Positions 1 through 47,542 of a DNA stretch of 47,542 bases are shown one piece after another; within the stretch, counting starts at the first letter, position 1, and every line of letters begins with the position of its first letter. This stretch comes from Deltaproteobacteria bacterium (GTDB lineage Bacteria > Desulfobacterota > Syntrophia > Syntrophales > UBA8958), in NCBI GenBank assembly GCA_026388335.1, contig JAPLJZ010000161.1, forward strand, positions 1 to 47,542. The letters run 5' to 3'. Position numbers and translations under genes: made by a program. The notes beneath the pieces are model-generated. The model had not been told where the DNA came from. It ran no database searches and worked only from the letters and a program-made list of their open reading frames with translations.

Positions 1-2
1 AA

Positions 3-1748
3 ATGGATATTTTCAAGCGCCTCTTGGGCCTGGCAAAGCCCCATGCGGGACGATTTATGATGGCACTCGGCTGCATGCTCGTCGTGGGGGCATCCACCTC
101 GGGCCTCGCCTTTCTCGTACAACCCGCTCTGGATGATATCTTTCTCAGGAAAGACATCCAGACCCTCATCTGGGTTCCCATTGCGGTCGTGTTTATTTAC
201 GCGGCCAAGGGCCTATGCAGTTACGGACAGACCGTCCTGATGAACCAGATCGGTCTGCGGGTGGTAGCCGATCTGCGCAACAAGCTTTACCAGCAGATTC
301 AGAAGCAATCCCTTTCCTTTTTTACAAAACATCCTACCGGAGTGTTGATGTCCCGGATCACAAACGATGTCGGCGCCCTCCAGGGTGCGGTTTCCGATGC
401 CGTCACTAGTATGTTCAAGGATACGTTTTCATTGGTTGGCCTTGTTTTTGTCATTTTTTACCGGGATTGGAAACTGGCCGCCATCGCCATGTTTATTTTC
501 CCCCTCATCATCTATCCCATCGCCAAGTTCGGCAAAAAGATGCGCAGTATAGCCACCCGCTCCCAGATTACCATGGGCACCCTGACCACTCTCCTCCATG
601 AAACGATCTCCGGCACGCGGATCGTCAAGGCCTTCGGAATGGAAGACTATGAAAACAGGCGCTTTTCCGAAGAAAACGAACGTTTTTTCAGATTGAATAT
701 CAAGGCTGTATCCATCAATGCGGCCTCAAGTCCCTTCATGGAGTTCTTGGGTGGAATCGGCATCGCGGTGATTGTTTTTTATGGCGGCCTCCAGGTTATC
801 AAGGGCGGCGCCACCCCCGGCACCTTCTTTTCCTTTTTAGCGGCGTTGATCCTGCTTTATGAGCCCGTCAAACGCCTGACGAACGTGAACAATACGATTC
901 AACAGGGCATTGCCGGGGCCGAGCGGGTATTCAGCATCATTGATGTGGAACCGGAAATCAGAAACAGCGAGCAGGCGGTCCCACTTCCCAGAATCTCCCA
1001 GAGCATAGATATCGAAAACGTCACCTTCCGCTACGAGGAAACACCCGTTCTGAAAAACATCAACCTTTCCATCAAGTCCGGCGAGGTTGTGGCCTTTGTC
1101 GGCATGAGCGGCGGCGGAAAAACCACCCTGGTAAACCTCATCCCCCGTTTCTATGATGTCTCGGCAGGACGGTTACTGATCGACGGGTACGATGTCCGGG
1201 ACGTTACCATCGAATCCCTCCGCGAACAGATTGCGATGGTAACGCAACAGACCATCCTCTTTAATGACACGGTGAAAAATAACATTGCCTACGGGGATAT
1301 TCAAAGAAGCGAGGAAGAAATTATCCAGGCGGCCCAAGCCGCATACGCCCACGACTTCATCATGCAGCTTCCCCTGGGATATGATACCATTATCGGGGAA
1401 CAGGGAACGAAACTTTCCGGCGGCGAGAGGCAGCGGGTTTCCATCGCCCGAGCCATCCTCAAGGACGCCCCGATTCTCATCCTGGATGAGGCCACCTCCT
1501 CCCTCGACACCGAGGCGGAAATTGAAGTACAAAAGGCCCTGGATAACCTTATGGCCGGCCGGACCACCCTGATGATCGCCCATCGCCTCTCGACGATCAG
1601 AAACGCCGACCGGATCATTGTCCTTGTTAACGGCAAGATCGTCGAGGAGGGAACCCACGAATACCTTCTTGACAGAAAGGGCGAATATTTCAAGCTCTAC
1701 CAGATGCAATTCAGCGAGGATGAAGATTCCTCATCTAATCCTCGCTGA
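3..1748 (+). CDS. msbA: Lipid A export ABC transporter, fused permease/ATPase (MsbA)
   Basis: N-terminal TM region; Walker A GMSGGGKTT, signature KLSGGERQR, Walker B ILILDEATSSLD, H-loop IAHRLST; followed by lpxK. Confidence 0.93.
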   Translation: MDIFKRLLGLAKPHAGRFMMALGCMLVVGASTSGLAFLVQPALDDIFLRKDIQTLIWVPIAVVFIYAAKGLCSYGQTVLMNQIGLRVVADLRNKLYQQIQKQSLSFFTKHPTGVLMSRITNDVGALQGAVSDAVTSMFKDTFSLVGLVFVIFYRDWKLAAIAMFIFPLIIYPIAKFGKKMRSIATRSQITMGTLTTLLHETISGTRIVKAFGMEDYENRRFSEENERFFRLNIKAVSINAASSPFMEFLGGIGIAVIVFYGGLQVIKGGATPGTFFSFLAALILLYEPVKRLTNVNNTIQQGIAGAERVFSIIDVEPEIRNSEQAVPLPRISQSIDIENVTFRYEETPVLKNINLSIKSGEVVAFVGMSGGGKTTLVNLIPRFYDVSAGRLLIDGYDVRDVTIESLREQIAMVTQQTILFNDTVKNNIAYGDIQRSEEEIIQAAQAAYAHDFIMQLPLGYDTIIGEQGTKLSGGERQRVSIARAILKDAPILILDEATSSLDTEAEIEVQKALDNLMAGRTTLMIAHRLSTIRNADRIIVLVNGKIVEEGTHEYLLDRKGEYFKLYQMQFSEDEDSSSNPR

Positions 1749-1937
1749 CCTGAGACCTTTGAAAAATGGCTTCGCTACGGTTCAAAAATCTTTTTCGCTT
1801 CTGGTAAGTTTATGTGTAATTATGATTAATAACATGATGTTAAGCTCAATCTCGAAACGGCGAAAAACATTTGATTCGCCGCTTGCGAACCATCTTTCTG
1901 CTGTTGTGCAAAGCACTCGACCCTTACCTGATGAGCA

Positions 1938-3029
1938 ATGAATCGTCTGTATACTAAAATCGGGCAATACTGGTATCCGGAAGGACCACTGGCGCGGACC
2001 CATCCTTTCCTGATCTCTATGCTGCCTTTATCCCTTCTTTACGGGATGATTGTAGCGTTCAGCAACCACCTCTATGATCGGGGCATTCTCAAACAGGTTA
2101 AACTCTCCTGTCCGGTGATTAGTATCGGGAATATTACCGCCGGAGGCACAGGAAAGACACCCATGACGATCCTCACCGCCAACGGACTGAAAGCGCGCGG
2201 ATTCCACCCCGCCGTCCTGAGCAGGGGCTATGGAGGCCGCCTGACAACCAGCGGCAATGTCGTCTCTGATGGAGTAAGCATCCTCCTGAGTCCCGAGGAG
2301 GCAGGCGATGAACCTGTTTTGATCGCCACGGCTGCCCCTGGCATTCCCGTGCTTACCGGTCCTGATCGCTGCGTTTCGGGCCAATTAGCCATCGAAAAAT
2401 TCGGCGCCGATATCCTTGTTCTTGATGACGCCTTCCAGCACCGGCAGCTCTTTCGGGACGTCAATATTGTGCTGCTGGACGAGGATAGACCTTTCGGCAA
2501 CGGGCGACTGTTGCCCGCGGGACCCCTCCGTGAATTGCCGGCCGCCCTCAACCGTGCTGACGTTATCGTGGAAACGGGAATTTCGAGGGGAGAGAAAGTA
2601 AGAAAGAAACCAGCTGTGCCTGATAGCATACCTGTTTTTCGAGCACGATATCAACCACTGGATATCATTCGAGGAAAGGACAACCAGATTCTTCCTCACG
2701 GCGCGCTTCAGGGCAAGAAGGTCTACGCCTTTACCGGTATCGCCGCGCCCGACAAATTCCGCACCACCCTGGAGGAACTGGGGGCAAAGATCATAAAATT
2801 CCTTGCCTTTCCCGATCATTATTTCTACAAGCAAGACGACGTGCAGGCGATCGCCGGGGAAGCAAAAGCCCTGAATGCGGAAATACTTATAACAACAGAA
2901 AAAGACGGGGTGAAACTTTTAAAATTTCAGGATTTTTATCAGAAAATCGTCATCCTGAGAGTTGGACTCCGGATGGATCCTGATGAAAAAACTTTTCTTG
3001 ATACCCTGATAAATCTATTGAAAAGATGA
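1938..3029 (+). CDS. lpxK: Tetraacyldisaccharide 4'-kinase
   Basis: ISIGNITAGGTGKTPM P-loop, LSRGYGG and DDAFQHRQL motifs typical of LpxK; downstream of msbA. Confidence 0.94.
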   Translation: MNRLYTKIGQYWYPEGPLARTHPFLISMLPLSLLYGMIVAFSNHLYDRGILKQVKLSCPVISIGNITAGGTGKTPMTILTANGLKARGFHPAVLSRGYGGRLTTSGNVVSDGVSILLSPEEAGDEPVLIATAAPGIPVLTGPDRCVSGQLAIEKFGADILVLDDAFQHRQLFRDVNIVLLDEDRPFGNGRLLPAGPLRELPAALNRADVIVETGISRGEKVRKKPAVPDSIPVFRARYQPLDIIRGKDNQILPHGALQGKKVYAFTGIAAPDKFRTTLEELGAKIIKFLAFPDHYFYKQDDVQAIAGEAKALNAEILITTEKDGVKLLKFQDFYQKIVILRVGLRMDPDEKTFLDTLINLLKR

Positions 3030-3904
3030 AAAAAGAGAAATCCACAAGCATCATTATATATTTGTTCAAATGCGTCCCTTTATCCTGGCGAAGGCTTTTC
3101 TTCCGTGGCCTGTTGCGGCTTTTTTATCATCTCTCGGCAAAGCAGCGCCTGATTACCCTCCATAACCTCCACCGGGCCTATCCGGAAAAAGACATGGCGG
3201 AGCTCGTCCGCATCGCCAAAGGGGTTTATCGCCATTTGGGCCTTGTGGCGGCAGATTTCTTCGAGATCCCATATATTACCAGGGATAATGTTCATGAATG
3301 GGTGGAATTCGAGGGTATGGAGCACATTGACGAGACCTTTGCAAAGGGAAAGGGATTACTCTCGATCGTCGCCCATTTCGGCAACTGGGAGATGATGACG
3401 GTGGCCTTCCCTATGGTTAGGAAACCGATGAATATCGTTTACCGTCCCCTGGATAGCCCCGTACTCGAAAACCTCACCGCCTGGGTACGGACGCTTAACG
3501 GCAATACGGTCATTCCCAAGGGCGGTTCCGGCAAGACAATAACCCGTCTCTTGGGAGAAAACAATGCCCTCGGTATTCTAAGTGATCAAAATGTTTCGGC
3601 GCGGGAAGGTGTTTTTGTGGACTTTTTCGGGAGACCGGCCTGCACCGCCGTGGGGCTGGCCGTCCTGGCCATGCGTACCGGGGCGCCGGTGATCCCGGCC
3701 TTCATGCCCCGGATGCCCGACGGGAGATACCGCTTCATTATCCAGGAGGCAGTCCCGATCGATGACACGGGCGATTATGAAAAAGACCTCTTTACCAATA
3801 CCCAACGCTTCACGAAAGTCGTTGAAGCCATGGTGAGGCGCTATCCAGATCAATGGTTCTGGCTCCACCAGCGCTGGAAGACAAAAACATGCCAGAAAGA
3901 GTAA
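3026..3904 (+). CDS. Lysophospholipid/lipid A acyltransferase, LpxL/HtrB family
   Basis: VAHFGNWE, Q/NVSAREGVFVDFFGRPACT and HQRWKT motifs; 4-nt overlap with lpxK. Confidence 0.9.
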   Translation: MKKEKSTSIIIYLFKCVPLSWRRLFFRGLLRLFYHLSAKQRLITLHNLHRAYPEKDMAELVRIAKGVYRHLGLVAADFFEIPYITRDNVHEWVEFEGMEHIDETFAKGKGLLSIVAHFGNWEMMTVAFPMVRKPMNIVYRPLDSPVLENLTAWVRTLNGNTVIPKGGSGKTITRLLGENNALGILSDQNVSAREGVFVDFFGRPACTAVGLAVLAMRTGAPVIPAFMPRMPDGRYRFIIQEAVPIDDTGDYEKDLFTNTQRFTKVVEAMVRRYPDQWFWLHQRWKTKTCQKE

Positions 3905-4414
3905 AATCATAAATATATCCTGTAGATCCATCCCCTTCAAGGGTCAGGGTGGGTAAATATTGGAACAGCACCCCCTATTTATTTGGCTACCACATCATCA
4001 CCTATCCCTTTGAAGGAAATTGATATTCTGCAACTGCACCGATGCCCTTGAAGAGGATGAGGAATTGTACTCAATTATTTCATTAACATGCCCGTGTAGG
4101 CGTATAATTATGGATTTAACTTCCTTCTGAAAGCAGTAAATAATCGCCAACCGCGACTAAGATACGGGACTTCGAAAGCAATCACTGCTGTTCTTTCCCT
4201 CCCTAATTATGATATGGGTAACGGAAATATTGGCGGCTGAATTTAAAGGACCGGGGCCGACGGATACATAGTTGAAGCAGCGTGGCGCTATCGGGAAACC
4301 ATGCGGTTAAGGGGAAAACAAACGTCAACCTGTGAGATCGGGAAAGACCAGACTACTATATTCAAAAACAAGCTTCCTATGCGGCCTGACAAGATAGGTA
4401 TAAGGGGGTACAAA

Positions 4415-6592
4415 ATGAAAAGGCTGATCACAGTCGTAACTTTGTTGATGTTGCTGATCCTGTCGGTTCTGTTCATGCTTCCAGCCGGGGCGGGAGAGAA
4501 AATTGGTTACTACAATATTGAAAGTGTCCTTATGAATTCAATTGTAGGAAAAGATACTGGTGAGAAGTTAAAAAGCATATATCAAGATCGAAAAAACCAA
4601 ATAGCGGATATGGAAAAAGATCTTCAAAGGAGAAAAGACGAATTAGAAAAACAAAGACCTGTACTAACTGAAAAGGCACTGGGTAAAAAAGAATTAGATT
4701 ACAAAGATAGATTTATAAAATATCAAGAATTGGTGAAGCAAGCAAATGAAGAAATACAAAAACCACGACAATCATTCCTGGATGATAATGTACCCAAAGT
4801 ACTGGCTATAGTCGAAGATATAAAACGCAAAGAAGCATATAGTAATATAATCGAAATTTCTAAAGAAGGCAAAAAACCAAGCAATTATAAACATGAGCAA
4901 GATATAACTGTCAGGGTTACTCAACGTTTTAATTCAGAAATAGCTTCAAATAAAAGCTCGCCGCAAACAACGGTAAAGAAAAATGTTCCTATCTCTCCGC
5001 CAAATTTATCGGCGACACTTGCTTTCTCCGAACCCTCGGGGAACAACATTCTCGATGCCGGGGAGATGGGAAAGCTGATAATTACCGTGAAAAACAGCGG
5101 TAAGGGCGACGCTTTCGACGTGACGGGGGAGATTCAGGCAGGCAGTTCCAGATCGGCACTCGCCTTTGACCGGACGATATCCTTTGGGACAATTGCTGCA
5201 GGCGCCGAGGTCAAAAGAGAAATCTCCATCCAAGCCAAGGAGGAAACGCCCACGGCAGATGCAGCCCTGACCGTGGAGCTGAAGGAGGCCAACGGTTTTG
5301 ACGCCCAGCCACTACGGGTGGCCTTCAAGGTCAAGGCCTTTGTGCCGCCCCAGTTGGTGGTTGCCGACATGGGAATCAACGACCAGAGTGGAAATTCCCG
5401 GATAGAGCCGATGGAAATGGTGGAGGTAACCGCCCGGATTCAGAATATTGGCCACGGGGACGCCAGGAATGTAACCGTGGATGTGGAAACCGGGGCCAAT
5501 GTCTTTTTGGCGGGGGACAGCGACAGCCGCAGCCATTTCGAGATCGGGGGCCTACCGGCGGGAAAATTCCAGGATGTAAAATTCACCTTTTACACAAATA
5601 CCCGGATCAAAAACGGCGAACAGATTCCCCTGACCCTGCGCCTGCGGGAAGCAAGGCCGCAGTTCAACGCTTCCCATCCCCTGCAATTGGCCATGAACGC
5701 CCCGGCCAAGGGGACACAGGATTTTGTAGTTACAGCAAAAGATGCCAAACAGGAAGACATCCATTTGGCCACGGGATTGAGCGTGGATGTGGACAGCCGA
5801 ATTCCGGAAGGGAAAAAGGCCATGGAAAATGACGTCGCTGTGATCATCGGCAACCGGCATTACACCGCCCGAGGGGTGCCGGAGGTGGCCTACGCCGATC
5901 GGGACGCAAAAATCATGCGGGAATACATGATTCAAACCTTTGGTTTCAAGACAGATAACGTGATTTACGAGGAGAACGCGACCCTCTCGAAATTCAACGA
6001 ACTCTTCGGAACGGTGGACAAACCCAAAGGCAAGGTCTTCAACTGGATGAAGAAAGGGGCCAATCTCTTCATCTATTACGTCGGCCACGGGGCACCGGAC
6101 CTGGAAACCCAGGATGCCTACTTCGTCCCCGTGGACGCCAATCCCCAGTATATTGCGACCAACGGCTACCGCCTCCAGACCTTCTACGCCAACCTGGGAA
6201 AAATTCAGGCGAAAAAGATCACCGTCGTCATTGACGCCTGTTTTTCAGGCAATTCCGACCGGGGCTTCCTCTTCAAGGAGATCAGCCCTGCCCTTGTGAA
6301 GGTGAAGACGGGCTACCGAGGGCCGCAGAACGCCTTGGTCATGACGAGCGCCGCCGAGGACCAAGTTTCGAGCTGGTACAAGGACAAACGCCATTCCCTG
6401 TTCACCTATTACTTTTTAAAAGGCATTCAGGGGGAGGCGGACGTGAACAGCGACGGCCGGATCACTGTCGGGGAGATGAAGGCCTATCTCACCGAAAACG
6501 TGCCGCACATGGCCCGACGCCTCAACAACGTCGAACAACACCCCGTCATCGTGGGGAATGACCAGGAAATTTTAGTGTCGCTGAAAAAGTAA
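4415..6592 (+). CDS. Secreted Skp/OmpH-like + CARDB-like repeats + caspase-like (peptidase C14) fusion protein
   Basis: Start set at ATG 4415 (RBS-like aaggggg upstream; signal peptide MKRLITVVTLLMLLILSVLFMLPAGAG). Skp-like KIGYYNIESVLMNSIVGKDTGEKLKSIYQDR..., two beta-sandwich-like repeats (ILDAGEMGKLIITVKNSGKGDA / RIEPMEMVEVTARIQNIGHGDA), then VAVIIGNRHY, YYVGHG and VIDACFSG caspase motifs. Confidence 0.85.
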   Translation: MKRLITVVTLLMLLILSVLFMLPAGAGEKIGYYNIESVLMNSIVGKDTGEKLKSIYQDRKNQIADMEKDLQRRKDELEKQRPVLTEKALGKKELDYKDRFIKYQELVKQANEEIQKPRQSFLDDNVPKVLAIVEDIKRKEAYSNIIEISKEGKKPSNYKHEQDITVRVTQRFNSEIASNKSSPQTTVKKNVPISPPNLSATLAFSEPSGNNILDAGEMGKLIITVKNSGKGDAFDVTGEIQAGSSRSALAFDRTISFGTIAAGAEVKREISIQAKEETPTADAALTVELKEANGFDAQPLRVAFKVKAFVPPQLVVADMGINDQSGNSRIEPMEMVEVTARIQNIGHGDARNVTVDVETGANVFLAGDSDSRSHFEIGGLPAGKFQDVKFTFYTNTRIKNGEQIPLTLRLREARPQFNASHPLQLAMNAPAKGTQDFVVTAKDAKQEDIHLATGLSVDVDSRIPEGKKAMENDVAVIIGNRHYTARGVPEVAYADRDAKIMREYMIQTFGFKTDNVIYEENATLSKFNELFGTVDKPKGKVFNWMKKGANLFIYYVGHGAPDLETQDAYFVPVDANPQYIATNGYRLQTFYANLGKIQAKKITVVIDACFSGNSDRGFLFKEISPALVKVKTGYRGPQNALVMTSAAEDQVSSWYKDKRHSLFTYYFLKGIQGEADVNSDGRITVGEMKAYLTENVPHMARRLNNVEQHPVIVGNDQEILVSLKK

Positions 6593-6622
6593 GTGTAATA
6601 TCAAGAGATTTTTGGAGTAGTT

Positions 6623-6883
6623 ATGGAAATGAAATTTGTATTGTGCATAGACGACGGCGGTTATCCTGAGGCCTTGAAAGTCAGGAAATTATATGAAGTC
6701 AGAGAGGATACGGAAGCCGAGAGAAAAGGTATGATCAGGGTCATTGATGAAAGCGGCGAAGACTACTTGTATGCCCGAGATTTTTCCTCTTTGCGGAGCT
6801 TTCCCCAGCAATCAGGGATCCCTTGGCGGCAAAAGCGTTGTGACGATTCAATAATGATCACCGGTTTATCACCTTGCCGATAA
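6623..6883 (+). CDS. Small conserved hypothetical protein (KFVLCID..GYPEALKVRKLYEV...IRVIDESGEDYLY); C-terminus apparently altered by a frameshift
   Basis: ORF; N-terminal 50 aa resembles a recurrent small bacterial protein family; see frameshift finding. Confidence 0.6.
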   Translation: MEMKFVLCIDDGGYPEALKVRKLYEVREDTEAERKGMIRVIDESGEDYLYARDFSSLRSFPQQSGIPWRQKRCDDSIMITGLSPCR

Positions 6884-6911
6884 ATAGCTTGACGTTCAGG
6901 GGGAAGCAGCG

Positions 6912-7763
6912 ATGAAGATTTTGAGAAAACAATTATTGGTGCCGCTTGTTTTAATAGTCTTGGCGATGTTCCCGGCAGCGGTAGTTTTCTCCCAGGCCAA
7001 CGGGCCTCACCAGGGAGAAACTATCAAGGGCGTCACGGCGGAGGCCGCCTGTGCCATTGTCGGAATGAGCGCCGAACAATCCCAGACGCTGGCTCTCCAG
7101 CGGGCCCGGACAGGGGCCATAGAGCAGGCTGCCGGGGTGTCGGTGTCTTCGGCGACTTTGGTCACCAATGCCGCCGTCGCTGTCGATCTGATCAAGACCT
7201 ACGCCCGGGGCTTCATCATCCGGGAGGAGGTCCTGTGGCTACCCCTGGGTCAGTATCAAAAGGATGCTTCCCAGCCCCCCATTCCGGAGTATCGCCTGAA
7301 GCTTACCGCCGATGTCTTTGTCCCCCGGAAGCGCATTCCGTCCCTGCATCTCCAGGCAAAATTGAATAAATCCGTTTTTCAGGCCGGCGAAAAGGCCCGG
7401 ATTACAATAAGCGCCGAACGCCCCACCCGGATTGCTCTCTTCAATCTCATGGCCGACGACCGGGTGGCCATGAACTTTCCCAATGATCATGAACGCCGGA
7501 ACGTCATAGAGGCCGGGCAGACGATTTCCCTCCCCGCCGCCGACAGTCCTATCGAACTGGAAATGCAGACCCTTCCCGGCCATGAGCGGGACGCCGAGGC
7601 CTTTCTCGTCGTTGCCGTTGATCAAGGTGCACAACCAGTCGATTTTCTGAAGCTCTTTCCATCCCACTCTCCCATGTCCATGCCCGCCTTTTTCCAAAAC
7701 CTTTCCACCATAGCCGACATCTGCGAGGAAGTCATCCTCCCCTATGAAGTGAATAAAGAATAA
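6912..7763 (+). CDS. Secreted DUF4384-type domain protein with N-terminal FlgT_N/LPP20-like region
   Basis: Signal peptide MKILRKQLLVPLVLIVLAMFPAAVVFSQA; ARTGAIEQAAGVSVSSATLVTN...; FQAGEKARITISAERPTRIALFNLMADDRVAMNFPN resembles DUF4384. Confidence 0.7.
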   Translation: MKILRKQLLVPLVLIVLAMFPAAVVFSQANGPHQGETIKGVTAEAACAIVGMSAEQSQTLALQRARTGAIEQAAGVSVSSATLVTNAAVAVDLIKTYARGFIIREEVLWLPLGQYQKDASQPPIPEYRLKLTADVFVPRKRIPSLHLQAKLNKSVFQAGEKARITISAERPTRIALFNLMADDRVAMNFPNDHERRNVIEAGQTISLPAADSPIELEMQTLPGHERDAEAFLVVAVDQGAQPVDFLKLFPSHSPMSMPAFFQNLSTIADICEEVILPYEVNKE

Positions 7764-7802
7764 ACAGGGGGGGTTCAGGAATAAATAGAAATATGGGAAA
7801 TT

Positions 7803-8903
7803 ATGAAAAGTTTTTCAGCTATGCAAAGAGCTCAAATATCGGTACCACTGATCGTCCGGGGCAACAAGCGCCTCCCTCTTGATGGTATCCGGACGATACT
7901 GGTAAGAGGGACAAACTGGATCGGCGACGCCGTCATGACCCTACCTGCTCTCGCTGCTATCCGCAGAACCTGGCCACAGGCGCAGATTTCCGTCCTCGCT
8001 AAACCCTGGGTAGTGGATATCTATCGGGAGTCAGCGGACGTTAACCGAATAGTAATTTTTGAAGAGCCGGGTCGTCATAGTGGCCCGACAGGGAAGATTC
8101 GTCTCGCAGGCGAACTTCGGCAATACCGCTTCGACATGGCAATCCTTCTTCAAAACGCCATTGAGGCCGCCATCATTGCCCGCTTGGCGGGAATCCCTAT
8201 CCGTGCAGGTTATAACTCCGACGTCCGGGGATGGCTGCTGACCCATTCTGTTCATCGCACACCGGCCATCCGACAGATCCATCAAATCGATTATTACCTG
8301 GAGATGGTCAAGGCCCTCGGCTGCGATTCCGCTGGACGGAATCTCCGCTTGGAGCTGCGGTCGGATACCCGTTCTTTGGCAGATGGATGGTTAAAAATAC
8401 CGGAGAGTCAGCATCAGCTGATCATCGGTATGGCGCCGGGCGCCACCTATGGTCCGGCCAAAAGATGGCCGGTGGATCGCTTCGCCGCCGTTGCGGCAGA
8501 AATCATCAGGGAATATGGGGCAACTATCATTCTCTTCGGGAGCAAGCAGGATCAGGATGTCACAGACGCCATCGCAACAACCATTCAGGGCCACTGCCTG
8601 AATCTCGCCGGAAAAACATCGGTCCGGGAGGTCATGGCCCTCATCGCCCGCTGTCACGCCTTTATTACCAATGATTCTGGTCTGATGCACGTTGCCGGCG
8701 CCATGAATGTGCCAACCGTGGCTATTTTTGGCTCGACGAATCCCGTCACTACTTCTCCGCCTGGGGAGAGGAATATTATCATCCAGAAACCCGTGGATTG
8801 CAGTCCCTGCCTAAAGACCGTTTGCCCAACTGATTTCCGGTGCATGAACCTCATCGGCGTCGAAGAGGTCCTCGCCGCCGTTGGGCAAGCAATTAAAATA
8901 TAA
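7803..8903 (+). CDS. waaF: ADP-heptose:LPS heptosyltransferase II (GT9)
   Basis: ILVRGTNWIGDAVMTLPAL, APGATYGPAKRWP, TNDSGLMHVAGAMNVPTVAIFGSTNP motifs. Confidence 0.92.
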   Translation: MKSFSAMQRAQISVPLIVRGNKRLPLDGIRTILVRGTNWIGDAVMTLPALAAIRRTWPQAQISVLAKPWVVDIYRESADVNRIVIFEEPGRHSGPTGKIRLAGELRQYRFDMAILLQNAIEAAIIARLAGIPIRAGYNSDVRGWLLTHSVHRTPAIRQIHQIDYYLEMVKALGCDSAGRNLRLELRSDTRSLADGWLKIPESQHQLIIGMAPGATYGPAKRWPVDRFAAVAAEIIREYGATIILFGSKQDQDVTDAIATTIQGHCLNLAGKTSVREVMALIARCHAFITNDSGLMHVAGAMNVPTVAIFGSTNPVTTSPPGERNIIIQKPVDCSPCLKTVCPTDFRCMNLIGVEEVLAAVGQAIKI

Positions 8904-8927
8904 ACCAAGAGAGGCAATAATGGGGTA

Positions 8928-9497
8928 ATGACCAAATTCGCAGCGGTTTTTCTTGACAGGGATGGAACGATCAATGAAGAGGTGGGTTATCTGGACAGCC
9001 TCGAGAAACTGCATGTGTTTCCCGAGGCCTTTGAGGCCGTGCGACTGATTAATCAAGCCGGGCTGAAAACCGTAGTGATCACCAACCAGTCAGGTATTGG
9101 GCGGGGATTTTTTGACGAAGCTTTCGTCGACATAGTTCATGAAGAAATGCGCCGTCTTTTCCTGAAAGAAGGGGCCGTGATTGATGGCGTTTATTACTGC
9201 CCCCACCATCCAACAGAGGGTATCGGCCCATACCGTCAAACCTGCTCCTGCCGGAAGCCGGAAACGGGGCTCCTTTTAAAGGCGGCAAAAGATTTGGTTA
9301 TAGATCTTGGCAAGTCGTACATGATCGGAGATGTGCCCAAGGACGTGGAGGCGGGACAAAGGGCGGGGGCGAAAGGAATCCTCGTCCAGACGGGTTACGG
9401 AAAGGTCGTCGATATGGGATCAACCCACCCGGATTATATTGCGCAGGATATCCTTGAGGCGGTCAAGTGGTTACTGAGCAACAGGGAAACATCGTGA
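8928..9497 (+). CDS. gmhB: D-glycero-beta-D-manno-heptose 1,7-bisphosphate 7-phosphatase
   Basis: HAD motif FLDRDGTINEEVGYL, TNQSGIGRG, zinc-binding CPHHP..C.CRKP, MIGDVPKDVEAG. Confidence 0.92.
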   Translation: MTKFAAVFLDRDGTINEEVGYLDSLEKLHVFPEAFEAVRLINQAGLKTVVITNQSGIGRGFFDEAFVDIVHEEMRRLFLKEGAVIDGVYYCPHHPTEGIGPYRQTCSCRKPETGLLLKAAKDLVIDLGKSYMIGDVPKDVEAGQRAGAKGILVQTGYGKVVDMGSTHPDYIAQDILEAVKWLLSNRETS

Positions 9498-10564
9498 ATA
9501 TTCTGATTGCCAAACTCAGCGCCATCGGAGACGTGGTTCATACCCTGCCCTCACTTGCGGCCTTACGGCAGCTTTACCCGCAAGCCCACATCACTTGGGT
9601 TGTCGAAGAAGCGGCCGCTGATCTTATCGATGGTCATCCCCATCTGGATCGCGTCCTGATCTCCCGAAGAAAGCACTGGCAGCAGGATTTTAAAAAGGGT
9701 AATTTCAGTAAAAACATCCAGGAAATCAGGTTCTTTGTAAATGCCTTGAGAGATCGTCCCTATGACCTGGTCATCGACTTTCACGGACTTTTTAAAAGCG
9801 CCGTGCTTGTCTGGCTGAGCGGCGGCACCAGGAAACTGGGTTTCGATAGCATGCAGGAAGGGAGCGGGTTATTCTACACCGAAAAGATCCCGGAAGATAT
9901 GGGCAAGCATGCCGTGGATCGGTATCTGGATTTTCTGGCCTACCTGGGGGCCAAAAGCGGTAAGGCAGATGGAGTGAACGCTCCGGAGTTTCTCATTCCT
10001 TCCGACGATCGCAACATTCAAAAGGTATCCGCACTGCTTAGTAAAAGTCATCTTGACATCGATGAGCCCTTTGTGGCCATAAATCCGGTAGCCTTATGGG
10101 ATACCAAGCTCTGGCGGGAAGACAGATTTGCCATGCTGGCAGACAGGATCGTCGGAGAACTGAATATTCCTGTTGTCATAACGGGCAGCGCCGATGAAAA
10201 ACCCTATACCGAATCGATTATCAAGGAAGCTAAAACAGCAAAGGTCGTTGATCTGGCCGGACAGACGACCTTAAAGGATCTGGCATGTCTTTACCGGCAA
10301 GCCGCCGTAGTCGTGACCACCGACTCCGGACCGATGCATATCGCCGCCGCAGTCGGCACACCCGTCGTAGCCCTTTTCGGGCCCACGGAACCCAGGAGGA
10401 CGGGCCCTTACGGCGCTGGTCATACTGTCATCAGCAAGAAGCTGCCGTGCAGCCCCTGCTTCTTGAAGCAGTGCCGTACGAGGGAATGCATGGAGGGAAT
10501 TACCGTGGAAGAGGTCTTGGAAGGGGTTAAGGAAAAACTGGGGGAAAAGACTGAAACTGTTTAG
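9494..10564 (+). CDS. waaC: LPS heptosyltransferase I (GT9)
   Basis: Start set at GTG 9494 (VNILIAKLSAIGDVVHTLPSL), overlapping the gmhB stop as GTGA; TTDSGPMHIAAAVGTPVVALFGPTEP. Confidence 0.88.
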   Translation: MNILIAKLSAIGDVVHTLPSLAALRQLYPQAHITWVVEEAAADLIDGHPHLDRVLISRRKHWQQDFKKGNFSKNIQEIRFFVNALRDRPYDLVIDFHGLFKSAVLVWLSGGTRKLGFDSMQEGSGLFYTEKIPEDMGKHAVDRYLDFLAYLGAKSGKADGVNAPEFLIPSDDRNIQKVSALLSKSHLDIDEPFVAINPVALWDTKLWREDRFAMLADRIVGELNIPVVITGSADEKPYTESIIKEAKTAKVVDLAGQTTLKDLACLYRQAAVVVTTDSGPMHIAAAVGTPVVALFGPTEPRRTGPYGAGHTVISKKLPCSPCFLKQCRTRECMEGITVEEVLEGVKEKLGEKTETV

Positions 10565-10587
10565 GCGGGAAAGAAAGAGGAAAAACT

Positions 10588-10758
10588 ATGACTATCAGTA
10601 AAGAACTACTTGAAATTCTGGCCTGTCCCAAATGCAAGGGAGAGATTATACTCAACGAAGGTCAGGATGGCCTAATATGCCATCCCTGCAAACTGCTCTA
10701 TGAAATCAGGGAAGGCATCCCGATCATGCTCATTGACGAGGCGAAACCGCTCGCATAA
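10588..10758 (+). CDS. Trm112/YcaR-like zinc-ribbon protein, 56 aa (below the ORF-track cutoff)
   Basis: Manual translation: MTISKELLEILACPKCKGEIILNEGQDGLICHPCKLLYEIREGIPIMLIDEAKPLA*; CPxC and CxxC pairs, EGIPIMLIDEA tail typical of Trm112-like proteins. Confidence 0.9.
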   Translation: MTISKELLEILACPKCKGEIILNEGQDGLICHPCKLLYEIREGIPIMLIDEAKPLA

Positions 10759-11842
10759 TCGCCTCCTTCACGCTGTCGACGCTCATGTTTTCCAGGCACC
10801 GGCTGCGACCTCGTCCATCGCAGCCTTTTTGATGGCAGGGCGAGCAATCCATACCCATAGTTACTACCTGGTGCTGTTCACCCACCGGCGCCCAGTCCCG
10901 CCAGTCGGACGGTCCGTAAAGAGTGATGGTGGGTGTTCCCACGGCGGCAGCGATGTGTGGGGCGGCACTGTCCACCCCCACATGCAGACGGCTGAGGCTG
11001 AGTAAGGCCGCTAACTCCGTCAGGTTTGTTTCACCGGCCAGATTGTGTATTTTCACCACACCGCTCACGCTTTTCACCAGCGCTTCCGCCCGCGCTCTCT
11101 CCATCGCCGACCCGACAATTACAGCGGGAAGGCGATATTCCGTCCATAACCACGCACCGATGGCAACCCAGTTATCCAGCGGCCATTCCTTGTAAGACCA
11201 GCGCGAAAAAGGGTTTAAGGTAACAAAGCCGGTCGGGGTGTCGTCTTGCGCCTGGGAATAAACACCATGATCATTTATAAGATTTCTCATCCTTCCTAGG
11301 ATTTCCGGCTTAATAAATAACTTCGGGACGGTATCTCCCGTGGGAATCCCGAATCCCCTGACAATCCGCAGGGATTGTTCAGCCGCTCCAAGACAGATAC
11401 GGATATTTTCTACGGCCGGATAAACAAGGTGGGTAAAAAGTCGATTCCTATAAAAAGGTGCGTCCCGGTATACCAGCGAGGCACGGAACGGTGCCCCCGT
11501 CAACCTTGCCATAAAAGCACCCCGTTCGTCGGAGCGCAGGTCAAAGACAAGATCGAATCCGGCCTCCCGGACTCTTTTCAGGAAAGCCAGCTGCGCCGGC
11601 AGTCTGACCCCAAGGGTTCCCTGATACCGCTTTACTTCGAATACCTCCTTAACGGCAGGGTCGGTATCGAACAGGTTGCCGATCCCTTCCCGGATGAGCA
11701 GGGACAGATTCGCATCCGGATAGGCATTCTTGACCGCCCTAAAGGTGGGAATAGACCAGACGACATCGCCGATATCGCCGAGCTGAATAATAAGGATATT
11801 TTGGATGTCTTCCGGAAGGGTGTGGTGACGCCGAATGTCCAT
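10730..11842 (-). CDS. Glycosyltransferase family 9 (heptosyltransferase-like)
   Basis: NILIIQLGDIGDVVWSIPTFRAVKNAYP, VDSAAPHIAAAVGTPTITLYGPSDW, CSPCHQKGC. Confidence 0.88.
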   Translation of the reverse strand: MDIRRHHTLPEDIQNILIIQLGDIGDVVWSIPTFRAVKNAYPDANLSLLIREGIGNLFDTDPAVKEVFEVKRYQGTLGVRLPAQLAFLKRVREAGFDLVFDLRSDERGAFMARLTGAPFRASLVYRDAPFYRNRLFTHLVYPAVENIRICLGAAEQSLRIVRGFGIPTGDTVPKLFIKPEILGRMRNLINDHGVYSQAQDDTPTGFVTLNPFSRWSYKEWPLDNWVAIGAWLWTEYRLPAVIVGSAMERARAEALVKSVSGVVKIHNLAGETNLTELAALLSLSRLHVGVDSAAPHIAAAVGTPTITLYGPSDWRDWAPVGEQHQVVTMGMDCSPCHQKGCDGRGRSRCLENMSVDSVKEAIMRAVSPRQ

Positions 11843-11973
11843 CGAACACTTTTTGCCTCTTGGGGTTTATGGTAATTAAAAAGTGTGCCACCCTGACCAG
11901 ATCACTTGATGCAGAGAGCTGTGACTGGCAAAGATGCAGAAAAATCGCGGGATTTCCGACCTTTTCCCGTAGA

Positions 11974-13080
11974 TCACAAAGAACGACCATGCTTGGTTTG
12001 TTCATCAGATAACACTGAGACACTGAGTTGACGGCGTACTCGTATTCGCACAGTAGTAGTAAGCACAACAAACGACAACAAGGTGCAAGTGAGATAAATG
12101 ATGACGGGACAGATACCATATGGTCGGATAACAATCATACCGATGCCAATCAACAACTGGCACAAACCATAGCCGGCAGAGACCTTCCAGTGGGCAATCT
12201 CCATTTCGTTTGCAAGAATCTGGTACAGATGTCGCCGGTGAGGCTCAATTAAATTTTCGCGATCCTTCAATCGAACGATCATGGTTGTTAACTCATCAGC
12301 ATAAAAAGGAAAAAGAAAGGTCGATAAACAAAGAATATCAAAATAGTCTCGGGAAAAAGCAACAACTATAACAGCAAAAGTAAAACCAAGGAGAATGCTC
12401 CCCACATCTCCCAAAAATACCTTTGCTTTCGGAATATTAAAAGGGATAAACCCGATGCAGGCAAGGGCAACATATATGGAAAATAAGGAAAGTTGGCTGA
12501 ATGAAGCGTCTTGCCCTTTGACAAAGCCATACATGCCTAATAGCCCGAAACAAATGGTTCCGCTGATACCCGCAATACCATTGATGCCATCCATGAAATT
12601 AAAAAAATTCGCACTGCCGACGATATAGATAGCGGTTACAATGGGAATCAATACAATAAGAAGGAAAAACAAGTTTGGATGGGATTGTAAATAAGAAGAC
12701 GTGATATTGGGCAAGAGAGAAAATACAACAAAAAAAGCAGCAGATAATTGAACAATTAATCGAAATCGTACAGACAGCTGAAAAAAATCGCCGTAGAAAC
12801 CAATCATTGATACAACAATAATAGGGAACAAAAAATTGGTCGGTAATTTCAGGGCAAGACCTGCCAGAATGACTGCTAGAAAAATCCCGATGCCACCCCC
12901 CCTTGGGGTTGGGACAGAGTGCGAGCTACGATCATTCGGCCAATCCATGAGACTCAATCTCATCGGTGTTCTACTGATAAACCATGCACCGGCACCACCG
13001 AGAAAAAGGCAGCTCATGGATAGCAGGAAGTACTTATATTTGAGGATCAGCGCAAGACCAAGACCAGTATAATCAATCAT
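11974..13080 (-). CDS. Polyprenyl-P HexNAc-1-P transferase (WecA/WbpL-like, MraY superfamily)
   Basis: HSVPTPRGGGIGIF, NFFNFMDGINGIAG, KVFLGDVGSILLGF, RLKDRENLIEPHRRHLYQ. Confidence 0.88.
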   Translation of the reverse strand: MIDYTGLGLALILKYKYFLLSMSCLFLGGAGAWFISRTPMRLSLMDWPNDRSSHSVPTPRGGGIGIFLAVILAGLALKLPTNFLFPIIVVSMIGFYGDFFQLSVRFRLIVQLSAAFFVVFSLLPNITSSYLQSHPNLFFLLIVLIPIVTAIYIVGSANFFNFMDGINGIAGISGTICFGLLGMYGFVKGQDASFSQLSLFSIYVALACIGFIPFNIPKAKVFLGDVGSILLGFTFAVIVVAFSRDYFDILCLSTFLFPFYADELTTMIVRLKDRENLIEPHRRHLYQILANEMEIAHWKVSAGYGLCQLLIGIGMIVIRPYGICPVIIYLTCTLLSFVVLTTTVRIRVRRQLSVSVLSDEQTKHGRSL

Positions 13081-14108
13081 CGCAGGTGTCCTATGTACTT
13101 CATCTCATTTATTGTTTCATGCCAACCGGTTTGAAGATCGTATTGAGGTGTGAATCCTAATTCTTTTTGCATCAAATTGCCGTTAACGGCGATATCTTCA
13201 GTATACTTATCAACCATCTCTGGCGTAACCGGAGACGTTAAACCGAAGATGCGATATCCCCCTTCTATTGCACCAGCCACAGAACGTATAATTCCACAAG
13301 GTAATGACAGCCGGGGCGGTTTGCGACCAAGGGCAGAGCAAATGGATTCAATGATTTCGTTCAGGGTATGAAACGCACCATCAGTTACATTGAAGATCTT
13401 ACCCGCTGCGGCAGGATGAGAAACGGCCAAAACAGCCGCACGACCGACGTCCTTATCATAAACCAGCGTCCGCCGATTGAGACCATTTCCGACAGGGATA
13501 AAACGATTGCGTGCCAAGGCACGTGTCAACCTCTCGTAGTTTCCCTTGATGCGGGAACCATAAATCGCGCCCAGACGCAACACAGTTCCCAAAGGTTGAC
13601 CATCGCGGCCTTTTGCCTTCAACACAATCTCTTCAGCCGCTAGTTTCGTCTGTGCGTAAATTGTATCAGGACGAGCCAATGACTGCTCATCAAGTACGCA
13701 ACCGCCTGCCTGTCCATACACCGCAATCGTACTGAAGAATACAATGCGCATGGCGCCTGCGACAATTGCAGCATCGACTATATTCGCTGTGCCGCCGACA
13801 TTTATAAACTCGTATTTTTCGCGCATATCTGGTAGCGGATTGACAATATGCAAAAGCGCCGCCAGATGAACGACTGCATCCACACCTTGCATTGCAGATT
13901 CAACATCCGCCTTCTTCGTAACATCGCCGATAATAACATCCACGTGCGGAGGAAACATTCCTGATGCGGGAGCATCGACAGAGAATGTGCGAATTCGACA
14001 TCCGGCATGATACAGCGCGTGGACAACACGGGGCCCGATGGCACCGGTAGCGCCGGTAATAATGACGAGTGGTTTGCTGGATGCCGGTTCTAAAGTTTCA
14101 TTAATCAT
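13077..14108 (-). CDS. NAD-dependent epimerase/dehydratase (WbpV-like SDR)
   Basis: ITGATGAIGPRVV Rossmann motif, YAQTKLAAE active-site motif; 4-nt overlap with the WecA-like gene. Confidence 0.85.
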   Translation of the reverse strand: MINETLEPASSKPLVIITGATGAIGPRVVHALYHAGCRIRTFSVDAPASGMFPPHVDVIIGDVTKKADVESAMQGVDAVVHLAALLHIVNPLPDMREKYEFINVGGTANIVDAAIVAGAMRIVFFSTIAVYGQAGGCVLDEQSLARPDTIYAQTKLAAEEIVLKAKGRDGQPLGTVLRLGAIYGSRIKGNYERLTRALARNRFIPVGNGLNRRTLVYDKDVGRAAVLAVSHPAAAGKIFNVTDGAFHTLNEIIESICSALGRKPPRLSLPCGIIRSVAGAIEGGYRIFGLTSPVTPEMVDKYTEDIAVNGNLMQKELGFTPQYDLQTGWHETINEMKYIGHLR

Positions 14109-14285
14109 TGCGGTTTGCCTCAGGCGGCATGGGCTTTTCTCCCGGTTTCATTAAACCCGGTCGTTATGATGCCTGACTGACGGTTTACACGTTTCACGTC
14201 GCTTTTTTTCACAGGGTACTCTCACAATTGCCGGACCTGCTGCCACATATACACCTGCCGGTAAAATCAGCAAACTAAAATCGAT

Positions 14286-15455
14286 CTATCGACTTCGTGG
14301 CTGTAACAAACGATTATACAGTGAAATAGTCTCATCGATAACTTTCTCCTGGGAAAACTCATTTTCAACAATTTTTCTCCCCGTTTCGCCCATCCGTGAG
14401 CGCAATGCATGGTCCATTATGAGATTCTTTAAGGCGTGGGCAAGAGCCTTAATGTCTTTGACAGGCACGAGTAACCCATTTATCTGGTCACGAACGATCT
14501 CCCTGCAACCGGGCGTGTCTGTCGTCACGATGGGCAGACCACACGCCGCCGCCTCCAGAAGAACCTTGGGAAGACCTTCCCGATAGGAAGGCAAGCAGGC
14601 AATATGCGCACCTTGAAACACCTCAAGCATATTTTTTCGATGACCCCAGTATTCGACAACTTTACCATCTTGCCATTCTTTCAGTTTTGATGCCGGAACG
14701 GCGGAAGGATTCTCATGATCGATATCTCCAACCAAAACAAACCGCGCCGCCACACCTTCCTGTTGCAAGATTTTTGCTGCCGCGACGAATTCACCAACAC
14801 CTTTGTCCCATAGCATCCGCGAAGCCATTAGAACGACAGGCGTTCTTTCTTTGTTTGGAGATGGTTTAAAAACAGTTGTATCAACACCTGACCCCTTAAT
14901 GATCACCAGTGACCGCTCCTTCACGATATTTTGCAATAAATTGAAATCGTCAGGATTTTGAACAATCGTAAGGGTATTCTCTCCGCCAAGCAAAAAGGAA
15001 AATGCCATCTTAATAAACGGTCTTACAAGCTTCGCCTGGAGATGATTGGATGTAAATACGTACCCCATACCAGCCAAGGCGTTCACGATGTAAGGGACTC
15101 CCGTGAGGCGGGCGGAGATGGACCCGTACAGGACGGGCTTCATGGCAACATGATGGACGATGTCGGGACGTTCTTTCCTGTAGATTTCGAACAGATCCAC
15201 AATAGCAAGGAGTTCCTGCAGGGGATTCCTGCTCTTTCGACTGAGCCGGATCGGGATCAGTTTAAAGCCTTCTCTGCGGATCAGCTCCCCATGATCCTGA
15301 ACGTGCGTCGCAATGACGACATCAAAGCCCTGAACCCGCGCAGCGCGGGCGATGGGCAAACGATGGGACCAGAAATACCAGTCTTCCGTGATTATGAACA
15401 GCAGTTTTGGTTTTATTGTGCCTCCAGCCATAACTGAAACATCAGGATCGTCCAC
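14286..15455 (-). CDS. Glycosyltransferase family 4
   Basis: LLFIITEDWYFWSHRLPIARAA..., LPSYREGLPKVLLEAAACGLPIVTTDTPGCREIV; true start possibly 15431. Confidence 0.87.
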   Translation of the reverse strand: MDDPDVSVMAGGTIKPKLLFIITEDWYFWSHRLPIARAARVQGFDVVIATHVQDHGELIRREGFKLIPIRLSRKSRNPLQELLAIVDLFEIYRKERPDIVHHVAMKPVLYGSISARLTGVPYIVNALAGMGYVFTSNHLQAKLVRPFIKMAFSFLLGGENTLTIVQNPDDFNLLQNIVKERSLVIIKGSGVDTTVFKPSPNKERTPVVLMASRMLWDKGVGEFVAAAKILQQEGVAARFVLVGDIDHENPSAVPASKLKEWQDGKVVEYWGHRKNMLEVFQGAHIACLPSYREGLPKVLLEAAACGLPIVTTDTPGCREIVRDQINGLLVPVKDIKALAHALKNLIMDHALRSRMGETGRKIVENEFSQEKVIDETISLYNRLLQPRSR

Positions 15456-17395
15456 AAATCATACTGCCAATTTTTCCGTCCGGAGAGATGTTCCCGCCAT
15501 TTCTGTCGTATCGGTTCAGGGTGAAAGTATCCCTCACGCTGCAAGCGCTTTTCATCAAGAAGCGCCTCCGCCCAAGGCCGCAGTTCTTCCCTCAGGAAGA
15601 CACCGATGGGGATCCCGAATCCAGTTTTGGGCCTTTCAATGAGATGCTTGGGAACATAATTATCAAGGACCTTTCGCAGGAGCCATTTCCCCTGACCATT
15701 GCGGACCTTCATGGTCTGAGGGAGCCGCCAGGCAAAAGACACGACATGGTGATTGAGATAAGGGGCTCGTGACTCCAAGCTCACCCCCATGCTGGCCCGA
15801 TCTACTTTAACGAGTATGTCATCGGGCAGATAGGTGACAGCGTCGAGGAACATCATCCGGTCTAAAAAGGAAGGCAATGAGGACCAGCATTCACTGTTTG
15901 AGAGGACCGGTTCCTTTTCTTGTCCATTGATAATAACGGATGCAGGGTTCTGCCATGTGGACACCAGACGCCGATAAAGTTCTTCCGGGTTCCTGACGGA
16001 CAGAATCTCAGCGAGTTTGTACATTTTGTCGCCGGGCATACGCTGTTTGATCCGTTGCGGAACCAAGGGATCCAGTGATTGGAAAAGACGATCCCAAGCA
16101 TCCGGGGGAGGAATAGTCAGGGTTTTGGCCAATACCTTTCTCATCCCTTCGGGGATCCACCCGATCCGCCGCCAGATGTCGGGACCCCAGAAGTATCTGT
16201 TATAACCGCCGAAAATCTCATCCGCGCCGTCGCCGGACAGGCTGACAGTGACGTGCTGGCGTGTCATTTCGGAGACAAGATACGTGGGAATCTGGGAAGA
16301 GTCAGAGAATGGTTCGTCATACAGGTAAGGGAGCTTGGGAATAACCGACATGACTGCTTCCGCCTTGACGTAGAGTTCCGTGTGCTCCGTCCCCAGATGC
16401 CGGGCAACAGCCTTTGCATAGACGGCTTCATTGTAATCGTCCTCATGGAAACCGATCGTAAACGTTCTGACAGGACGACTGCTCTGTGTCTGCATGAGAG
16501 CAACAATGGCCGACGAATCCACGCCACCGGAAAGGAACGCCCCCAGGGGGACATCGGCCTCCATTTGTTCCCCGATGGCCTTTCGCAGCAAGGCGTCAAG
16601 CTCATCAATGGCCTCTACATCCGTTCCGGTAAATGGGTGTTTAAGACCCTGCTCAGCTATTTCCAAGGCGTCCCAGTATTTACTAATTTTTGGGGGACTA
16701 CCTGGCGCATTCATGAGTGAGATGGTGACAAAACACCCCGGGGGAAGCTTCCAGATGCCTTTATAAATGGAATAAGGGGCAGGGATATAATTATATCGAA
16801 CATAGAGGCAAAGGGCCTCGCGGTCGATCTCCCAGGGCTGCCGGCCCGGTGATGCCACCACGGGATAGGCTTTGAGGGCTTTGAGTTCGGAACCGAAAAG
16901 GAAGCTGTTGCCCAGCCAACCATAGTAAAGGGGTTTTTCCCCGAGGCGGTCGCGGGCAAGGGTCAGTTCTTTCTTTTCCCGGTCCCAGAGGGCAAAGGCA
17001 AACATGCCCGTGAATTTTTTCAGGGCTGCTTCCACGCCCCAGACCCCGATGGCTTCCAGCATGATTTCCGTATCGGAATGGCCTTGCCAAGAGATGGATA
17101 TCCCCCGCGACGATTCGAGTTCCTTTCGGATTTCCCGATGATTGTAAATTTCCCCATTGAAGACGATCACGTAATTCCCGTTGTGGGCGGTCATGGGCTG
17201 GTGACCCATAGGCGTCAAATCCAGGATGGACAACCTCCTGAACCCCAAAGCCACGGCACCATTCGGATCTGTCCAAGCACCGCCGTCGTCGGGACCCCGG
17301 TGATGGAGAGTATCTGCCATGCGCACGACGTTTGCTTTCATCATTTCGCGAGACATGGAGCTTGACTGGTTAATGAAGCCTACAAAGCCACACAT
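15413..17395 (-). CDS. asnB: Asparagine synthase-like glutamine amidotransferase (AsnB family)
   Basis: N-terminal nucleophile MCGFVGF, HHRGPDDGG, GAFLSGGVDSSAI PP-loop, SGDGADEIFGGYNRY. Confidence 0.92.
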   Translation of the reverse strand: MCGFVGFINQSSSMSREMMKANVVRMADTLHHRGPDDGGAWTDPNGAVALGFRRLSILDLTPMGHQPMTAHNGNYVIVFNGEIYNHREIRKELESSRGISISWQGHSDTEIMLEAIGVWGVEAALKKFTGMFAFALWDREKKELTLARDRLGEKPLYYGWLGNSFLFGSELKALKAYPVVASPGRQPWEIDREALCLYVRYNYIPAPYSIYKGIWKLPPGCFVTISLMNAPGSPPKISKYWDALEIAEQGLKHPFTGTDVEAIDELDALLRKAIGEQMEADVPLGAFLSGGVDSSAIVALMQTQSSRPVRTFTIGFHEDDYNEAVYAKAVARHLGTEHTELYVKAEAVMSVIPKLPYLYDEPFSDSSQIPTYLVSEMTRQHVTVSLSGDGADEIFGGYNRYFWGPDIWRRIGWIPEGMRKVLAKTLTIPPPDAWDRLFQSLDPLVPQRIKQRMPGDKMYKLAEILSVRNPEELYRRLVSTWQNPASVIINGQEKEPVLSNSECWSSLPSFLDRMMFLDAVTYLPDDILVKVDRASMGVSLESRAPYLNHHVVSFAWRLPQTMKVRNGQGKWLLRKVLDNYVPKHLIERPKTGFGIPIGVFLREELRPWAEALLDEKRLQREGYFHPEPIRQKWREHLSGRKNWQYDLWTILMFQLWLEAQ

Positions 17396-17422
17396 ATGGT
17401 TAGTAATCCGAGAACATCATTT

Positions 17423-19501
17423 TTAGGGATTCTCCGCCGGAGCATTGACTTTCCATGGCAGGGAGAGGGGATGATGGCGCAGGACATGTGCCGCCAGCAT
17501 GATCGTCACGATGGCTGAAAGGTCCCATCCGAGAAGATCATAGCGGAATTTTGTTTCAAAAACAAAGAGCATGGGGAGGTGAGCAGCCAGGGCTATCCAT
17601 GCCAGTATGGCAACACGAGGGATCTTCCTGCCGGGAATAAACAGGGCCACTATCGTTATCAATAATGTCAATAAACGCAAAAACAAAAGCAATCCCAAGC
17701 CCGTATGTAAAGGAAATTGAGTTACCGGTGGTGTCCAAAGCCATCCTTTGATTTGTTCAACGGCATGTGTCAGATGTATTCCTTGCCAATTGCCTGTCAA
17801 TAATTCCCCGGCTGCTTTTAGATAGGTCAATGGAGACAAGGTTACAGAAACAGTAGCACCTGCCTCAGAGATCAGGTAGAATTCCTGGCCATAAAAAATA
17901 TTGTGAAGGGGCATACAAAGACCGAGGGCAAGTCCGGCAAAAGCCCCAATGGCGATCGGGAATTGACGGTTTGGTTTTTGCAAGCTTATATATATGAAAA
18001 TCATGCCGAGTATAGCAACGGCAAGGGCATAATTCGGCCTGAGAAAAACAGAGACGGCCAGGCAGGCCCCGCCGATGAAAGTGGCACCCATATGGATTTC
18101 GCCACCCCAGCGAGGCTGAGTTTTTAAAAACAGGAACAGTCCGAGCAGAAAGAGGCCGCTAGCAAAAGGTTCTGCATATCCAAGCATTCCGTTAAAGATA
18201 TATTGAATGAAAGAAAAACTAATCGGTGAAAAAAGATAAACGCCCGTTCCGATGAGAGCCCATCGGAGGCCACAAAGCCGGGAGAGGATCAAATGGATGA
18301 ACAAAGGCAGACAGGCCAGAAAGGCTGTCAGACCGAGATTGGTGTCACCGAAAAAGACCCTTTCCAAAGCACGGGCGTAACGCATGCCCGGGGTCGCATA
18401 ATAGACGTCTTCGAATCCACGCAAAGCATCCCTAACATTCCATTGAAAAATCATACGGGCGATATCTCTTCCCCACGACTCATGGGAGTACCCGTCATCT
18501 CCCCCTCCGTGGGGGGTGTAGAGGGCGCCGAGGGGTTTACCACCGCTAACGTAGATGCTAATGTAAATTAATACCAGAGCAACGGCTACAATAGCTGAGG
18601 CGGTCAAGAATGGACGCCAACGGACCCGAACTGTCAAAAGGAACAGAACCAGGATACCAATAATCGTCAGGGCATTACCAGCATTCCTGCTCGCGGCGAG
18701 CTTATGGTTGAGCTCCAGATAAACGGGAAACTCGGGCTTTATCTCCGGCAAAAAAAGGATATAGACTTTCCGCCCGATATCCCCGGGGGAAACCATCCGC
18801 CCTTCCGGTTTTTGGTGAACGATCTTTTCAAAGGTACCACCATCCCTTTCCCAGAAAAGGCTGCCCTGCCAGTGTAGAGTGCTGCCGACGGAAGGCTCAG
18901 TAAATTCATACATGGCGAAAAAGGGCATCTTCCGCCGATCAGGGGTCCCCCGAAACCACGTGCATCCATATTTATATTCATTGGCAAACCCGCCTCTGAA
19001 TTCAGCAAGATCTCTGAAGCATATTGTGTCGATTTTACGGGAGTATTTTGCCGGGCGCCAGAGGGCGTCTGAGGACCAAGTGTATACCTTGTCAGGAAGA
19101 CCACCCCCGGAGGCGTTATAACGCCATGAATATTGTTCGTAAGGCGGGTTTTGAGGAGGGTAGGCTTTGTCGAATTCCTGCCGCCAGTCGTTGAAGATTA
19201 CCTTTGGGAGGGATCGCTGCAAAGGCTCTCCCTCCTTGAGGTAACGGAAGATATTGTGACCTTCCTCAATACCTGCGACCGGGAGAATCGTTTTAATAAT
19301 CAGTATGAGAAGAACAATGCTTCCCGCCCATAGGATTCGTTTTTTCTCGGGGCGAATATCGCTGTGGATCAAGGCGATAATGCCTGCCAGAAGGACAAAC
19401 ATCTTCCATGCTTCCACAATGGGAAGGCCGAGCAGGAACAGCAGTATGCCGATGACGATAATCTTCCCGGAAATCTGACAGAACCTTTTTGACAAGGGCA
19501 T
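17423..19501 (-). CDS. Large polytopic membrane protein, putative lipid-linked-sugar glycosyltransferase (ArnT/PMT-like)
   Basis: 692 aa with many hydrophobic segments and a large polar loop after the first TM region; genomic context. Confidence 0.55.
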   Translation of the reverse strand: MPLSKRFCQISGKIIVIGILLFLLGLPIVEAWKMFVLLAGIIALIHSDIRPEKKRILWAGSIVLLILIIKTILPVAGIEEGHNIFRYLKEGEPLQRSLPKVIFNDWRQEFDKAYPPQNPPYEQYSWRYNASGGGLPDKVYTWSSDALWRPAKYSRKIDTICFRDLAEFRGGFANEYKYGCTWFRGTPDRRKMPFFAMYEFTEPSVGSTLHWQGSLFWERDGGTFEKIVHQKPEGRMVSPGDIGRKVYILFLPEIKPEFPVYLELNHKLAASRNAGNALTIIGILVLFLLTVRVRWRPFLTASAIVAVALVLIYISIYVSGGKPLGALYTPHGGGDDGYSHESWGRDIARMIFQWNVRDALRGFEDVYYATPGMRYARALERVFFGDTNLGLTAFLACLPLFIHLILSRLCGLRWALIGTGVYLFSPISFSFIQYIFNGMLGYAEPFASGLFLLGLFLFLKTQPRWGGEIHMGATFIGGACLAVSVFLRPNYALAVAILGMIFIYISLQKPNRQFPIAIGAFAGLALGLCMPLHNIFYGQEFYLISEAGATVSVTLSPLTYLKAAGELLTGNWQGIHLTHAVEQIKGWLWTPPVTQFPLHTGLGLLLFLRLLTLLITIVALFIPGRKIPRVAILAWIALAAHLPMLFVFETKFRYDLLGWDLSAIVTIMLAAHVLRHHPLSLPWKVNAPAENP

Positions 19502-19509
19502 CCCTACTT

Positions 19510-20784
19510 CTATTCCAGAATATGCGGCTCAGGCAGGGGACAGATGAATTTACCTTTGAAACCTTTTTGTTTTAGCTTGGGCACTAGTTCGTCGGCGATA
19601 TGCCAGGAAAATAAAAGGGCATATTCTGGTTGATCTTCGAATAGGCGCGATTCCTCAAGGACGGGAATGATGGTTCCGGGCACATACTTGCCGATCTTAT
19701 GGGAACCTTGTATTTCGAGGACATAATCGATAATCCCATCGTCCAGACCAACATAATTAATAAGCGTGCTTGCACGGGATGGCGCACTGATTCCGTAAAT
19801 GCGTCCCCCTTTTTCCTTGATTTCCAGAAGCATTTTTTGAAGGCGTAGCTTGGAAATGATAACTCTTTTTTTGAATTCCAAAAGGTTTTTCTTATCCAGG
19901 ACAACAGGGGCCTCTTCTGCGAGAAGTGCGGCAACCGTCGGATTGATGGGATAGTCTCCTTTTCGTGCGGCATAAACGCGAACTGAACCACCATGTGTTG
20001 GGATACGCTTGGCATGAAAGATCTCCAGGCCGTGAATTTCCAATAGATATTGTATGCTGTGGAGGGAATAGTAACGGAGGTGCTCGTGATAAATGGTATC
20101 GTACTGGAGCGTTTCTATAAGAGGCAGAAGGTAATGAGATTCGGAAATAAAGACACCGCCAGGCTGCAGGATCTCCATGATCAGATCGACGATATGATTG
20201 ACTTTTTCTATGTGGGCGAAGACATTCGTTGCTGTGACTATTCGTGCCTTTCCATATTCAGCCAGGACCCGTGAGACGGATTTTTCCGAGAAATAATCGA
20301 TGATCGTCGGTATTCCGCGTTCTATTGCTATGCGGCCGATCTCCTCAGGTGTGATCCCCAGAACCCGGTGATGATCCCTGAAATTGCTAAGTAGATTCCC
20401 ATCATTGGATCCGATGTCCACGACAAGATCGTCCTTTTTCAGGCCGATGATCGTCGTACATTCTGAATAGAGCTCTGCAAAGTTTTCCCGCAGAATCTTG
20501 GTGGTGCTGCTCGTATAGGGATATTCCGGCGGGAACAGAACCTGGGGATCGACGATCAGGCCGAGCTGAACAAGGTGACATCGGGGACAGTACATGAACT
20601 GGGCCGGGTAGCCTGGTTGTTCATGGGGCTTTTCGCCAATCAGGCTCATGCGGTTTACTGGTGGCAGGTAGCCAAGGAAGAGGATTGATTCCAAGTCGGG
20701 ATAATCGCATATCTGGCAGCGATCGACAACGACGCTCGATCCGGTTCCGGCGGCACATGCGGTGGATTGATTCTCGGTGGTCAT
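19510..20784 (-). CDS. Class I SAM methyltransferase with N-terminal zinc-binding domain (NDP-sugar C-methyltransferase-like)
   Basis: Start set at ATG 20784 (MTTENQS...); CQIC...CPRCHLVQLG zinc motif, VVDIGSNDGNLL, ESHYLLPLIETLQYDTIYHEHLRYYS, C-terminal YGISAPSRASTLINY. Confidence 0.87.
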   Translation of the reverse strand: MTTENQSTACAAGTGSSVVVDRCQICDYPDLESILFLGYLPPVNRMSLIGEKPHEQPGYPAQFMYCPRCHLVQLGLIVDPQVLFPPEYPYTSSTTKILRENFAELYSECTTIIGLKKDDLVVDIGSNDGNLLSNFRDHHRVLGITPEEIGRIAIERGIPTIIDYFSEKSVSRVLAEYGKARIVTATNVFAHIEKVNHIVDLIMEILQPGGVFISESHYLLPLIETLQYDTIYHEHLRYYSLHSIQYLLEIHGLEIFHAKRIPTHGGSVRVYAARKGDYPINPTVAALLAEEAPVVLDKKNLLEFKKRVIISKLRLQKMLLEIKEKGGRIYGISAPSRASTLINYVGLDDGIIDYVLEIQGSHKIGKYVPGTIIPVLEESRLFEDQPEYALLFSWHIADELVPKLKQKGFKGKFICPLPEPHILE

Positions 20785-20797
20785 AGAGATACTCCTT

Positions 20798-21784
20798 TCA
20801 CGAAGGTTTATTTGCCATATACCAGGACACAGTCCTGACCAGTCCGGAAGCGAGGTCAACCTGAGGTGTGAAGCCGAGTCCGGATAGCTTCGAAACATCG
20901 GGGCAGCGTCGGGGCGTGCTTCCCAACATCAACTGGCCCGGTATGATCCGAATTTCCCTTTTGAAGCAGCGGGCCGTCATTTCTGCGAGCTCACGGATAG
21001 AAATCTCCTGGTTTGTTCCGATATGATAGATATTGAGGTGTTCCCCCTTTTCGATGACGCGAAGCAAGGCTGTAACGAAGTCATCAATGTAGATAAAGGC
21101 CCTTGTCTCATCACCATTTCCTTGTATCGGAAAATCGACGGTCCCTTCCGTTTCGAAGAAACACTTTTTCATGCGCAAGGCAAACTGGGGAATTACGTGT
21201 TCCCATCCCATATCCGGTCCATAGACGTTGTGAGGTCTGAAGATAATGGCCCGGTCAAAAAACTTTCTCCCGTAATTGACCAGGAGAAGTTCGCTGATGA
21301 TTTTGCCACCGCCATAAGAATATCGTGGATTCAGGACGTCCGGGACGATCAGGGGAACCGATTCATCCGTCGGGATGAAAGGCGGCAACTGGTAGACTTC
21401 GGAGCTGGAGGCCAGGATAATTTTTTTTACACCCTCCGCAAGGCAAGCATCCAGGACGTTCATCATGCCTTTGACTGCAACCTCCAGAATAACATCCGGT
21501 TTCTCATAGAAGAACTCTGTCCCATTGATATAGGCCAAGTGACACACACAATCCATTCCAGCGATGGCTTTCCGGACGATAGCGGGGTCGCGAACATCGC
21601 CGGTGACAATTTCAATCTGTTCGGCAGCAACACCCAGTTTGCGGCGGGCCCCACGGGAGTCATTGTCCAATGAGCGGACAATCCCCCCGGATTTCAGGAG
21701 TCCTGCTATCAAACCGCTACCGATAAAACCGGTACCTCCGGTGACGAGAAAGCGCTTATTCTTAATCTCAAATGTTTCTTTCAT
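20798..21784 (-). CDS. NAD-dependent epimerase/dehydratase (extended SDR)
   Basis: VTGGTGFIGSGLI, YSYGGGKIISE, RPHNVYGPDMGWEHVIPQF. Confidence 0.87.
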   Translation of the reverse strand: MKETFEIKNKRFLVTGGTGFIGSGLIAGLLKSGGIVRSLDNDSRGARRKLGVAAEQIEIVTGDVRDPAIVRKAIAGMDCVCHLAYINGTEFFYEKPDVILEVAVKGMMNVLDACLAEGVKKIILASSSEVYQLPPFIPTDESVPLIVPDVLNPRYSYGGGKIISELLLVNYGRKFFDRAIIFRPHNVYGPDMGWEHVIPQFALRMKKCFFETEGTVDFPIQGNGDETRAFIYIDDFVTALLRVIEKGEHLNIYHIGTNQEISIRELAEMTARCFKREIRIIPGQLMLGSTPRRCPDVSKLSGLGFTPQVDLASGLVRTVSWYMANKPS

Positions 21785-22557
21785 CGATAATAATCCGGTA
21801 TTTTTATTTTAATCGAAGGCTTGCCGCCTCCTGAATTCATCCATGCATGGCGAAGGCCCCAGAGAAACCAGCGCGAATACTCAAGAACCCAGGGACCGAG
21901 ACGGAAAGAGGATTCACCACCGTAGAGACGATCGATGGAAACAATGGGAACTTCTCCCAGTCGAAACCCCGCGTGCTGTGCCTTGATGGCCATCTCGAAG
22001 GCCACCGCCCAACCGATAGGTCGGCATTGGAGATCGAGTCTGGAAAATACATCTCTGCGGAACATCTTGATCCCCGTGGTGGCGTCAGAGAAGGGTGATC
22101 GGGAAAGGCGGTGGAAAAGCCTGTTGGCATTTCGAGATAAGACGCCTCCAATCCAAGACCCCCCAAGGCGTCTGCCGCCATGAGCGTAACGCGTGCAACT
22201 CACAAAATCGCAATGATCGTTCATGAGGCTGATCATGTCTTCTATGGCCAATACCGGTCCTACTTCATCGGCGGCAAAGATTAGGACATATTCCCCTCTC
22301 GCTGCTTCAACACCGCTTTTGATTGCGTTAACGACACCACATCCCAAGGTGTTGTGGACGAGATATAATTCCGGGTAACTTTTCTGGATTTCCTGAACAA
22401 CGGGGATGCTTTCATCATCGACCGTGTCATGAATAACGATCACCTCATGGGAATACTCCACAACAGCGCGGAGAATCTTCAGCATCAGCTTCAGGTTGAT
22501 CCCTTCGTTACGGACGGGAAGGAGAATAGATAGGATCGTTCGGTTTATGCAATTCAT
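21781..22557 (-). CDS. Glycosyltransferase family 2
   Basis: SILLPVRNEGINLKLML, VIHDTVDDESIPVV, DATTGIKMFRRDVF. Confidence 0.87.
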   Translation of the reverse strand: MNCINRTILSILLPVRNEGINLKLMLKILRAVVEYSHEVIVIHDTVDDESIPVVQEIQKSYPELYLVHNTLGCGVVNAIKSGVEAARGEYVLIFAADEVGPVLAIEDMISLMNDHCDFVSCTRYAHGGRRLGGSWIGGVLSRNANRLFHRLSRSPFSDATTGIKMFRRDVFSRLDLQCRPIGWAVAFEMAIKAQHAGFRLGEVPIVSIDRLYGGESSFRLGPWVLEYSRWFLWGLRHAWMNSGGGKPSIKIKIPDYYR

Positions 22558-22567
22558 GCGGGAATCC

Positions 22568-23668
22568 CTATTTATAGAAGTTCCGAATAAGATCGCATAC
22601 GTATCTCACGTCATCATCCGTTAGCTGGAATGCCGAGGGAAGCCAGATGGCTTTCGGAATGAAACGGGTGCTATTCGGAAAGCGGTCGTCAGGTTCCTTA
22701 TACGGTTGCTGGGTGTGGATAGGATACCAGTACCTGCGGCAGCAGGCACCCTGGATGCTCAAATAGGTGTCGAGTTCATCGCGCCTTTCTGCCAGAGCAT
22801 CTGTCCACTGGGGTACTTCCCCTTCTTGCGTATTGAAGGGGAAAACACTGATACCCCGGGTTTCTTGTAGTTCATCCCGATAGAGCTCGTAGATTCGCTT
22901 CTGCCTTTCTATTCTCCTGTCGAGATAAGTGATTTGCCCAAGACCGACGGCGGCCTGCAGGTTGGTTAATTTGAAATTGAAGCCAATGCTTGCGTGGACA
23001 TCGTCTCCTCCTGTCCCCCGGACCGGTCGCCCTTGATCTTTAAGTTCGCGGAGCCGGTTATGGATGATCCGGTCGTGCGTGACGATAATCCCTCCCTGCC
23101 CCGTCGTGATGGTCTTGTTCGGCGAGAAGGAGAAGCATCCTGTGGCCCCGAATGTGCCAAGACACCGTCCATGGAAGCGGGAAAGAAGGGCTTCCGCCGC
23201 ATCTTCCACAACAGGCAGGTTGTATTTCTGCGCAACCGCCATTACCTCCAAAAGAGAGCCACCCCTGCCGCTGACGTGAACGGGAATGACGGCCCTGGTC
23301 TTCTTTGAAATGGCTCTTTCAAAAGCCATGGGGTCCATCGACAGGAATTCGGGGACAACATCTACAAGGACCGCCTTTGCACCGGTCATGGTCACGGCAT
23401 TGGCGGTGGCGATAAAGGTGACATCGGGAACTATGACCTCATCTCCGGAGCCGATGCCAAGGGCCATCAACGAAAGGTAAAGGGCGGTGGTACCGCTTGT
23501 GACGGCAACGGCATACGGAACATCCAGCCTGGCAGCGATTAGCTGTTCAAACCGGGTTGTAACATCGCCATCATTTAGGTAGTTGCTTTCGATGACGTCC
23601 TGGACGAGTTGTATCTCATCCAGACCCGTTTCCGGTTGCCACCAATGGATTTCACGCGATTCGCCCAT
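22568..23668 (-). CDS. DegT/DnrJ/EryC1/StrS PLP-dependent sugar aminotransferase
   Basis: YAVAVTSGTTALYLSLMALGIGSGDEVIVPDVTFIATANAV, VVEDAAEALLS, CFSFSPNKTITTGQGG. Confidence 0.92.
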   Translation of the reverse strand: MGESREIHWWQPETGLDEIQLVQDVIESNYLNDGDVTTRFEQLIAARLDVPYAVAVTSGTTALYLSLMALGIGSGDEVIVPDVTFIATANAVTMTGAKAVLVDVVPEFLSMDPMAFERAISKKTRAVIPVHVSGRGGSLLEVMAVAQKYNLPVVEDAAEALLSRFHGRCLGTFGATGCFSFSPNKTITTGQGGIIVTHDRIIHNRLRELKDQGRPVRGTGGDDVHASIGFNFKLTNLQAAVGLGQITYLDRRIERQKRIYELYRDELQETRGISVFPFNTQEGEVPQWTDALAERRDELDTYLSIQGACCRRYWYPIHTQQPYKEPDDRFPNSTRFIPKAIWLPSAFQLTDDDVRYVCDLIRNFYK

Positions 23669-23672
23669 CGCT

Positions 23673-24218
23673 TTACTCCTTGTGAAAATAATTCCTTAGT
23701 TGTTCAACCTGCTTCAGGACTCTATCCCGGTTTCTTATACCGATCAAGCGAATGGGTGTTCCGGCATAGACAGACCAAGGCTTAAAAAGAAAGGCAGGTG
23801 GTACAAAACTGAGCGCGCCGATAACAGTCCCTTCAGGGATGCAATTCTGAGGCATGACTACGGAATTGGCGCCGATACCAGTGTAATGGCCGATGGAGAC
23901 ATTTCCTTCGACAGGTTGGACATCTTCCAGACCGAGGCCCGGGGGATTAATGACGACAAGATCGTTGACGAAGTCATTACTCCTGCACCAGATCTTCACC
24001 CCTGAGGAAAGACTGGAAAAATCTCCCATCTCGAAAGAAAAATGTTCCCCCCCAGCAATACTGCAGCCGGACGCGATATGGCAAGAGATACCAATACGAA
24101 TCTTTGTCGAGAAGTAGCAGAAGTCGTCGACGATGGAATAGGTACCCACTTCGAAGTATTCCGGATAGCGGATACGGATATTTGGAGAAATAATAGATCT
24201 CAGAGCTATATCCGACAT
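23673..24218 (-). CDS. Left-handed beta-helix (hexapeptide) acyltransferase
   Basis: Hexapeptide-like periodicity (IGISCHIASGCSIAGG, IGHYTGIGANSVVMPQNCIPEGTVIGA), VYAGTPIRLIG terminus. Confidence 0.85.
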   Translation of the reverse strand: MSDIALRSIISPNIRIRYPEYFEVGTYSIVDDFCYFSTKIRIGISCHIASGCSIAGGEHFSFEMGDFSSLSSGVKIWCRSNDFVNDLVVINPPGLGLEDVQPVEGNVSIGHYTGIGANSVVMPQNCIPEGTVIGALSFVPPAFLFKPWSVYAGTPIRLIGIRNRDRVLKQVEQLRNYFHKE

Positions 24219-25415
24219 TTATATCTTTTTTGTATTGGGCATATTCCACATATCAATTACTTCAACAGTGTCCGGGAATAGAAAGGTTTTATAGGCATTA
24301 TGAGGGACGCCGATAATGACGATATCGGACTGCCGGACAAGCTCTTCTTTGGAAATAAAGGTCGTGTCCTTCACGTACTCATCGGAATACAGGATCGTAG
24401 CTCCCATGAAGCGCAGGATTTTCCCGAGTTTGTAGGAGAGGGAATCCCGAATGTCATCGCTCTCTGCCTTGAAGGCCATGCCGAGTATCCCGATTCTTTT
24501 TTGGCTTAAATCGTACTTCCTTGAAAGCCGTTCGACGATAAAGTTCGGAAGGCCTTCATTAATGGTCATGGCAACTTGCCCAAGGATGAAGTTTTGCTTT
24601 TCGAAGGCAAAAAGCTGCATTGTATCTTTCATCAGACAAGGGCCGGCAGCGAAACCCGGACCAGGAATACTTTCCATGCGGGGATAACCTGTCTTCATCT
24701 TAAGAAGAAGCTCGTTATAATTAAGTCCCGCCGATTCGACCATCATGTAGAGTTGGTTTGTTGCGGCAAACTGGATATAGCGATATGCATTACAGATCAG
24801 TTTGGCAAATTCGGCTTCCTTCGGTGTCGCCTCGACGATTTCCGGAGCGATCCTGCGGAATATATCGCCTGCGATCCGGACGGCGGCGGGTGTCGTGCCG
24901 CTGATTATCTGCGGGAGGGCCTGGATCTCTTCGATCGCCTTTCCCTGGACAACTCGTTCCGGACAGAAGGCAATTCTTGTTTTCTTGCCCAAAGATTTGA
25001 GATAGCGGTCCAAATACTCCGTAGCGCCGGGAGCGACGGTGGAGCGGAGTATGATCGTCTGTTCATCGGACAGGAAGGGGATCATACTATCTATGCAGCG
25101 GGTGAGGAGGCTGAAAACGGGGTTATGAAACTCATCAATCGGCGTACCAATAGTCAATATCAGGACAGGAATGCCGGAAATATCCTTTATGTTCGGAGTA
25201 AAGCCCAGGACCTTTCTGTCAATAACTCCCCGGAGCATGGTTTTACCCCCCTCTTCGATAAAGGGCATCTCTCCTTTGGTCAGGATGTCCATCGCTTCCT
25301 CGTTGATATCACAGATCAGCGTGCGCATCCCCCTGTCAGCGAGCACAATAGCCAGCGGTGCTCCTACATGCCCCGCTCCGCCAATTACACAAACATCATA
25401 ATCATATTGTTTCAT
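24219..25415 (-). CDS. UDP-sugar 6-dehydrogenase (WecC/UGD-like)
   Basis: VCVIGGAGHVGAPLAIVLA, LRSTVAPGATE, CPERVVQGKA, IPGPGFAAGPCLMKDT catalytic Cys, GMAFKAESDDIRDSLSYKL. Confidence 0.9.
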   Translation of the reverse strand: MKQYDYDVCVIGGAGHVGAPLAIVLADRGMRTLICDINEEAMDILTKGEMPFIEEGGKTMLRGVIDRKVLGFTPNIKDISGIPVLILTIGTPIDEFHNPVFSLLTRCIDSMIPFLSDEQTIILRSTVAPGATEYLDRYLKSLGKKTRIAFCPERVVQGKAIEEIQALPQIISGTTPAAVRIAGDIFRRIAPEIVEATPKEAEFAKLICNAYRYIQFAATNQLYMMVESAGLNYNELLLKMKTGYPRMESIPGPGFAAGPCLMKDTMQLFAFEKQNFILGQVAMTINEGLPNFIVERLSRKYDLSQKRIGILGMAFKAESDDIRDSLSYKLGKILRFMGATILYSDEYVKDTTFISKEELVRQSDIVIIGVPHNAYKTFLFPDTVEVIDMWNMPNTKKI

Positions 25416-25453
25416 GTCACAATAATCCTTTTAGTTGATTGGAGTATCCTCTA

Positions 25454-25996
25454 CTATCTGTTCCAAGCCGTCAAGTCAATACCATTAAGGATGGCGGCGG
25501 CATATATGCCCAGATGAAGCTGTGTCTTGAACTCTACAGATGTAATCATCAAGACAAGCTCTTCCGGTGTGACGTATCTGACGCTCAAACCCTGTTCAGG
25601 ATTTGAAAGATCCGGTTTGGATGCTCTCGCGAAAAAAGCATGAGAGTCCACTTGTAGGCGTCCCGTATCAGGATGAAAATTCCCAAGATAGATCAATTCC
25701 CGGACGCAGAGACCGGTCTCTTCTTCTACTTCTCTTTTTGCCGCTTCTTCCGGTGTCTCGCCGGTATCTACCGTCCCACCGGGAAACTCCCAAGTATAGG
25801 CCTCAACACAGGGTCTGTATTGACGGATAAGAGGGATACTGCCGTCCTCTATCTGTGTCAAAACACCTACATAGGCCGGCTGGGTGATACAATAGAAAAG
25901 TTCTGGCTTTTTGTCATGATTAAGGGATACTTTCTTTTCGATAAGCTGTAGCCATGGTGTTGAATGAAGAACTCTACGGGACATAATCTTAGGCAT
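25454..25996 (-). CDS. NUDIX hydrolase (ADP-sugar pyrophosphatase-like)
   Basis: Nudix box GTVDTGETPEEAAKREVEEETGL. Confidence 0.9.
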   Translation of the reverse strand: MPKIMSRRVLHSTPWLQLIEKKVSLNHDKKPELFYCITQPAYVGVLTQIEDGSIPLIRQYRPCVEAYTWEFPGGTVDTGETPEEAAKREVEEETGLCVRELIYLGNFHPDTGRLQVDSHAFFARASKPDLSNPEQGLSVRYVTPEELVLMITSVEFKTQLHLGIYAAAILNGIDLTAWNR

Positions 25997-26162
25997 CTGA
26001 TCCTCAAAAAACTACTTTTATTAGTCCCCTCAAGAGCACTGGACGGGGGACCTTCGTCAAACAGACATCCTGTAATCCTGCCTGTTCCATCATCGTTCAT
26101 ATTTCTTCTCTCTTTAATCGACACTTAAGGCAATTACCGAGACGGTCGAGGCTTTAGTTCTT

Positions 26163-27269
26163 CTAACGCAGAAGAAGTTCTTTGTACATCTTTAATGTTT
26201 CCACCGCCGTATTGGTCCAAGTGAAATCATGAAAACGTTTTTCTGCCCATACAAGTGTCTCATGTCGCAGAGATGGGTTCGTCAGATGCTTGTAAATTAT
26301 CGCTGCCATTCCATCAGGGTCATGAGGATTGAATTGTGCGTCGGGAAAATCTAACAGTTCCTGAAATACCTCGATGTTGGAAACAACGAAGGGGACACGG
26401 TGGAAAGAAACCTCCAAAAGCGGAATTCCAAACCCTTCATAAAGAGAGGGGAAAACGAAGAGATCTGTATGTTTATAATATGCCTGCAACTGATAATCAT
26501 CAATTGCGCCGGTAAAGATGACTCTTTCCGGCTTCGTACAGAGTGACCTTATGTTGTCAAAGAATTGTGGAGAAGAATAGTTTTTGCCTATAATAACAAG
26601 ATCATGTTCGAAATCGGGTCGATCGAGGAGCTTGTTGAAGGCGAGAATCAGGTTTTTGTGGTTCTTGTGAGGAACAATATGTCCGACAGTCATTATATAT
26701 GGCCGTTGATGCGGTCTGGATGGGGTTATGCCATCACAGGACGATTTGTTGCTGAAGCCATGATAAACTCGCGACACTTTTCCATCACAAAAAGGATAGT
26801 GATAGACCAGTCTATTTATAGTAAAATCAGAGACAGATATGATGTGGTCCGCACGCCGTAAACTCCGGGACACAATACTCATCCGCAGGCCGTTTTTTAG
26901 GGGGTTAAACAATTCAGGAAGGTCATTTTCTTTGAAATCATGAACCGTCAACATAACCTTACCTGTGAATCTTGGGATTGGAAAACTAAAACAATGCAGG
27001 ACATCGATACGTGGGCGGTGTTTTTCAATGGTGTCATCAAATAAAATGGTTTGCGGATATCGTAGAATACTTGGCGACGAAGGTATCTTTGTCATCACAC
27101 ACCTCTCCCTGCCGAAAAAAGCGAAGGCATCTTCTCCTGCATCCGTGGGAAGGAAAATGATGTAGTTGTTCTTTTTATCTATTTCAACTAAGTGTTGGAA
27201 GAGATTGCGAGAGTATTCTCCAACACCAGAGTATTGCTGGTAAGGGATAAGGACAAAGCCTATGTTCAT
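26163..27269 (-). CDS. Glycosyltransferase family 4
   Basis: IIFLPTDAG, YIMTVGHIVPHKNHKNLI, FVFPSLYEGFGIPLLEVSFHRVPFVVSN. Confidence 0.9.
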   Translation of the reverse strand: MNIGFVLIPYQQYSGVGEYSRNLFQHLVEIDKKNNYIIFLPTDAGEDAFAFFGRERCVMTKIPSSPSILRYPQTILFDDTIEKHRPRIDVLHCFSFPIPRFTGKVMLTVHDFKENDLPELFNPLKNGLRMSIVSRSLRRADHIISVSDFTINRLVYHYPFCDGKVSRVYHGFSNKSSCDGITPSRPHQRPYIMTVGHIVPHKNHKNLILAFNKLLDRPDFEHDLVIIGKNYSSPQFFDNIRSLCTKPERVIFTGAIDDYQLQAYYKHTDLFVFPSLYEGFGIPLLEVSFHRVPFVVSNIEVFQELLDFPDAQFNPHDPDGMAAIIYKHLTNPSLRHETLVWAEKRFHDFTWTNTAVETLKMYKELLLR

Positions 27270-27318
27270 ATTCGTTCCCGCTGAGTTAATTGATTGTTCC
27301 TGTCATGAATGTCGCAGA

Positions 27319-28071
27319 CTATTTTTTGCACTCCCTGATAGACCCCTTTTTACATTTTGAACCGTCTGTCCAGGTTGCCCCTGTCAGGTTTGCATCGCTC
27401 CAGTATGCCCCGCACAGGCTTGCATTGTTCAACTTTGCCCCGGCCAGGTTTACCGCGCTCAGGTTTGCACCGCACAGGTTTGCATTGTTCAGCTTTGCCC
27501 CGGCCAGGTTTGCCTCGGCCAGGTTTGCACCGATCAGGTTTGCACCGATCAGGTTTGTCTTGAGCAGCTTCGCCTTGCACAGGTTTGCACTTTTCAGGTT
27601 TGCCCCGATCATGTATGCCCCCATCAGGTTTGCCCATGTTAAGTCTGCCCCGTGAAAGTTTGCACCGATCAGATTTGCCTTGATCAGGTTTGCACCGCTC
27701 AGGCTTGCATTGCTCAGGTCTGCCCCGATCAGGAGTGCCATGCTCAGGTTTGCCATGCTCAGGTTAGTCTTGAGCAGCTTTGTCCCGCGTAGGTCTGCCC
27801 TACTCAGGTTTGCACCACGCAAGTCTGCACCACTCAGGTTTGCCCCGATCAGGAGTATCCTGCCCAGGTTTGCACCTCTCAGGTTTGCACCTCTCAGGTT
27901 TGCCCCAATCAGGTTTGTCTTGAGTGGTTTTGCACCCTCCAGGTCACAGTCCTGACACTGATTGGTATCTTTTAATTGTTGTAATTGCACCGGATCAAAC
28001 GCCGTGGCTCCGCCGGTGATCAAAAGCATCCCCAGAAACGTCATGCAAATCAATACAAAAATTCTTTTCAT
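27319..28071 (-). CDS. Secreted pentapeptide-repeat protein
   Basis: Signal peptide MKRIFVLICMTFLGMLLITGGATAF, CQDCDLEGA start motif, then A(N/D)LxxAxL repeats. Confidence 0.92.
   Translation of the reverse strand: MKRIFVLICMTFLGMLLITGGATAFDPVQLQQLKDTNQCQDCDLEGAKPLKTNLIGANLRGANLRGANLGRILLIGANLSGADLRGANLSRADLRGTKLLKTNLSMANLSMALLIGADLSNASLSGANLIKANLIGANFHGADLTWANLMGAYMIGANLKSANLCKAKLLKTNLIGANLIGANLAEANLAGAKLNNANLCGANLSAVNLAGAKLNNASLCGAYWSDANLTGATWTDGSKCKKGSIRECKK
27360..27990 (-). repeat. 15-nt periodic DNA encoding the pentapeptide repeats
   Basis: Recurring caggtttgc(a/c)ccg-type units on the + strand with about 15-nt spacing. Confidence 0.85.
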
Positions 28072-28252
28072 AAGACCTGCTTCTATTCTTATCTTATTGT
28101 TTTACCCTAACGGCCTACGGCATGTATGCAGTATTCTATGGTGTTAGCAAGTCTTATCTTTCCCTCTGAATGCTCATCCCTGCCAATATCATGGGTGAAA
28201 AGGAGATGATCACCCCGCATCATCTGGAACGATTAACACTGTTCAGGGGTGG

Positions 28253-29539
28253 TCAATTTTCAGTTGTCATTTCCAAGTTCAAAATGTAACGGATGGTCAG
28301 AAACCATCCAAATGTTGCGGGGCCAAGCAGCAGTGTGTACGCCGCGAGTTGGACCCTGACATCCCATTCCCGCTGAAAAAGACTGACCATCGTAAAGATG
28401 GAAAAGGACATAAATGCCAGTCCGATTGTAATTTTTCTTTGATCGTTTTTGAGAAACAGGGCAAATAGAGTGCCCAGTAGCATATATGTAGAAAAAACCC
28501 GGTCAATAATAACATATCTCCATGACATCAAACCATCCCGAAAAGTTGAAGGAATCATGACGGCAACATATCTCAGGGCAACAATCCCGGCGACTTTTAG
28601 AGGGTCATCCTGAAGCCTGCGGAGACCTATTTGAGACGCCCAGTACCAATGATTTCTCCCTTTAGGATCTTCTTTGGACAGTTTGCCACCGTCCGCAAAA
28701 AGAGAAACCAAAACTTTATCGACATCCCGCGGATTGGTCGGCGTTGGAAGAGTGCCGATATACAATCCACATCCCACATGCATATGAGAAAGAATTTTTT
28801 CTTTAACATGTTCATGAGATTGTACATACCACCCTGAAACGGCGATGAAAGAAATGGATAGGAACACCATGGCGGCTGCGACAGTAAGGGGCCTCTGACG
28901 CCAGTCGGATGCCTTGCGAATAATAAATACGAAGACAGCGGCGATTGTTACCATTACACCCTCCGGTCTAACAAGGGAAAGCGCTGCACCTGCGGCGAGA
29001 AGACCTGCGACGGAAAGGGGCGTTGTTTTCTTCCAGGCAAGAATGGAACAATACATGAGGATCGCCAAATGGAAATGAAAGGCTGCATCGGCAAGAGCCC
29101 AGTTAAACCAGAATGCAATCTGCGGTTGGACGGCGTAAACAAGCGATGCACATAGAGCGCAGAGTCGGCCGTACACTTTTCCCGCGGAAAGATAGATGAA
29201 CAGGATGGTCCCGGCTACAAAGGCTTGGTGAAGACAGAAAACATAGACGCTGTCTTGCCAGTTGAACAGGTACATGGGGGCAAGCCAGAGGGAATAAACG
29301 GGCTGAAGAAAGCGCCCGTGGGATAAATACTGATCCCAGTTTCCATCGGCAATGGCCTTCGCCATAAAAAGGTAGCCGTCGCCGTGCCGAATGAGGCCGG
29401 TCCAGTTGCGATACCAGACGCACGTACGGACGGCAAAGGCGACAAGAAGAATGGCTGCAAGGTGGTAAGGAACGGGAATTCCCATTATCACCCCGGCAAC
29501 CCTGGTTAACAGACTTCTGACGTAACCACGAAACGTCAT
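28253..29539 (-). CDS. Polytopic membrane protein, putative ArnT/PMT-like glycosyltransferase
   Basis: Start set at ATG 29539 (MTFRGYVRSLL...), since the upstream extension overlaps the next gene; multi-TM; paralogous to 36505-37749. Confidence 0.7.
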   Translation of the reverse strand: MTFRGYVRSLLTRVAGVIMGIPVPYHLAAILLVAFAVRTCVWYRNWTGLIRHGDGYLFMAKAIADGNWDQYLSHGRFLQPVYSLWLAPMYLFNWQDSVYVFCLHQAFVAGTILFIYLSAGKVYGRLCALCASLVYAVQPQIAFWFNWALADAAFHFHLAILMYCSILAWKKTTPLSVAGLLAAGAALSLVRPEGVMVTIAAVFVFIIRKASDWRQRPLTVAAAMVFLSISFIAVSGWYVQSHEHVKEKILSHMHVGCGLYIGTLPTPTNPRDVDKVLVSLFADGGKLSKEDPKGRNHWYWASQIGLRRLQDDPLKVAGIVALRYVAVMIPSTFRDGLMSWRYVIIDRVFSTYMLLGTLFALFLKNDQRKITIGLAFMSFSIFTMVSLFQREWDVRVQLAAYTLLLGPATFGWFLTIRYILNLEMTTEN

Positions 29540-29630
29540 GGTTGCCCACTCCTGCTGTGCGAGCAAGTCCCGGTGGTGAACGGAACATTGTCCGGATGAA
29601 AGAAACAACTTCTCATTCTTGGCAGATCTC

Positions 29631-30578
29631 CTATGCGACCATGCTCTGCATATTTTTTCTAAACCACGCCACCGCTTCTCTGAATCCCTGATCGAAGCCG
29701 TACCGGGGATGCCAACCGAGTTCCTCCTGAATGGCACGAGTATCGGCCGTCCATATCGATGTGTCCCATATCCGGTCCGTCATGGAACCCCAAACCGGCT
29801 CGGTTTTGATATCCATCACTTCACAGGCCGTTTCCACGACTTCGCGAATAGATGTCTGCACACCCGTACCGACATTGTAGACGGCTCCCCGCAGACGGTG
29901 GGCCAAATCTGCTGCCAGCAGGTATGCCGTAATTACATCTTCCGTGAAGACGAAATCTCGGGCAATTTCCGGGCTGACAAGGGGCGGCAGCTCTCCCCGG
30001 AGCCCCCGTGAGATAAGAGTGGGGATAAGACGCGTCGATTCCTCCCAGGGACCATAAACTGAGTAGAGCCTGAGTGTTAAAAGGGGCAAGTGATGATACA
30101 TGGCCGCATAGGTACAGAAAAGGGTCGCCGATGCCTTGGTAACGGCGTAGTGACTGTTCGGTTCCAGCCACTCCTTTTCCGACGGTGGGTGATCCTTGAA
30201 CCCGTATTCAGAAGATGATCCGGTGTGTATGAACGCTTCGCAGCCTGTTTTTATGCACGCCTCAACAAGGTTGACCGTCCCGATGAAATTGGTTTGAATC
30301 ATCTGTTGAAAATCCTTCTGGTCCGAGTAGGCGCCATATGCAGCCATATGAAAGATGCGGTGGGGCTGAATGTCGCGAACCAGTCCGGCGAGTCTTTCCG
30401 AATGGGCAAAATCCGTGATATGAAGATTAATTTTCTTAAGGATGGAATCAATACGCCAGGGTCTGAAATTTTCCCTGACAAGCAGATGGACCTCGTGACC
30501 GTCACCGCACAAGCGGTGCGTCAGATTGGCACCCACAAAGCCCGTCGCTCCGGTAATTATAATACGCTTGTTTTTCAT
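29631..30578 (-). CDS. NAD-dependent epimerase/dehydratase (extended SDR)
   Basis: ITGATGFVGANLTHRL, YAVTKASATLF, LRLYSVYGPWEESTRLIP. Confidence 0.88.
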   Translation of the reverse strand: MKNKRIIITGATGFVGANLTHRLCGDGHEVHLLVRENFRPWRIDSILKKINLHITDFAHSERLAGLVRDIQPHRIFHMAAYGAYSDQKDFQQMIQTNFIGTVNLVEACIKTGCEAFIHTGSSSEYGFKDHPPSEKEWLEPNSHYAVTKASATLFCTYAAMYHHLPLLTLRLYSVYGPWEESTRLIPTLISRGLRGELPPLVSPEIARDFVFTEDVITAYLLAADLAHRLRGAVYNVGTGVQTSIREVVETACEVMDIKTEPVWGSMTDRIWDTSIWTADTRAIQEELGWHPRYGFDQGFREAVAWFRKNMQSMVA

Positions 30579-31295
30579 GATAAGCGCCTTGCAGCCATAA
30601 CATAAACGGCACAGGCCAAGGCATTGAGGACAGGAATAGCTTCTATGGCAGGTTCCATTGTTTTCATCAGTCTGGCTAGTCGGTCCGGGCAGAACATCGG
30701 AACGAACCCGGCGAACTTCTCATAGTTCACTTCACCCCCCGCCTTCTCAACCCAATACCTAAGGCGGCGGGACGAGTATGATTTTTCCCCGTGTTCTCGA
30801 TGGTAACGGGATATTTTCTCAATGATTTTCAGCCCCATGTTGTTTCCGTTCGGTTCATGAATGAGAATTAGAGGAGCAACCCGGAAGCCTTTCGCGGATT
30901 ATCTCCATCGGACTGTCACTGTGGTGGAGAATGCTCTGGATGAGAACCATGTCGAAGGCATCGTCGTGGAAAGGCAGCCACCGCGCATCACTCACGACGA
31001 ACTGAAGGCGACGCTCCCGCGAGTTCATCCTGGCAACATGAATGGCTTGGGGAGCAGCGTCGACAGCAGTGATGATCCGGGGCATTCCCCTGTCAAAAAA
31101 CCGGACCGTGTAGAATCCGTCTCCGCACCCAAGATCGAGGATGGAGCAATCCGACATGGTGACCGCCTGGAGAATGATGTCCGTTGTCCGCTGCGTGGCC
31201 ATCTGCGCACTGAGGGGCGCATCTTTCGTATACAGGTACCCGCCGTGCTGTGCCGCGTCGGTGTCAAATACTGATATTTCATTCACAGGTTTCAT
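30575..31295 (-). pseudogene. Class I SAM methyltransferase split by a 1-nt frameshift (N-part 30855-31295, C-part 30575-30838)
   Basis: N-part: ILDLGCGDGFYTVRFF..VLIQSILHHSD. Dropping one base near 30890-30892 gives ...IREGFRVAPLILIHEPNGNNMGLKIIEKISRYHREHGEKSYSSRRL..., continuous with the C-part. Confidence 0.8.
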
Positions 31296-32251
31296 GTCAC
31301 TCCCGCATGGTTCCGTTCAGATTTCCCGGCGATCAGGCAGATATTACCGAGGGGAACGGTGACCCGCATGGATCGGAACGGCCATGTCCGGAGCAATCTC
31401 AATAATCCATTTTTTATCGGCCCCGGCATAGGGAGAAGCCGGGCCAGATAAAGGGGAGAATAGGTGTTCCAGGCCGGTTCCGTTTCCAAAACAGTGAAAC
31501 CTGCCGCTGAAAAAAGGCGAGGCAACGTTTTAGGACTATATAAATAGGTGTGTTCAATATCGACGACAGGACTGCGTTCTCCGAGGATTTTTGCCGACAC
31601 GGCGTCGATGTTGTGGTTAATGCACAGCACGAGACCGCCGGGCCGCAGAACTCGCATACATTCATCGAGCAGCAACCTGGGATCGGGAATGTGATCCAGC
31701 ACCTGGAACATGCATATGGTATCAAATCGATTTTCCGGAAATAATCCCGGGCGCATGATATCGCAGACAATCCACGGGCGGATGTTCGCCCCAGCTCTAT
31801 TGGCCGCATCGACACTGGGTTCTACTCCCGTTATGCTTCCGTATTTCTGACGAAGCGCCTCTTCAAGAAAGAAACCGTTCCCGCAGCCGATTTCAAGCAA
31901 TGCCCCTTTTCTGAGGCTGTATTTTTCCAGTTTTTTTAAATAACGACCGTAGGAGCGCTTCAGATTATCCGCTTCTTCACCATATTCAAAGGTGCTCTGT
32001 GCGTAGAGATGATTCAGGATTTGAGGTGGAGCAATGGGATCGGAGCGGACCAACCCGCAGCGGTTGCATCTGACCATGCGGAAATGAATACGGTCAGGCA
32101 TCCGTCTTGCCGAAAAGACGGCGGGGCTCAAAGCATCCATGTTGAAGCCTGCGGGATAAAGTTCCGCAGCATTCCCCTCCGTTCCGCATATGGCACAGCG
32201 CGTCGGGTACAATTCACATGGCATCATGAATTTTCTTGTTGGTTGATTCAA
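31292..32251 (-). CDS. Class I SAM methyltransferase with N-terminal zinc-ribbon-like motif
   Basis: CAICG...CNRCGLVRSDP, LLEIGCGNGFFLEEA, RVLRPGGLVLCINHN; true start may be 32227. Confidence 0.87.
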   Translation of the reverse strand: MNQPTRKFMMPCELYPTRCAICGTEGNAAELYPAGFNMDALSPAVFSARRMPDRIHFRMVRCNRCGLVRSDPIAPPQILNHLYAQSTFEYGEEADNLKRSYGRYLKKLEKYSLRKGALLEIGCGNGFFLEEALRQKYGSITGVEPSVDAANRAGANIRPWIVCDIMRPGLFPENRFDTICMFQVLDHIPDPRLLLDECMRVLRPGGLVLCINHNIDAVSAKILGERSPVVDIEHTYLYSPKTLPRLFSAAGFTVLETEPAWNTYSPLYLARLLPMPGPIKNGLLRLLRTWPFRSMRVTVPLGNICLIAGKSERNHAGVT

Positions 32252-33209
32252 CGGCGGAATCCGGTCTGTTCAGAATACTGTCCACGATGAAGGGAGGGCG
32301 CTTTTTGACTTCATCGTAGATATGCGACAGATAGGATCCTATGATGCTTAAACACAGCAACTGGATACCCCCGATGAAAAGGATGAGGACAATGATGGTT
32401 GAAAACCCAGGCGGTACGAGTTCCGGCGCTATGACGCGCAGAATGATCTGGGCCGTTGTGGCAAAGAGGGATACAACAACCGTAAAAAAAGCCAGGAATG
32501 TAATAAATTCGAGGGGAATGTAAGAAAATGAGAATATCGCCTTACGAGCCCATCCCAGGTTTTTTAAAAGCGAGTTTGTTGTTCTCCCAAACATGCGTTC
32601 AGGACGGACATAGGGGATGCCTGTCTGTTTAAAGCCAATCCAGGCCCTTAATCCCCGCATGAAACGATTGTTTTCCGGAAGGCTGTTCAGTGCGTCAACG
32701 GCTCGTCGATCAATCAGGGAAAAATCCCCGGCATCCAGAGGCATCGGGACATAGGAGGCGGAACGAAAAACACGGTAAAACAGTTTGTACGCGAATTGAA
32801 GAAATACGGTTGCATCACGTTTGACGCGAATTCCATAGACAATGTCGTATCCTTCCTGCCATTTCTGGTAGAATGATTCGATCAGCTCTGGCGGATCCTG
32901 GAGATCTCCGTCCAGTAAAACGACGGCATCTCCCGTCGCGATGCGCATGCCGCTCGTAAAAGCGTTTTGCGACCCGAAATTCCGGGTATGGTTGATGACA
33001 ACCACCTGCTTATCCTGACGGGCAAGTTCTGCGAGAACCTCTGCGGCATTGTCAGGGCTCCTGTCGTTGACAAAAATGATCTCATACTGGACACGAAGCT
33101 TGGCGAATACGGCTTTTAAGCGCTCATACATGAAGGGCACCGCCGGTGCATCGAGGTAACAGGCTACGATCGCGCTGATTTTAATATCCGAAGATGGTTT
33201 TGTAGTCAT
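32214..33209 (-). CDS. GT2 polyprenyl-phosphate sugar synthase (GtrB/ArnC/DPM1-like) with two C-terminal TM segments
   Basis: Start chosen at ATG 33209 (MTTKPSSDIKISAIVACYLDAPAVPFMYERL); DGDLQDPPELI, FGRTTNSLLKNLGWARKAIFSFS, C-terminal TM pair, IGSYLSHIYDEVKKRP. Confidence 0.9.
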   Translation of the reverse strand: MTTKPSSDIKISAIVACYLDAPAVPFMYERLKAVFAKLRVQYEIIFVNDRSPDNAAEVLAELARQDKQVVVINHTRNFGSQNAFTSGMRIATGDAVVLLDGDLQDPPELIESFYQKWQEGYDIVYGIRVKRDATVFLQFAYKLFYRVFRSASYVPMPLDAGDFSLIDRRAVDALNSLPENNRFMRGLRAWIGFKQTGIPYVRPERMFGRTTNSLLKNLGWARKAIFSFSYIPLEFITFLAFFTVVVSLFATTAQIILRVIAPELVPPGFSTIIVLILFIGGIQLLCLSIIGSYLSHIYDEVKKRPPFIVDSILNRPDSAVESTNKKIHDAM

Positions 33210-33216
33210 AGAACGA

Positions 33217-34149
33217 TCATTCCCCCGGCATTTTTCCCAGTAACTCGAGGCCCTTTTCGGCAATTTGTCGTCCGCTGATTCCATTGAGCGTATGCATACA
33301 TGACTGGCTACCCGATAAACCATTTGGAAAGGTTCTGACACCGCAACGAAGGACTTTGCACGGCAGTCCGTTTTCCGCGACCACTTCTGAAATCAGGGAA
33401 CCCAAGCCTCCATTCACAAAATGTCCTTCCACCGTTATTGCAAGACAAAACATTTTTAGAACATCTGCAAGATTATCACGCATGGAGTCATGAATATGCG
33501 ACACCACCATGAGTGTGCCTTGTACACCCCTGCCTTCAAGGATTTTAAGAGCTTCAGCGGCTTCGTTTGTGACGTTCCCGATTGAGACGATTAAAATATC
33601 AGTCCCCTTTCCGATAAGTTGGGGGATAGCGAATTCAAAGCGTCCGTCGAGACCGGCAATGGTGTTGACCTCATCTTTGCCGAGGCGGTAATAGACGGGC
33701 ATCGGGAGATTCCAGGTTGATTTCAGCGCTTCGCAGGCTTGAAGGTGATCGGCTGGTGCAACAATGTTCATACCGGGCAGAATTCTCAGAATACCGATGT
33801 CTTCAAGACCGTAATGGGAGATGCCGTTGGTGCCGTAATCGAATCCACCACCTATACCTATGATTCGAACAGGCAACGCATGATCCATGGGTCCGTTTCT
33901 GATAAATTCATAGGGCCGCAACACAGCGAAAGGGACAATCGAATAAACAAAGGGAATAAAACCAGCTTCCGCCAGCCCCGTAGCCACTCCCATCATGTTC
34001 TGTTCCGAAACCCCTACATTGAAAAAGCGATCCGGAAAACTTTCCGAAAATGTTTCCAGGGCCATGAATCCCAAGTCCGCCGTTAACAAAACGATACGTT
34101 CGTCCTTACGTGCGAGCTCAGTTAATGTTCGAATAAAGGGTCTACGCAC
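33217..34149 (-). CDS. Transketolase, C-terminal subunit
   Basis: RIVLLTADLGFMALETFSESFPDRFFNVGVSEQNMMGVATGLAEAGFIPFVYSI; pairs with the N-terminal subunit upstream. Confidence 0.92.
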   Translation of the reverse strand: MRRPFIRTLTELARKDERIVLLTADLGFMALETFSESFPDRFFNVGVSEQNMMGVATGLAEAGFIPFVYSIVPFAVLRPYEFIRNGPMDHALPVRIIGIGGGFDYGTNGISHYGLEDIGILRILPGMNIVAPADHLQACEALKSTWNLPMPVYYRLGKDEVNTIAGLDGRFEFAIPQLIGKGTDILIVSIGNVTNEAAEALKILEGRGVQGTLMVVSHIHDSMRDNLADVLKMFCLAITVEGHFVNGGLGSLISEVVAENGLPCKVLRCGVRTFPNGLSGSQSCMHTLNGISGRQIAEKGLELLGKMPGE

Positions 34150-34936
34150 GATGATCTATTTCCCTGAGTGCTATTTCGTATTCTTCATCGTTCATGGGCA
34201 TATAGTGCCACTTGATTTGCCTTTCCATGAAGGATACGCCTTTACCGAATGTTGTATGGGCAATTAGCACATGAGGTATCCCACGTGTTTCTTTCAGGGT
34301 TTCAATGGTGTCAGTCATGGCCTGGATATCGTGTCCGTCCACATCACGGGCATCCCAACCGAAAGCACGCCAGCGTTCGCTCATGGAATTCATCGCCAGG
34401 ACATTCCTTGTGTAGCCCAATGCCTGCTGTCCATTCAAATCGATTATGGCAATCAGGTTATCAAGACCATGATGGGCCGAGAACATGGCGGCCTCCCAGA
34501 CGGATCCTTCGTTGCATTCTGCATCGCTCAACAGGACAAAAACCCTGCGTTTGGATGTCTGCATACGGGCTGCCAGCGCTGCACCAGCACCCATCGTTAA
34601 TCCCATCCCCAATGATCCCGTTGAAAAATCAATTCCCTTGAGCTTGTGGTCCGGATGAACGCCAAGGTAACTTTCGTTACAGCAATAGGTGTTCAGCTCT
34701 TCCTGATTGAGCCACTTTTTCATATAAAAGGCGGCATACAAAGCAAGGGCGGCATGACCCTTGGAAAGAATGAAGCGGTCACGGTCGGGATCGCCGGGTG
34801 ATGGAATGCGCAGGACACGCATATACAGGGCGGTAATGATATCCACTACTGACAGTGCAGATCCAATGTGGCCGACATTGGCCCGTTTGGACTGCTCCAG
34901 TATAATTCTCCTGCAATCCGCAGACAAGCGATCCAT
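34142..34936 (-). CDS. Transketolase, N-terminal (ThDP-binding) subunit
   Basis: GHIGSALSVVDIITALY, DRFILSKGHAALALYAAF, LLSDAECNEGSVWEAAMFSAHHGLDNLIAIIDLN. Confidence 0.93.
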   Translation of the reverse strand: MDRLSADCRRIILEQSKRANVGHIGSALSVVDIITALYMRVLRIPSPGDPDRDRFILSKGHAALALYAAFYMKKWLNQEELNTYCCNESYLGVHPDHKLKGIDFSTGSLGMGLTMGAGAALAARMQTSKRRVFVLLSDAECNEGSVWEAAMFSAHHGLDNLIAIIDLNGQQALGYTRNVLAMNSMSERWRAFGWDARDVDGHDIQAMTDTIETLKETRGIPHVLIAHTTFGKGVSFMERQIKWHYMPMNDEEYEIALREIDHRA

Positions 34937-35037
34937 CGTTACATGCTCCCGGGAGTTTTTAACAGGGCTCCTGATACTTTGATCGAATAATGGTTGTCAA
35001 GACAAAAGTGACCGCTTTACGATCATGAGCTTTTTAA

Positions 35038-35766
35038 CTACTCGATTTGACAAACGGCATGGACGGCCAGCCCGCCAAGGCGGTTGAATCGGGCCCATCG
35101 GTTTTCCATGCTGAAAATGGACAGAAGCAACCTGTTCATAATGGGGTGTGCGGGCCTGAGATCCGAAGCGGCAGGCCGGTCATCCTTTTTTTTCATCAGG
35201 CGGATCAGGAAGACCATGGGCAGGATGGACGCACCATAATAATAAATAGTCTTTAATTTCAAGAATGGCACTTTGCAAATGAGTGCCTGCAGGGTTTCCT
35301 TGTTATAACGTCTGCGATGGCCAAGAAAAACATCATGAGACGACCAGAGGGACTGAAATGCCGGCACGGAAATGAACAGGAAGCCGCCTTTCCGGCAGCG
35401 GATGGAAACAGACTTCAGCGCCGATGCATCGTCCTCAATGTGTTCCAGGACATGCATCATTAAAATGACATCAAATAATCGATCATCGGGAAAAGCAGGA
35501 TATATAAAGGTGTTTCCGTCGGCAACGGGTGTTTTTACGGAAAAGGCAGAATCAATTCCACGCAGTTGATCCGCCCTGAGAATGCCGGATTTCTCGAGCA
35601 TCATCAGATAAAGGCCGATTCCGCAGCCAAAATCGGCCACCTGCATTGTCCGGAGCGGAATAGGCAACGATCTGATTACCCCTGCCAGATGCCTGAACTG
35701 AGCCCGGTAGTACCAATGCTCCATGGCCTCCGCGCAGGTCAGCTGTCCCTGTTCGACAACATCCAT
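35038..35766 (-). CDS. Class I SAM methyltransferase
   Basis: QVADFGCGIGLYLMML, DVILMMHVLEHIEDD, ISVPAFQSLWSSHDVFLGHRRRY. Confidence 0.87.
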   Translation of the reverse strand: MDVVEQGQLTCAEAMEHWYYRAQFRHLAGVIRSLPIPLRTMQVADFGCGIGLYLMMLEKSGILRADQLRGIDSAFSVKTPVADGNTFIYPAFPDDRLFDVILMMHVLEHIEDDASALKSVSIRCRKGGFLFISVPAFQSLWSSHDVFLGHRRRYNKETLQALICKVPFLKLKTIYYYGASILPMVFLIRLMKKKDDRPAASDLRPAHPIMNRLLLSIFSMENRWARFNRLGGLAVHAVCQIE

Positions 35767-36527
35767 TTTTTTCTTCTTTTTCTGATGTAGAAAAGGCTTT
35801 TCACCATTCGTGCCGAATCCTTCAGGAGAGACACCTTGCTGCCGGGGATATCCTGCCAGTCTACGGGAATTTCCTCGAGTTGGTACCCGGCATCGGACAG
35901 GGCTGCAATAAGCTCGCTGTCAAAGGCGAATCTATCTTCCTTCAAGATGCTACAGATCATCTTGAAGGCCTCTGCGGGAACAACCTTGAAGCCACACTGG
36001 GAATCGTAAATAGATTCATTGATGACGAAGCCAACCAACGTGGCATAGATACGTCCCGTCACATGGCGTTTCCAGTGTCTTTCCACGGAACGGCCAAGCA
36101 TCCTGATGCGGGAACCAAAGAAACAGCGGGAGCTGTCATTGTGAGCAATGATCATGTCAAAAACCCGGACCACCTCCTGGGCCGGCGTCGCCCCATCGGC
36201 ATCGGCAAAAGCCAGCCATGAAGCTGATCCACCAGCGCTCCACCCGGAACGGACGGCAAACCCTTTTCCCCTGTTACACTCAAGAAACAGAGGTTCAACA
36301 ATGAAATCGTTATTTTTTCTCATTTCATGAAGCGTGTCACGAAGTTTCTTTCTTTCCGCTTCACTTGATCCGTCGTCGACTACCAGAATGTGCGTGCGGT
36401 ATTCCTTAGTTTTTAGCAGTGAAGCGAGTTCTGAAAGGTATGAAGGAAGGCGCTTGCTTTCCTCATAACAGGGGATCACCAGATGAAATAATGGAAGAGG
36501 TTGATTATTTAGATGTTTCATGGCCAT
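35739..36527 (-). CDS. GT2, dolichyl-phosphate glucosyltransferase (ALG5)-like
   Basis: LVIPCYEESKRLPSYL, LVVDDGSSE, GKGFAVRSGW..., FADADGATP, DSQCGFKVV, IPVDWQDIPGSKVS. Confidence 0.9.
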   Translation of the reverse strand: MAMKHLNNQPLPLFHLVIPCYEESKRLPSYLSELASLLKTKEYRTHILVVDDGSSEAERKKLRDTLHEMRKNNDFIVEPLFLECNRGKGFAVRSGWSAGGSASWLAFADADGATPAQEVVRVFDMIIAHNDSSRCFFGSRIRMLGRSVERHWKRHVTGRIYATLVGFVINESIYDSQCGFKVVPAEAFKMICSILKEDRFAFDSELIAALSDAGYQLEEIPVDWQDIPGSKVSLLKDSARMVKSLFYIRKRRKKWMLSNRDS

Positions 36528-37749
36528 TCCGCCGAATCATGGAGTATAGTTGGAACCAACCAAAGGGAGCGACAATGGAAAAAAGAATGTGTATTGACAG
36601 GGGAACGCGGTAATCCAGTTCCCGTTGAAACAGACTGATGGCCATGGCAAGGGTCATTCCCATAATCGTTATGCCGGTGGCCTGAAACCTTCTTTCGCTT
36701 TTCAGAACGACAGCAAGAACGGAACCGGCGAAGAGAATGAAGGATAGGGTAAAACTGTATATATTATTTTTTACCGAACACCAAGGACAATAGAGCGAAG
36801 GAAAGATAATGGATGTTAGACGTAAAAAATACATTTTGAGCCATGTCACAGGTTTTTCTCTTATGAAACTCATCCCTTCCATGGACAGGGCATAGTTTGG
36901 AGAGATAAAACCGGGACGGCTCTGTGCCCTTTCGATGACATGCCCCCTGGAATCGTACGCAGCCGATTGTTCCGCAGGACTATTGGTGGACATGCGCGTA
37001 GATATGTAAAGGGCGTAGGCGACGTGTATGTTGGAGAAGAAGGCTTCCCGGACCTGTTTATGATACGTCAGTGTTGCGGCGGCGGTACTTGCGCCGAAAA
37101 AAACGAGGCAAATCAAAACCAGCGCGTTTTTCTGAAGAGAAAGACCCCGTATTGAAAGGATGCGAAATAAAAGAATGAGGAATGCAACCACCACTACGAA
37201 GAAGCCCTCCGGTCTGGTCAGCGTGCATATGAGTCCGGAAACGAAGAAGAGAAAAACGCTGGCAGGCCGCGGGTTCACCCAGGCGCTGACGGTGCAGAAG
37301 GCGAACCAAGCCAGAAAGAAGTGAAAGGGGATGTCGCCCGATGTCCAAGGAAACCAGTAGGCCATCATCAAGTTTACGGCGACGAGAAAGGCGGCTATTT
37401 TGCCGCATTTGGGATCAAGAAACTCCCTTGTTGTCTTATAGACAAGATAGATGGTTCCAAGAGACAACATGGTATGCAGAACGAAGACATAAACGGCCAG
37501 GCGGATATGCAGGAGGTATGCAGGGCTCAAAAGAAGACCGTACACCGGCTGATGAGGGCGGTTCGCCTTGAAATACAATCCCCAATTTCCCTGGAGGATC
37601 GTCTGCGCCATTGTCTCGAACTCGCACGCATCGTTTCCCTTGTATCCCCCCTGATACCACCAGGAAAAGGACCGTATAGCGAGTCCAATAAGGAGAATAG
37701 ATAAGAGAACGAACCTATCGGAGCGGAGCAATTTTACTATTTGGGTCAT
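36505..37749 (-). CDS. Polytopic membrane protein, putative ArnT/PMT-like glycosyltransferase
   Basis: Multi-TM; clear similarity to the 28253-29539 product (TRPEG, HVAYALYIST, SLFQRELDYRV). Confidence 0.7.
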   Translation of the reverse strand: MTQIVKLLRSDRFVLLSILLIGLAIRSFSWWYQGGYKGNDACEFETMAQTILQGNWGLYFKANRPHQPVYGLLLSPAYLLHIRLAVYVFVLHTMLSLGTIYLVYKTTREFLDPKCGKIAAFLVAVNLMMAYWFPWTSGDIPFHFFLAWFAFCTVSAWVNPRPASVFLFFVSGLICTLTRPEGFFVVVVAFLILLFRILSIRGLSLQKNALVLICLVFFGASTAAATLTYHKQVREAFFSNIHVAYALYISTRMSTNSPAEQSAAYDSRGHVIERAQSRPGFISPNYALSMEGMSFIREKPVTWLKMYFLRLTSIIFPSLYCPWCSVKNNIYSFTLSFILFAGSVLAVVLKSERRFQATGITIMGMTLAMAISLFQRELDYRVPLSIHILFSIVAPFGWFQLYSMIRRNGHETSK

Positions 37750-39119
37750 TGTGTTGGCATTGCCTTGGAGAAAAAGCGCCGGAATAGCGATTCGTAGGTC
37801 TTCCTTTCATGTTCGGTCAGTTTTACAGGATCCATCATTTCCAAAATGAGTGCCTTGGCGTTTTCGCCCATACGCTTTGCGTAACCGGGGTCTCGCAGAT
37901 ATTTTTCAACAGCGTCTGTCATAGCCTGCCAATCTTTGTAAGGAACCAATTCGCCTGTTATTCCCGTTTGGATCAGTTCGCCCTGCCAGTCGATATCATA
38001 GGCCACAATAGATCGTCCACCAAGCGCTGCCTCCGTGAGGGCTCGGCCCATGAAAGGGGATATAATAACGGTTGCATGGGGAATCACCGTGGCCAACCAT
38101 TCCTGGTTGCGGTTCCCGGCAAACACCATTTGTCCGGAAATGTCAAGTTCTTTCGCCATGACCTCAAGGGAGGGGCCCATGGAACCCTCACCGGCGATGA
38201 TGGCGTTTAATATATATCCCCGCTTTTTCAGTTCTGCGATGACGCGCAGAATATCATCAGGATGTTTCAGTGGCTCAAGCCTGGAGATGGTGAAACTGAA
38301 AGGCTTTTGCCAGACCCCCAAAGGTTCCAGAATTTCTTGCGGAGAAGGCCGTTTCTCCTGTGGCACAAAGTGGGCGGAGTGGATCAGATTCCCGTAGCGA
38401 AAGATTGTTGCATATTCTTTTCTCGCACCATTGGCGATGGCAAAGTCGAGATTATCCTGATTGGCCCCTGCCACAAGATCCATCCGCTTCAGAGTATAAC
38501 GGTCGATAAGTTTTTCTATCCATCTTTTCCTGAATAGACGGGGAAAGGCAAGGTTACCTGTAGAGGCGTAGAACGCATCATAATTGACATTCACCCGCAC
38601 AGCGCAAGGTATTTTGCACACACGGGAAATCAGAACGGCCCAGAGTCCCAGATAATAAGGATCACCGGCCCGGACGGCGCAAATATGTTCTTTCCTGATC
38701 AGGTTGATCAGGTAACAATAAACATGCCATTGTGACAGGAGGAAATTCAATAACGGAAAGGATTTCAACAGATCATAACGACCTATTTTCCCTTCCGCTA
38801 TGGTATGATTTTCTGCTAAAGACGTTTCCTCTACCGGTCCATAAAGATCCATCGGATTGCTCGGAGGGATAACCGTGGCGCAGGGGTGAACCGACCAAAC
38901 ATGTTCAAAGTAGCCATTCAAATCGCGACAAGTGACAGCTTCATGGAGCTGGCGTTCCCTGACCATTTCCAGGGTATAAGCCATATCAAGGACAAGGAGT
39001 TTTCTCCGCAGTTGCCGGGGACGCCGTCCTGTTAGCACGTTAACACCCATAACGGACAGGATGAATATCAAGACAATGAGTGCGGAGGAGACATCCAGTA
39101 TCTTTAATAAGATTCTCAT
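37746..39119 (-). CDS. Glycosyltransferase family 4 with N-terminal TM segment
   Basis: N-terminal TM ALIVLIFILSVMGV; FTISRLEPLKHPDDILRVIAEL, IISPFMGRALTEAALGGRSIVAYDIDWQGELI. Confidence 0.87.
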   Translation of the reverse strand: MRILLKILDVSSALIVLIFILSVMGVNVLTGRRPRQLRRKLLVLDMAYTLEMVRERQLHEAVTCRDLNGYFEHVWSVHPCATVIPPSNPMDLYGPVEETSLAENHTIAEGKIGRYDLLKSFPLLNFLLSQWHVYCYLINLIRKEHICAVRAGDPYYLGLWAVLISRVCKIPCAVRVNVNYDAFYASTGNLAFPRLFRKRWIEKLIDRYTLKRMDLVAGANQDNLDFAIANGARKEYATIFRYGNLIHSAHFVPQEKRPSPQEILEPLGVWQKPFSFTISRLEPLKHPDDILRVIAELKKRGYILNAIIAGEGSMGPSLEVMAKELDISGQMVFAGNRNQEWLATVIPHATVIISPFMGRALTEAALGGRSIVAYDIDWQGELIQTGITGELVPYKDWQAMTDAVEKYLRDPGYAKRMGENAKALILEMMDPVKLTEHERKTYESLFRRFFSKAMPTQ

Positions 39120-40114
39120 TGAGCGGGTACTCCGGTCTTTTTCACGACCAAACAGATCCCCGCCACAGCAAGGTCCCTGCTTGGTACAGTCCGATAATCT
39201 GCTGCCAGCTCATGCCGCCATTTATCGACAATCGCTACTGGCGTTTGCCATTGTTCCGAAGATATTTGATCGATTCTGACCAATTGGTCGAGTTCAATCC
39301 CCCCGACGAGGAACCATGCATAGAAATCATAAGATATGGTATTGTCCCGCGACAGATCATCAAGAACCTTGCGGTAGTCATGAATAAGAACCCTGTTCTG
39401 GTCCCCGGAATATCTTGTCATCATTCGATAGAGTGATCGAGGAACTGTGAGATATTTCAGAGGATGATAGCGAGGCTCAAACATGCCATGGTCTCTGAAA
39501 TCGATGCAATGGATCATCGTCCCATCTTCTTTCAGGCATTTGGTCATGTCGATCAGGCATCCCAGAGGATCATAAAGGTGTTCCATGACTGCGCAGGAAA
39601 CAATGGTGTCAAACATAGCGCCACTTTCGGCGACCTGCCGGAAAAAGTCTTCCGCGGGAAGTCCGATCTTCCATTCTATTCCATGGAGGTTTTTTTCGTC
39701 CCATGCCATTCCGTTTTTCAAGAATGCCAAGTCGAATTTATTAGATAGGACCTCATAGATACGCTTTTGCTTTTCCATATCGCGGGGTGCGTAGAACCGG
39801 TCAATCAGTTTCACTTCATCCGCGCCGGATTTCCGCATCAGCATCGCAACACCCGCACTATCTCCAGGACCAACTTCTACACAAACACCCATGAAACGGG
39901 AAAGATCTCCGTATTGACAATACCGCTGAAAAATATTTTCAATATGGCGGATTGATTCATCTATGCTAAGCTTGGCGTGGGAATGTCCACCGCCACCCCG
40001 GATCATGCCGAACTTCTGACGAATCTTCCAGAGAAAATTAGAAGCAATATAATTTAAGATACGAATGCCATAATGCCTGCGAAGGTGGCTGATTCTACTT
40101 GTACTTAGCACCAT
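39116..40114 (-). CDS. Class I SAM methyltransferase
   Basis: VCVEVGPGDSAGVAML, DTIVSCAVMEHLYDPLGCL, DGTMIHCIDFRDHGMF. Confidence 0.82.
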   Translation of the reverse strand: MVLSTSRISHLRRHYGIRILNYIASNFLWKIRQKFGMIRGGGGHSHAKLSIDESIRHIENIFQRYCQYGDLSRFMGVCVEVGPGDSAGVAMLMRKSGADEVKLIDRFYAPRDMEKQKRIYEVLSNKFDLAFLKNGMAWDEKNLHGIEWKIGLPAEDFFRQVAESGAMFDTIVSCAVMEHLYDPLGCLIDMTKCLKEDGTMIHCIDFRDHGMFEPRYHPLKYLTVPRSLYRMMTRYSGDQNRVLIHDYRKVLDDLSRDNTISYDFYAWFLVGGIELDQLVRIDQISSEQWQTPVAIVDKWRHELAADYRTVPSRDLAVAGICLVVKKTGVPAQ

Positions 40115-40117
40115 GTT

Positions 40118-40849
40118 TCAAAAATTTTTTTCGCAAAGAAAAAAGAGATTTGGAGAAACGATCTGCTCTCCCAGGCGACCCAACACGTAACGTAGAATTG
40201 ACTTCATGAGCAATTTTGGATGAATGCGAGCCCAATCAGGAAAAGCCCGGGGGTATGCTTCTCGGATGCAAAAACCACCTGTCGACAGAAGCGAAACCAA
40301 CTTATTCTTATCGAAACACTGATGATGGCCCCAGCGATGAAATACGATGTGGCAGCAAGGGCAGATAACCCGGTTTGCATTTAGATCTTCGTTGTAAGGA
40401 ACCGTACCGATAAAAATCCCTCCAGGCTTCAGAACACGACGAACTTCCGCTACTGCTTGAATTAGGGCATCGTCCATCAAGTGCTCGAGAACCTCGGTCA
40501 TAATAACGCCATCGAAGGCATTTGATGGAAAAGGGATGGCCTGGCAATAGCCGACTTGAGCTTTACTCCCCAATGGGATTTTTTCTTTCAACTGTTCAAT
40601 GGCTTTTTCGGAGGGATCAAGGGTATGGATGTCGATACCGTTCTTATGTAATCGTTCTTCCAGATAGCCATTGCCAACACCGATGTTCAGGATAGATTGA
40701 CCGTTTTTGAAATGTGACGCCAAGAAATCCAGGCGCGGGTAGCTCAGGTCAAAATATAAAACTGCGTCGCTCTGATAGTGTTCCCAAAGACAATCCTGCA
40801 TCTTTTGCGGGGTCGTTTCGTGACTGTGTGTAGGGCAAGGATCTTTCAT
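40118..40849 (-). CDS. Class I SAM methyltransferase
   Basis: ILNIGVGNGYLEERL, DGVIMTEVLEHLMDDAL, RVLKPGGIFIGTVPYNE. Confidence 0.88.
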   Translation of the reverse strand: MKDPCPTHSHETTPQKMQDCLWEHYQSDAVLYFDLSYPRLDFLASHFKNGQSILNIGVGNGYLEERLHKNGIDIHTLDPSEKAIEQLKEKIPLGSKAQVGYCQAIPFPSNAFDGVIMTEVLEHLMDDALIQAVAEVRRVLKPGGIFIGTVPYNEDLNANRVICPCCHIVFHRWGHHQCFDKNKLVSLLSTGGFCIREAYPRAFPDWARIHPKLLMKSILRYVLGRLGEQIVSPNLFFLCEKNF

Positions 40850-41130
40850 GTTTAACGCGATAAAGCCTGTTTTGAGGGCCTTTGATGTTCAGAGGGGATT
40901 TTCGATTCCCCAAGAATACGCTGGATATTCGGATTATGGGACATAGGTTCCTCGACTCCTTCTGCAAACCGGTCAGGGTGATCCCCTATTCCAGAGATCC
41001 TGCCTATATGCAAGAAAATCTTTACCATATGTTTATTTATGGGACGCATTGGCAAATATAGAAAGGTCCCCGGAACTCATAAAAGGAATACGCATGAAGT
41101 ATCTCCTTGCTGACCAGCGGTGCAGTTTTA

Positions 41131-42651
41131 TCATATGACATGGGGAGTCCTTTCTCGAAATCCATTGATATATTGGATAAATAAGCGCCGGACCTCAAGG
41201 GTGGACATTGATGTGACGATAATAGAAACCAAGGCCGTTACCAATATACCAATAAGCATGATCCAGATGTTTGTTATTGGATCAAGAATTATTCTGCCGA
41301 TCAGGGTGACGGCAAGTGCTGCAAACAACGGTCGACCTACATCTTGAGTGTACCAAAGCCCTAATTCCCCCGGTAGAGACTGCCGATGAATGATATGAAT
41401 AAGGGATAAGGTGTAGCTAATGTGGACTGCAACTAAACCAACAGCAGCGCCGTATACGCCATACATTTTTGTCCCGGCATATATAGTAACGGCCATGACC
41501 AGCATCACTATGAAGCTGATGAAAAAGATCGCCTTTACTCTACCGTTAGCATATTGCAGGCTTAATGACAGGTGTGATAGGCCATTTATCAATGTTGCGA
41601 TTGTCAGCAGCACCATGATTAAATATGTTTTTTGAGCAGTCAAAAGATCCTGTGTCCAGATCAACAGAATCTCTTTGGGAAAAAAAACCATAATGAGGCT
41701 TACCGGGATAATAATAACAGACATCAATTGACAACTTACATGATACAATCTGCGTAGCGAGACTGTATCATGTAACGCCACAAGCTGTACCATTCTTGGA
41801 TAAACTGCAATTACCAAAGGACTAATAAGACGACTGAAACTTGTCGCTGCTGTACTTGCGAGAGAGTAATAGCCAAACATTTCCAGGGATAGCAGTTTGC
41901 TTAAAATGATCTTGTCCATCTGTGAGATCAGCAGTCCTGCGATTGAGCTTCCCCCGGCACCTGCCGTAAAATGCCAGGTCCCTTTTAACAAACTCGTCTG
42001 AAATTGAGATTTCACACCTGTAGAGGGGATCTTTTCCCAAAGAAAGAGGGCGAGAATGCTTGTTTGGACAAAACTCGCCAGAATTTGCCAGGCAAAAAAG
42101 GCATTGAGCGTTGGGGAAATGAGCCAAAGGACAAGAATCGTACCAATGCAACGGAATGTAGCCATTCCTGCGGTGATAGCATTCAACAGGATCTGGTGCT
42201 GCAGACCGTTTAAGCCGGAAATGTAGAAACTAGACGGCCATTGTAGCGCAATAGATACACCCATGAGGATAACAGCATACTGGACAGTCTGTAAGGGCAG
42301 CTTGCCCGTTTTCAACCAGTCGTGGGCTATGGTATGGGATGCCGTAATCATGACCGTGCCTAACAACAAAGCGATCAGCCAAACAGGTATTTCAAGGGAT
42401 CGGACAAGATCTCGCGCTTCCTGCACTTTGCCTGGAAGTGCTGACAGACGTGCCAATTCTCGACCAAGGGTGACGGTCATCCCCATATCCAGGATGGAAA
42501 ACAGGGAGAAGAACATCACCGAAATTCCGATCAGGCCGTAGGCTTCAATTCCGATGAAATAAATATAGACGGGGATGACGATGATCGACAGCAAGGCCGA
42601 CCAGCCGTTCCCGGCAAGATTTGCAATGACGTTCCGTTTTATGAGACTCAT
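41131..42651 (-). CDS. O-antigen flippase-like membrane protein (Wzx/MATE-like)
   Basis: 506 aa, many TM segments; SLIKRNVIANLAGNGWSALLSIIVIPVYIYFIGIEAYGLIGI N-terminus typical of polysaccharide flippases. Confidence 0.85.
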   Translation of the reverse strand: MSLIKRNVIANLAGNGWSALLSIIVIPVYIYFIGIEAYGLIGISVMFFSLFSILDMGMTVTLGRELARLSALPGKVQEARDLVRSLEIPVWLIALLLGTVMITASHTIAHDWLKTGKLPLQTVQYAVILMGVSIALQWPSSFYISGLNGLQHQILLNAITAGMATFRCIGTILVLWLISPTLNAFFAWQILASFVQTSILALFLWEKIPSTGVKSQFQTSLLKGTWHFTAGAGGSSIAGLLISQMDKIILSKLLSLEMFGYYSLASTAATSFSRLISPLVIAVYPRMVQLVALHDTVSLRRLYHVSCQLMSVIIIPVSLIMVFFPKEILLIWTQDLLTAQKTYLIMVLLTIATLINGLSHLSLSLQYANGRVKAIFFISFIVMLVMAVTIYAGTKMYGVYGAAVGLVAVHISYTLSLIHIIHRQSLPGELGLWYTQDVGRPLFAALAVTLIGRIILDPITNIWIMLIGILVTALVSIIVTSMSTLEVRRLFIQYINGFRERTPHVI

Positions 42652-42667
42652 GGGAGTGGACGTCTTG

Positions 42668-44380
42668 TCAAGGGATGGTTTTGCCCCGTATCATTATTTT
42701 CTCGATGGCAAACGCAAACCCTGAACAGATAATAATCATATAGAATCCGTATCTAAGACGGGAAAGGGTTCCCACATTGGCATAAACGTAGGTAAAGACA
42801 ATAAGCCCAAAGGTGCTGTGGAGGGTAATGAGCCAGAATAGAAGGTTACTGCGGTTTTCCCAGAGGCACCAGATGAAGAACAAAAGACATGTATAAAAAA
42901 TAATCATCATGCCTCCTATCATGCGCTTACCTAAAGTACTTGCAGGCGTGCTGCCTTGCCTAAACCATTCCGACGGAAAGGGGCTGAGAAATGCGATCTG
43001 CATGGCACGGGGGAGATATTTCACAACAGCAACAAACGAGTTTAAGGAGGTGTAGCGGTCAATCGAAGTATTTCCTCCCGCACTGGCTGTTCCGAGACGG
43101 TACACCCACAATCCATATAGTTTATTATCTATGAAGGACGGTATATAGGAGGTTTGCTGCCAGTTGAGTACTTTATTTCTTTTTTCATTAAGTGCTTTAT
43201 TCCATTCCATGAGTCCCTCATGCCAAATAATTAGATCATGTAAATACTGTTTCTTCTCTTCTTTGGACAGTTGTCCAAGATTCACCTGACTGACCTTTTT
43301 CTTTTCAACAACCGTCCTAACTGCATTTATATTTTCTTCCGTTTTGTATTGGAAGAGATATTGGTGCTTTTCCTCTAAATACGTATGCAATGCTACTAAA
43401 TGGTGCAATATCTCTTTTATTTGGTTAGTATCTAACAATTTTTCCTGTTCAGTGATCCACCACTTTTCTTTTATTTGGTTAGTCTCAAATGATTTTTCCT
43501 GTTTGGTTATCTGCAGCTTTTCTTTTTCGGCAGCAGCCTGGCTTTGAGCATTCCATTCTGCACCCAGGAACATGAAAGGAACCTGAATGCCAATCATCAG
43601 ACAACTGGTTACGATGGTTGTCAAAAGCCAAGATGGATGATAATCCTTCACATGAATTAATACATAAATCACAATGACAGCAAACAGCAGGATGCATGCT
43701 ACAATGGCAACTTGATTCCAGTAAGGCCTTGATGCCCAGATGCCTAGCGACCCGGCAATAGTAAGCAGGAGGGAATATAAAAAATAGGTCCGTCGTTTTT
43801 TGATTAGGCCCTTAATTAAAAGATACCAGCCTGTCAGCATCATCAAATTCCCAAGGATATAAGTACCGTCTCGGTGGATTTGTGACGTCCATTCAAGAGA
43901 TGCCGGATTAAGCACAAAGAGACCGGCACCGCATGCTGCCGCCAGACGATTCCGGATAAAGGAGGAAAGCAGGAGATACACAAGACAGCCGGATGTTGCA
44001 TGAAGAACGGCATTAAATGGGATCATCGCATATGGTTCAGGCTTCCACAAATAATAAAATATGGATGTGATGCCGGCGGGATATAGCAACTGGGGACGTA
44101 GCTCCCAGGCAGTCCACCCTTTCTGCGCCATTTCCAGGGCTTTCCGGACGCCGATTCGGTGAAAGCCGGTAGAATCGGGCACGAATATACCGTGAGCCCA
44201 GAAAATACTCGGCATTACATGGGGTAAAATCATCTGAATGACAAGAGCAGAAAAGACTGTATAGGTAAAAAAAATGACCCACAGGCCCCACCAGGTGGTG
44301 CATAGAGAATGGATTGTTGCTTTTAAATTATTGGGTTGCATTGATATACTCGTTATGGTTTTTTTAAATTTTCCAATCAC
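42668..44380 (-). CDS. Large polytopic membrane protein with a Lys/Glu-rich coiled-coil-like loop; putative glycosyltransferase or polymerase
   Basis: Multi-TM with a charged insertion (AAAEKEKLQITKQEKSFETNQIKEKWW...). Confidence 0.55.
   Translation of the reverse strand: MIGKFKKTITSISMQPNNLKATIHSLCTTWWGLWVIFFTYTVFSALVIQMILPHVMPSIFWAHGIFVPDSTGFHRIGVRKALEMAQKGWTAWELRPQLLYPAGITSIFYYLWKPEPYAMIPFNAVLHATSGCLVYLLLSSFIRNRLAAACGAGLFVLNPASLEWTSQIHRDGTYILGNLMMLTGWYLLIKGLIKKRRTYFLYSLLLTIAGSLGIWASRPYWNQVAIVACILLFAVIVIYVLIHVKDYHPSWLLTTIVTSCLMIGIQVPFMFLGAEWNAQSQAAAEKEKLQITKQEKSFETNQIKEKWWITEQEKLLDTNQIKEILHHLVALHTYLEEKHQYLFQYKTEENINAVRTVVEKKKVSQVNLGQLSKEEKKQYLHDLIIWHEGLMEWNKALNEKRNKVLNWQQTSYIPSFIDNKLYGLWVYRLGTASAGGNTSIDRYTSLNSFVAVVKYLPRAMQIAFLSPFPSEWFRQGSTPASTLGKRMIGGMMIIFYTCLLFFIWCLWENRSNLLFWLITLHSTFGLIVFTYVYANVGTLSRLRYGFYMIIICSGFAFAIEKIMIRGKTIP
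43413..43520 (-). repeat. Two imperfect 54-bp tandem units inside the membrane-protein gene
   Basis: tcttttatttggttagt starts at 43413 and again at 43467; encodes ITKQEKSFETNQIKEKWW / ITEQEKLLDTNQIKEILH. Confidence 0.85.
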
Positions 44381-45053
44381 TCAGGAAGTAGTTAAACCGC
44401 GAGATGGGGTCCTGAATAGCGGATCTGTTTTTACGATAAAGGGAGTCAAACTCTCCTATATTGAGCTTTTCAAAGTAATCCATGTAACGAACTGATTCCT
44501 TAACAATTCCATTTAAATCGACCGCCTTGGTCTGCCATTGTGATGCAATAATATCCTTAATGGATGCTGATCGATTCGCTTTGTCAACAAACATCGTTCG
44601 TCGGTAAACATCGTATAAATGCCAGTCGTTATTGAAGTAAACTGCGGTAACGATGATGTGATTCGGTTTCGCTGCCGCAGGGCCATTGCATCTAAGCATA
44701 AATGCCTTTATACCGGCATAATTTGTGAGAGTAGCGAATACATCAGCCATCTGATCTTCAACACCATATCCACGAACGATGATGTGCCAGACGTGGTCGT
44801 CTATTATCGGCAGTTGTGGCGGTTGTTTTGCCACATGGCGGATCGTCCAGTTAAATATAGCTTCAACTTTCTGCTGATCATCCATTTTCTCCGTAACAAT
44901 CTGATTGACCAGCCATCGATAATGAAAGTGGCGCTCAAACAAGTCAAATGCCTTGAGGTATAGAGGAATGCGAATGGACTGGGTTTGATAATTGACGCCC
45001 TGCCGGGTGGTCGTTTCGATCGTGAAAAAAAATACAGAAAAATACAAATGCAA
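44364..45053 (-). CDS. Transglutaminase-like domain protein, probable inactive homologue; N-terminus probably extends to about 45094-45100 across a frameshift
   Basis: WHIIVRGYGVEDQMADVFATLTNYAGIKAFML resembles a transglutaminase-like core with Glu at the Cys position; downstream His (NHII) and Asp (YDVY). Confidence 0.6.
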   Translation of the reverse strand: MHLYFSVFFFTIETTTRQGVNYQTQSIRIPLYLKAFDLFERHFHYRWLVNQIVTEKMDDQQKVEAIFNWTIRHVAKQPPQLPIIDDHVWHIIVRGYGVEDQMADVFATLTNYAGIKAFMLRCNGPAAAKPNHIIVTAVYFNNDWHLYDVYRRTMFVDKANRSASIKDIIASQWQTKAVDLNGIVKESVRYMDYFEKLNIGEFDSLYRKNRSAIQDPISRFNYFLSDWKI

Positions 45054-45129
45054 CTGACGGCAATATACTTGAATAATTGTTTTTTCTTTAGCACGATCAT
45101 TCCTCCCGAAGGCATTGCCAATTGTCCAT

Positions 45130-46065
45130 TTATGTTGGCAATGGAACAGGAATTTTTAGATTCAGGCTTTGAAATACTTTTTTCGCTACTGTAGTGCCAA
45201 ATAATTTTCCCATTCCGTAGAACAGGATTTTCCGAAGGATGATCCTTGATTCGATTATAAAAAGCTCCGTCATGGCCTGAATCTTTTCCCACGCGCCAAG
45301 GGGTGATCGTAAAACGGAATAGGCTTGATTATAAGCCATTACAAAAAAAGGCAGATAAAACTTTGGATAGTGGTTTTGCGGATTCAGAAATTTATAATGC
45401 TGTGCAGGAGTTCGTACTTTTTCCCTTCCAAAATACCAAAAAAGGACCTCCGGTACCTCTGCAAATTTACCATAAAGGGACAATTCATTAAAAAAAGCTA
45501 TGTCCGATCCTAAATAATTTCTCCAGAGTCTCGTCTTTCGTGCCGCATCAGCTCTGATAAGTGCATAGAAAGCAACACAGGCAATTTCCTCCCCTGTACG
45601 ATAGGCGGCCAAAAAACGATCGACAGGTTTTGCCAGGCCTACAAGAGGTGTTATGTTCACATATTTTAACAAGTTATCCACATCATGAAGCACTAACGCT
45701 ATTTTTGATTGGCAAAGGACAACACCTTCATCTCTTTCTATTTCCTGGACACATTTCCGGATATAGGCGGGATGGCGTCGATCGTCCTGAGCAACCCAAG
45801 TGAAATATTTCCCTTTGGCCAAATGGAATGTGCGATTAAAATTGGCAACGGCGCCTGAGTTTTTTTGCATGGGATGGTATGATATCCTATTGTCTTTTTG
45901 CATCCAGCGGCGGCATATTTCAGGTGTTTCATCCGTAGAACCATCATCGGAAATAATGATTTCGATGTTCTGATACTCGGAAGCCACCATAGATGCCAGT
46001 GTAGCATCCAGCGTTTTTTCACCGTTATAAACAGGCATGCATATGCTGACTAAAGGATTACACAT
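45130..46065 (-). CDS. Glycosyltransferase family 2
   Basis: VSICMPVYNGEKTLDATLASMVASEYQNIEIIISDDGSTDETPEIC, FTWVAQDDRRHP. Confidence 0.92.
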   Translation of the reverse strand: MCNPLVSICMPVYNGEKTLDATLASMVASEYQNIEIIISDDGSTDETPEICRRWMQKDNRISYHPMQKNSGAVANFNRTFHLAKGKYFTWVAQDDRRHPAYIRKCVQEIERDEGVVLCQSKIALVLHDVDNLLKYVNITPLVGLAKPVDRFLAAYRTGEEIACVAFYALIRADAARKTRLWRNYLGSDIAFFNELSLYGKFAEVPEVLFWYFGREKVRTPAQHYKFLNPQNHYPKFYLPFFVMAYNQAYSVLRSPLGAWEKIQAMTELFIIESRIILRKILFYGMGKLFGTTVAKKVFQSLNLKIPVPLPT

Positions 46066-47040
46066 TTACTGAGCTGCCAAATACAAACATACCTGGTCAC
46101 CCAAACCCCGTCGGTTGTAATATAACGCCCTCAATTCGTCGAACTGCCTTGCGGGCAACTGCATCATGAATCTAATTATGCTTCTATGCTGAGCTCCGGA
46201 AATCAATGATTTGCCCTGACAGTACAAACGGCTGCCCCAGAATTGGAAACCGCTTGAATCATACCGAATTTTTCGGATCTTCAAGCCGGCCCGGTTTGCT
46301 ATCAGATTGATGCCCTTAATTGAATGCAGAAAAAGATGCCTGGGAGCATCAAGTTGGACCCATTCCTTTCCAAAAATAGACCACGCTTGTGAGCCCGCAA
46401 GGGGAATACGCATAATGATTTGACCGTTATCAGCAAGAAGTCGCTTCGCGTGATGTAGGGCGTTCTGCGGCAAAGCTAAATGCTCAAAGCTGTGATTGAA
46501 GATAATGATGTCATAGTGCTGATTGTCATCCATCTGTGAAATCTCTGACCGCTGAAAGGCATGGTCGGCGTCTTGCAGTAAATATTCCGGCAAAAAAGGA
46601 TCAATGCCGAATGCATTACCAAAACCGGAAATACGCAGTCGCTTTACATAAGTACCATTTCCACAACCCACATCAAGAATGCGCATCGCGGGAAACGGGG
46701 AGGGCGAAAGACGGAAAAATGCTTCAAGTCCAAGATCGACAGAGATAAAGGGATTCAATATCGTGTGGCATATATCCGATGTCAACTCCCCCTTTTCTGC
46801 CAACCATTTGGACAGCTTAGTGACCATTGATTCACGTGCGGTCAATTGATTCGAATGCGGACAGTAGGTACCTCTATAATATTTTCCCAACTCCTTAGAA
46901 GTTTCTTTAATATGCAATGTCCCACAGACTGAGCATTCAATATAGTCAAACTCGTCATTCGTTCCAAAATACTTTTCGCGAAAAACATGTTTTCGATTAT
47001 CCTTTTTATTCTGACAAATTCTGCAAGCCTTTTCCATCAA
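46066..47040 (-). CDS. Class I SAM methyltransferase with N-terminal zinc-binding motif
   Basis: CRICQNKK...CSVCGTLHI, ILDVGCGNGTYVKRL, FNHSFEHLALPQNAL, DAPRHLFLHS. Confidence 0.88.
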   Translation of the reverse strand: MMEKACRICQNKKDNRKHVFREKYFGTNDEFDYIECSVCGTLHIKETSKELGKYYRGTYCPHSNQLTARESMVTKLSKWLAEKGELTSDICHTILNPFISVDLGLEAFFRLSPSPFPAMRILDVGCGNGTYVKRLRISGFGNAFGIDPFLPEYLLQDADHAFQRSEISQMDDNQHYDIIIFNHSFEHLALPQNALHHAKRLLADNGQIIMRIPLAGSQAWSIFGKEWVQLDAPRHLFLHSIKGINLIANRAGLKIRKIRYDSSGFQFWGSRLYCQGKSLISGAQHRSIIRFMMQLPARQFDELRALYYNRRGLGDQVCLYLAAQ

Positions 47041-47417
47041 TTATCGCCTAGGCCTGCTTTTTCCCCATTCACCATATCGAGTCGTTTTTTGAGCATTGCC
47101 AAAAATGAATTAAATGTCCCCTTGACGTAACCGATTAATTTACCTATATCCATAATGAAGCCGACCAAGGGTAAGGTTAATATGGACAAGGGCTGCTCAT
47201 AAAAAAGGCGGAGGGTTTGAGATTTAAAAATAGGGATAATATATCCTCGTAAAATAATATAAATTGAACAAAGAATCAGTCCCGTCCTAATGTTGATATA
47301 TTGCAATAATTTGTCAATATGTGCGAGAGGGATATAATCATTGTATGGCCATGGCCTTAGAAATCCAACCTTTATAAAATAAAGGGCCGCTATAACTAAA
47401 ACCTGAATCCGTGGCAC
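47037..47417 (-). CDS. Small membrane protein or C-terminal fragment of a membrane-associated (GT2-type) protein
   Basis: Hydrophobic C-terminus LSILTLPLVGFIMDIGKLIGYVKGTF resembles GT2 C-termini; start is GTG; upstream gene runs to the window edge in another frame. Confidence 0.4.
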   Translation of the reverse strand: MPRIQVLVIAALYFIKVGFLRPWPYNDYIPLAHIDKLLQYINIRTGLILCSIYIILRGYIIPIFKSQTLRLFYEQPLSILTLPLVGFIMDIGKLIGYVKGTFNSFLAMLKKRLDMVNGEKAGLGDN

Positions 47418-47542
47418 TAAATGTGCGAGTTAGCTGAAATAGCCAAAAATCAACCCTTGATCGATTTATCCTCATTCGAAGATAGAACGGTCTGCCCATT
47501 ATCCAGCGATCAGAGAGGGACATGATGCTTCAACTCATCAAT

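Follow-up and report, generated by a model that had tools for sequence, protein, structure and literature searches.

Organization of the fusion gene

A single open reading frame on the forward strand of the window (the whole stretch of 47 542 nt that was analysed, from a bacterium related to Smithella) runs without interruption from 4415 to 6592 and encodes a 725 aa protein in which an OmpH (Skp) domain, two CARDB-like domains and a caspase domain are joined. An alternative in-frame ATG is present upstream, at position 4301. The ATG at 4415 looks to be the better candidate, as it is preceded by the Shine–Dalgarno-like AAGGGGGT (4402–4409) and opens a hydrophobic export signal, predicted at residues 1–25 (4415–4489) from the sequence and from an N-terminal hydrophobic helix at residues 2–20 of the structural model. 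The OmpH domain occupies residues 29–171 (4499–4927) by Pfam, Foldseek and composition, and is followed by a low-confidence linker of residues 172–197 (4928–5005; pLDDT below 50 at residues 180–193). Two CARDB-like beta sandwiches are located at 5006–5335 and 5354–5680 by Pfam and the modelled strands, with cores NSGKGDA at residue 227 and NIGHGDA at residue 344, respectively. The caspase (Peptidase_C14) domain covers residues 474–723 (5834–6583). The initial annotation had described one ORF with a signal peptide, a Skp-like N-domain, two repeats and a C14 domain, and the ORF list, Pfam and AlphaFold confirm this layout; the repeat cores are likewise as it gave them.

The AlphaFold model of the whole protein, as a monomer, has a mean pLDDT of 85.7 and contains Skp-like helices and a caspase fold, with low confidence confined to the linkers at residues 180–193 and 428–455. 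Sequence searches of the PDB with the whole fusion protein, the OmpH part alone and a caspase profile gave no match; PDB matches came from the OmpH profile and Foldseek only.

The Skp domain

Pfam OmpH (PF03938) matches residues 29–171 over profile positions 1–140 of 141 (3.6e-14, 53.6 bits against a cut-off of 32.4). Modelled separately, this part reaches a pLDDT of 91.7 and forms the small body and long helical hairpin of the Skp fold. Foldseek matches it to Escherichia coli Skp (1SG2, 1U2M) and Caulobacter OmpH (4KQT) with query-normalized TM scores of 0.66–0.76, so that the Skp fold initially proposed was recovered by both profile and structure. The score against the E. coli Skp equivalog NF008047 is below its cut-off (19.8 against 237 bits). 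Across 14 Skp domains, including the one studied here and that of a second fusion described below (genome G054), 21 columns are invariant. A strand motif of the association domain, of the type [ILV]A[YF], has been lost from both fusions; its three hydrophobic positions are kept by nearly all of 21 stand-alone Skps, and in their place alignment shows PSN in the window protein (residues 155–157, 4877–4885) and TSG in that of G054. This loss weakens the earlier suggestion that the Skp part serves as a trimerization module.

The third-position GC content (GC3) falls sharply at 4490–4936, to 0.215 compared with 0.70 in the remainder of the gene, and the shift is abrupt, at about codon 178. Over 150 codons, no other large ORF of the window has a GC3 as low as that of the OmpH part (0.20; next lowest 0.32). 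Relative to the ordinary skp of the same genome the fused domain is lower as well (0.215 versus 0.52), and in G054 the drop is milder (0.28 versus 0.51). An AT-rich donor was considered and is unproven, the closest sequences in 395 genomes of the phylum being the Skps of the same genus. The ordinary skp of the source genome (G000) lies in a bamA–skp–lpxD arrangement on contig C252 (locus L049, 5973–6503); this Skp is more divergent within its genus (73 % to G002) than G002 and G007 are from each other (84 %). The end of contig C252 and the start of the window overlap by 565 bp at 95.4 % identity, a mismatch at the level of strains within a metagenome-assembled genome.

The CARDB and caspase domains

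Two stretches match Pfam CARDB (6.1e-9, 36.4 bits against a cut-off of 22.7). Peptidase_C14 (PF00656) matches residues 474–688 (1.4e-16, 61.3 bits against 21.4), and Foldseek places the caspase part with human MALT1, plant metacaspase 9 and yeast Yca1. The score against NCBIfam caspase_w_EACC1 is under the curated cut-off (68.7 versus 140 bits), and the PADLOC ‘caspase’ model gives a weak match (9.8e-8).

The catalytic His558 (codon CAC, 6086–6088, in YYVGHG) and Cys609 (codon TGT, 6239–6241, in DACFSG), both at the positions first reported for them, are invariant in 12 family members. In the AlphaFold model they come after the ends of predicted strands at residues 550–556 and 601–607, as in caspases. 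Asp607, two residues before the cysteine, is as in Arg/Lys-specific metacaspases, and the caspase probably cuts after Arg or Lys. The loop DVNSDGRITVGE (residues 676–687, 6440–6475) has an EF-hand pattern and may be a Ca2+ site; Pfam EF-hand matches on the protein are weak and under the cut-off.

Genomic context

Upstream of the fusion gene are msbA, lpxK and an lpxL-type acyltransferase gene, the latter two identified by Pfam. Downstream on the same strand are an 86 aa ORF (6623–6883), without a match in Pfam or NCBIfam, and a gene for an exported DUF4384 protein (6912–7763; Pfam, 6.6e-11), followed by heptosyltransferase and gmhB-like genes named from sequence and synteny. The small ORF was not found beside the caspases of relatives. 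An Rfam scan of the window gave no match.

Synteny comparison against G002 delimits an insert at approximately 3957–7843, between lpxL and waaF. The genes lpxL and waaF are immediate neighbours in G002, G007, G001, G008, G058, G009 and G010, and among the loci compared the insert is peculiar to the source genome. The possibility that it was brought in by duplicated bamA–skp DNA was rejected, as the upstream flank shows no resemblance to any of the loci retrieved for comparison. A DUF4384 gene is present at both fusion loci; the G054 fusion, however, does not adjoin LPS genes, so the idea that the protein senses LPS rests on gene position alone and is without comparative support. The initial reading therefore holds for an exported protein with a Skp fold, CARDB domains and an apparently intact caspase, encoded inside a lipid A/LPS core locus, and is weakened for the trimerization role.

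Relatives and origin of the fusion

A search for the same architecture elsewhere found the Skp–caspase fusion in 2 of 155 genomes of the order, the source genome and G054. The G054 protein is 40 % identical over residues 26–724. Its OmpH and CARDB parts score above the Pfam cut-offs; its caspase part was detected by similarity to P0001 and not by the Pfam C14 profile, and its N-terminus resembles a lipoprotein signal. Further candidates were examined on the basis of long open frames (G051, G049, G033, G047, G055 and G008); those Skps found were ordinary proteins of 188–256 aa, and in the G008 stretch (contig C93) no Skp was detected at the threshold applied.

Residues 190–725, approximately, have many homologues in the 155 genomes that are about 60 % identical, about 565 aa long and equipped with their own signal peptide, and that lack Skp. 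CARDB–caspase homologues are also present in other families of the phylum, and one (L011) carries TPRs in place of Skp. CARDB–caspase genes are often a few hundred bases from a contig end (L008, L041, L042, L046, L048, L069, L071), which suggests repeats nearby.

In the caspase tree the window protein groups with a Skp-less protein of the same genus (G006, contig C17; support 99/98), and a clade of the two fusions is rejected (p-AU 0.0052). In the Skp tree the window domain is nested among the Skps of the genus it belongs to (98/99), and that of G054 is placed elsewhere; a single clade for both fused domains is rejected (p-AU 0.0076). One ancestral fusion is thus rejected in both trees. As both Skp parts form long branches, the case that the fusion arose at least twice, independently, is strong but not final.

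DGR cassettes of the Skp-less relatives

The closest members of the caspase family are located in diversity-generating retroelement (DGR) cassettes at L046 (G002:C77), L041 (G006:C160), L042 (G002:C57), L045 (G006:C17) and L009; that at C17 holds the nearest non-fused relative of the window protein. The cassettes contain genes for a DUF4384 protein, an FGE-type protein whose gene is hypervariable at its 3′ end, a reverse transcriptase and a CARDB–caspase; some add an HRDC gene, and the FGE-sulfatase-domain gene has a signal-peptide-like start. The window DUF4384 protein is approximately 50–57 % identical to those of the cassettes.

The FGE gene carries, at its 3′ end, a variable repeat (VR) that matches a template repeat (TR) near the reverse transcriptase gene. 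TR/VR pairs are found in five loci, four of which have an adjacent reverse transcriptase gene. Mismatches fall at template adenines in 18/20, 15/16, 22/24, 23/24 and 21/25 cases (84–96 %), a bias with p between 1e-7 and 1e-12. Two cassettes whose caspase DNA is 98.3 % identical have 24 VR differences, 22 of them at template adenines, and 3 TR differences. Such a concentration of differences in the VR of near-identical cassettes is the mark of recent diversification.

Because the closest family members sit in these cassettes, the Skp part is a late, in-frame N-terminal addition to a DGR-linked CARDB–caspase family. A DGR remnant was sought in the window and rejected: no reverse transcriptase was detected in the genome, 1–16 000 holds no TR-like repeat, no FGE gene was found at the locus and the window has no convincing TR match. 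The RVT_1 profile matches neither G000 nor G054, the latter 80 % complete; of eight other genomes tested, seven have one (G002, G006, G007, G017, G058, G027 and G064) and G001 has none. G000 retains FGE genes outside the window locus, one of them in a module on contig C74 (L055, 5158–8919), where two adjoining caspase genes, one encoding a PDZ/S41-protease–caspase fusion, stand by DUF4384-like and FGE genes. A 300 nt direct repeat (91 %) connects these two caspase genes.

A possible mechanism and its alternatives

Since the closest relatives without Skp adjoin self-mutating receptor genes, the Skp chaperone may have taken the place of an evolvable sensor in an old caspase of the cell envelope. 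Starting from this architecture and history, a trigger, a protease activity and substrates can be proposed. Caspases are commonly activated by proximity. Skp is reported to pass from a disordered monomer to a trimer upon binding an unfolded client, and to serve DegP as a sacrificial adaptor (reviewed in PMC9820271). The simplest reading of client-driven trimerization and proximity activation together is therefore client-driven clustering in the periplasm: a periplasmic caspase swapped its retro-diversified receptor for the client-binding module of Skp and is switched on by clustering on unfolded outer-membrane proteins. This reading is tentatively preferred, at somewhat less than an even chance. 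The Skp helices would bind unfolded outer-membrane proteins reaching the periplasm, and several copies of the fusion on one client would bring the caspase domains close enough to be switched on. The active protease, probably Arg/Lys-specific and perhaps Ca2+-dependent, would then cleave the captured client or other proteins of the envelope, with quality control as the outcome in mild cases and collapse of the envelope in severe ones. The CARDB repeats could serve as spacers or as arms for binding, and the DUF4384 protein could be a regulator or a substrate. That the protein senses outer-membrane-protein clients is a plausible proposal. Against clustering, the long branch of the Skp part is compatible with loss of function, examples number only two, and the G054 fusion is away from LPS genes.

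With the [ILV]A[YF] motif lost from both fusions, normal trimers may not form, and tethering without trimers is therefore the main rival. Here the Skp part would only target the protein to the vicinity of the BAM machinery or tether it to Skp clients, and activation would come through the DUF4384 partner or calcium. The retention of helical arms and the 21 invariant columns despite the missing strand is consistent with such a role, as are the DUF4384 partner at both loci, the EF-hand-like loop, and the precedent of a Skp built permanently into a secretion translocon as one of its subunits (PDB 8GL8). Tethering is a serious reading, even if an unlikely one.

Envelope defence is rather improbable. 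The caspase would kill the cell when a phage or other attacker disturbs outer-membrane proteins, Skp standing in for a diversified phage sensor. The DGR linkage of the relatives and the weak PADLOC match point this way, and conflict systems have been proposed in which peptidase effectors accompany DGR-diversified FGE/CLec sensors (PMC7159879, PMC10907252); however, the comparable known systems use NTPases (STAND, MoxR), none of which was noticed here, and no defence genes were noticed adjoining the fusion.

The low GC3, the long branch and the missing strand motif would also fit a decaying passenger of an accidental fusion, with the caspase working as before. Yet the frame stays open, the predicted fold is confident, the 21 columns are invariant over 14 Skp domains including both fusions, and the same architecture arose twice, which makes decay decidedly doubtful. 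An assembly chimera, in which assembly of the metagenome fused an AT-rich skp fragment with a caspase gene, is very improbable: the GC3 jump, a genome contamination of 4.9 % and the imperfect C252 overlap speak for it, but the join is in frame with a plausible linker, the region around it occurs once in the genome, bamA does not form the upstream flank, and a second, independent genome has the same architecture.

A further reading is receptor swapping, in which a periplasmic caspase–DUF4384 pair that is normally read out by a retro-diversified FGE receptor would have been re-wired, at least twice and independently, to the cell's own chaperone of outer-membrane proteins, giving a single-chain alarm for failure of outer-membrane assembly, a bacterial analogue of inflammasome-like guards. 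This reading is speculative and on balance unlikely. Clients of Skp are accessible to laboratory preparation, so that the fusion could be used to study how an exported bacterial caspase is activated and what it cuts.

Comparison with known systems

A literature search for OmpH, caspase and CARDB together returned no relevant paper, and the exported caspase/DUF4384/FGE cassette with its Skp derivatives was not found in the searchable literature, outside which most subscription journals lie. A 2012 survey of 671 putative bacterial metacaspases names FGE-sulfatase partners, and OmpH and CARDB are absent from its main text (PMC3501461). DGR-linked caspases have been described in cyanobacteria and in NTPase-based conflict systems, with some targets predicted to be periplasmic or secreted.

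Compared with bacterial orthocaspases and metacaspases, the window protein shares the fold, the His–Cys dyad, the aspartate two residues before the cysteine and the EF-hand-like loop, and differs in being exported and in carrying CARDB and Skp domains. Bacterial caspases have mostly been discussed as cytoplasmic cell-death enzymes; here an exported family is tied to DGR-diversified exported proteins. DGRs, in turn, have mostly been discussed for the variable receptors that they generate, of which few outputs are known. The relatives, in which the caspase adjoins a DGR that targets an FGE-type protein, resemble the DGR-diversified FGE/CLec sensors with peptidase effectors of ternary and STAND conflict systems and the cyanobacterial orthocaspase–CLec proteins. 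Unlike those systems, the relatives encode caspase, DUF4384 and FGE proteins separately, as an exported set in which no NTPase was noticed, and the window copy has lost its DGR or never had one. Within the same genome the S41/PDZ–caspase fusion on contig C74 is likewise an exported caspase with DUF4384-like and FGE neighbours; it is, however, a protease–protease fusion, its caspase is 34–38 % identical, and by Pfam it has no Skp or CARDB.

The Skp part agrees with the periplasmic Skp/OmpH chaperones (PF03938; 1SG2, 1U2M, 4KQT) in fold, length, conserved residues and signal peptide, and departs from them in its fusion to CARDB and caspase domains and in lacking the [ILV]A[YF] strand motif. SkpA of the T9SS extended translocon (8GL8) likewise places a Skp fold within a larger envelope complex, but is part of a type 9 secretion translocon and has no fused protease. 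In the case described here, two lineages seem to have joined a chaperone of known clients to an exported caspase.
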